From: a virus
Direction: 5' to 3' (one strand)
IMG/VR virus record: IMGVR_UViG_3300023179_000303
Location: 1-33,905 of that record
Length of the DNA stretch: 33,905 nt
Below the pieces are notes generated by a model. That model saw nothing but the letters and a program-made list of their open reading frames with translations. It ran no database searches and was not told the DNA's origin. The position numbers and the translations under genes were made by a program. Numbering within the stretch: the first letter of the stretch is position 1; each line of letters starts with the position of its first letter. Shown here one piece after another: positions 1 through 33,905 of this stretch.

Positions 1-1
1 A

Positions 2-283
2 ACGACCGATATTAAGTCCGTCAGGGAAGGTGAACACCAGGCTGGATACTTAACCCGCAACAATACAACACCAGAACCAGAAACAAAAGAACCGCGTCCA
101 GGCGATGCCGCAATATGGGGACAGCAAGGCCCATTCAACATGAACAGCATATTGGCAGGATCGGCGTTTCAGTCAGTGCGTGGTGAGCAGGTTGGGATGA
201 AGCCAAGGGACGCGGGATTAACAGAAGGCCCGAAACCTTCTTCATATATTGCAGACCACGAAAACCTTAAATTGCAGCCATGA
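2..283 (+). CDS. C-terminal part of zinc-ribbon-like virion/packaging-region protein (wraps around from 33595)
   Basis: This is the 3' part of the gene that begins at 33595. Joined across the terminal repeat the product is about 154 aa. The part here is hydrophilic and Pro/Gly rich (TPEPETKEPRPGDAAIWG, then SAFQSVRGEQVGMKPRDAG), typical of a flexible tail. The stop codon TGA (281-283) overlaps the portal ATG (280-282) in an ATGA arrangement, so translation of the two is probably coupled. Codon 2-4 reads ACG here and ATG in the right-hand copy, a difference at the contig edge. The function is unknown. Its position directly upstream of the portal suggests a role in packaging or head assembly. 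Confidence 0.75.
   Translation, partial: TTDIKSVREGEHQAGYLTRNNTTPEPETKEPRPGDAAIWGQQGPFNMNSILAGSAFQSVRGEQVGMKPRDAGLTEGPKPSSYIADHENLKLQP
4..129. repeat. Terminal direct repeat, left copy (contig closes into a circle)
   Basis: Bases 4-129 are identical to 33780-33905 (126 bp). The repeat lies inside a reading frame that starts at 33595 and is completed at 283 when the ends are joined, so the contig is a closed circle of about 33,779 bp. The length is close to a common assembly k-mer size, and bases 1 and 3 differ from the right-hand context. I infer an assembly overlap rather than a physical T7-style terminal repeat, but sequence alone cannot exclude the latter. Confidence 0.93.
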
Positions 284-1917
284 AAATACCAGTAGACCCG
301 ATTGATAGAGAGGCTTTTTATATTGATTTGATTCAGAAATGCCTTGTTTCCAGAGAAACGAGGAAATCTGATTATGCATCATTGCGTAGCTGGTATTTGT
401 TTGGGAATGATCCCAACGAACCGCCAGCAATGTATAACAAAATCTATCCGCACATAGATCAGCTTTGTTCTTTTCTATATTCTGCGGAAACGACAAGATT
501 CTCTATTGATTTGGGCGCTGAAGTACACGAGGGGGAATATTCAAAAATTCCCTCTTTAACTCGTGCGCTTAATGACGAGTGGCTTAACAGCAATGCAGAC
601 CAAGTATTTAGCAGCGCCGTTTCTTGGGCGCTGACTTACAACAGTTCATTTATCAAACTGGTAGTGAACAGAGGTATCCATCCCTACATGGTAGAGCCTT
701 CATGTATTGGCGTGCTGCGTGAAGATGTGCCGAGCATGGATAGACAAGAAGCAGTTGTTCAGACTTACTACATTACCCGCAGTGAGTTATATAGTCGTTT
801 GTATTCTCATCCTAAGCGGGAACAGATTGTGTCCAGAGTAGGATCAGCGCCGCACGAGAGAACAGAAACGCCTAACGGGATTGATCGCATCATCATGTCG
901 CAGGTCAGCCCGACAATGTATGGGAACGTTAACATTGACCTATCAGGGATGAACCGCTACAAGGCTGAGGTGTCAGAGCCTACCGTGGAAATGCGCGAGT
1001 TGTGGGTGTGGGATGATGAGCGTGAAGATTATCAGGTAGTCACGATTGCTGACCCTGATGTAATCATTTATGACAGACCAGGCGAACAGCTATTCCTAAA
1101 AGGTGAATTGCCTTTTGTGCAAATTTGCCCGTCCCCTCTTTACGATTATTTCTGGGGGCAATCGGAAATACAACGCCTGATTTATTTACAGCAGATGCGT
1201 AACAAGCGCATGTCCGAAATTATGGATTTGCTGTCAAAACAAGTGAACCCTCCTACCGCGTTGATTGGGTTCACGGGCATGTTGGATGAAAAAAACTTTG
1301 CGCTGAATAGAGCAGGTGGACTTTTGGCGACAGATATGCCAAGCGCAAAAGTAGAAAAACTGGCACCAAACATTCCTCAAGATATGTTCAAAGAGATTGC
1401 GGAAATAGACGCAATGTTTGAGGAAGCATCAGGAATTGTTAGCGTGCTGCAAGGTCGCGGTGAGTCAGGTGTTAGATCATCAGGCCATGCAAGCCAGCTT
1501 GCCCGATTAGGATCAAGTAGGGCAAAACGTCGCGCTCTTATTATCGAAGATTCGCTTGAGAAGCTGGCAACAATGTATCTAAAGCTGATGCAAAGATACG
1601 ACCCAACACACTTCACAGATACAAACAAACGGAAGTTCATTGCAGAGCAATTTACGCGGGATTACGTTGTAAAAGTGGATGCCCACAGTAATTCGCCTAT
1701 CTTTATGGAAGATTTACGCAATCTTGCCTTCCAGTTATTCAAAGCGCAGGCGATTGATAAGGAATCATTGCTTGACCTATTAGAACCCCCGATGAAGCAG
1801 CATTTGAAAGAAAAACTGCGTAGAGCAGAAGAAAAACAGGCAAAAATGCAGGAACAACAGCAAGCGCAAGAGGCTAAAGCGCCCAAAGAATCTAAGCAAG
1901 AGCAAAAAGCAAAGTGA
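280..1917 (+). CDS. Portal protein (head-tail connector)
   Basis: 545 aa, close to the 536 aa of T7 gp8. The portal is a dodecameric ring at one capsid vertex through which DNA is packaged by TerL and later ejected. The N-terminal segment with NKIYPHIDQLCSFLYSAETT (around residues 53-72) and the long helical region ending in a Lys/Glu/Gln-rich tail (about 505-545, coiled-coil like) are typical of podovirus portals. Internal stretches such as YLQQMRNKRMSEIMDLLSKQ (about 303-322) fit the stem/tunnel region. It overlaps the upstream gene by 4 bp and is followed by two tiny basic genes and a scaffold candidate, the standard portal-scaffold-capsid order. The call rests on recognition of the family plus context. 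Confidence 0.9.
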   Translation: MKIPVDPIDREAFYIDLIQKCLVSRETRKSDYASLRSWYLFGNDPNEPPAMYNKIYPHIDQLCSFLYSAETTRFSIDLGAEVHEGEYSKIPSLTRALNDEWLNSNADQVFSSAVSWALTYNSSFIKLVVNRGIHPYMVEPSCIGVLREDVPSMDRQEAVVQTYYITRSELYSRLYSHPKREQIVSRVGSAPHERTETPNGIDRIIMSQVSPTMYGNVNIDLSGMNRYKAEVSEPTVEMRELWVWDDEREDYQVVTIADPDVIIYDRPGEQLFLKGELPFVQICPSPLYDYFWGQSEIQRLIYLQQMRNKRMSEIMDLLSKQVNPPTALIGFTGMLDEKNFALNRAGGLLATDMPSAKVEKLAPNIPQDMFKEIAEIDAMFEEASGIVSVLQGRGESGVRSSGHASQLARLGSSRAKRRALIIEDSLEKLATMYLKLMQRYDPTHFTDTNKRKFIAEQFTRDYVVKVDAHSNSPIFMEDLRNLAFQLFKAQAIDKESLLDLLEPPMKQHLKEKLRRAEEKQAKMQEQQQAQEAKAPKESKQEQKAK

Positions 1918-1923
1918 GGATAT

Positions 1924-2067
1924 ATGTCAAAAAAAACATCAATGACGAGGGCAGGAGATCAGCCGAGAATCACTAAAAAGCAACTTTCTGCAAAAACATA
2001 TTCGCCTCGCTTGACTTACACACAAAACACAGTTAAAAAGACATCAAGCAGAAATGTAAAACGTTAA
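1924..2067 (+). CDS. Small basic protein of unknown function (47 aa)
   Basis: The frame starts 6 bp after the portal stop. A GAGGA Shine-Dalgarno (about 1916-1920, overlapping the portal stop) sits a few bases before the ATG. The product is rich in Lys, Arg, Thr and Ser (for example SKKTSMTRAGDQPRITKKQL at the start, SSRNVKR at the end), has no hydrophobic segment and is strongly positively charged. It lies between portal and capsid genes, so it is presumably made late and may bind DNA or join the head. I do not recognise a family. Confidence 0.6.
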   Translation: MSKKTSMTRAGDQPRITKKQLSAKTYSPRLTYTQNTVKKTSSRNVKR

Positions 2068-2125
2068 TGCTTGAGGTTTGGCTGAGTTCCTCTTTTAATT
2101 TGGCCGCTGCTTGAAAGGTACCATC

Positions 2126-2167
2126 ATGGCACGCAAAGCACGCAAAGGCCGTAAGGCTCGTAAGTAA
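2126..2167 (+). CDS. 13-residue (xRK)4 peptide gene
   Basis: Start and stop define MARKARKGRKARK: after the Met, four tandem tripeptides Ala/Gly-Arg-Lys, 8 of 13 residues basic. An AAAGG Shine-Dalgarno (2114-2118) lies 7 nt before the ATG. The frame ends directly at a palindromic GC-rich element, so the gene and that structure may form one unit. A peptide like this would bind nucleic acid or acidic protein surfaces, protamine-like. What is seen: start, ribosome site, repeat pattern, stop. What is inferred: that it is translated. No function is known to me. Confidence 0.5.
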   Translation: MARKARKGRKARK

Positions 2168-2210
2168 TCCTAGGATTGCTTAACCCCTAGGGGGGAGGGG
2201 TGATCCCCCC
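2166..2210 (+). other. Twin CCTAGG palindromes followed by a G6/C6 stem-loop
   Basis: AATCCTAGGATT (2166-2177) is a perfect 12-bp palindrome and CCCCTAGGGG (2184-2193) a perfect 10-bp palindrome with the same CCTAGG core. G6 at 2190-2195 can pair with C6 at 2205-2210. The element lies between the 13-aa gene and the gene at 2228. There is no T-tract, so it is not a classical intrinsic terminator. It could be an mRNA stability or processing structure, or an operator. Confidence 0.5.
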
Positions 2211-2227
2211 ACCAGACAAGGGATAAT

Positions 2228-2680
2228 ATGAGCGTACCAAGCGACAAACTAATGGAGTTAATGAGGCAAAGAAAAGATGGACAGCCTCAAGGCGGGGAAC
2301 AAACGGCTGATGTTTCTAGCGCAACCATGTCTATGTCTGACACTGGTACGCCGCCGATGGCGTCGCCTATGTCTACGCCTGAACCAACGATGGGAAGCAG
2401 AGAGGGTGCGCTTGTGAATCTTGGAATGGCGCTTGATCTTCTAGAACAATCATTGCCTGCTCTTGGATCGGAATCAGAAGAAGGCGCGAGCGTTGTTAAT
2501 GCAATTCGCGTTTTGAATCGAGTCCTTGGATCGAAGAAAGGCAAAACAAATGAATTGCAGCAATCTGAGATTCTTCAGATGTTGCAAACATTGCCGCAAG
2601 CTGGCGGCGCTTCACCAGAAGTGAGAGCGTTAATGCAATCACAAGGACAAGGCGCATTAGCCGCGCCTCAACAACCATAA
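2228..2680 (+). CDS. Head-region protein of unknown function (150 aa)
   Basis: An AAGGGA Shine-Dalgarno precedes the ATG at good distance. The N-terminal third is low complexity (Met/Ser/Thr/Pro-rich, residues about 30-60). The middle is predicted helical (GALVNLGMALDLLEQSLPAL, then SVVNAIRVLNRVLG), and the tail is Gln/Ala-rich. A disordered head plus amphipathic helices fits a scaffold-associated or minor head protein. It sits in the portal-scaffold-capsid run. No catalytic motif is visible and I cannot name a family. Confidence 0.8.
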   Translation: MSVPSDKLMELMRQRKDGQPQGGEQTADVSSATMSMSDTGTPPMASPMSTPEPTMGSREGALVNLGMALDLLEQSLPALGSESEEGASVVNAIRVLNRVLGSKKGKTNELQQSEILQMLQTLPQAGGASPEVRALMQSQGQGALAAPQQP

Positions 2681-2689
2681 GGAAATATC

Positions 2690-2875
2690 ATGGAACTTTT
2701 CAAACCTAGAGGCGCTGCACTTCGCAAGCCAACAGACAACAAACAAGAGTTCGGCACTGTAATCAACACTCCTCGTTATTCTGAAATTGGCGGTCTTTCC
2801 AATTCTGGAAAAATCGCAGCTTCCAAAATGGGCGCTGTTGTTAAGAAGCCAACAGACGGTAAAAAAGTTATTTAA
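2690..2875 (+). CDS. Small basic protein with duplicated KPTD motif (61 aa)
   Basis: A GGAAA ribosome site lies just before the ATG. The protein opens and closes with related segments, RKPTDNK (about residues 12-18) and KKPTDGKK (about 52-59). At DNA level both contain AAGCCAACAGAC, so this is an internal duplication. It is hydrophilic with no membrane segment. Its place between two head genes suggests a late, possibly virion-associated role. I do not recognise the function. Confidence 0.7.
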   Translation: MELFKPRGAALRKPTDNKQEFGTVINTPRYSEIGGLSNSGKIAASKMGAVVKKPTDGKKVI

Positions 2876-2894
2876 TCGGCAAAGAGGCTAATCT

Positions 2895-3425
2895 ATGTCA
2901 CTCGAAAATCTTTCATTTGAAGCCAGAGATGAACTGGCAGCATTGGCACAACAACTTGCAGAGCATCCAGAAACTAGAAAACAGTTTCTAAAGATGACAA
3001 AGCAACTGAAGCCAGAGCTTACTATTCCTGAATTAGACATTGAGGAATATACGAACAAAGCGGTTTCTTCTGCCGAGAAAAGAGTTCAAGAGCTTGAATC
3101 AAGGCTTAGAGAGCGTGACGCTGTTGAAGAATTAGAGCGTCGTCGTATGTCTTTGATGAAAAAAGGATTGATTCAAGACGAAAGCGATATTCAGAACGTA
3201 GAGAAGCTGATGCTAGAGCGTGGGATTACTAACCACGAGACAGCAGCCGAGTATCATCAATGGATGAAACAAGCGGCTGTTCCAACCTCGTCGAGTTACA
3301 ACCCAAGCCCGATGAACAAATTTGACCTTTCCAATTACTGGAAAAATCCTCAAACCGCAGCAAGGAATGAGGCGTTTAAAGCACTCAATGATCTTCGTAA
3401 ACCTACGAAGCCCATAGGGTTATAA
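2895..3425 (+). CDS. Probable capsid scaffolding protein
   Basis: 176 aa, highly charged and almost wholly helical. Glu/Lys/Gln-rich segments run from about residue 20 to 135, including a coiled-coil-like stretch AEKRVQELESRLRERD near 60-75. The C-terminal part is basic and ends in LRKPTKPIGL, and a short basic C-terminus is where many scaffolds contact the coat protein. It lies immediately upstream of the major capsid gene, the usual position. Scaffolding proteins share little sequence, so the call rests on composition, length and synteny. Confidence 0.72.
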   Translation: MSLENLSFEARDELAALAQQLAEHPETRKQFLKMTKQLKPELTIPELDIEEYTNKAVSSAEKRVQELESRLRERDAVEELERRRMSLMKKGLIQDESDIQNVEKLMLERGITNHETAAEYHQWMKQAAVPTSSSYNPSPMNKFDLSNYWKNPQTAARNEAFKALNDLRKPTKPIGL

Positions 3426-3454
3426 GAGGCTTTTACTAACTTTCGGAGATAAAC

Positions 3455-4477
3455 ATGCCTATTGGTGGTGGTATTCTTCCGGCAGCGGGTACGTCACAAT
3501 ACACGGAGTTAACCTACGTTACTCGTCGTGCGTTTGTCCCGAAGCTGGTAGTACAAATCTATAACTCAACTCCTCTGCTTGCTGCATTGATGGCAAACAG
3601 CCAATCTGCTTCTGGCGGCGCATCTTCCGTTACTGTGCCCGTTCAAGGTTCGCAGTTCGTTAATGCACAATGGTCTGATTATTCAGGATCATTCGCGCAG
3701 CCTACTGTTCAGCAAGGTATTACCAATGCTGAATTTAACTTAAAGCTGATGATTACTCCCGTCCCATTCTTGGGCATGGAAGGCTTGGCGCAGCAAGATG
3801 CGGCTATTATTCCTCTCATCGAGGCGCGTATGAATGACGCGACCAACGTGATGATGGATGCAATGGCCACGGCTTTGTACAACAACACCACGAACAATCA
3901 GCAGTTTATCGGTTTGCCAGGTGCTATTGATGATGGAACTACTCTTGGCACATACGGCAATATTGCCCGTTCCGGCTCTGTAAATACTTGGTGGAGATCA
4001 AAAGTCTACGCCGCTGGCTCTGCAAACCCCACACGGCAAAACGTTTTGCAATACCTTTCTGGTACTGTTAAAAACGGCGCTGAAGTGCCTACTTTTGCAG
4101 TTTGCGGCCTAGGAACTTGGACTTTGCTGGCACAAGACTTTGTTGGACAAGAGCAATATGTGATTTCTCCCGGTAAAGGCATTGGCTTTGATAGTGATCC
4201 TGACGGGCCACAATCTGGATTCCGCGCTTTGATGGTTGGCGGCATCCCTGTGTATGCTGATCCATATTGCCCTGAAGGAACTCTGTATTACATCAACTCG
4301 AACTATTTGAGCCTGTACATCCATGACAATGGATCGTTTGTGTTCACTGGTTTTGAGTCTACTCTACCCAACTGGCAAATCGGCTATGTTGGTGCTGTGT
4401 TGATGATCGCTGAACTTGTTAACGTCAAGCCACGGTCAATGACAAAAGTTACCGGCTTCAACTATTTGTCTCTATAA
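3455..4477 (+). CDS. Major capsid protein
   Basis: 340 aa, similar in size to T7 gp10A (344 aa) and to many HK97-fold coat proteins. A CGGAG ribosome site precedes the ATG. The features seen are an N-terminal arm, VPKLVVQIYNSTPLLAALMA (about residues 28-47), a Gly/Ser-rich turn and strand (GGASSVTVPVQGSQF), a long helix with IPLIEARMNDATNVMMDAMA (about 117-136), and a C-terminal beta region with GTLYYINSNYLSLYIHDNG. These resemble HK97-fold capsid proteins of environmental podophages. It assembles the icosahedral shell around the scaffold, and two small beta proteins follow it. Confidence 0.9.
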   Translation: MPIGGGILPAAGTSQYTELTYVTRRAFVPKLVVQIYNSTPLLAALMANSQSASGGASSVTVPVQGSQFVNAQWSDYSGSFAQPTVQQGITNAEFNLKLMITPVPFLGMEGLAQQDAAIIPLIEARMNDATNVMMDAMATALYNNTTNNQQFIGLPGAIDDGTTLGTYGNIARSGSVNTWWRSKVYAAGSANPTRQNVLQYLSGTVKNGAEVPTFAVCGLGTWTLLAQDFVGQEQYVISPGKGIGFDSDPDGPQSGFRALMVGGIPVYADPYCPEGTLYYINSNYLSLYIHDNGSFVFTGFESTLPNWQIGYVGAVLMIAELVNVKPRSMTKVTGFNYLSL

Positions 4478-4489
4478 GGGGGAATTTAA

Positions 4490-4846
4490 ATGTCACTTAG
4501 CACAAATAAAATTCTTCTTGCTAATGCCACAGCTAACACTGTCGGCGCTCTTATTCAGCCCGTGTCCGTTGCCAGCGTTGGCGCTGGTAATGCTACGGCT
4601 ATGCTGAATAGCAAGGTGATCCCTACTGGTACTTACATGGTTCCAGCAACGGCCAACGTTACTATTGAGATCAATGCTTATACCGGCACTGCGAACTCTT
4701 GGACAACGTATTTAGCGAACAACACTTCAGGGGTAATTATTTCTGACGGGTTCAACGTTCGTGCAAATGCGGTGACAGGTACGCAAACCGTTACTCTGTA
4801 TGGATTCAACGAGGGAACTGCGGTTAGTGGTACATTCTTGAGCTAA
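4490..4846 (+). CDS. Small beta-rich head protein, possible capsid decoration protein (118 aa)
   Basis: A strong Shine-Dalgarno (AGGGGGA) lies just before the ATG. The protein is rich in Ala, Thr, Asn and Val, with alternating hydrophobic residues (MVPATANVTIEINAYTG, TQTVTLYGFNEGTAVSG) typical of a compact beta sandwich. It lies directly after the capsid gene and is followed by a second protein of similar size and composition. Small beta proteins in this place often bind the outside of the capsid, but a neck role is also possible. Confidence 0.78.
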   Translation: MSLSTNKILLANATANTVGALIQPVSVASVGAGNATAMLNSKVIPTGTYMVPATANVTIEINAYTGTANSWTTYLANNTSGVIISDGFNVRANAVTGTQTVTLYGFNEGTAVSGTFLS

Positions 4847-4858
4847 TGGGGGTGTTGA

Positions 4859-5266
4859 ATGATTAGCAACGCTGTCGCAACAAGATACCCGAACTCATTT
4901 GGCAACTATGCTATCGCTTCAAACGTTGCCGTATCACTTAGCGCAACAGGTAACGCGGTAGCTGTTCTGCCTGTTACTGCTGGCACAAACTACATTATTC
5001 GCAGAATAACTGTGGCTAACGCCAGCGGTAACATCGGAACAGGTAACGTCACAATCTTAACGAGCAATGATGGCAATGCATCAAACGCCGTGTCAAACAA
5101 TGTTGTTTTGTCGAGTGTAACAAGCACCACGACATTTCAAGATATTGGTTTGGCTACTGCTGCTGCCACCGCTGTTTACAGTGCGGCTGCACTGTTTGTT
5201 AAGGTGAACACTGCCGTTACTGGAACCTGTAACATTACCGTTTATGGCGACGTAATCAACCTATGA
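4859..5266 (+). CDS. Second small beta-rich head protein (135 aa)
   Basis: A GGGGGT ribosome site precedes the ATG. Like its upstream neighbour it is made of alternating Val/Ala/Thr/Asn strands (YIIRRITVANASGNIGTGNV, FVKVNTAVTGTCNITVYGDV) with no charged cluster or catalytic motif. The two may be paralogous decoration or neck proteins, though identity is not obvious by eye. The stop overlaps the next gene's ATG (ATGA at 5263-5266), implying translational coupling. Confidence 0.78.
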   Translation: MISNAVATRYPNSFGNYAIASNVAVSLSATGNAVAVLPVTAGTNYIIRRITVANASGNIGTGNVTILTSNDGNASNAVSNNVVLSSVTSTTTFQDIGLATAAATAVYSAAALFVKVNTAVTGTCNITVYGDVINL

Positions 5267-5604
5267 GCGATTTTGTTTGTGTTTTGAATAAAAGTGGGTT
5301 TCCATTGGAAGATGGTTACAATGGAACCACTTGGTTATTCAGGCCAGAAATACCGGTAAAAGTGCCGGTTGACGTTGCTCGTCATATTTTTGGTTATGAA
5401 GTTCAAGACAAAGCAGAATTTGTAATTAGGTTAAATTGGGTAAAAACCAATAACGACTTACCGGCTGCATTGGAGAGATTATCTAAATTTGAGATTTCAC
5501 CATATCAGCCAGAACAGAACCGTTCCTTAGCCTCGACGGTTGGCCAAGTAACCCCAATCCTTGAAAAAGGTGCGGGGCGAAAAGCTACTATCAAGGCTGC
5601 ATAA
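5263..5604 (+). CDS. Conserved-looking head-tail region protein (113 aa)
   Basis: Starts inside the stop of the previous gene (ATGA). The N-terminal part reads as a small mixed fold (NKSGFPLEDGYNGTTWLFRP, then a VPVDVARHIFGYEV helix near residues 37-50). The C-terminal 30 residues are basic and probably disordered. It lies between capsid accessory genes and the head-tail adaptor, so a head-completion or connector role is a reasonable inference. I do not recognise a defined family. Confidence 0.78.
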   Translation: MSDFVCVLNKSGFPLEDGYNGTTWLFRPEIPVKVPVDVARHIFGYEVQDKAEFVIRLNWVKTNNDLPAALERLSKFEISPYQPEQNRSLASTVGQVTPILEKGAGRKATIKAA

Positions 5605-5615
5605 AAGGTTATGAA

Positions 5616-6458
5616 ATGGCTACCCTTACCTCGTACATCACGGAGGTTCGCAGGCTTTTGCACGACGCCAATGCGGATTTCTGGCAAGACAACGAACTAA
5701 CGGACTTCATCAATGATGGCCGTGAGAAGGTTGCGAGGGATACGGGATGCACAAGGACACTTCAAGTAAGCAGCACTCCAATTTCGCCTAATAATACGGC
5801 TGCAATACCATGGGCTGCTGGCCTTGCTGTAACGGCGGGGCAATATGTTTTTTCAAACATATTTACTTATCAAGTCACCGTTAGCGGAACACTTGGCACG
5901 ACTGCGCCGCCCTATCCCGCGGCTGGCGCGTCTACATTCCCGCCAAGTACCAGCTTTACTAACGGAACTGCGACACTTCTTTACTACGCACCCACGGAAA
6001 TAATCCCGTTTTCTTGCCTGCCAAGTGGCATAAATACGCTTGATATACTTAATATCAATCTGTATTGGGGTAATACGAGGGTTCCATTACGCTATTTACC
6101 GTGGACTGGATTTAATAGCCAGCTACGTTATTGGCAAAATTACGTTGGCCGACCCATATGCTTTTCGGTGTTTGGGCAACAACAGATTTACATTTCACCA
6201 AGCCCAGATCAATCTTATGTGATCGAGCTTGATACTGTTGTTTTGCCTGCCGCGCTCTCATTGGCTACCCCAACGGCAACAGATACGATTATTGACCCAT
6301 ATACAACGCCGGTTTCTTTTTATGCGGCTTACAAAGCTAAGTACAAAGAACAAAGCTACGGCGAAGCTGAAATATTTAAACAGGAATACATGAAGCACGT
6401 TCAATCTGTGCTCAGTTCTGTGTTTACAAGACGAATCCCTGACGTATACGGAAGTTAA
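5616..6458 (+). CDS. Head-to-tail adaptor (T7 gp11-like) with an inserted beta module
   Basis: 280 aa. The N-terminus (TSYITEVRRLLHDANADFWQ, then DNELTDFINDGREKVARDTG) is the helical start typical of podovirus adaptor and gp6-type connector proteins that bind the portal from below. The remainder is beta rich and ends with a helical segment (AAYKAKYKEQSYGEAEIFKQ). Residues about 64-125 look like an insertion: PWAAGLAVTAGQYVFSN, then YQVTVSGTLGT, then TNGTATLLYY. A very similar module occurs in the next gene. It is followed by the nozzle gene, as gp11 is by gp12 in T7. Confidence 0.8.
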   Translation: MATLTSYITEVRRLLHDANADFWQDNELTDFINDGREKVARDTGCTRTLQVSSTPISPNNTAAIPWAAGLAVTAGQYVFSNIFTYQVTVSGTLGTTAPPYPAAGASTFPPSTSFTNGTATLLYYAPTEIIPFSCLPSGINTLDILNINLYWGNTRVPLRYLPWTGFNSQLRYWQNYVGRPICFSVFGQQQIYISPSPDQSYVIELDTVVLPAALSLATPTATDTIIDPYTTPVSFYAAYKAKYKEQSYGEAEIFKQEYMKHVQSVLSSVFTRRIPDVYGS

Positions 6459-6460
6459 AA

Positions 6461-8857
6461 ATGTCGGCAACAGAGCAAAAAAAGTCTTATGCCGTAATCA
6501 AAAACTTCAAAGGCTTAAATACAAAAGCCAATAGAACCGCAATTGATGAAAGCGAATTTGCATGGATAGAAAACGCCATGCCAATTGGCTTTGGGAATAT
6601 AAAAATTATTCCTGCTCAGTCTTACGTAAAAGACTCAAGCAATAATGCAATAACGTTTTCCTCTACTGTAAGTTATTTGACTTCTTGCAATATAGGATTG
6701 AACGATTATATTGTAGCTTCAGAGTCTAACGGAGGAATGGAATATTTTAACGTCAACACAAGCACAAAAGGCACGATTGCTGCGTCTAATACGTTTTCCG
6801 CATCTGGTGTCAGTGCTGCACAATTCAAAAATGAAAGAATTGTTATTGCCGATCCAGACAAAGGTTTATATTCTTGGGATGGAAATAACGTTGTTTCTAT
6901 TGGTTCTGTTGGTTTAATTGCGGTTAGCAATGCTGGATCAGGGTATACATATCCACCAACGGTAACAATTAGTGCGCCTAACGATGCAAACGGCATACAA
7001 GCGACTGCTGTAGCTACGATTAGCGTTAGTGCTGGCGGCGTGCAGGCAATCAACATTACAAACGATGGAACTTCATACGCGCAAGTTCCAACGGTAACCA
7101 TTGGTGCGCCTAATTTGCCCAACGGGACGCAAGCTCGCGCAGTGGCAAGCATTTCAGGCGGAAAAATATTTTCCATTCAAATAACTGATCCTGGTTCTGG
7201 ATATACGTCCGTTCCAAGCGTATCTTTTACTTCTTTGTCTGGATCAGGCGCGGCGGCTACCGCTGTGCTAGCGGCTGGCGTTGTGAGTTCTGTTGCCATT
7301 ACTAACGCAGGTAGCGGATACACAAGCCCGCCTACGATTACATTTAGTGGCGGCGGGGGTTCTAGTGCTGCTGCTGTGGCTGAACTGGTTACATTTAAAA
7401 CTGGAACAGTGCATATCCTCGTCACGAATGGCGGCAATGGATATGTTTCGCCTGTTAGCGTTTATATTGGTTCTGTGGGTTCTGTTGCTTGGGCTGCTAC
7501 CACTGCGGTGACGCTTGGGCAAATGCTTTCTTACAGTGGCCGTTATTACATGGTCACAGTGGCGGGAACAACGGGCGCATCAGGCCCAACGCATACTTCA
7601 GGCACAGCAACAAACGGCACAGCAACGCTCAAATATGTCACAGTTACAGATGGCGGCGGCACTGGCGCAACAGGCCAGGTTGTTGTTAGCGGCGGTGCAA
7701 TCACAAACATAGCGACCGTCAACGCTGGCAGTGGATACACCAGCGCACCAAGCGTAAACATTGGCGACGCAGGAACCGGCGCAACTGCTATTGCAGTAGT
7801 AAATACAGATCAAATAGTCGATGTGGCCACGTTTGCTGGCCGCGTATGGGTTGCATACGGTAGAACTGTTGCTTATAGCGCGGCTGACAGTTACAGCGAC
7901 TTTACGTCCGTTTCTGCTGGATCATTCACTATTTCTGATTCAACGCTACACGGAAAAATCAAAGCGTTACTTTCTTCTAATAACTTTCTTTATGTTTTTG
8001 GCGAAGATAGCATTAACGTTTTTTCTGACGTTCGCGTTTCATCTGTTGGAGAAACAGTATTCGCAAACGCAAACATTAGCGCGAGCGTAGGAACGCGCAG
8101 GATTTACGCAATATTCCCGTATTTCCGTTCTGTTTTATTTATGAACGATTACGGAATTTATGCGCTTGTCGGCTCCACAACAAACAAGATCAGCGACCAA
8201 TTAGACGGAATTTTTCCGTATATAGATTTCACGCAGCCCGTATCCGGTGGCCAAGTATTGTTAAACAATATTTTGTGCGCGGTGTTTAGTTTCACGTATA
8301 ACGACCCAACGACAGGAACAGCCAGGCCAATTCAAGCGGTGTTTTTTGAAAAGAAATGGTTTATTACCAGCCAAGGCAATATTTCTTACTTAACATCTGT
8401 TCCATATAACGGTTCTGTTTCTTTATACGCGAATACAACAAATAACTTATACAAACTTTATTCAGACAGTTCGGCAAATATTACTTCAACGATCAAAACA
8501 GCATTGATGCCGTTGGGTGACAACATAAGAACGAAGCAAGCGTTAAAGTTTGGCGTTGAAGCGACAATTAGTTATGCCACAGATTTAACCGCAACAATGG
8601 ATAGCGAGCAGGGGAAAAGTCCAAGCTATTCAATAGGATCAAAAAACTCAACCACATGGCTAACAACTTCTGGCCAAGTATCAACGTGGGTTGCTAATAC
8701 TGGCGCAACATCAAATTGGATAAATAGCGGATATACGCTTTATAAGTCTGACGCGCAAAAATACGGAAAATATTTAGGTTTGACAATGACATCAACAGCG
8801 CCTAATTTTACGGTGCATACTTTTGAATTTGAATATGAATTGAGGGTGAGGTTCTAA
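6461..8857 (+). CDS. Tail nozzle protein (T7 gp12-like) with six inserted GSGY-type repeats
   Basis: 798 aa. The N-terminus (YAVIKNFKGLNTKANRTAID, then ESEFAWIENAMPI) and the C-terminal half (beta-propeller-like, FLYVFGEDSINVFSDV, then RSVLFMNDYGIYALVGS) match the general pattern of podovirus tail tubular protein B, the hexameric nozzle. Residues about 152-446 hold six repeats of the form NAGSGYTxxPxV spaced roughly 40 residues apart. Between repeats 5 and 6 sits a module of about 50 residues (342-393) like the one in the adaptor. The inserts probably form surface beta structure for host binding or fibre attachment. It starts 2 bp after the adaptor stop. Confidence 0.8.
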   Translation: MSATEQKKSYAVIKNFKGLNTKANRTAIDESEFAWIENAMPIGFGNIKIIPAQSYVKDSSNNAITFSSTVSYLTSCNIGLNDYIVASESNGGMEYFNVNTSTKGTIAASNTFSASGVSAAQFKNERIVIADPDKGLYSWDGNNVVSIGSVGLIAVSNAGSGYTYPPTVTISAPNDANGIQATAVATISVSAGGVQAINITNDGTSYAQVPTVTIGAPNLPNGTQARAVASISGGKIFSIQITDPGSGYTSVPSVSFTSLSGSGAAATAVLAAGVVSSVAITNAGSGYTSPPTITFSGGGGSSAAAVAELVTFKTGTVHILVTNGGNGYVSPVSVYIGSVGSVAWAATTAVTLGQMLSYSGRYYMVTVAGTTGASGPTHTSGTATNGTATLKYVTVTDGGGTGATGQVVVSGGAITNIATVNAGSGYTSAPSVNIGDAGTGATAIAVVNTDQIVDVATFAGRVWVAYGRTVAYSAADSYSDFTSVSAGSFTISDSTLHGKIKALLSSNNFLYVFGEDSINVFSDVRVSSVGETVFANANISASVGTRRIYAIFPYFRSVLFMNDYGIYALVGSTTNKISDQLDGIFPYIDFTQPVSGGQVLLNNILCAVFSFTYNDPTTGTARPIQAVFFEKKWFITSQGNISYLTSVPYNGSVSLYANTTNNLYKLYSDSSANITSTIKTALMPLGDNIRTKQALKFGVEATISYATDLTATMDSEQGKSPSYSIGSKNSTTWLTTSGQVSTWVANTGATSNWINSGYTLYKSDAQKYGKYLGLTMTSTAPNFTVHTFEFEYELRVRF
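6914..7798 (+). repeat. Six degenerate coding repeats (NxGSGYxxxPxV) inside the nozzle gene
   Basis: Repeat cores begin near protein residues 157, 201, 243, 282, 323 and 421. Each contains a Gly-Ser-Gly-Tyr or close variant followed 3-5 residues later by Pro and a Val/Ile strand. Spacing is 39-44 residues except the last, which is enlarged by the inserted module at 342-393. The DNA copies have diverged, so the amplification is old. Confidence 0.85.
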
Positions 8858-8858
8858 A

Positions 8859-11150
8859 ATGCCAGTGCCGAATACATTTGCAGGAAATACAACAAACCTG
8901 CTTTCTAACCTAGACGCCAATTTTTCATATTTAAACACTCAAATAACGTCCGTTTCTTCTCAATTTTTATCCCCCACTTCTTATGGCGCGGTAGGGAATA
9001 ACGTCACAGATGACACGGCGGCATTTTTATCCTTAGAGGCAGCTAACAAAGGCGCTCAAGTAAATTTGCTTGCCAAAACATATTTGGTTACATCATTACC
9101 ATCAAATTGCAGATACTTTAACGGAAATTTTAGGGTTGGAACTTCAACTTACCCGCAGCCAATTACGCCTTTGTCTCATCCTTTAGATGGTGGCGCTGTT
9201 GCGATTGATGAAAACAACAAAAACCACTATTGGCCAGGGCCAGTAGGCCAACCTTCTAGCGGCGACGTTTTAATCAGAACCTACACTTATGGGTGGCGTC
9301 ATAACGTGTCTTTGAGTTCGCCAGTCATGTCTGAATTGTCTTATGACGGTGGGTTGACTTGGGAAAGCCCAAGGATCATTTATGACGACCAGACAAGAGA
9401 GCCACGCGGACTGGTAGGCGGGATGATTACAACGTCAAGGTATGGCGTGTTTTTTATCATTCAAGATTCATCAGGAACAATCCAAGGAACAAGGTTTATT
9501 TATACAGATGACAGTGGGACTAATTGGAACACAATAACCATTGCGACCACTGCATTTTATCCTCACGGTGAATATGTTTTTGACGATAGCGGCGGCGTTA
9601 ACGTTTTTGGCTATGGAAGCGGCGGAACAATTTATAAAGCAAGGACAACAGACAATGGTGCCACTTGGACAGTAACGACAGCCAAAGCAGGCGCTGTGCC
9701 TCTGACGCAATTAACTGAAGTGTCTGTTGTAAAGATTGCCGCATCAAAATACATCATGTACGCCAGAAATGACGCTGGCGGTGATATGTATGCATCAACA
9801 TCGACCGACCTAACAACATGGAGTTCTTGGGTAGATACCAATTTGGCGCTCGGCGTTAATCCACCGCTTGCTTTGGTAGCGTGGGGCAAGCTATGGGTTT
9901 ATATGTGCGCGAGAAGATCAACCGGAATATCTGGTTGGGAAGATAAGCTACTCGTTGCCGAGCTTGACGCAGATGCAACATATACGGCTGGCGGCGTCGT
10001 AGCTTCTGGCACGCCTTTGCGTGTTTGCGTTGCCAACAAAACGGCAATGATTGGATACCTTACAGTTTCTCAATTAAGAGATGGCCGTTATATTGGGTAC
10101 ATGATTGATGGAGAAACGCTAACCGGCTCCGCCAATCCATCAACATCAAGAATTGTTAGGCTTGGTGGTCATCCCCCTGTTGTTACTGCGCCTTCAATTT
10201 TAAAAGTAAGAAGAACGCAGCCGACAATAACGCATAATCCATCATTTGCACATTGGACTAGAGCAACAACATTTACGGGAATTTCAGGCGGGACAAAGAT
10301 TGCTGACAGGTGGTTTTTGTCAAACATAAGCGGCGCGACTGCTGACATTTCTCGCGTTGATACTGATGATACCGTTGTTAAAGTTCTTCCAAATTCTCCG
10401 CGTTATGCATTAAATATTCAATCTGCTGTGGGCGGCTCTGGTCGGGCAATAGGCCAAAGATTTTATGCCAGAGAAAGAATACGACCGATGCTCGATAGGG
10501 TTGTGACAATGACCTGTATCCTGCGCGGGACAATGCCTGGTTATTTCTATTCTCGCGCAACCTTGAACTTTGGTTCAGGTGGTTCTGCTACTGCAACAAC
10601 AACCGCAAATACATCTGCAACTGCGATGAGTGGCGATTTAACTATGTTGGTTGCCACTTTTTACACACCAAACGCTGACGGAGCAACATGGGGGACAAAC
10701 CCTTATCTTGCTTTTGATCTTGTTCAGAATGGCGCTGGTTCTGTAAATGCAAATATTTACGGCTTGTGGTGGGATTATGGCGACCATTCCATCCCGCTTG
10801 ACCCAATAGATTACGATGCAGAAAGAACGGTGCTAGATCAGTATTGCCGGAAACTTACATTCCCTGCGACTGGCTTGGTTGGCCTTGCTCGCGGCAATGG
10901 CGGCGCAAACACTGAAATAGAAGTTAAGTTTCCAACAATGATGGCAACGCCAGCATTTACGGGAGATTCAGCTACATATTTGCAAGTTAATGGAACCGCG
11001 CTTAACGCCATTTCATTTGATTACATAAGCCAACAATCAGCAAGAATGATTGGCACATTATCATCTGGAACATTGGCCGGTAATGCGGTCGGAATTTGCA
11101 ATGTAACAACAGGGAATACTTGGTCGGTGCTTGTCGATGTTGGATTTTAA
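8859..11150 (+). CDS. Tailspike / receptor-binding protein with sialidase-like Asp-box propeller
   Basis: 763 aa, starting 1 bp after the nozzle stop. Residues 1-60 contain a head-binding and neck segment of the tailspike type (SYGAVGNNVTDDTAAFLSLE). Residues about 130-440 carry Asp boxes (S/T-x-D-x-G-x-T-W): SYDGGLTW, TDDSGTNW and TTDNGATW, plus the less perfect STDLTTW. These mark a six-bladed sialidase-type beta-propeller, as in phage endosialidases. An Arg pair sits in REPRGLVGG. The C-terminal third is a Gly/Ala/Thr-rich beta domain (jelly-roll-like, ERTVLDQYCRKL). It probably binds or cleaves a surface polysaccharide. The exact substrate cannot be read. Confidence 0.78.
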   Translation: MPVPNTFAGNTTNLLSNLDANFSYLNTQITSVSSQFLSPTSYGAVGNNVTDDTAAFLSLEAANKGAQVNLLAKTYLVTSLPSNCRYFNGNFRVGTSTYPQPITPLSHPLDGGAVAIDENNKNHYWPGPVGQPSSGDVLIRTYTYGWRHNVSLSSPVMSELSYDGGLTWESPRIIYDDQTREPRGLVGGMITTSRYGVFFIIQDSSGTIQGTRFIYTDDSGTNWNTITIATTAFYPHGEYVFDDSGGVNVFGYGSGGTIYKARTTDNGATWTVTTAKAGAVPLTQLTEVSVVKIAASKYIMYARNDAGGDMYASTSTDLTTWSSWVDTNLALGVNPPLALVAWGKLWVYMCARRSTGISGWEDKLLVAELDADATYTAGGVVASGTPLRVCVANKTAMIGYLTVSQLRDGRYIGYMIDGETLTGSANPSTSRIVRLGGHPPVVTAPSILKVRRTQPTITHNPSFAHWTRATTFTGISGGTKIADRWFLSNISGATADISRVDTDDTVVKVLPNSPRYALNIQSAVGGSGRAIGQRFYARERIRPMLDRVVTMTCILRGTMPGYFYSRATLNFGSGGSATATTTANTSATAMSGDLTMLVATFYTPNADGATWGTNPYLAFDLVQNGAGSVNANIYGLWWDYGDHSIPLDPIDYDAERTVLDQYCRKLTFPATGLVGLARGNGGANTEIEVKFPTMMATPAFTGDSATYLQVNGTALNAISFDYISQQSARMIGTLSSGTLAGNAVGICNVTTGNTWSVLVDVGF

Positions 11151-11193
11151 ACTTGTTATGCATAATGAACAGCCAAAAAGGAGGATTGTTACC

Positions 11194-11505
11194 GTGACGG
11201 AAGATAAAATTTCCCTCATGATTGAATTGGCTGTTTCTGATGCGTTGCAAACTCATGAAAAAAAAATGTTTCATCGTATAGATGAAAAATTCAATCAATT
11301 AAATGAGACAATAAAATCGGCGTTTCCAAGTGGGGATGTTCATGGCCACAGGGTTGCACACGAAAAAGAAAACGAGCAGAAAGAAGGATGGAAGAAGCTA
11401 AAAGCGGAACTGTTATCTAAATTTTTGTCTGCTGGTTTGTGGGTTGCGACAGGTTGGCTGGCTTATTCAATTTGGCAGTCTTTTAAACATGAGGTATTGA
11501 AATGA
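11194..11505 (+). CDS. Small membrane-anchored lysis-cassette protein (holin- or XhlA-like)
   Basis: I place the start at GTG 11194 because a perfect AAGGAGG (11178-11184) lies 9 nt upstream. ATG codons at 11131 and 11158 stay open in frame but lack a ribosome site, and 11131 lies inside the tailspike gene. The product is 103 aa. It has a charged, coiled-coil-like N-terminal part (ALQTHEKKMFHRIDEKFNQL), then one C-terminal membrane segment (SAGLWVATGWLAYSIW) and a short basic tail. This resembles XhlA-type accessory holins. The muramidase follows directly. A true 3-TM holin candidate is encoded at 21219. Confidence 0.72.
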   Translation: MTEDKISLMIELAVSDALQTHEKKMFHRIDEKFNQLNETIKSAFPSGDVHGHRVAHEKENEQKEGWKKLKAELLSKFLSAGLWVATGWLAYSIWQSFKHEVLK

Positions 11506-11561
11506 GTTCTTACTGGATGATTTTGCCTTACTTGTTTTGGAGATTTTTCTGTGGACTTTGA
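11502..11561 (+). CDS. Possible 19-residue hydrophobic peptide bridging holin-like and lysin genes
   Basis: The ATG overlaps the upstream stop (ATGA at 11502-11505), and the frame runs through MSSYWMILPYLFWRFFCGL before stopping 11 bp into the muramidase gene. The peptide is almost entirely hydrophobic and aromatic. It may be a real membrane micropeptide, or simply a coupling frame that carries ribosomes to the GTG start at 11551. Evidence is limited to the overlap and composition. Confidence 0.35.
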   Translation: MSSYWMILPYLFWRFFCGL

Positions 11562-12021
11562 TGCCGCTTTTGTCAAATTGATTGGCAATGAAGGCGGGTA
11601 TGTGAACAATCCAGCCGATCCAGGTGGAGAAACAAAATACGGGATCAGCAAAAGAGCATATCCGGCTGAGGACATTAAAAACTTGACGCTAGATCGAGCA
11701 AAGCAAATCTATTTGCGTGATTATTGGGGTGCTGCTGGATGTGATGCTGTGCCTGATTGCATCAAATTTGATCTATTTGATATGGCGGTTAACAGCGGCG
11801 TGAAGCAAGCCATTAAAACACTGCAAAAAGCTGTTTTTGCTGATGAGGATGGTATTTTGGGAAAAAATACACTCATGGCATTGAATGGTTCAAGTGCAGA
11901 TAAATTAACCGCTAGGTTTAATGGCGCAAGGCTGGAATTTATGACCAACTTGACGAACTGGAATTCATTTTCCAAAGGTTGGGCGCGAAGAATTGCGAAA
12001 AACTTATTAGGCGAAACTTAA
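11551..12021 (+). CDS. Endolysin, GH108-type N-acetylmuramidase
   Basis: 156 aa from a GTG start with GGAG (11539-11542) 8 nt upstream. GH108 lysozymes cleave the MurNAc-GlcNAc bond of peptidoglycan. The family signature is at the N-terminus: IGNEGGYVNNPADPGGETKY, with the catalytic Glu at residue 14 in the E-G-G-Y motif, followed by GIS and later the DYW motif (about 56-58). The C-terminal half is the peptidoglycan-binding segment seen in this family (GILGKNTLMALN, then ARLEFMTNL). There is no signal peptide, so export needs a holin. It sits after the membrane protein at 11194. Confidence 0.93.
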   Translation: MDFDAAFVKLIGNEGGYVNNPADPGGETKYGISKRAYPAEDIKNLTLDRAKQIYLRDYWGAAGCDAVPDCIKFDLFDMAVNSGVKQAIKTLQKAVFADEDGILGKNTLMALNGSSADKLTARFNGARLEFMTNLTNWNSFSKGWARRIAKNLLGET

Positions 12022-12022
12022 C

Positions 12023-12370
12023 ATGAACTTGGATTCTCTTTCATACGTCAAATTTGGTGATGTAGACGGATTGGGAGAATTTTTGTTTGAAAACGGGATG
12101 CAGCACCAGCTTTTCCATGACATTTTGGCCGAAAAAGGCGTTTATTCCCCAAAGTTTCCATTGATTGATGCCGATCCATCGAACTTGGATGATTGGCTTT
12201 TTGTGCACAATCAAGAGCATCAGGCCATTGCATCAGCTTTAGGATTAGATAACCCTTTTGATTTATTGGATTCCGACTGGAACGTAGAGGATGATTTCTA
12301 CGACTGGTTGAGTATCCACTTGAACATACACCAACAAATCATTTCCGCGTTAGGTATTTCCAATGGATGA
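12023..12370 (+). CDS. Acidic protein with three His-rich helical repeats (115 aa)
   Basis: Starts 1 bp after the lysin stop. Three related units are visible: LGEFLFENGMQHQLFHDIL (about residues 17-35), LDDWLFVHNQEHQAIASALG (about 55-74) and FYDWLSIHLNIHQQIISALG (about 91-110). The shared pattern is D/E-x-L/W-x-x-x-x-x-x-H-Q-x-(hydrophobic). The pairs of His and the acidic residues could bind metal or form a helical bundle. The function is unknown. The neighbours are lysis and internal virion genes, so it is probably expressed late. It overlaps the next gene by 8 bp. Confidence 0.75.
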   Translation: MNLDSLSYVKFGDVDGLGEFLFENGMQHQLFHDILAEKGVYSPKFPLIDADPSNLDDWLFVHNQEHQAIASALGLDNPFDLLDSDWNVEDDFYDWLSIHLNIHQQIISALGISNG

Positions 12371-12800
12371 AAAAAATGTGTTTGCTGCAATGCAGCAAGA
12401 GGCAAAACCTAAAGAGGTGCCGACGAACGAGATTCTAAAGCGGGACACTGAAAAATCAGGTGGTAATTGGAAAGCCGTTTATTCTGCGTTGCGTCAGCAA
12501 ATAAATAATAACTCTATGCGGATCATGAGAGCAAACAATAGTTTGCTTGTTTATAAAATAATTCAGCCAGGTGTTATTGAGGCACATTTATCAACTCTGG
12601 ATAACCCTAATGTGTTGTTGAAAAGCGTCAAAAGTTTTAATAATGCGCTGAAAAAATCAAACATAAGGCAAATAATTACGAGGACAAATAACCCTCAAAT
12701 TATGAGATTGTTGCAAATGGCTGATATTCCAGTTTCAGTGAGCCAGATGCCTTCTGCTGATGGCAATGTGCAGTACAAATTACAGATACAGGTGATTTAA
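12363..12800 (+). CDS. Unknown virion-region protein (145 aa), possibly with a GNAT-like fold
   Basis: Overlaps the gene before it by 8 bp, and its stop shares one base with the next ATG (TAATG). The first 40 residues are charged. The remainder alternates helices and strands (NSLLVYKIIQPGVIEAHLST, then NVLLKSVKSFNNALKKSN, then IRQIITRTNNPQIMRLLQMA). The order recalls small acetyltransferase-like proteins found near internal virion genes of podophages, but no acetyl-CoA-binding motif is clear. The fold suggestion is a weak inference. Confidence 0.75.
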   Translation: MDEKNVFAAMQQEAKPKEVPTNEILKRDTEKSGGNWKAVYSALRQQINNNSMRIMRANNSLLVYKIIQPGVIEAHLSTLDNPNVLLKSVKSFNNALKKSNIRQIITRTNNPQIMRLLQMADIPVSVSQMPSADGNVQYKLQIQVI

Positions 12801-13720
12801 TGGGCGGCGTTGTTGATTCAGTAATGGATGTGGTTAGCAAGGTAACGGAGAAAGCTGGCGATGTTATCGAGAAAAAGATAACAGGCTTTATTGAAAACCC
12901 TTTGCCTACTTTGGAGACAATGGCGCTTGAGGCCGCTGGTATTCCTGAGCCTATCGCGTCTGCAATGGTAACTGCTGCTAATGGTGGCGACCTTAACGAC
13001 ATTGCAAAGTCTGCCGCCACTTCTTATGTATCCGGTCAAGTATCAGGCATGGCAGGTGGATACGCCAAGGAAGCGGGGAAGGCGGCGGGATGGAGCGACG
13101 ATATTGTAAAGATAGCGTCCAGCGCATCAGGAGCCGCAGCAAGCGCGGTGACGAAGGCTTTGTCTAGCGGAAAAAGTTTTGAGGATGCGTTAAAAGCTGG
13201 ATTGCAGTCAGCGGGTATCGAATCAGCGGCGGAATTCGCGGGACAAACGGCAGCGGATATAGAAGAAGCGCCGCCACCACCAAGCGAAAAAACGACGCAG
13301 CAACAATTACCACCAACTGATGAATCAGAGTTTCCAGATGTAGGAACTATTCAAGACACAGAGAGCAAAGCACCCGAATCAGAATATGCAACAGATGAGG
13401 CATTTGCTAAAAAGTTTAAAGAAGGTAAGGATGTCGATTATTCCAAATACTTTGATACTGGAACCGATAAAACAGTTAAAGGATTGGTGAGAGGCGGCTT
13501 GTCAGAATTGCTAAAACCTTCTGGAATTTCTGGTGTATATCCATCCAAAACATCAACAGTGCTATCACCGGATGTTGCAACACAAGTAAGAACAGTGGGG
13601 ACAACTGGCTTAGGTGCGTTCCGTGGGGCGGGAGAAATAGAACCTCAAGCAACTGGAAAGCCTCGCCAGCAAGTATGGAATGAGGCTTCATTAAGATTGA
13701 AGGATGCATTAGGGGCATGA
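12800..13720 (+). CDS. Ala/Gly-rich internal virion protein candidate (306 aa)
   Basis: The start overlaps the previous stop by one base. The N-terminal half (residues 1-165) is Ala/Gly/Ser/Val-rich and helical with weakly hydrophobic stretches (MALEAAGIPEPIASAMVTAA, then SVAKALSSG-like turns). The C-terminal half is Pro/Thr/Glu-rich and probably disordered. It lies between the lysis genes and a run of large proteins that look like ejection proteins. Small amphipathic internal proteins of podoviruses help form the trans-envelope channel. No family is recognised with certainty. Confidence 0.72.
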   Translation: MGGVVDSVMDVVSKVTEKAGDVIEKKITGFIENPLPTLETMALEAAGIPEPIASAMVTAANGGDLNDIAKSAATSYVSGQVSGMAGGYAKEAGKAAGWSDDIVKIASSASGAAASAVTKALSSGKSFEDALKAGLQSAGIESAAEFAGQTAADIEEAPPPPSEKTTQQQLPPTDESEFPDVGTIQDTESKAPESEYATDEAFAKKFKEGKDVDYSKYFDTGTDKTVKGLVRGGLSELLKPSGISGVYPSKTSTVLSPDVATQVRTVGTTGLGAFRGAGEIEPQATGKPRQQVWNEASLRLKDALGA

Positions 13721-13721
13721 T

Positions 13722-14765
13722 ATGGCAAAACAATTAACGAAATTAGTAAAGCCTGGCGTTAGCGCGAAGAATATAGCCGCTTTATTGCAAAGCAAAGGGC
13801 GCTATGGGGACACGATTTTAGCGCATATCACACCTAAAGAAGCGGCATTATTAAAGAAGCGCGGCGGTAGCGGTACCATCAACCCTGATACGGGTTTGCC
13901 TGAGTTTTACAATAGCGATGATATGCCAGATGAAGGCCAGTCTATTCCTACTGACTTTGGGGATGAGCCGCAGCAACAGGCGGCTGCTGATACTGCCCAA
14001 ACGTATCCAGTTCAAGATACGTCCGGTTCCGATGCTTATCAATATCAAGACACTTATGGCGGGTATCCTTTTGAGCAAGCCGCGCAACCGGCAATGGATC
14101 AAACGCAGGCAGAGACAGCAAGGTTAGGTGCTGCGCCGTACCAACCTGAAATGCAAGCGTATGCAGGTGGCGTTACTCCGACTGGTGAATACGCGGCAGA
14201 AGAAGCAAGACTTGCAAGGCAAGAAGCAGCAATACCGACAGAAGTTCCGAAGCAAAAAGGTTTACAGGAATTATTGGGGTCATCGACATTGCAAAAACTT
14301 GGATTGGCAGGATTGCAAACAATACCCGCTGCATTGATGGGCAGGAAAGCAGCGCAGCAAGCAGCACAGACAAAAGCAGAGCAACAGCAAATTGCGTCCC
14401 CATATCAACAAATGGGAAGGCAATTACAGGCGCAAACGCAAGCAGGGCAATTAACTCCGGTATCACAGCAAGCATTAGAGGCGGCAAGGGCGCAATCTGC
14501 ACAGCAAGTACAGCAACGCGGCGGCGTTGGCGCAATGCAAGCGCAGATGTCGATGGAAAGATTCAGGCAACAGTTATTGCAAAATCAAATGGATTACGCA
14601 TTAAAATTAACTAACATTGGTGACCAAATTGCATTAGGTGCGATTAAATCAGGTATGCAATCAGATCAATATGTTAGCGGATTGACTTCTAATTTTATGA
14701 ACAATCTATTTAAAAACGTGTTGCAACCTACACAGCCAGAAACAACACAAGGCACACCGCAATAA
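13722..14765 (+). CDS. Gln/Ala-rich internal virion protein candidate (347 aa)
   Basis: The N-terminal 65 residues form a conserved-looking domain (YGDTILAHITPKEAALLKKR, then GGSGTINPDTGLPEFY) that I associate with proteins near internal virion genes in environmental podophages. The middle is Gln/Tyr/Ala-rich and low complexity (about 80-165). The C-terminal part is helical and Gln-rich (about 210-330), with a GVGAMQAQMSMERFRQQ segment. The size and composition suit an ejected core protein. The assignment rests on context and pattern, not a catalytic motif. Confidence 0.75.
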   Translation: MAKQLTKLVKPGVSAKNIAALLQSKGRYGDTILAHITPKEAALLKKRGGSGTINPDTGLPEFYNSDDMPDEGQSIPTDFGDEPQQQAAADTAQTYPVQDTSGSDAYQYQDTYGGYPFEQAAQPAMDQTQAETARLGAAPYQPEMQAYAGGVTPTGEYAAEEARLARQEAAIPTEVPKQKGLQELLGSSTLQKLGLAGLQTIPAALMGRKAAQQAAQTKAEQQQIASPYQQMGRQLQAQTQAGQLTPVSQQALEAARAQSAQQVQQRGGVGAMQAQMSMERFRQQLLQNQMDYALKLTNIGDQIALGAIKSGMQSDQYVSGLTSNFMNNLFKNVLQPTQPETTQGTPQ

Positions 14766-14789
14766 ATTGAGTAAAAAAGGGAATCAAAA

Positions 14790-16322
14790 ATGCCGCCAGA
14801 ACTTCAAGATGCGTTACAAACAACGCTTCCTGCTTTGCCAATGCTATCTGGTAAAGGCGCGCCTTTGCCTGCTGGTACTCCATTTTCGCCTAAAGAGAAG
14901 ATACCGCCTCCTTCTCCTACGTTTGCGTCTGCACAATCACAACCTCAAACAACTGCGGCACCAGCAAAAAGTGATGAGGATCAACGCGAAGAAGCGATGC
15001 AAAGGCTTTCTGGCTTGTCTAAACAGCAACAAGAATACTCAGGCGCAAAAGAGGAATTTGCATTAAGACAGCAAGCGGAGAAAGAATCCAAACTTGCTGA
15101 GTTATCAAAAACCGAATATGAAAAAATGGCTGATGCTTTGCGTGAATCTGACGAGTATCACAAAAAGTTATCAGAAACATATTTCCAGCCAACACAAAGA
15201 AGTATTCAAGAAAATGCAATGTTGTTTTCTTTAATTGGTGCTCTTGGGTTTGCTATCGGTGCTGGCGGCAAAGGCAACGCAATGCAAGCCATGGCCGCAA
15301 TGAATGGCATGTTAGAAGGTTCTAAATCTGGCGATATTGAGCGTTTTAAAAACGAAAAGTCAGCGTTTGAATCTAATTTGCGCCTGTTAAAAGAAAAGCA
15401 CGCGACTCTTTTGGAAACATTAAAAGAAAAGGCAAAGCTGGCATCCGTTGATTCCACAAGAGCAAAGCATGAATTAGAGTCTGAGCTTTCTCGGCAAGGC
15501 GCAGATTTTGTAAAGCAAAACCTAAACAGGATCGGGTTAGACGCGCAAATAAAGCAGGAACAAGCGCGGATAAAATCTTTGGATTCTTTAATTGCCGCGA
15601 AACAAAAAGAACAAAAAACAGTAGAGCATATTCTGTTAAGAGATACTCTCCAACAAGCAAGAGAGAGCAGGAAAGCTGAGGCAGAAGGAGGACTTACTGG
15701 ACGCGCTGGATATTATCAAAAGTTAGGAATATCCGCAGAGGGCAAAGAATTGGACAAACTTGATAATACTGTTTCTGCTTTGCATGCTGTAAGTAATTTG
15801 CAAGATCAGTTAAAAGACGAAAAAGTTTTGACTGGTTTAAAAGCCATGGGTTCTCCACTGGCAACAAAACTAATGAGTTTATTTGAAACAAAAAAAGAAT
15901 TATCACCCGATGAACTTTTTTCAGAAATAGATAAAACCGCAAAAAAATTGTCAGCGCCAGAAGAAACGGCAATATTTTTGAAAAATGCTGCTCTGGTTGC
16001 TTTTGAAATAGAAAAAGCAGCAACAGGGGGTAGGCCAGCGGTTTATACAATCAGGATGTTAGGCCCAATTCTTGATCCCAAAGCGTACACTGCATCTGCG
16101 TTTAATAAGTTACTGGAAGATAGGAAAAATAGTTTATATGCAGGCGCTAGATCACTTGCAACAGTAGACCAATTAAATAAAGCGGTCGAATTGGCAGGTT
16201 ATAAGCCTGTTTCTAAACCTGCTATCACAAAAGATGAGTTCGCTGGTTATAGTATTAAAAGTAATAAACCTCAACCCAAACCTGAAGCGCAACCACAAAA
16301 AGAGTTCCCTTATACTCAATGA
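14790..16322 (+). CDS. Internal virion / ejection protein candidate (510 aa, coiled coil with one hydrophobic segment)
   Basis: The N-terminal 60 residues are Pro-rich. A long charged helix follows (about 65-130). A hydrophobic Gly/Ala segment, ENAMLFSLIGALGFAIGAGG (about 138-157), could insert in a membrane. Then comes a very long coiled coil (about 175-295, Lys/Glu/Leu/Ala-rich), and finally a globular C-terminal region. This layout suits a podovirus core protein that is ejected and crosses the envelope. The first ATG at 14790 is used. The overlapping frame from 14767 is basic and unlike a protein, so I discard it. Confidence 0.75.
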   Translation: MPPELQDALQTTLPALPMLSGKGAPLPAGTPFSPKEKIPPPSPTFASAQSQPQTTAAPAKSDEDQREEAMQRLSGLSKQQQEYSGAKEEFALRQQAEKESKLAELSKTEYEKMADALRESDEYHKKLSETYFQPTQRSIQENAMLFSLIGALGFAIGAGGKGNAMQAMAAMNGMLEGSKSGDIERFKNEKSAFESNLRLLKEKHATLLETLKEKAKLASVDSTRAKHELESELSRQGADFVKQNLNRIGLDAQIKQEQARIKSLDSLIAAKQKEQKTVEHILLRDTLQQARESRKAEAEGGLTGRAGYYQKLGISAEGKELDKLDNTVSALHAVSNLQDQLKDEKVLTGLKAMGSPLATKLMSLFETKKELSPDELFSEIDKTAKKLSAPEETAIFLKNAALVAFEIEKAATGGRPAVYTIRMLGPILDPKAYTASAFNKLLEDRKNSLYAGARSLATVDQLNKAVELAGYKPVSKPAITKDEFAGYSIKSNKPQPKPEAQPQKEFPYTQ

Positions 16323-16328
16323 TAAATC

Positions 16329-17897
16329 ATGGCTAAATACACATTTCAATCACCTGATTATGAAGATGTAATTGTTGATGCTCCTGAAGGCCATAGCAGA
16401 GAGCAGGCCAGACAATATCTTAAAAAACAGTGGGAAAGTGGACAATTTGAGCCTACACCAAAAGAGAAAAAAGCACAGGCAATCTACGACCCTATGGGAG
16501 CGTATGCCGGTGAGGGTACGCAAGAAATGGTTAGTGGAACTGCACCTAAAGGTTTTGCGGGTGGATATGCAAAAGGCGCTGTTTCTATTCCTCTTGGGTT
16601 GGCTGGTGAAGTTGAATCCTTAGGACGCGCCGGACTTAGAGCCGCAGGTGCGCCAGTAAGCAAAGAATCTTTTTTGCCAACGGTAGAACGCACTCAAGAA
16701 TTACTGTTTGGGAAGCCAAAAACAGAAGGTGAAAAATTTGGTAGGGAAATGGGCGCTATTGTCGGCGTTCCATTTGCCGGTGCTGCTTTGCGTGCTGCAC
16801 CTGGAGTAGCCAAAGCCGGTATTGCTGCCGCAAAAGAATTGCCTTCTGCGGTTAAAGCCGCAGGGGAGACAGCGGGAAAAGTAATAACAACACCAGCAAA
16901 AGCAGCAGCAAGAGGGATTTTAGGGGAAACAACGCCAGCAATACAACGTTTATCAAAACTTGGCGAAGATAGAGGATTTAAATATTCTCCTGCCCAATTA
17001 AGGTCTGTTGAGCCAATATCTCAACGCGGGGCAACATTTGAGGCCAAATCTAATCAAGAATTAGCTAATAGATTGGTAACTAGGGAAACAGGAGAAGAAG
17101 TAAAAAATATAGATCATACGTTTATTGGCGACCGGTTTAAAGACCTTGGAAAAAAATTTGACAATGTATATAAAGGAAAAGTTTTTAACATTGACAAAGA
17201 CGCTGTAAACGCAATAAACATGATAAACGAATTGGAGACTAAGTTGCCATCTTTTGCGGGGACAACGCCTGTTTATGAAGCAACTCAGAACATAATCAAT
17301 AATTTTAATAGACTTTCAAAAAGAGAAGGCGCAGCGCCAAATACGTTTGGAATACAAGGCGAATATTTACAAAAATTAAGAAATGCTCTTACCGATAGAG
17401 CAAGAAGATCAGGTTCTGGCGACGCTAGAGAAATTTACAATTTGATTGACGTTATAGATTCCTCTATTCAAAGGAATCACAAAGATGTCGCCGCAATATT
17501 AGGAAAAATTAGACCTCAATACAGAGCAACGATAATCCTTGAAGATTTATATAAACAAGGCGGGATACGTCAAGGAAATACGAGTTTGCAAAGAATGGGG
17601 GACATGTTAAAAAACGACAGAAGTTTTTTTAGAAGGGAACCTTCTGAAATTGATATGTTAGGCCAAATTGGATATGAAACAAAACTAGCGGCACTTTGGG
17701 AGCCTTCTGCTTCTAAAGAAATTGGAAGGGTTGTTGAAAATTTGGCGATTCCTAGCAAAACTTCTTTATCAAGCATATTAGGAACAGCGATTCCAGTAGT
17801 TCCAGCATTAAGATCAAAAACTGCAAGATCAATCCAAAAATGGGCATCAGAGCAAGCGCCATCAGCGGAGAAAGCTATTCAAAAAGCAAAGGATTAA
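16329..17897 (+). CDS. Internal virion / ejection protein candidate (522 aa)
   Basis: Starts 6 bp after the previous stop. The N-terminal 50 residues form a compact domain, YTFQSPDYEDVIVDAPEGHS, then REQARQYLKKQWESGQF, a beta-plus-helix unit I have seen at the head of several phage internal proteins. A Gly/Ala-rich segment follows (about 75-200, for example AIVGVPFAGAALRAAPGVAK) that is weakly hydrophobic. Residues 220-522 are a helical, charged domain. With the two genes before it, it forms the set of large core proteins expected in a podovirus. The function is inferred from size and context. Confidence 0.75.
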   Translation: MAKYTFQSPDYEDVIVDAPEGHSREQARQYLKKQWESGQFEPTPKEKKAQAIYDPMGAYAGEGTQEMVSGTAPKGFAGGYAKGAVSIPLGLAGEVESLGRAGLRAAGAPVSKESFLPTVERTQELLFGKPKTEGEKFGREMGAIVGVPFAGAALRAAPGVAKAGIAAAKELPSAVKAAGETAGKVITTPAKAAARGILGETTPAIQRLSKLGEDRGFKYSPAQLRSVEPISQRGATFEAKSNQELANRLVTRETGEEVKNIDHTFIGDRFKDLGKKFDNVYKGKVFNIDKDAVNAINMINELETKLPSFAGTTPVYEATQNIINNFNRLSKREGAAPNTFGIQGEYLQKLRNALTDRARRSGSGDAREIYNLIDVIDSSIQRNHKDVAAILGKIRPQYRATIILEDLYKQGGIRQGNTSLQRMGDMLKNDRSFFRREPSEIDMLGQIGYETKLAALWEPSASKEIGRVVENLAIPSKTSLSSILGTAIPVVPALRSKTARSIQKWASEQAPSAEKAIQKAKD

Positions 17898-17899
17898 CT

Positions 17900-18040
17900 A
17901 TGCCGCTATCTAAAGGATCAAGCAAAAAAACAGTTAGCAAAAACATTCGCAAAATGATGAGAGAAGGCTATCCTCAAAAACAAGCGGTGGCGGCTTCTTT
18001 ATCCTCTGCAAGAAAATATAAACGCAAGGCTAAGAGATGA
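17900..18040 (+). CDS. Small basic conserved phage protein (46 aa)
   Basis: I use the ATG at 17900, 2 bp after the previous stop. An earlier in-frame ATG at 17840 lies inside the upstream gene and adds unrelated sequence. The core reads SKGSSKKTVSKNIRKMMREG, then YPQKQAVAASLSSARKYKRK. The pattern of a short helix with M-x-x-E-G-Y-P-x-K-Q-A-x-A-A-S-L is shared by many small phage proteins of unknown role. About one third of residues are Lys or Arg. The stop overlaps the next ATG (ATGA). Confidence 0.82.
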   Translation: MPLSKGSSKKTVSKNIRKMMREGYPQKQAVAASLSSARKYKRKAKR

Positions 18041-18246
18041 GCAAAAGATCAAAAGGCATCAATCCTGACCTTGAGGATTTTATTAACAATTTGATGTCGC
18101 AAGTGATGGTTGACCCTCAAGCAACAATAACCGACAAAATGAAGGTTGTTGATCGAGCATTGAAGCTGGAAGCATTAAAACAAAAAGCTGATGAGGATGA
18201 GTGGGGCAGTGGCTTTTTTGAAAGCGATGATGATGATGAGAAGTGA
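18037..18246 (+). CDS. Small acidic phage protein (69 aa)
   Basis: Coupled to the preceding gene by ATGA. It has a helical core, DLEDFINNLMSQVMVDPQAT, then DKMKVVDRALKLEALKQKAD, and ends in WGSGFFESDDDDEK, an acidic tail with four consecutive Asp. The helical core followed by W-G-S-G-F-F is a pattern I associate with podophage genes of unknown role. The pairing of a very basic gene with a very acidic one suggests the products may interact. A small terminase role is possible but not supported by a visible DNA-binding motif. Confidence 0.78.
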   Translation: MSKRSKGINPDLEDFINNLMSQVMVDPQATITDKMKVVDRALKLEALKQKADEDEWGSGFFESDDDDEK

Positions 18247-18275
18247 TAGTATCTAATTTTTAACGAGGCTAAAAA

Positions 18276-18503
18276 ATGGAACCAGTAAAACTATTAAGGC
18301 TGGCATTGTCAGTCATTACAGAACGACTCATTATTGTTATTGCTTTATCAATGGCGTGCGGATTGGCTTGTTTTTCTATGTATCAGCCAGCTATTGAGAG
18401 GGTTGGAACCTTAGCAATTTTCGTTTGTTTCACTTATTTATTACTGAAGCCTTACAAGGAAAAGGGCATAAAACATGAGCAAGAATCCGAAACCACAGAT
18501 TGA
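18276..18503 (+). CDS. Small two-TM membrane protein (75 aa), possible holin/antiholin
   Basis: Two hydrophobic segments are clear: LIIVIALSMACGLACFSMY (about residues 18-36) and VGTLAIFVCFTYLLLKPY (about 43-60). The tail is charged (KEKGIKHEQESETTD). An AACGAGG-type ribosome site lies before the ATG. The size and topology fit a class II holin or an antiholin, and a further 3-TM holin lies at 21219, so the two may work together. The 3' end overlaps the next gene by 29 bp in another frame. Confidence 0.72.
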   Translation: MEPVKLLRLALSVITERLIIVIALSMACGLACFSMYQPAIERVGTLAIFVCFTYLLLKPYKEKGIKHEQESETTD

Positions 18504-18651
18504 TGAGATAAAAACCATCTGCAAGCATGGCATGGAGCATAAGGTTCCTGTAAGACAGTTTCAGGCGGTTTGGAGCTTTAAAGACAAGCCCAACGATTAC
18601 ATGGGCAGGAAAGAAAGCCCAACAACCGTTAAAGATAAAAAAGTCTACTAA
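18475..18651 (+). CDS. Small protein of unknown function (58 aa)
   Basis: The ATG at 18475 is inside the 3' end of the membrane-protein gene, with an AAGG-containing stretch upstream. The product is hydrophilic: PKPQIDEIKTICKHGMEHKV, then RQFQAVWSFKDKPNDYMGRK. It fills the otherwise empty gap before the fibre gene and keeps a frame of 59 codons. Its composition is protein-like (a single Trp, few rare residues). I do not recognise it. A CxxH pair is present, but not enough to call a zinc site. Confidence 0.65.
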   Translation: MSKNPKPQIDEIKTICKHGMEHKVPVRQFQAVWSFKDKPNDYMGRKESPTTVKDKKVY

Positions 18652-18660
18652 GGAATAGCC

Positions 18661-21207
18661 ATGCCAGATTTCATTCAGATACAACCCAAAGAAGAATTAA
18701 ACGATCCAGTCGGTAAAATGCGCGTCAGTACGCCTCGCGCATTAACAGATACAGATTTTGAATATGGTTTGCAGCCCACAAAATGGGAATTTGTGAACCT
18801 CATCAATAATCGCCCGACTGCTTTTTACAACCCTACATCGCCGCTAACAATTACTGACGTTACCGGCACAGGCACGACAAGGGTGGTAACCGTTCTAACT
18901 GCTTCTCCTCCTGCTGTTGGTACTCCTGTTTATATTCAAGAAACAACGGACAACAATGCTAACGGGTGGTATCTGGTGGATACTGTTTCTGCTGGCGTTA
19001 ACTTCACTTATGTTGCAAAAGGAAACGTTGCTAATGGATCGGTTTATAACTCGTCTAAAACGTATGTGTTTTCTGCAAGTTTTTATACAGGTTCTTTTAT
19101 TACCGTTTCTGCTTCCGCTGGCGCAGCTTTTACAAACACAGGCACAACGGTAACGGGAACCACAACTTACGCGCATGGTTTGAGCGTAGGTAATCCAATT
19201 TATGTTGTTGGAACAACAGCCACAACAAACCCGCCTAATGGATCGTGGGTGGTGGCCACAGTACCTACCGCAAACACTTTCACCTTCACGGTAGTTAATG
19301 CGCCTACGGGCACTATTACTGCTGCTGGCGGTGCAACTGCATCTCTTTATGCTCGGCCAAACGGCGCTTCTATTCATCGAGCTTTCGACGGTGGCGTTCA
19401 ATTTACGGCTGGTGCTGCTGCGCCTGGCTCGCAAATGATCCGGCAAACTCGCCGTTATTTCCGTTACCAATCTGGTAAAGGTGTCCAGTTTTCTACCGGA
19501 ACGAGCGTAAAGCCTAACGTCAACGTGGACAGCTTAACCGCATCAGGGACGACTGTAACAGCGACTACAAAGTATCCACACAACTTGGTGGCCGGTGTTG
19601 GCATATTGGTGTCTGGCGCGACTCAATCTCAATATAACGGCACTTGGACGGTGGCCACGACGCCAACAGATACTACTTTTACTTTTGTCGTAAATAATGC
19701 GCCGACTGTTTCACCTGCAACTGGGTTCCCGATATTTTGTAACCCTACATCGTGGAGTGGCGGCACTGTCAGAATTGGTATGTTTGACCAACAAAACGGT
19801 GCATTTTTTGAGTATGACGGTCAAACCTTGTATGCGGTAAGAAGGTTCAGCACTTATCAATTATCTGGAACGATTTCAGCAACAAACGGTAGCAATGCTA
19901 TAACTGGAACAAATACATTTTTTGCCAATCAATTAGTTCCTGGTGATTTTATTGTCATCCGAGGCGGTTCTTATCGCGTGCAATCAATCACAAGCCAGAC
20001 AGCAATGCTGATTGTTCCTGAATACAAAGGCGCAACAGCGAGTAATATTGTTCCGAGCAAAACCACTGATTTAAGAGTTCCTCAATCATCTTGGAATATT
20101 GATAAGTGCGACGGTTCAGGCCCATCGGGTTACAACGTTGACCTTACCAAAATGCAGATGTTTTACATAGACTATTCTTGGTACGGTGCTGGCGCGATTC
20201 GTTGGGGTTTTAGAACTAATTTAGGCGATATAAAGTATTGCCACAAACTACAAAACAACAATACAAATTATGAAGCATGGATGAGATCGGGGAATTTGCC
20301 TGCTCACTATGAATCAAATACAATTCATCCATACACAACACTTAGCGCGACACTAAACAGCGGTGATACAACTATTTCTGTCATTGACACAAGTAATTTC
20401 CCATCATCCGGCACCATTCGTGTTGTTGGCAGCGGCAATACTGGCACGATTGAATACATCACTTACACGGGAAAAACAGCAACAACGTTTACAGGACTGA
20501 CGCGAGGCGCAACCGGCGGCAGTGCTGCTACAACGTTCACATATAGCGCGACCGCACCACAAGCGGTAGAGCTGGCCTTACCTGCTCCATCTGCGCCAGT
20601 ATCTCACTGGGGCTGCTCTGTCATTATGGATGGCGGCTTTGATAATGACGCATCCCTGCAATTTAATGCTGGCATGACGTCTACTACTTCGATCTCTTCT
20701 GGCACGACAAATGCGCTCTTATCAATTCGTCTGTCTCCATCCGTAGACAGCGGCATCACTGGAACACTTGGCGTTAGAGAGATTCTAAACAGGATGCAGC
20801 TTAAATTGACTACGATTGACGCATTATCAACTGGTCAATTTAGGATCAATTTACTTTTGAATCCAACTGTTTCGAGTGGTTCATTTACTGCTGCTGGCGG
20901 TTCTTCTTTGTCGCAAATTTGCTTGCATAGCGCAGGCGTAACAACAACCGGCGGCGAAGTCATGCTTGGGTTTTTTACTAATAACGCAGGCGGCTCTACA
21001 AACCCCACATTGACAACTTATGACCTGACAGCCATTAGAGATATTGGCAACTCAATTCTTGGCGGTGGTACTAACAACAATGTGCCAACAACACAAAGCA
21101 ACCTTTATCCTGATGGCCCTGATGTTGTTGTAATCACTGCCACTAATATTGGCAGCGGTTCTGCAAACGTTCAGGTTCGTATTTCTTGGACAGAAGCACA
21201 AGCATAA
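18661..21207 (+). CDS. Large virion structural / fibre-like protein (848 aa)
   Basis: The N-terminus (VGKMRVSTPRALTDTDFEYG, then LQPTKWEFVNLINNRPTAFY) and central PNGASIHRAFDGGVQFTAGA resemble a structural protein widespread in environmental podo- and myophages. Three related beta units of about 55 residues are visible near 64-117, 160-215 and 293-348, with the pattern H-x-L-x-x-G-x-x-I-x-V-x-G ... G-x-W-x-V ... T-F-T-F. A fourth type (TISVIDTSNFPSSGTIRVVG) follows near 570. The rest is Gly/Thr/Ser-rich beta. It is probably a tail or capsid fibre. It is separated from the main tail genes by the internal protein block. Confidence 0.78.
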   Translation: MPDFIQIQPKEELNDPVGKMRVSTPRALTDTDFEYGLQPTKWEFVNLINNRPTAFYNPTSPLTITDVTGTGTTRVVTVLTASPPAVGTPVYIQETTDNNANGWYLVDTVSAGVNFTYVAKGNVANGSVYNSSKTYVFSASFYTGSFITVSASAGAAFTNTGTTVTGTTTYAHGLSVGNPIYVVGTTATTNPPNGSWVVATVPTANTFTFTVVNAPTGTITAAGGATASLYARPNGASIHRAFDGGVQFTAGAAAPGSQMIRQTRRYFRYQSGKGVQFSTGTSVKPNVNVDSLTASGTTVTATTKYPHNLVAGVGILVSGATQSQYNGTWTVATTPTDTTFTFVVNNAPTVSPATGFPIFCNPTSWSGGTVRIGMFDQQNGAFFEYDGQTLYAVRRFSTYQLSGTISATNGSNAITGTNTFFANQLVPGDFIVIRGGSYRVQSITSQTAMLIVPEYKGATASNIVPSKTTDLRVPQSSWNIDKCDGSGPSGYNVDLTKMQMFYIDYSWYGAGAIRWGFRTNLGDIKYCHKLQNNNTNYEAWMRSGNLPAHYESNTIHPYTTLSATLNSGDTTISVIDTSNFPSSGTIRVVGSGNTGTIEYITYTGKTATTFTGLTRGATGGSAATTFTYSATAPQAVELALPAPSAPVSHWGCSVIMDGGFDNDASLQFNAGMTSTTSISSGTTNALLSIRLSPSVDSGITGTLGVREILNRMQLKLTTIDALSTGQFRINLLLNPTVSSGSFTAAGGSSLSQICLHSAGVTTTGGEVMLGFFTNNAGGSTNPTLTTYDLTAIRDIGNSILGGGTNNNVPTTQSNLYPDGPDVVVITATNIGSGSANVQVRISWTEAQA

Positions 21208-21218
21208 AAGGTGACAAA

Positions 21219-21626
21219 ATGGCGCTTGATCCTGTTACTGCTTTACTCGACATTGGCGGCAAAGTTATTGACAGAATTTGGCCTGACCCTGCTCAGGCCG
21301 CAAGTGCCAAGTTTGAGTTATTTAAACTTCAACAGTCCGGCGAACTACAACAGATTGCCGGACAGCTTGAAATCAATAAGATTGAGGCAGCGAGTACCAG
21401 CGTATTTGTTAGCGGTTGGCGTCCATTCATCGGATGGGTTTGCGGTACTGCGTGCGCTTGGAACTGGATTGGCCTAAAGATAGCGTTGTTTGCATCTGCT
21501 TATTTTGGGCATACACTCGACCTTGCGCCTGCTGACTTGTCTGAAATGATGCCAGTTTTGATGGGTATGCTCGGCATAGGTGGTTTGCGTACTATCGAAA
21601 AAATAAATGGTGTGGCCGCAAAATGA
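21219..21626 (+). CDS. Holin, GTA-type 3-TM family
   Basis: I use the ATG at 21219 with AAAGGTG 6-12 nt upstream. The longer frame from 21186 runs into the fibre gene. The product is 135 aa. The start DPVTALLDIGGKVIDRIWPD, the helical linker ending STSVFVSGWRPFIGWVCG, and the hydrophobic segments (about residues 66-95 and 106-122) match the 'holin of 3TMs, for gene-transfer release' family (pfam11351). It would open the inner membrane for the GH108 lysin encoded at 11551. It overlaps the next gene by ATGA. Confidence 0.88.
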   Translation: MALDPVTALLDIGGKVIDRIWPDPAQAASAKFELFKLQQSGELQQIAGQLEINKIEAASTSVFVSGWRPFIGWVCGTACAWNWIGLKIALFASAYFGHTLDLAPADLSEMMPVLMGMLGIGGLRTIEKINGVAAK

Positions 21627-21853
21627 GCAAGAAATTCCCAAACTTATCAGTAGGCAGAGGCGAGAAACTGCCTGTAAGCAAAGGCGCAGGTTTGACCGCT
21701 AAAGGCAGAGCGAAAGCCAAGAGAGCCGGACATAACCTGCAAGCGCCAACAAAAGACCCTAAAAACCCTCGCCATAAGTCATTTTGTGCCCGCAGTAAAA
21801 GCTGGAAAGGCGAAAGAGGAAAGGCGGCAAGGCGTCGGTGGGGTTGCAGATAA
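21623..21853 (+). CDS. DUF6321-like small basic protein (76 aa)
   Basis: Starts in the ATGA overlap with the holin. It contains the recognisable order GAGLTAKGRAKAKRAGHNLQ, then AP, then HKSFCARSKSWKG and a basic end ARRRWGCR. I associate this with the DUF6321 family, common in phages of Gram-negative bacteria. The protein is very rich in Lys, Arg and Gly with two conserved-looking Cys. The function is unknown. It is the last gene of the rightward late block and is followed directly by a terminator. Confidence 0.85.
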   Translation: MSKKFPNLSVGRGEKLPVSKGAGLTAKGRAKAKRAGHNLQAPTKDPKNPRHKSFCARSKSWKGERGKAARRRWGCR

Positions 21854-21855
21854 TT

Positions 21856-21881
21856 AAGCGCCTTTGTAGGCGCTTTTTTTT
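21856..21881 (+). terminator. Rho-independent terminator of the late block
   Basis: AAGCGCC (21856-21862) pairs with GGCGCTT (21869-21875) around a 6-nt loop and is followed by a run of T to 21881. It lies 2 bp after the last rightward gene and exactly where the leftward genes converge. In the opposite direction the hairpin is followed by only a weak T-tract, so it mainly serves the rightward transcript. Confidence 0.92.
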
Positions 21882-22620
21882 ATGGCGCTGGAAGTAATCC
21901 ACCCTCAAACAAATAACTACCCATGTGCCCTAATCTAGCCCATGGCGCAGCCCATACCTTGATGCCGTTTTCTCTCGCTATTTTGCAGAAGGCATAATCC
22001 TCCGACAAAAGGCGCTCTGATTGTTTTTCTATGAATACAGGGAAATATTCATAGATACGATCTCGCTTCATCGTTCCTGAAACGTCAATCACATCATTAA
22101 CGTAGCTATTAACCTTTTCTTCCAGATTTTGGAATACTTCGCGCTTGATAAGCATGAATCCTGTACCACCGTTCCAGATTTCAACAGGTTCATTGATTGG
22201 CACTGTAACGCTGCTTGTTTGGTCAGCCAGGTTGACTACAAACGATCCCGTATAGTGTTTTAATTGATCTGCTGGCACGCCGTTTTGTACTGCACGCTCT
22301 ACCATCGGCCAGTTAATTTCCTTTTTGGGATATATGCCGCAAATGATCTCTTTGTCAGCTTCAACCATTTTCACAATATCGTGCGGGTTGAAATGAATAT
22401 CTGCATCAATAAACATTAAATGCGTCGCTTCGCTTTTCAAGAATTGCAGGGTTAATGCGTTTCTCGCACGCTGCACGAGAGACTCATTAAACATGGCGCA
22501 AAATCTCATGCCAATATCAGCGTCTTTTAATATGCCGACTGTTTGCAGTAGGCTTTGCGTGTAATGTCCGGTGCACTGGCCGCCATACATTGGTGTTGCT
22601 ATAAAAATGTTTGCTTTCAT
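21880..22620 (-). CDS. Glycosyltransferase, GT-A fold (GT2-like)
   Basis: 246 aa, with AAGGA just before the ATG. GT-A features are visible. The N-terminal strand is MKANIFIATPMYGG. A DxD motif occurs in HLMFIDADIHFNPHDIV (Asp72 and Asp74), which would bind the metal-sugar nucleotide. An acceptor-side segment GGTGFMLIKREVF lies near 150-162. A later SEDYAFCKIARENGIKVWA carries the E/D-D pair typical of GT2-like catalysis. It may modify host surface polysaccharide, the virion or DNA. There is no signal peptide or membrane segment. It is the last gene of the leftward block. Confidence 0.85.
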   Translation of the reverse strand: MKANIFIATPMYGGQCTGHYTQSLLQTVGILKDADIGMRFCAMFNESLVQRARNALTLQFLKSEATHLMFIDADIHFNPHDIVKMVEADKEIICGIYPKKEINWPMVERAVQNGVPADQLKHYTGSFVVNLADQTSSVTVPINEPVEIWNGGTGFMLIKREVFQNLEEKVNSYVNDVIDVSGTMKRDRIYEYFPVFIEKQSERLLSEDYAFCKIARENGIKVWAAPWARLGHMGSYLFEGGLLPAP

Positions 22621-22636
22621 TTTTCCTTCGCCTCGA

Positions 22637-22945
22637 CTAAGAAATGTCCTCGATCCTCATCACATACTTACCTGATGAGTTCTTACGCCAGCCGTGTACC
22701 TCAATTCTGATTCCAGCGTCACGCACAAGGCCTAATGTTTCTGACTCCTGAATCTTTTTGATCCTTGCTGCAACTCCGGCGGCTGTTACTTGTACTGCTA
22801 ACACTTCATTTTTCTTGATTGCCAAAATATCGCACCACCCCCACAAATCCTGCCTTATCCTCGCGTGCGGGTTCCACTTCTCAACAATCGAGCAATGATA
22901 ACCTTGCTCACGTAAGTACTGAAGGCTTCGTTGGGTAGGTGTCAT
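22637..22945 (-). CDS. Small PD-(D/E)XK-like nuclease candidate (102 aa)
   Basis: The core RIRQDLWGWCDILAIKKNEV, then LAVQVTAAG, resembles the phage branch of the VRR-NUC / PD-(D/E)XK superfamily. There, an Asp in a D-I-L-A strand is followed by a (E/Q)-x-(K/T) strand. Here the second motif reads Q-V-T in place of E-x-K, so catalysis is uncertain. The ATG shares one base with the upstream stop (TGATG). It may process branched or recombining DNA together with RecT and the exonuclease upstream. Confidence 0.68.
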   Translation of the reverse strand: MTPTQRSLQYLREQGYHCSIVEKWNPHARIRQDLWGWCDILAIKKNEVLAVQVTAAGVAARIKKIQESETLGLVRDAGIRIEVHGWRKNSSGKYVMRIEDIS

Positions 22946-23193
22946 CAGTTCAGCTTCATGTCAATTTTCTTGCGAACTGCGTCAGCGTATCCAAACATAA
23001 TCGGGGGATAGAACTCTCCGATTGTCTGGCTCTCTTTGACAGCCTGGCCGATTTCCGGCATTAGCTGGCCTGCCACGTACAACATGCTGCAAACAATTAC
23101 GTCCTGCCCATAGCCTTCATACGTTAAATCTTTGCAGTAATCTGATAAGGCATTGGTTATGTCTATAAAGTGCTGCGGAATATCATCTTTCAT
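22945..23193 (-). CDS. Unknown early protein (82 aa)
   Basis: A ribosome site (AAGGA, 4 nt spacing) lies within the stop region of the upstream gene. The protein is mainly helical: IPQHFIDITNALSDYCKDLT, then VIVCSMLYVAGQLMPEIGQA near residues 32-51. That stretch is hydrophobic but short for a membrane segment, and a polar tail follows. It is expressed with the nuclease-like gene downstream. No motif is recognised. Confidence 0.75.
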   Translation of the reverse strand: MKDDIPQHFIDITNALSDYCKDLTYEGYGQDVIVCSMLYVAGQLMPEIGQAVKESQTIGEFYPPIMFGYADAVRKKIDMKLN

Positions 23194-23194
23194 A

Positions 23195-23395
23195 TCATCC
23201 TTGATCGTCAGCTAAGAAATTTATATTCGGAGTTTCCTTCCTTAGAGAATAATATTCAACTTGAACTTTTGCACTGTTTATCATTTTCCCCGCAAGGTTT
23301 GCCAACTCTGCTGCATCTTTCGCTTGTATCTCCCCATTTTTTAATTGATCGAAAATAGCAGACAACTCACTACGTAACTCTCTTACGTTTCTCAT
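23195..23395 (-). CDS. Small helical phage protein (66 aa)
   Basis: Two amphipathic helices are evident: VRELRSELSAIFDQLKNGEI and AAELANLAGKMINSAKVQVE, then YYSLRKE. The arrangement (E-L-R-x-x-L ... G-x-I-x-x-x-x-A-x-x-L-A-N-x-A-G-K-x-I) recurs in small phage proteins near recombination genes, but its role is unknown to me. The 5' end overlaps the 3' end of the upstream zinc-finger gene by 26 bp. Confidence 0.78.
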   Translation of the reverse strand: MRNVRELRSELSAIFDQLKNGEIQAKDAAELANLAGKMINSAKVQVEYYSLRKETPNINFLADDQG

Positions 23396-23855
23396 TGCAA
23401 AGCCTTTCTATCATCAACTGCAAACGCTTAACCTCGATCAACTCTTGAGGGTATTCTGCTTTTGCAATGCTGTTATTGTGTTGTGACAAAATCTTTTTAA
23501 TATAAGAATCTGTCATCCATTCTCTATACCTCGCCTGCTTATTTCTATGCGCCAGCTTTAACTTTTCTTTGTTTGCAGCCTCCCATTGTTTTAGCCGTTC
23601 TCTGCCGATTCTTTGGTAGCGATCCCGCCTGTATTTAAGATGCCAATCTTTAATTCCGTTTTTGTTTTCAGCATAAGCATTGCGCCTTGCCTGGTTCACT
23701 GAATCCTTGTTTTTCGCGTGCTGTTCCCTCCTTTTCTTTAAATGACACTCGATGCAATAGTTCATTTGTGAGCCGTCAGGATGTTTCCTGTATCCCGTCA
23801 ACGGCTTACTTATGCTGCATTTTGTGCATGTTTTAGAATGGAACGTCATCGTCAT
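23370..23855 (-). CDS. Zinc-finger protein with long basic helix (161 aa), HNH/endonuclease-associated type
   Basis: The N-terminus carries a Cys4 ribbon: KTCTKCSISKPLTGYRKHPD followed by NYCIECHLKKRREQ (two CxxC pairs about 20 residues apart, residues about 9-37). The rest is a long Lys/Arg/Gln-rich helical region (DWHLKYRRDRYQRIGRERLK and on). This N-terminal ribbon is common in phage HNH or endonuclease VII-like proteins, but I see no complete H-N-H core, so it may be only DNA binding. It overlaps its neighbours on both sides. Confidence 0.7.
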   Translation of the reverse strand: MTMTFHSKTCTKCSISKPLTGYRKHPDGSQMNYCIECHLKKRREQHAKNKDSVNQARRNAYAENKNGIKDWHLKYRRDRYQRIGRERLKQWEAANKEKLKLAHRNKQARYREWMTDSYIKKILSQHNNSIAKAEYPQELIEVKRLQLMIERLCNEKRKRVT

Positions 23856-24146
23856 AACTTGTAACCTTGCCGTTCTTCATGTAGCCACGGTGAACCTCTT
23901 TGGGCGCATTTGCATACGCTTCTTCCTCCATTTTCTTTTTCTTGGAATAGTTATCTTCCTTTAACGATAACAGCGTAGTTCCTTGGCTTGTAGGATGTTG
24001 CCACGCCGCCACGCGCAGTTTCTCTCCTGCTTTGTAATCGCACTCCAAAACAATAAAACCTTTAAAGTCAGGCGCTTTAGGTGACTTCCTTGTTTCCTGT
24101 GGTTCCCAATACATAACGCCCGATCCTGCTCTTTCTATGTGCTTTG

Positions 24147-24150
<4 letters not shown>
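23833..24150 (-). CDS. SSB-like protein with a DDDVPF C-terminal tail (105 aa)
   Basis: The last six residues are DDDVPF, nearly identical to the DDDIPF tail through which bacterial SSB recruits replication and repair proteins. The body (PDFKGFIVLECDYKAGEKLR, then VAAWQHPTSQGTTLLSLKED) reads as a small beta barrel and could be a minimal OB fold. It lies downstream of the exonuclease/RecT pair, where many phages keep an SSB. Its ATG overlaps the stop of the Gly-Tyr repeat gene (ATGA). The tail is directly visible. The single-stranded DNA-binding role is inferred. Confidence 0.7.
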
Positions 24151-24392
<242 letters not shown>

Positions 24393-24412
24393 TCTTTTCT
24401 CCCGATATTAAA

Positions 24413-24430
24413 TAGGGGCTTTCGCCCCTA
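24413..24430 (-). terminator. GAAA-loop hairpin between 24434 gene and Gly-Tyr gene
   Basis: TAGGGGC (24413-24419) pairs with GCCCCTA (24424-24430). On the minus transcript the loop is GAAA, a very stable tetraloop. It follows the stop of the gene at 24434 and is followed by ATTTAATA, a weak T-tract. It may be an attenuator or an mRNA-stabilising hairpin rather than a full terminator. A similar hairpin occurs at 28412. Confidence 0.6.
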
Positions 24431-24433
24431 GTT

Positions 24434-24757
24434 TTACAATCCCCAATCTGCATCAACTGGCACACAGAAAATCTCGGATGCTTCCGGCAGGTCAAGATCA
24501 GCGATAGATTTCAGGTTTGCTTTTTTGTCTTTCGGGTCGGCGATCACGCCGTTAAATCCAATAGATTCCCACGAGAAAACCCACACAACGCGGGAAAGAT
24601 AGATTCGACCGTGCTTTCGATCGATGTCACCTGCGAAAATCCAGCCACGATCCACAACGACAACGGCACGATTACCTGATGGTTTTGGTTGTGCGGCCAG
24701 ATCAGCACGCACATATTCAATGTTATTGATTACGATTTTGTCGGTTACGATGGTCAT
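24434..24757 (-). CDS. Phage protein, possibly DUF6948-like (107 aa)
   Basis: The central part RAVVVVDRGWIFAGDIDRKH, then GRIYLSRVVWVFSWESIGFN, and the end EIFCVPVDADWGL form a compact beta-rich domain. I tentatively associate it with the phage DUF6948 group (V-V-D-R-G-W-I-x-x-G-D). An AGAGGATA ribosome site precedes the ATG. Function is unknown. It lies between RecT and the Gly-Tyr/SSB-like genes, so it is probably made with the recombination proteins. Confidence 0.75.
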   Translation of the reverse strand: MTIVTDKIVINNIEYVRADLAAQPKPSGNRAVVVVDRGWIFAGDIDRKHGRIYLSRVVWVFSWESIGFNGVIADPKDKKANLKSIADLDLPEASEIFCVPVDADWGL

Positions 24758-24842
24758 TTTTTTATCCTCTCAAATGTTTTAATGTCAATTCTTAATAATT
24801 TCAAACCATGCAGCCTTATGTTTCTGTTTTCAGACGCAAATA

Positions 24843-25733
24843 TTAGATTTCCATCTCTATTGCGTCGTTTTCTTCGTTTCCCTCCGTAACGATTGTTTCT
24901 AGTTCTTTCGGGTTCCTTTTCAATGTGATTGATAATTCTCCGCTTAGATTGATGATTTCAGTCCTGAACTTCGTGGTATCTATGGCTTTGAAAGTGTCTA
25001 TAAAATCAATATTGCGTTCCCACATCGAGTTAATCTTTTCGCTTTTCTCTGCCGCGTCCAATTTCTTGCTGCCGACCACTTTAGTTATCAGCGCTAGATA
25101 ACCTTCCCGCCAATCTGCCTGTGTTTGGTAATGCGCGTAAGGTGTTTCTGAGTTCGGCAAATAGAGTGCATACTCTCCCAAATCATCCTCGGGAATCTCA
25201 AATGCCGGTTTCTTTACTGTTTCTGCCTGCCCCATATCCTTTTCCACGCGCTCAGGTTTAACGTCAAAATCCTGCACTTCTTCTGGCGTGTAAATACCGC
25301 ACACGCATCCAGGGTAAACAGTCCTGATTCCCTCTGATATGCATCTGGCACGCATCATCGCCCTCGGAAAATTCTTCCAGTTATCCTTGTGGGCAAAACC
25401 GATCTTTCGGGCCATATCCATATCCCACTTGATTTCCACGCTCCCGCCCTGTGGGTGAGAGAAAACACCGACAACGGACTCATCTGTATATGTTTTCCAC
25501 TCCACTCGTCCGCCTGCTGATTGAAACCTGGCCATCATTGCATCAGCTTTCAATGCTGGACGCCCTTGGATCACGTGATAATCGCGTGCGGCAATCGCCG
25601 GATGCATCCCTTCAGCTTGAGCAATCAACATAAGCGCCAACGCCTGATCTGCTGTTTTGACGCCAAATAAACCACTTTTTGCCACGGCTACGGCCATGGT
25701 TTGAACCTGCTCCACTGGAATTAAATTAGACAT
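24843..25733 (-). CDS. RecT-family single-strand annealing protein
   Basis: 296 aa. RecT-type proteins anneal complementary single strands and promote strand invasion, working with a 5'-3' exonuclease. Family features are an N-terminal helical part (ADQALALMLIAQAEGMHPAI, then AARDYHVIQGRPALKADAMM) and a beta region (GRVEWKTYTDESVVGVFSHP). The conserved stretch DMARKIGFAHKDNWKNFPRA, then MMRARCISEGIRTVYPG, is typical of the phage RecT/annealase group. The C-terminal 100 residues are variable and acidic. The exonuclease gene ends 7 bp upstream, forming a recombination pair. Confidence 0.85.
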   Translation of the reverse strand: MSNLIPVEQVQTMAVAVAKSGLFGVKTADQALALMLIAQAEGMHPAIAARDYHVIQGRPALKADAMMARFQSAGGRVEWKTYTDESVVGVFSHPQGGSVEIKWDMDMARKIGFAHKDNWKNFPRAMMRARCISEGIRTVYPGCVCGIYTPEEVQDFDVKPERVEKDMGQAETVKKPAFEIPEDDLGEYALYLPNSETPYAHYQTQADWREGYLALITKVVGSKKLDAAEKSEKINSMWERNIDFIDTFKAIDTTKFRTEIINLSGELSITLKRNPKELETIVTEGNEENDAIEMEI

Positions 25734-25740
25734 ATTTCCC

Positions 25741-26643
25741 TCACTTGATTAAAAAACGACGCGACCCATCAACTTCACGCATGAATTGTTTATAAATATC
25801 AGGCATGGCTTCTTGGAATAACTTGGAATCAAATTTTTGACTGCTTTTAGCGTTTTTCCATGTGGCCAGAACCTCGCCTGATACTGACTGCAAAACATTC
25901 GCTTTTTGCATTGCATCCATTACAATAAGAGAGAGCCTTTCTTCTTCTTTCTCTAATTCTGCAATCTTCTTTTTAGTGGCTTTCAGGTATTCGCAGGCAA
26001 GCTCGATGGATTTATTGGCCGTTACAGTCGAATCCTCACCGCGCGGGAACGTCATACGCATTTGTTCCGTATCTTCAGGATGAAAAGGATTTTTAGAGAC
26101 AACATAAGACCAATACTCTGCCATCTGCTTAATCAGATCATCCTTGCTTATTTCGTCAATATTGAATTCTTGCAAATAGAACTCTTGGCCACCAAACAAA
26201 ACGGCAAGGTAAATAGTATCGACGCCATACACTGCTGATTCGTGGATAAGCTGCGCCATATCAGATGCCGGTATGATTCCATCCTCAAATTTATTGCGCA
26301 CCTTCATCGAGTAATTCTTGGCTTCCACGAGAATCGTTTTATCGTTTTGCACGCCCACAAAATCAAAGTGCGACCGCAGCCAATCATGCTTTTTATGCGT
26401 TAACGATTCCTCAACCTTGTGAAGTTCTACCCCTAGTCTTTCCTGAGCAAGCCTGCCAATAACGGGTTCCATAACATGGCCCATTCTCACGGCTTCTATG
26501 TGTGAAATATCTTTAACAGGCAAAATTCCAATCTTTTGAAGAATTACTTCATTCGCTTTGCCATTAGCCGCCTTGCGAGAATCACCAGACCACCATGCAG
26601 AATTGCGCACCTCTGGTGCAAAGTCGTTAGAAAGCGCAGCCAT
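25741..26643 (-). CDS. YqaJ-type (lambda-exonuclease-like) 5'-3' exonuclease
   Basis: I choose the ATG at 26643 (MAALSND), because the AAGGAG upstream is 7 nt from it and too close to the ATG two codons earlier. This gives 300 aa. The PD-(D/E)XK core is visible: VRMGHVMEPVIGRLAQERLG (Glu in the GxxxEP motif), then WLRSHFDFVGVQND (Asp) and TILVEAKNYS (E-x-K). The C-terminal part has a helical, Lys/Glu-rich segment. The enzyme would resect double-strand ends for the RecT protein encoded 7 bp downstream. It overlaps the small Cys protein gene upstream by 17 bp. Confidence 0.88.
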   Translation of the reverse strand: MAALSNDFAPEVRNSAWWSGDSRKAANGKANEVILQKIGILPVKDISHIEAVRMGHVMEPVIGRLAQERLGVELHKVEESLTHKKHDWLRSHFDFVGVQNDKTILVEAKNYSMKVRNKFEDGIIPASDMAQLIHESAVYGVDTIYLAVLFGGQEFYLQEFNIDEISKDDLIKQMAEYWSYVVSKNPFHPEDTEQMRMTFPRGEDSTVTANKSIELACEYLKATKKKIAELEKEEERLSLIVMDAMQKANVLQSVSGEVLATWKNAKSSQKFDSKLFQEAMPDIYKQFMREVDGSRRFLIK

Positions 26644-26851
26644 CGTCATGCTCCTTTTTTTCTGTAATTTTTTGAAGAAATAAATCGCCTTCAATCCCGC
26701 AAATGCCTCTGTTCCTGACAATGGAACACAATCCTGCTATGGGTTTTCCGTCGATAAGTGAGAGTTTTACTACTTGAGGCTGGTAGCAGTACGCATCATC
26801 CTGTACGTATTGCATCTTTTTGTGGTGGGCGCAGTTAATGCAGAGTTTCAT
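26627..26851 (-). CDS. Small cysteine-rich protein, probable zinc binder (74 aa)
   Basis: The ATG at 26851 has GAGGAG 9 nt upstream, within a repeated initiation module. A longer frame from 26902 lacks a ribosome site. The Cys residues are spaced as KLCINCAHH (CxxC then HH), DAYCYQP, GLCSIV and NRGICGIEGD, enough for one or two zinc sites. It leads the exonuclease/RecT transcription unit and overlaps the exonuclease start by 17 bp. It could be a regulator or a partner of the nuclease. The family is not recognised. Confidence 0.78.
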   Translation of the reverse strand: MKLCINCAHHKKMQYVQDDAYCYQPQVVKLSLIDGKPIAGLCSIVRNRGICGIEGDLFLQKITEKKEHDDGCAF

Positions 26852-26866
26852 AGTCACGGACTCCTC
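26849..26866 (-). promoter_or_regulatory. Repeated translation-initiation module, copy A
   Basis: On the minus strand GAGGAGTCCGTGACTATG joins the ribosome site to the start codon. Copies B (28390), C (29051) and D (29347) share AGTC(C/A)GTGACTATG with the same spacing. In C and D the spacer AGTCAGTGACT is a perfect dyad. It is likely a ribosome site plus operator or mRNA-binding element. Confidence 0.75.
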
Positions 26867-26906
26867 TAAAGTTTTCTTTAATTGCCAGCGTTGCACTGAC
26901 AACTAG

Positions 26907-26935
26907 ATATTACACTAAAAATCTAAAATTATAAA
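26907..26935 (-). promoter_or_regulatory. Candidate promoter for the exonuclease/RecT unit
   Basis: On the minus strand TTTATA, 17 nt, TAATAT precedes the gene at 26851. The -35 box is poor. A TCAGTG lies just after the -10 box, recalling the CACTGA found in the same place after the strong promoter at 29398-29426. Confidence 0.4.
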
Positions 26936-27000
26936 TATTTAAAAATTATAAGATTCTAAAAGATTATAAATAATAAAAATAAAACAGATAAATAAATAAA
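26913..27000. other. Extremely AT-rich stretch in a gene-free interval
   Basis: About 90% A+T over roughly 88 bases, with TAAA/TATAAA runs, beside a GC-rich structured segment. It could be a promoter region, a duplex-unwinding element or part of a replication origin. No iterated binding sites are evident. Confidence 0.6.
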
Positions 27001-27061
27001 CTGAAGCATACATAACAAACCCATGAGAACTAACATTCGAAGTGTACTAACATAACATGCT

Positions 27062-27253
27062 GGATGGTGAGCAAAAACCTAGCCATCCTCATCAAGAATG
27101 ATTAGGTTCCTTCTTATGCTGGACGGAGCCGCACATAACCCGACAGTCTTTCGCTTATAGGCACTATCTTCGCCACCTATCCCGTTATCTCAAAGCTGCC
27201 CCACAGTAACGGTCTCCCCCACTCCCTGCCGTTGGTTTCCCCGACAGAGTGGG
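27062..27253. ncRNA. Candidate structured RNA region (serial stems and an interleaved stem pair)
   Basis: This stretch has no plausible gene but many paired segments. GGATGG (27062-27067) pairs with CCATCC (27083-27088) and AACCTA (27076-27081) with TAGGTT (27103-27108), interleaved as a pseudoknot. TTATG (27114) pairs with CATAA (27134), ATAGG (27157) with CCTAT (27176), CCGTTA (27182) with TAACGG (27207), and CCCACTC (27218) with GAGTGGG (27247). Most stems lie side by side. It is more GC-rich than its flanks. The strand and ends are uncertain. It could be a noncoding RNA, a trailer or a packaging/origin structure. Confidence 0.45.
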
Positions 27254-27271
27254 CGGTTAATTCAGAAGGAC

Positions 27272-27387
27272 AAAAAAAAAGATGTTTACAACTGCGATCC
27301 ATCTGGAAGAATCCGACAAGCGGATAAGGATCGCATGTGTAAACACCTTTTAATTTGCTGATCTCCCAGAATCAACGAAGATCAGCA
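27272..27387 (-). terminator. Double hairpin with T9 tract ending the first leftward unit
   Basis: After the stop at 27404 the minus transcript meets hairpin 1 (27379-27387 with 27356-27364, 9 bp, perfect). Hairpin 2 follows: a 7-bp outer stem of GTTTACA (27284-27290) with TGTAAAC (27338-27344), a 2x2 internal loop, an 8-bp stem (27293-27300 with 27328-27335) and an inner ATCCG/CGGAT stem. A run of nine T (27272-27280 read on the minus strand) completes it. This is a strong intrinsic terminator or a structured RNA end. Confidence 0.75.
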
Positions 27388-27403
27388 TATCAGACAAAAT
27401 TTA

Positions 27404-27553
27404 CTAAATCAAATGGTTTATAAACAAAAACAAGAAAGTGCCGAAAAAAACAGAGAAGAAAAACAATATAGACCGAACCATAATGTTTACTCTTTCTCTT
27501 TCTTCGCTTTGCTGTTGTATCAATAGCAGCTGAATAAAATCCTCATCCGTCAT
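27404..27553 (-). CDS. Small single-TM membrane protein (49 aa)
   Basis: The ATG (27553) overlaps the stop of the upstream gene (ATGA), and AAAGG lies 8 nt before it. The N-terminal half is polar and acidic then basic (MTDEDFIQLL, QQQSEERERV). The C-terminal half is a Phe/Leu-rich membrane segment (SILFFFSVFFGTFLFLFI). It is the last gene before the double-hairpin terminator. Small early membrane proteins of phages often act on the host envelope or on superinfection, but nothing here shows which. Confidence 0.7.
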   Translation of the reverse strand: MTDEDFIQLLLIQQQSEERERVNIMVRSILFFFSVFFGTFLFLFINHLI

Positions 27554-27819
27554 TTTGCAAACCTTTCCTTTTCTTGACGATCCATCTCACGCAATAAAGG
27601 TTTTATTGATGTTATGGTCTTTGCGCTGCACCACTCCGCGCAAAATCCCTTCTCAGGCACGTAAGAAACGCTGTAAACGCGCCCAGTGGCGTTTTCCTTG
27701 CTTAGGTGGATGATTGCATCATCCTTGCCAGAAAACGTCTGTAAAACGGTTTTAACACCGCCACAGATCCAGTCGTAATCGAGTACGTCGTCCAGAGCCT
27801 TTTTTAATGCTTTGTCCAT
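27550..27819 (-). CDS. Unknown early protein (89 aa)
   Basis: An AGGGTGAG ribosome site precedes the ATG. The product starts with a charged helix (DKALKKALDDVLDYDWICGG) followed by a beta-rich part (DDAIIHLSKENATGRVYSVS, then YVPEKGFCAEWCS) and a basic helical end. Three Cys are present but not in a clear zinc pattern. It lies between two small membrane-protein genes and is coupled to the downstream one. Function is not recognised. Confidence 0.75.
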   Translation of the reverse strand: MDKALKKALDDVLDYDWICGGVKTVLQTFSGKDDAIIHLSKENATGRVYSVSYVPEKGFCAEWCSAKTITSIKPLLREMDRQEKERFAK

Positions 27820-27828
27820 TTTCTCACC

Positions 27829-27942
27829 CTACTTAAAAAGTACGTCGAAAAAAGCCAACAAAAATGTTGCAAGCAAACCACCCACTAAAAAACAAATAAA
27901 CAGACTGACGAGAATATGGTCTCCGTTGTCCTCTTTTTTCAT
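27829..27942 (-). CDS. Small single-TM membrane protein (37 aa)
   Basis: The ATG overlaps the preceding stop (TGA at 27941-27939), and a purine-rich AGGGGGA lies upstream. The sequence is a short polar start (MKKEDNGDH) followed by one long hydrophobic segment, ILVSLFICFLVGGLLATFLL, and a short tail ending DVLFK. It belongs to the same coupled chain as 27939 and 27550. Its size and single helix resemble many early phage membrane peptides of unknown action. Confidence 0.65.
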   Translation of the reverse strand: MKKEDNGDHILVSLFICFLVGGLLATFLLAFFDVLFK

Positions 27943-28148
27943 TTTGTGTCCCCCTGTGGTTTTTGCGCGTGTAGGTGCGTGCCAGGTTCCCAATGCCAAC
28001 AACCCGATTCCGTTACGTGGCGAATTTGACCTATGGATGTCCTGTAACAGTCTTGAATTACATAACTTTTGCCGTTCGGGAAATAAACAGTGTCGTTAAC
28101 TCTGAATTTTTCTACAAGCCTTGTTCCCTGTGTCGATTTTTTACCCAT
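27939..28148 (-). CDS. Small basic early protein (69 aa)
   Basis: GGAAGG lies 6 nt before the ATG. The protein is mostly beta in pattern: RLVEKFRVNDTVYFPNGKSY, then VIQDCYRTSIGQIRHVTESG, then CWHWEPGTHLHA. An SH3-like small barrel is possible, since a V-x-x-x-x-N-D-x-V-Y start is common in such proteins, but this is only a pattern guess. It belongs to the chain of small leftward genes and is coupled to the membrane-peptide gene downstream. Confidence 0.75.
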   Translation of the reverse strand: MGKKSTQGTRLVEKFRVNDTVYFPNGKSYVIQDCYRTSIGQIRHVTESGCWHWEPGTHLHAQKPQGDTK

Positions 28149-28200
28149 AACATACCTTCCAGACTGTTAAAGTACGGAGCGCGTTGTCCCCGTGGTGAAT

Positions 28201-28392
28201 TTAAAAATAAATTCCAGTTACATTTCCCACGATACTATTAAACTCATCGCAAAATTCTTTAAATTTTTCTTTGTTGTAGATTGTCTGCAAAATGCATCTT
28301 TGCTGAATTACCCATTGATGCAATTCATCCCTTCCTTCGTCACGGAAAACCTCGAAGGCATAGTCTATTAGTTTCGATTCGTATTCTTTCAT
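28201..28392 (-). CDS. Small acidic helical protein (63 aa)
   Basis: I use the ATG at 28392, 9 nt from GGGAG. A GTG two codons earlier (28398) is too close to the ribosome site. The protein is almost all helix: YESKLIDYAFEVFRDEGRDE, then LHQWVIQQRCILQTIYNKEK, then FCDEFNSIV. It is translated from a copy of the repeated initiation module (copy B). No family is recognised. Confidence 0.75.
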   Translation of the reverse strand: MKEYESKLIDYAFEVFRDEGRDELHQWVIQQRCILQTIYNKEKFKEFCDEFNSIVGNVTGIYF

Positions 28393-28407
28393 AGTCACGG
28401 ACTCCCT
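28390..28407 (-). promoter_or_regulatory. Repeated translation-initiation module, copy B
   Basis: AGGGAGTCCGTGACTATG on the minus strand. It shares the spacer and spacing of copies A, C and D. The AGGGAGT in it is also complementary over 7 nt to the C-rich loop of the candidate RNA at 29871-29932. Confidence 0.72.
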
Positions 28408-28411
28408 AAAT

Positions 28412-28427
28412 AGCCCCTTTCGGGGCT
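28412..28427 (-). terminator. GAAA-loop hairpin after the clamp-like gene
   Basis: AGCCCC (28412-28417) pairs with GGGGCT (28422-28427). The minus transcript has a GAAA loop and is followed by ATTTAGGGAG. With no real T-run it may act as an attenuator or stability hairpin between the clamp gene and the next ribosome site. It is similar to the one at 24413. Confidence 0.55.
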
Positions 28428-28432
28428 GTTGA

Positions 28433-29053
28433 TTAGATTGTAATAGATGGCAAAACCTTAGATGCTTCTACGTTTTCGGTTCGCATAGGCATAACCCACA
28501 CACACGTTTTGCCGTCGTAGTCAAGAACCGCAAACCCGCACCCTGACTCTTGTCCGGGCATGATGAAAGTGGTTTCCTTACTTCCTTTAATGATCTTGCC
28601 GGCTTTGTCTATCATCGCCACATAATCAGGGTCATAGAATGTATGGTTTTCAAGGTTTGTTTCATGCTTTGCTACCCTGCGCCAATCGGGAAAAATGCCC
28701 TCTTGTTCGTTTGTGAGCATGGATGAGCCTGAAGGATCGACAATTTCTATTTTGCGTAATTCGCCGGAGTATTTCCCGAATTTGTCGCCAAGATGAATCG
28801 TGAGTGTGCCTTTTTTCTTTTTTGCTATTTGCTCGGCAGTAGCATTAGAAATGATGATCTGACAATCCGGCCGTGGTATATCGTCGATTTGATGCACGCA
28901 TAATACATGGCCATTTGTGGCCACCAAGTAGGCGCCTTTCTCGCATGTTTCAACCATCACGCCGTTTAGATAATAGAGAATATCTTTTTTTGCAGAGAAA
29001 AGGCTGACTGCGGAAAATGTTGAAGCTTCGATGTTTAGGGAAATTGCTTGCAT
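28433..29053 (-). CDS. Two-domain sliding-clamp-like protein (DNA polymerase III beta homologue, truncated)
   Basis: 206 aa from the ATG at 29053. Bacterial beta-clamp motifs are visible in order: DILYYLNGVMVET (residues 24-36, compare DVRYYLNGMLFET in E. coli DnaN), LVATNGHVL (43-51, compare TVATDGHRL), FPDWRRV (121-127, compare FPDYRRV) and WVMPMR (186-191, compare YVVMPMR at the DnaN C-terminus). Only the equivalents of domains 2 and 3 are present, against three domains and 366 aa in E. coli. A closed ring would then need three subunits, as in PCNA or T4 gp45. It could be a true clamp or a decoy for host clamp partners. The assignment of homology is strong; the function is inferred. Confidence 0.85.
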   Translation of the reverse strand: MQAISLNIEASTFSAVSLFSAKKDILYYLNGVMVETCEKGAYLVATNGHVLCVHQIDDIPRPDCQIIISNATAEQIAKKKKGTLTIHLGDKFGKYSGELRKIEIVDPSGSSMLTNEQEGIFPDWRRVAKHETNLENHTFYDPDYVAMIDKAGKIIKGSKETTFIMPGQESGCGFAVLDYDGKTCVWVMPMRTENVEASKVLPSITI

Positions 29054-29067
29054 AGTCACTGACTCCT
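29051..29067 (-). promoter_or_regulatory. Repeated translation-initiation module, copy C
   Basis: AGGAGTCAGTGACTATG in front of the clamp gene. The spacer AGTCAGTGACT is a perfect dyad around a central G. The surrounding 49 bp (29030-29078) match copy D (29326-29374) at 45 positions, including the first codons of both genes. Confidence 0.78.
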
Positions 29068-29079
29068 TTTTAGTTGCTC

Positions 29080-29349
29080 TTATTCGTCATTCATGGTTTC
29101 GATGTCGAATCCATCAGCCGTGATGGTGACCACTTCGGTGTGGCCGGAGACACTATCCCAGCTCTTTATCTCGAAGCACATACCATTGCCGTTGTCGAAT
29201 GATTCTTCGGCTTCTGCAGCCCATGCGTGCAGCATGGATTCAGTGAAGTGTTCTTGGCCGAGCTTGTGGAACTGCCCCAAAGAGGATGAAATTTGGTTCA
29301 GGCCGTTGTTGTTGATGCGAGCGTTGATGTTTAGGGAAGTTGATTGCAT
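29080..29349 (-). CDS. First leftward early gene, acidic protein of unknown function (89 aa)
   Basis: I use the ATG at 29349, 9 nt from AGGAG. The product opens with MQSTSLNINA, closely like the clamp's MQAISLNIEA, then differs: LGQFHKLGQEHFTESMLHAW, then AEEAEESF-like acidic helix and a beta end (TEVVTITADGFDIETMNDE). It is the first gene after the strong leftward promoter, a place often used for proteins that act against host defences or transcription. No family is recognised. Confidence 0.78.
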   Translation of the reverse strand: MQSTSLNINARINNNGLNQISSSLGQFHKLGQEHFTESMLHAWAAEAEESFDNGNGMCFEIKSWDSVSGHTEVVTITADGFDIETMNDE

Positions 29350-29363
29350 AGTCACTGACTCCT
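29347..29363 (-). promoter_or_regulatory. Repeated translation-initiation module, copy D
   Basis: AGGAGTCAGTGACTATG again, in front of the first early gene and downstream of the strong promoter. It lies within the 49-bp duplicated segment shared with copy C. Confidence 0.78.
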
Positions 29364-29372
29364 ATTTGGTTG

Positions 29373-29395
29373 CTGATTATAATTAATCAGTGACT
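29373..29395 (-). promoter_or_regulatory. Inverted repeat at the leftward transcription start (operator candidate)
   Basis: CTGATTA (29373-29379) and TAATCAG (29384-29390) form a 7-bp dyad around TAAT. It overlaps AATCAGTGACT (29385-29395), which is one base from the AGTCAGTGACT dyad of the initiation modules. The whole element lies around the expected +1, so a repressor here would block the early promoter. Confidence 0.55.
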
Positions 29396-29397
29396 AA

Positions 29398-29426
29398 ATA
29401 ATAGCAATTAGGATTTTAGTTGTCAA
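29398..29426 (-). promoter_or_regulatory. Strong sigma70 promoter of the leftward early block
   Basis: Read on the minus strand: TTGACA (29426-29421), a 17-nt spacer, and TATTAT (29403-29398). The -35 is a perfect match and the -10 differs by one base from TATAAT. Transcription would start near 29391 and enter the gene at 29349. Confidence 0.88.
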
Positions 29427-29857
29427 TGCTTTTTTAGAATTTATTTTATTTAGTTTGTTGTTTTTGTTGTTGCGCGATCTAGTTCTAATGCTCCGCCTCT
29501 AGTAACTAAATCTAGTATATATATTATATATAGGTAGTCTGTTAAGTAGTTTTGTTTGTTATTAGAGAGAAGCAATGTATTGTGAGAGAGAGACTGGGCT
29601 GGAAGTCATCAACCATCACACTCCCATAACAATTTTGATTGCTATTTTCTATCAATTACACGCCATTTAGGGGCACACATCGTAACATCTTTTGCCCTAT
29701 TTGAGCTTTACACTCGCTTAGAATTGCGTTGGAAATGGGCTTGATGTCGGGTGTCGATGATCGGAAATGTCGCGGAAGATGGCGCATGGATGGGCGATGG
29801 GGGGCGTCTTGGGCGTGACCCCCACACTCCTCCCCCCAAAAAAATTTCTAGTTTTTG
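29427..29857. other. Gene-free divergent control region
   Basis: No convincing reading frame on either strand. The left part is AT-rich with an almost alternating TATATATATTATATATAG tract (29515-29534) flanked by three CTAG tetranucleotides. The right part is unusually G-rich on the plus strand and contains TGGGGG...CCCCCA pairing at about 29798-29825, then a C-rich run and A7. It could hold a replication origin or packaging site. I see no iterated sites that settle it. Confidence 0.55.
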
Positions 29858-29866
29858 TGCTATATT
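29858..29866 (+). promoter_or_regulatory. Extended -10 promoter of the candidate small RNA
   Basis: TGCTATATT is an extended -10 element (TGn followed by TATATT). The -35 position is an A-run, which extended -10 promoters can tolerate. A start 6-8 nt later would begin the RNA at about 29871-29873. Confidence 0.6.
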
Positions 29867-29870
29867 GTGA

Positions 29871-29932
29871 GCATCACTCCCTCCCGTGATAAACCTGTTA
29901 CCGGCTTTTGTTGGTAGCAGGTTTTTTTTTAC
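29871..29932 (+). ncRNA. Candidate small RNA with C-rich loop and intrinsic terminator
   Basis: About 60 nt. A 5' hairpin, ATCAC (29874-29878 region) with GTGAT (29886-29890), displays a TCCCTCCC loop. A second hairpin (AACCTG-T-TACC with GGTA-G-CAGGTT, stem ends at 29892 and 29923) is followed by nine T. The segment 29872-29883 is perfectly complementary to 30260-30271, which covers the ribosome site and start of the MazG-like gene. No coding capacity is present. It could act in trans on ribosome sites, or be an attenuator for read-through transcripts. Confidence 0.6.
29892..29932 (+). terminator. Intrinsic terminator with T9 tract
   Basis: A stem of about 11 pairs including one G-T wobble, a loop of about 10 nt, then TTTTTTTTT. 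It is one of the strongest terminators in the window, yet no gene lies upstream on this strand. This supports a noncoding transcript ending here and isolates the late region from upstream readthrough. Confidence 0.88.
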
Positions 29933-29955
29933 CTTTTATTATCCTTAAAATAATA

Positions 29956-30002
29956 TATAATTCTAAAACCTATATTGTTATAGGTTTATTATTACTAATA
30001 AT
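29956..30002 (+). promoter_or_regulatory. Rightward promoter with two adjacent dyads
   Basis: A perfect TATAAT (29956-29961) lacks a good -35. Just downstream come AAACCTATA/TATAGGTTT (29966-29974 with 29979-29987, 9 bp, 4-nt loop) and the perfect palindrome ATTATTACTAATAAT (29988-30002). The first would form a hairpin at the very 5' end of the mRNA. The second could be an operator. The gene at 30017 follows. Confidence 0.6.
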
Positions 30003-30016
30003 CTAAGGATTAAAAT

Positions 30017-30247
30017 ATGTCTGAATATGTAATTGAGAAAGATGTGCCTGTACCTGCTCACGATGAGTCAAAGACTAAATACAGCAAGATGCCGCATAGG
30101 CACATGCAGGTAGGTGATTCTTTCTTGGCTGCGCTGGATAGGAAGAACAGTTTGAGCAATGCCAACAGCAGATACAAAAAGACACTAGGCTATGTATTCC
30201 GTACAGAAGAAGAAAATGGGATGCTGAGAACTTGGCGCGTAAAGTAG
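30017..30247 (+). CDS. First rightward gene, small conserved phage protein, possible regulator (76 aa)
   Basis: AAGGA lies in the leader before the ATG. The core, YSKMPHRHMQVGDSFLAALD, then a SNANSRYKKTLGYVFRTEEE helix-turn region, then GMLRTWRVK, resembles a small domain widespread in phages: M-x-V-G-D-S-F, a helix with S-A/N-A, and final W-R. It may bind nucleic acid. As the first gene after the dyads at 29966-30002 it could regulate its own promoter. Both points are inference. Confidence 0.75.
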   Translation: MSEYVIEKDVPVPAHDESKTKYSKMPHRHMQVGDSFLAALDRKNSLSNANSRYKKTLGYVFRTEEENGMLRTWRVK

Positions 30248-30265
30248 TTGTTTAATTAAGAGGGA

Positions 30266-30580
30266 GTGATGATGATAAATACATATCAGGATTTGGAACT
30301 CAAGATCATCAGGTGGGCTGAGGATAGGAAGATCATCCCTAATGCAAAACCTGTGAGTCAGTTGTTGAAGGCTGTGTCTGAGATGGGTGAGTTGGCTGAT
30401 GCTGAGAATAAGGGGGATATGGCCGCGATTAGGGATGCGGTAGGGGATGTGCTGGTGTGTCTTATCAATTACTGCGCGTTGCGTGATATTGGGGTTACGG
30501 AGTGCCTTTCTCTTGCATACGATGAGATTAAGGACAGGAAGGGCACGTTGTTGCCTTCTGGTGTTTTTGTAAAAGAATGA
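30266..30580 (+). CDS. MazG-like nucleoside triphosphate pyrophosphohydrolase
   Basis: About 100-104 aa. GTG 30266, ATG 30269 and ATG 30272 are consecutive possible starts after GAGGGAG. ATG 30272 has the best spacing. MazG-type enzymes hydrolyse NTPs to NMP and pyrophosphate, using Mg bound by E-x-x-E and D-x-x-D/G-D motifs. Here these are VSEMGELADAENKGD (the E-x-x-E helix, about 38-52) and IRDAVGDVLVCLINYC (about 56-71). The domain is single copy, as in phage MazG-like proteins that tune host metabolism or (p)ppGpp. Its initiation region is complementary to the small RNA candidate. Confidence 0.85.
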   Translation: MMMINTYQDLELKIIRWAEDRKIIPNAKPVSQLLKAVSEMGELADAENKGDMAAIRDAVGDVLVCLINYCALRDIGVTECLSLAYDEIKDRKGTLLPSGVFVKE

Positions 30581-30581
30581 G

Positions 30582-30821
30582 ATGAATAAGGCGTGGAGGA
30601 ATGTTGAGGAACATTTGTTCCTCACGAGGGCTAATCTTAAGAATGAGTTAACACGCGCTTCTAGGTGCAATAACAATGAAGAAAAAAAGAAACTGGTTGA
30701 AGATTGGAGGCGCAAGTATTCTGAGGTTTTCTTTTGTGAGTTACTTCGTTGCGCTCGTGATAAAAGGGTTATGTACTCTATTGCGAACTGGGATTTAGGC
30801 CAGCCGCCTTTCACGGATTAG
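30582..30821 (+). CDS. Small protein upstream of TerL, possible small terminase candidate (79 aa)
   Basis: Starts 1 bp after the MazG-like stop and ends 2 bp before TerL. It is highly charged and helical: EHLFLTRANLKNELTRASRC, then EKKKLVEDWRRKYSEVFFCE, then LLRCARDKRVMYS. No helix-turn-helix is obvious. Small terminases often sit directly before TerL and are short and helical, so position supports the idea, but the sequence alone does not. Three Cys are present without a zinc pattern. Confidence 0.72.
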   Translation: MNKAWRNVEEHLFLTRANLKNELTRASRCNNNEEKKKLVEDWRRKYSEVFFCELLRCARDKRVMYSIANWDLGQPPFTD

Positions 30822-30823
30822 TT

Positions 30824-32581
30824 ATGTCTAAATTCAATTTAAAACACTTTTATCATTTCTGCTCACAGTTGAGGATTGAGACAAAAGAGCAGGGGTTGCG
30901 CAAGATGGATGAACTCTTGGGGACTCAGACTTATGTGATGGATGAGATTGCTAAGGGTTTGAAGGATGACAAACATTTCTTTGTGATCCTGAAAGGCCGC
31001 CAGTTGGGTATAACGACGATTAGCCTTGCGTTAGACCTTTACTGGCAGTTTACCCATCCGGGGTGGCAGGGAACGCTTGTGAGCGATTCTGAGGAGAATA
31101 GGGATATGTTCCGTTCTACTCTTGACATGTATATGCAGGGGTTGGCGAAACAATACAAGATTCCTCTTGTTGCTCATAACAGAAATCAGATGGTGCTGAA
31201 GAACCGTAGCCGGTTGTTTTATCAGGTGGCGGGGAATAAGGCTCGGTTGGGGCAGGGTAAGGCGATTACTTATTTGCATGGTACTGAGGCTGCGTCTTGG
31301 CAGAATGAGGAGGGCTTGGCTTCGCTGATCGCTTCTCTGGCTGAAAACAATCCTGAGCGTCTTTATATCTTTGAGAGTACGGCTCGAGGGTTTAACAGTT
31401 TCCACGAGATGTACACCACTGCAAAACGCTCTAAAAGTCAGGTTGCTATCTTTTGTGGCTGGTGGAGAAATCAATTCTATTCTGCTGATCCTGATGGACA
31501 GATTTATAAGGTGTATTGGGATGGCCGGTTGACGCCGGAGGAAAAGGATTGGGTTAAAGATATAAAGAAGTTGTACAACGTCACGATCAATTCAAGACAG
31601 ATGGCGTGGTGGCGCTGGAAAATGCACGAGGGTATCAAGGATGAGGATTTGATGTATCAAGAGTTTCCGCCCACGGAGGATTACGCCTTTGTGATGACGG
31701 GGACTTCTTTCTTTTCCAATGCCAGATGTACAGACGCAGCCAAAGAAAGTAAGCGTCATTTGCCCGCGACTTATCGTTATGCTTTTGGTCAGTTGTTTCA
31801 GGACACGGAAGTATTGAAAAGCACAGAGAGACTGGCCACGCTCAAGATATGGGAGGAGCCGGTTAATAATGGTCATTATGTGATTGGTGCTGACCCGGCT
31901 TATGGTAGTAGCGATTGGGCTGATCGCTTCTGCATACAGGTTTACCGTTGTTATGCCGATGGTTTGGATCAAGTGGCCGAGTTTGCGACTTCTGATCTGA
32001 ATACCTATCAGTTCGCGTGGGTGATCGCTCACCTTGCGGGGGCGTACAAAAACGCTATTCTGAACCTTGAGATTAACGGGCCCGGGCAGGCCGTATATAA
32101 CGAACTGACAAACCTTAGAAGGATGGCTTCTGCGATGGAGGGGGCTTCAGGGCGTGGGTTGATGGATGTGCTAGGCAGTATGCAGAACTACATTTGGAGG
32201 CGCAACGACAGCCTTTCTGGGCCTTCTAATAGCAAGGGCTGGATGACGACACAAAGCACGAAGGAACGCATGATGTCGTACATGAAAGACTTTTTTGAGC
32301 GTCAGATGATGAATATTTATTCTATGGATTGTCTGGACGAGATGAAAACCATCGTGCGGGATGGCGGCAGTATTCTTGCGCCTGGCAGAAACAAGGATGA
32401 TCGCGTAATTGCTTCTGCGCTGGCTGTGGTTGCGTTTGCAGAGCAGTTACAACCGCGACTTATCATGTCGCGCGAAACAAGGGCAGTCAGTAAGGCAAAC
32501 GAGGACAAGACGCCAGAGGAAATATCTATTGGTAGGAATGTTAGTGATTACTTAAAGAGGGTGGGGCTATATGGATCATAA
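30824..32581 (+). CDS. Terminase large subunit (TerL)
   Basis: 585 aa. The ATPase part shows a Walker A variant, LKGRQLGITT (residues 56-65), a Walker B region ITYLHGTEAASW with the catalytic Glu (about 148-159), and the coupling motif IFESTARGFN (about 182-191). The nuclease part shows GADPAYGSSDWADRF (Asp357 first metal ligand), LEINGPGQ (acidic second ligand), and a C-terminal KDDRVIASALAVVAF (third acidic ligand). All key elements appear intact. The motor drives DNA into the prohead through the portal encoded across the junction. The 3' end overlaps the methyltransferase by 11 bp. Confidence 0.95.
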   Translation: MSKFNLKHFYHFCSQLRIETKEQGLRKMDELLGTQTYVMDEIAKGLKDDKHFFVILKGRQLGITTISLALDLYWQFTHPGWQGTLVSDSEENRDMFRSTLDMYMQGLAKQYKIPLVAHNRNQMVLKNRSRLFYQVAGNKARLGQGKAITYLHGTEAASWQNEEGLASLIASLAENNPERLYIFESTARGFNSFHEMYTTAKRSKSQVAIFCGWWRNQFYSADPDGQIYKVYWDGRLTPEEKDWVKDIKKLYNVTINSRQMAWWRWKMHEGIKDEDLMYQEFPPTEDYAFVMTGTSFFSNARCTDAAKESKRHLPATYRYAFGQLFQDTEVLKSTERLATLKIWEEPVNNGHYVIGADPAYGSSDWADRFCIQVYRCYADGLDQVAEFATSDLNTYQFAWVIAHLAGAYKNAILNLEINGPGQAVYNELTNLRRMASAMEGASGRGLMDVLGSMQNYIWRRNDSLSGPSNSKGWMTTQSTKERMMSYMKDFFERQMMNIYSMDCLDEMKTIVRDGGSILAPGRNKDDRVIASALAVVAFAEQLQPRLIMSRETRAVSKANEDKTPEEISIGRNVSDYLKRVGLYGS

Positions 32582-33203
32582 GAAGCTGGAGAAGTACACG
32601 CGGCTGGCGCTGGATACTGTTTATTCAGAACCGGAGTTAAACAACTATCACACGCAGTTAATACCTAGGATTGTCGAACAATACTTTCCTGCTGAACTTA
32701 GGAAGGATGCGGAAATTCTGGATATTGGGTGCGGTCAGGGGACTTTCTTGGATGTTATCCGTGATAAAGGCTATCTTGCTTCTGTGGGCGTTACATTATC
32801 GCCGGACGATTATGAGGCGTGCATTTCCAAGAAACATAAGGCTGTTTTGTCGGATATGTGGGATTTGCCTGTTCAAGATAACTCTATTGATTACATTTGG
32901 TGCCGCCATGCTATTGAGCATTCCCCTTATCCTCTTTTTGCTCTTTATGATTTTAATCGTGTTTTGATTGACGGAGGCGCGGCCTTTATTGAAGTACCCG
33001 CGCCAGACTGCCCGAGGGGGCACGAATACAACCCTAACCATTATTCCGTGTTGGGTTTAAATATGTGGGTGTCTCTTTTTAGGAAAACTGGATTCCAAGT
33101 AACAAAGAGTGATGTGTTTGAGATAGAGTTAATAATTGAAGATAAAAAAGTAAAAGATAAAAGTTTTATTTTTGAGATCGTCAAACATGAAACCGTTGCA
33201 TAA
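32571..33203 (+). CDS. Class I SAM-dependent methyltransferase
   Basis: 210 aa. Motif I, ILDIGCGQGTFLDVI (about residues 44-58), binds S-adenosylmethionine. Then follow an acidic strand end (VLSDMWDLPVQDNSIDYIWC, about 93-112) and AIEHSPYPLFALYDFNRVLI (about 114-133), a pattern typical of the Methyltransf_11 group. No DNA-methylase catalytic motif (DPPY/NPPY or PC) is seen, so the substrate is more likely a small molecule, glycan or protein. It lies between TerL and a helix-turn-helix gene and overlaps both. Confidence 0.88.
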   Translation: MDHKKLEKYTRLALDTVYSEPELNNYHTQLIPRIVEQYFPAELRKDAEILDIGCGQGTFLDVIRDKGYLASVGVTLSPDDYEACISKKHKAVLSDMWDLPVQDNSIDYIWCRHAIEHSPYPLFALYDFNRVLIDGGAAFIEVPAPDCPRGHEYNPNHYSVLGLNMWVSLFRKTGFQVTKSDVFEIELIIEDKKVKDKSFIFEIVKHETVA

Positions 33204-33591
33204 CAACATTTTATCTAAAGAAGATTTGTTTAAAGAAATTACGAGGCTAATCAATGACAAAGATCGAGGTATCAGCGTAAAGAACTTTGCGGAGGTGTGT
33301 GGACTTGATAAAACAACACTGATGAAAGTGTTTATTTACAAGACCAGGCCTTTTAGTGAGTTTGTCCAGATTCGCGTGAATAGAGGTTACTCAGAGTGGA
33401 AAAAGGGAAATATCAGGGTAATGCAGCGCAGAGATGCGTCTACTTTTCCTGAATACCGAAAAACGCCGAGAGTTCCGCTAATGCCGCGTATTGCGGTGAC
33501 GTTTAAAGATGGTAAGCCAGTGTTAAAAATAGGGATGGCAAATCGTCACGATTACAGCGAAGCAACGATTGATGAAATATTGAAAGGGTAA
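33187..33591 (+). CDS. Helix-turn-helix protein between TerL and portal (134 aa)
   Basis: I use the ATG at 33187. The frame also opens at a TTG at 33172, inside the methyltransferase gene. The N-terminal half carries a helix-turn-helix: RGISVKNFAEVCGLDKTTLM, then KVFIYKTRPFSEFVQIRV. The tail is basic and beta-like (RIAVTFKDGKPVLKIGMANR). The family recurs near packaging genes of environmental podophages. It could be a late regulator or, given location and DNA-binding fold, a candidate for the small terminase role. It overlaps the methyltransferase by 17 bp. Confidence 0.8.
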   Translation: MKPLHNNILSKEDLFKEITRLINDKDRGISVKNFAEVCGLDKTTLMKVFIYKTRPFSEFVQIRVNRGYSEWKKGNIRVMQRRDASTFPEYRKTPRVPLMPRIAVTFKDGKPVLKIGMANRHDYSEATIDEILKG

Positions 33592-33594
33592 TTT

Positions 33595-33905
33595 ATGTCA
33601 GTTCTACACGATTATTATTGTTCTGTTCATGGTATTTTTGAGGCATGGGAGGCAAAATGCCCCATGAAAAATTGTGCGGGTGAATTGTCGATGGTGTTTT
33701 TGCAGCCGGTAGGTTTGAAGTCTGACAAAACAAAAATGGCAGACACACAGCTTGCTGGCCTTGCGGCTGATTTTGGGATGACCGATATTAAGTCCGTCAG
33801 GGAAGGTGAACACCAGGCTGGATACTTAACCCGCAACAATACAACACCAGAACCAGAAACAAAAGAACCGCGTCCAGGCGATGCCGCAATATGGGGACAG
33901 CAAGG
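33595..33905 (+). CDS. N-terminal part of zinc-ribbon-like protein (continues at 4-283)
   Basis: The ATG lies 3 bp after the previous stop. The N-terminus has a likely zinc site: HDYYCSVHGIFEAWEAKCPM, then KNCAGEL (CxxH, then CxxxxC). The frame stays open to the contig end and continues at base 5 in the same frame, giving 154 aa when closed. It therefore leads directly into the portal gene. Function is unknown. Its place suggests packaging or head-vertex assembly. Confidence 0.8.
   Translation, partial: MSVLHDYYCSVHGIFEAWEAKCPMKNCAGELSMVFLQPVGLKSDKTKMADTQLAGLAADFGMTDIKSVREGEHQAGYLTRNNTTPEPETKEPRPGDAAIWGQQ
33780..33905. repeat. Terminal direct repeat, right copy
   Basis: Identical to 4-129. 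See the left copy. It shows that the window contains the whole circularised genome plus 126 repeated bases. Confidence 0.93.

What the first reader, a model, noticed from the sequence alone, without database searches (positions are those of the whole stretch)
29858..29932. Orphan small RNA with an anti-Shine-Dalgarno loop matching the MazG-like gene start
Between the divergent blocks lies a complete transcription unit without a gene: extended -10 (TGCTATATT), a 5' hairpin with a TCCCTCCC loop, and an intrinsic terminator with T9. Bases 29872-29883 are perfectly complementary over 12 nt to 30260-30271, which includes the ribosome site and start codons of the MazG-like gene. The loop also pairs over 7 nt with the ribosome site of the gene at 28392. 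Part of the match is expected, because any ribosome site resembles GGAGG, but it extends into GTGATG beyond that core. It may be a phage regulatory RNA of the C-rich-loop type, or an attenuator.
Basis: partly seen in the sequence, partly recalled or inferred. Interest (0 to 1): 0.75.

Follow-up and report, generated by a model that had tools for sequence, protein, structure and literature searches.

The report
Conserved phage orphan small RNA
A phage and many of its relatives carry a tiny stand-alone RNA gene just in front of their DNA-packaging genes; in this phage its exposed C-rich loop could block ribosome binding on a nearby MazG-like gene, but that particular target is not conserved in the relatives.

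Summary
In detail: an extended -10, a 5-bp hairpin with a UCCCUCCC loop, a terminator with T9, and a perfect 12-nt complement to the mazG-like ribosome site. Comparison adds more. Contigs with related terminases share the order: conserved G/C-rich block, orphan RNA unit, ORF76, ORF79, terL. In 81 of 108 non-redundant contigs a terminator lies between block and ORF76. Most of these RNAs carry GCAGTTG(C/T)C; the window's own clade carries CUCC-rich, anti-Shine-Dalgarno-like motifs. In 61 of 81 units the terminator also supplies the -35 and spacer of a second promoter (2.7% in shuffles). Rfam has no such family. The RNA unit is therefore real and recurrent. The mazG match is the best in its genome (-17.3 kcal/mol; none of 1170 background sites reaches it). 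But relatives lack mazG at this place, RNAs of 22 relatives show no excess pairing to their own ribosome sites, and in the one testable pair RNA and site changed independently. Verdict: a probable regulatory small RNA; the mazG target is plausible but unproven.

The parts
29785..29857 (+). Conserved DNA block upstream of the RNA: GGG..GGGCGTGACCCCCAC-N6-CCCCCC-A/T-rich; also present in relatives that lack the RNA, so an independent element (cos or promoter-region candidate)
   Evidence: blastn and profile hits in more than 80 contigs
29858..29866 (+). Extended -10 promoter TGCTATATT of the small RNA; relatives have TGGTAGACT and the like at the matching place
   Evidence: sequence; homologous placement in relatives
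29871..29930 (+). Orphan small RNA, about 58-60 nt (5' end inferred)
   Evidence: promoter, fold z = -6.7, terminator; recurrent unit in relatives
29873..29890 (+). 5' hairpin AUCAC-UCCCUCCC-GUGAU; the anti-Shine-Dalgarno-like loop is 29878-29885
   Evidence: CUCC-rich counterparts in L083, L116, L221, L280, L314, L315
29891..29930 (+). Intrinsic terminator (15 pairs, loop TTTT) with T9
30017..30247 (+). ORF76, small conserved phage protein of unknown function, first gene after the RNA unit in relatives
30260..30271 (+). Predicted target: ribosome site and start codons of the mazG-like gene, 12-nt complement of 29872-29883
30266..30580 (+). MazG-like pyrophosphohydrolase gene (start GTG 30266, or ATG 30269/30272), an insertion in the variable slot between ORF76 and ORF79
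   Evidence: PHROG and Pfam MazG hits; absent at this place in relatives
30582..30821 (+). ORF79, conserved next to terL (terminase small subunit candidate, by position only)
30824..32581 (+). Terminase large subunit gene, used as the anchor for relatives

Best explanation
29871-29930 is a genuine stand-alone small RNA gene, one lineage-specific form of an RNA unit that sits between a conserved DNA block and the ORF76-terminase operon in a large group of related phages. It is transcribed from its own extended -10 promoter and ends at an intrinsic terminator. It most likely acts in trans by base pairing: an exposed 5' seed (GCAGUUGYC in most relatives, a CUCC-rich anti-Shine-Dalgarno stretch in this clade) binds mRNA. 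In this phage the best predicted target is the start region of the downstream mazG-like mRNA: the loop would nucleate on GAGGGAG, then the AUCAC arm would open and pair with the start codons, blocking initiation. Shown by sequence and comparison: promoter, hairpin, terminator, recurrence, seed classes, the 12-nt complement. Inferred: transcription, base-pairing mode, mazG repression. Rough likelihoods: transcription unit 0.85, base-pairing regulator 0.5, mazG a real target 0.3.
For: All parts verified. A terminator lies in the same slot in 81 of 108 non-redundant contigs, 61 of these 81 with an extended -10. A short motif, GCAGTTG(C/T)C, is kept across diverged sequences, and hairpins with different stems enclose it more often than in shuffles (14 against 5.8 +/- 2.2 of 40). 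In RNA-less relatives motif and terminator are absent together while the DNA block stays. The window and its nearest relatives L083 and L116 all have CUCC-rich RNAs, as does the nearby group L221/L280/L314/L315, and these stretches fold as unpaired or loop. mazG is the top site of the genome by pairing.
Against: No transcript data. mazG is absent from this slot in the relatives, so conservation of the pair cannot be tested. RNAs of 22 relatives do not pair better with their own start sites than with those of other phages. The complement of GCAGTTGCC is not enriched in phage genomes. In the L314/L315 pair, RNA and best site changed without compensation. The RNA is missing in some lineages.
Confidence: 0.5

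Rival explanations
1. Cis-acting control: the promoter-terminator pair is a late-operon switch as in lambda pR'-tR'. RNA polymerase stops at the terminator until a phage factor lets it read into ORF76-mazG-terL (or it interferes with the promoter that overlaps the terminator), and the short RNA is mainly a by-product.
For: Position directly ahead of the rightward structural operon, same strand, short leader and strong terminator.
Against: In 61 of 81 units the terminator overlaps a TTGnnn-17-TAnnnT promoter for the downstream operon (2.7% in shuffles), so read-through is not needed there; no antiterminator was recognised among the proteins searched; a kept RNA motif is not explained.
Confidence: 0.25
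2. The RNA belongs to the DNA-processing function of the neighbouring block (packaging or replication start), for example as a packaging RNA or an origin transcript.
For: The block is highly conserved and lies near the GC-skew switch at the divergent junction; HNH-endonuclease-like frames precede the unit in some relatives (read by eye).
Against: The block is kept where the RNA is missing, and the spacing between block and RNA motif varies widely.
Confidence: 0.1
3. The RNA is transcribed but its targets are host mRNAs or host small RNAs; the mazG complement is a chance result of an anti-SD loop meeting a purine-rich ribosome site.
For: No own-genome pairing excess in relatives; a single short motif is kept across many phages, as expected if the partner is a conserved host RNA; a similar start site GAGGGAGTGAT occurs in L156, a phage with another seed.
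Against: The 12-nt run is rarer than an anti-SD core alone predicts (1 of 2000); no host target was identified here.
Confidence: 0.35

Closest known systems
StxS small RNA of Shiga-toxin lambdoid phages (PMC7873438, PMC12197685)
   Same: Phage small RNA made from a promoter-terminator pair ahead of the late genes; binds a ribosome site of a phage gene to silence translation (as reported in PMC7873438).
   Different: StxS is processed by RNase E and binds Hfq, and its unit is part of pR'-tR' antitermination; here the downstream operon of most relatives has its own promoter overlapping the terminator. No sequence relation was found or tested.
C-rich-loop small RNAs such as mycobacterial B11 and 6C (PMC12395582 and references in it)
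   Same: Exposed C-rich loop that pairs with ribosome sites.
   Different: Chromosomal small RNAs of mycobacteria; the C-rich loop of B11 lies in its terminator, here it is in a separate 5' hairpin.
Alphaproteobacterial small RNAs with CCUCCUCCC motifs (PMC10746234, PMC3927594)
   Same: Anti-SD-like C-rich motif in a trans-encoded small RNA (recalled; only search listings seen here).
   Different: Bacterial chromosomal families; no homology shown, no Rfam match.

Membership tests
Any Rfam 15 RNA family | Covariance-model score at or above the family's gathering score | tested here: not met
   No match at 29780-30020 at gathering; the best listed matches are far below threshold. Relatives' units likewise.
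Intrinsically terminated small RNA | Own promoter and Rho-independent terminator, no ORF | tested here: met
   recurrent in relatives. Transcription itself is untested.
C-rich-loop (anti-SD) base-pairing small RNA | Unpaired C-rich seed | tested here: met
   Loop UCCCUCCC unpaired in the predicted fold.
C-rich-loop (anti-SD) base-pairing small RNA | Conserved or compensatory pairing with a target ribosome site | tested here: not met
   No own-genome excess in relatives; no compensation in L314/L315. Not testable for mazG itself.
Lambda pR'-tR' / StxS type late leader | Downstream late genes depend on read-through of the terminator | tested here: inconclusive
   A second promoter overlaps the terminator in 61 of 81 units, but only weakly in the window.
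Lambda pR'-tR' / StxS type late leader | Q- or N-like antiterminator gene | tested here: inconclusive
   None recognised among the window proteins searched, but several small proteins have no match and not every ORF was searched.
Hfq- or ProQ-dependent small RNA | Chaperone binding | not testable with these tools
   Needs pulldown or crosslinking.

The most novel reading that the evidence does not exclude
A new family of phage riboregulators: a cassette ahead of the packaging operon, whose terminator doubles as part of the next promoter, makes a short RNA with an exchangeable seed (GCAGUUGYC or anti-Shine-Dalgarno CUCC) that silences host or phage mRNAs, each lineage acquiring its own targets, such as mazG here.
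Probability: 0.25. Interest if true: 0.7.

Novelty: new variant of a known kind. Interest (0 to 1): 0.5.

Why it matters
If expressed, this is a widespread small RNA of environmental phages, absent from Rfam, found at a fixed place next to the packaging genes. It gives a concrete place to look in infection transcriptomes. The overlapping terminator and promoter is a compact regulatory layout, and the two seed classes offer a natural experiment on how phage RNAs choose targets.

Tried and rejected
1) MazG homologues (80 loci): those inspected lie in other genomic contexts and did not help. 2) The exact hairpin core CACTCCCTCCCGTG elsewhere: 59 contigs, none with the conserved block. 3) A conserved phage target for GCAGTTGCC: the complement is not enriched; an apparent hit in a Cys-rich mini-protein gene lies at its 3' end and varies, so it was dropped. 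4) A leftward zinc-ribbon-like gene of L314 as a co-evolving target: 11-nt match, but L315 shows no compensation. 5) Rfam membership: none. 6) A tRNA inside the L130 insertion was suspected by eye; ARAGORN finds none. 7) Alignment A2 was not used for pair counting because MAFFT put the stems out of register; a shuffle test was used instead. 8) The first chance estimate was spoiled by loci chosen for the pattern itself and was redone without them.

Full report
What was checked. The window is a 33.9-kb virus record. Only two metagenome-derived circular genomes among the phage records share its terminase above 70% identity. The reported features are all present at the stated places: TGCTATATT at 29858-29866, hairpin AUCAC-UCCCUCCC-GUGAU, terminator 29891-29924 with T9. 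The last leftward gene starts at 29355 and the rightward genes begin at 30017, so the unit lies between divergent blocks.

Is the mazG match more than chance? A 12-nt Watson-Crick run occurs at none of 3732 background start-like sites, and with the anti-SD core kept but flanks random it arises against this window in 1 of 2000 trials. With accessibility included, mazG gives -17.3 kcal/mol, first of 46 sites in the window and below all 1170 background sites. With about 46 sites tested I judge it at p of roughly 0.01-0.05. In the same kind of test one other phage of 22 (G001) also has an own site lower than all 500 foreign sites sampled, so single strong matches occur without further support.

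Relatives. Searches with terL, the upstream block and ORF76 gave over 200 loci. The order block - RNA unit - ORF76 - (variable genes) - ORF79 - terL is kept, and a MazG homologue in the variable slot was seen only in this window. Of 108 non-redundant contigs with the block, 81 have a terminator of -8 kcal/mol or better between block and ORF76; some others (L083, L121, L222, L318) appear by eye to have one that the strict rule missed. 54 of the 81 carry GCAGTTG, 7 a looser NGTTGY, 15 a CUCC-type motif without it, 5 neither. The classes come from simple patterns and some are misassigned: the GTTG label of L337 and L355 comes from the terminator loop, and L083 had to be corrected by hand.

RNA rather than DNA site. 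In relatives without the RNA the motif and the terminator are both missing although the block stays. Hairpins with different stems surround the motif more often than in shuffles, 14 against 5.8 +/- 2.2 of 40. The hairpin is not universal, so the constant feature is the exposed sequence.

The window's clade. On the terL tree the window groups with L083 (support 100) and L116 (90); L221, L280, L314 and L315 form another group in the same larger clade. All of these carry CUCC-rich stretches: CTCCCTCCC in the window, CTCCTTCCTCC in L083, CTCCTCCC in L116, CTCTCCTCCCCC in L221, CTCCTCC in L280, L314 and L315. Folding leaves them largely unpaired or in loops, though part of the stretch is paired in L280 and L314. 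L083 reads GTTGTCTCCTTCCTCC and others read GCAGTTGTCTCC, which bridges the two seed classes. The tree is a FastTree run with local support only.

Terminator and promoter overlap. In 61 of 81 units TTGnnn-17-TAnnnT begins inside the terminator, with the U-tract as part of the spacer; shuffles give 2.7%. The downstream operon would then have its own promoter, which weakens the lambda-like attenuator reading. The window has only a poor version, and its AT-rich leader may hold other promoters.

Targets. Own-versus-foreign comparisons in 22 relatives show no excess, by run length or by co-folding. Some of these contigs are partial. In L314 an 11-nt match falls on the start of a leftward gene that has a 76% identical homologue in L315, but L315, whose RNA differs, shows no compensation.

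Mechanism and verdict. A stand-alone small RNA is well supported by comparison. Base pairing through an exposed seed is the most economical role, in line with StxS (PMC7873438) and C-rich-loop small RNAs (PMC12395582). Control of mazG is possible and testable but not shown. Transcription, 5' end, stability and chaperone dependence are inferred or untested.

Noticed in passing
window 27138-27255 (- strand); also L120 1241-1356 and L131 859-974: Strong Rfam match to Betaproteobacteria-1 RNA (RF02932, 102 bits), a second non-coding RNA in the same phage; two relatives have it too. It holds AGGGAGTG, an 8-nt complement of the orphan RNA's CACTCCCT.
   Followed up: partly
window 29785-29857 and the matching block in more than 80 contigs: G/C-rich block GTGNCCCCCAC-N6-CCCCCC is conserved with or without the RNA; a few contigs (L226, L283, L095, L239) begin inside or at it. 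It may be the cos site.
   Followed up: partly
window 26846-26873, 28387-28414, 29048-29075, 29344-29371: Four leftward genes share a nearly identical leader GGAGTC(A/C)GTGACTATG (repeat family D2), perhaps a common translational control site.
   Followed up: no
L094, L097, L099, L101, L130 (two copies), L137 within the RNA unit: Insertion with constant ends ACACGCATGGGGA...TCCCCAGCCGTGT, complementary to each other, and a variable middle; no Rfam match in L097.
   Followed up: partly
L005, L006, L012, L017, L078, L269: Recurrent structured-looking element GAAAGCGGATGCTG...CAGCGAGTA with pairing flanks, near MazG genes in other phages; 11 distinct copies in the loci, no Rfam family reaches its threshold.
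   Followed up: partly
G001, G002, G003, G010, L047: Tiny secreted-looking cysteine-rich protein ending CTTCCYFGNCTTNCY or similar in several phages.
   Followed up: no
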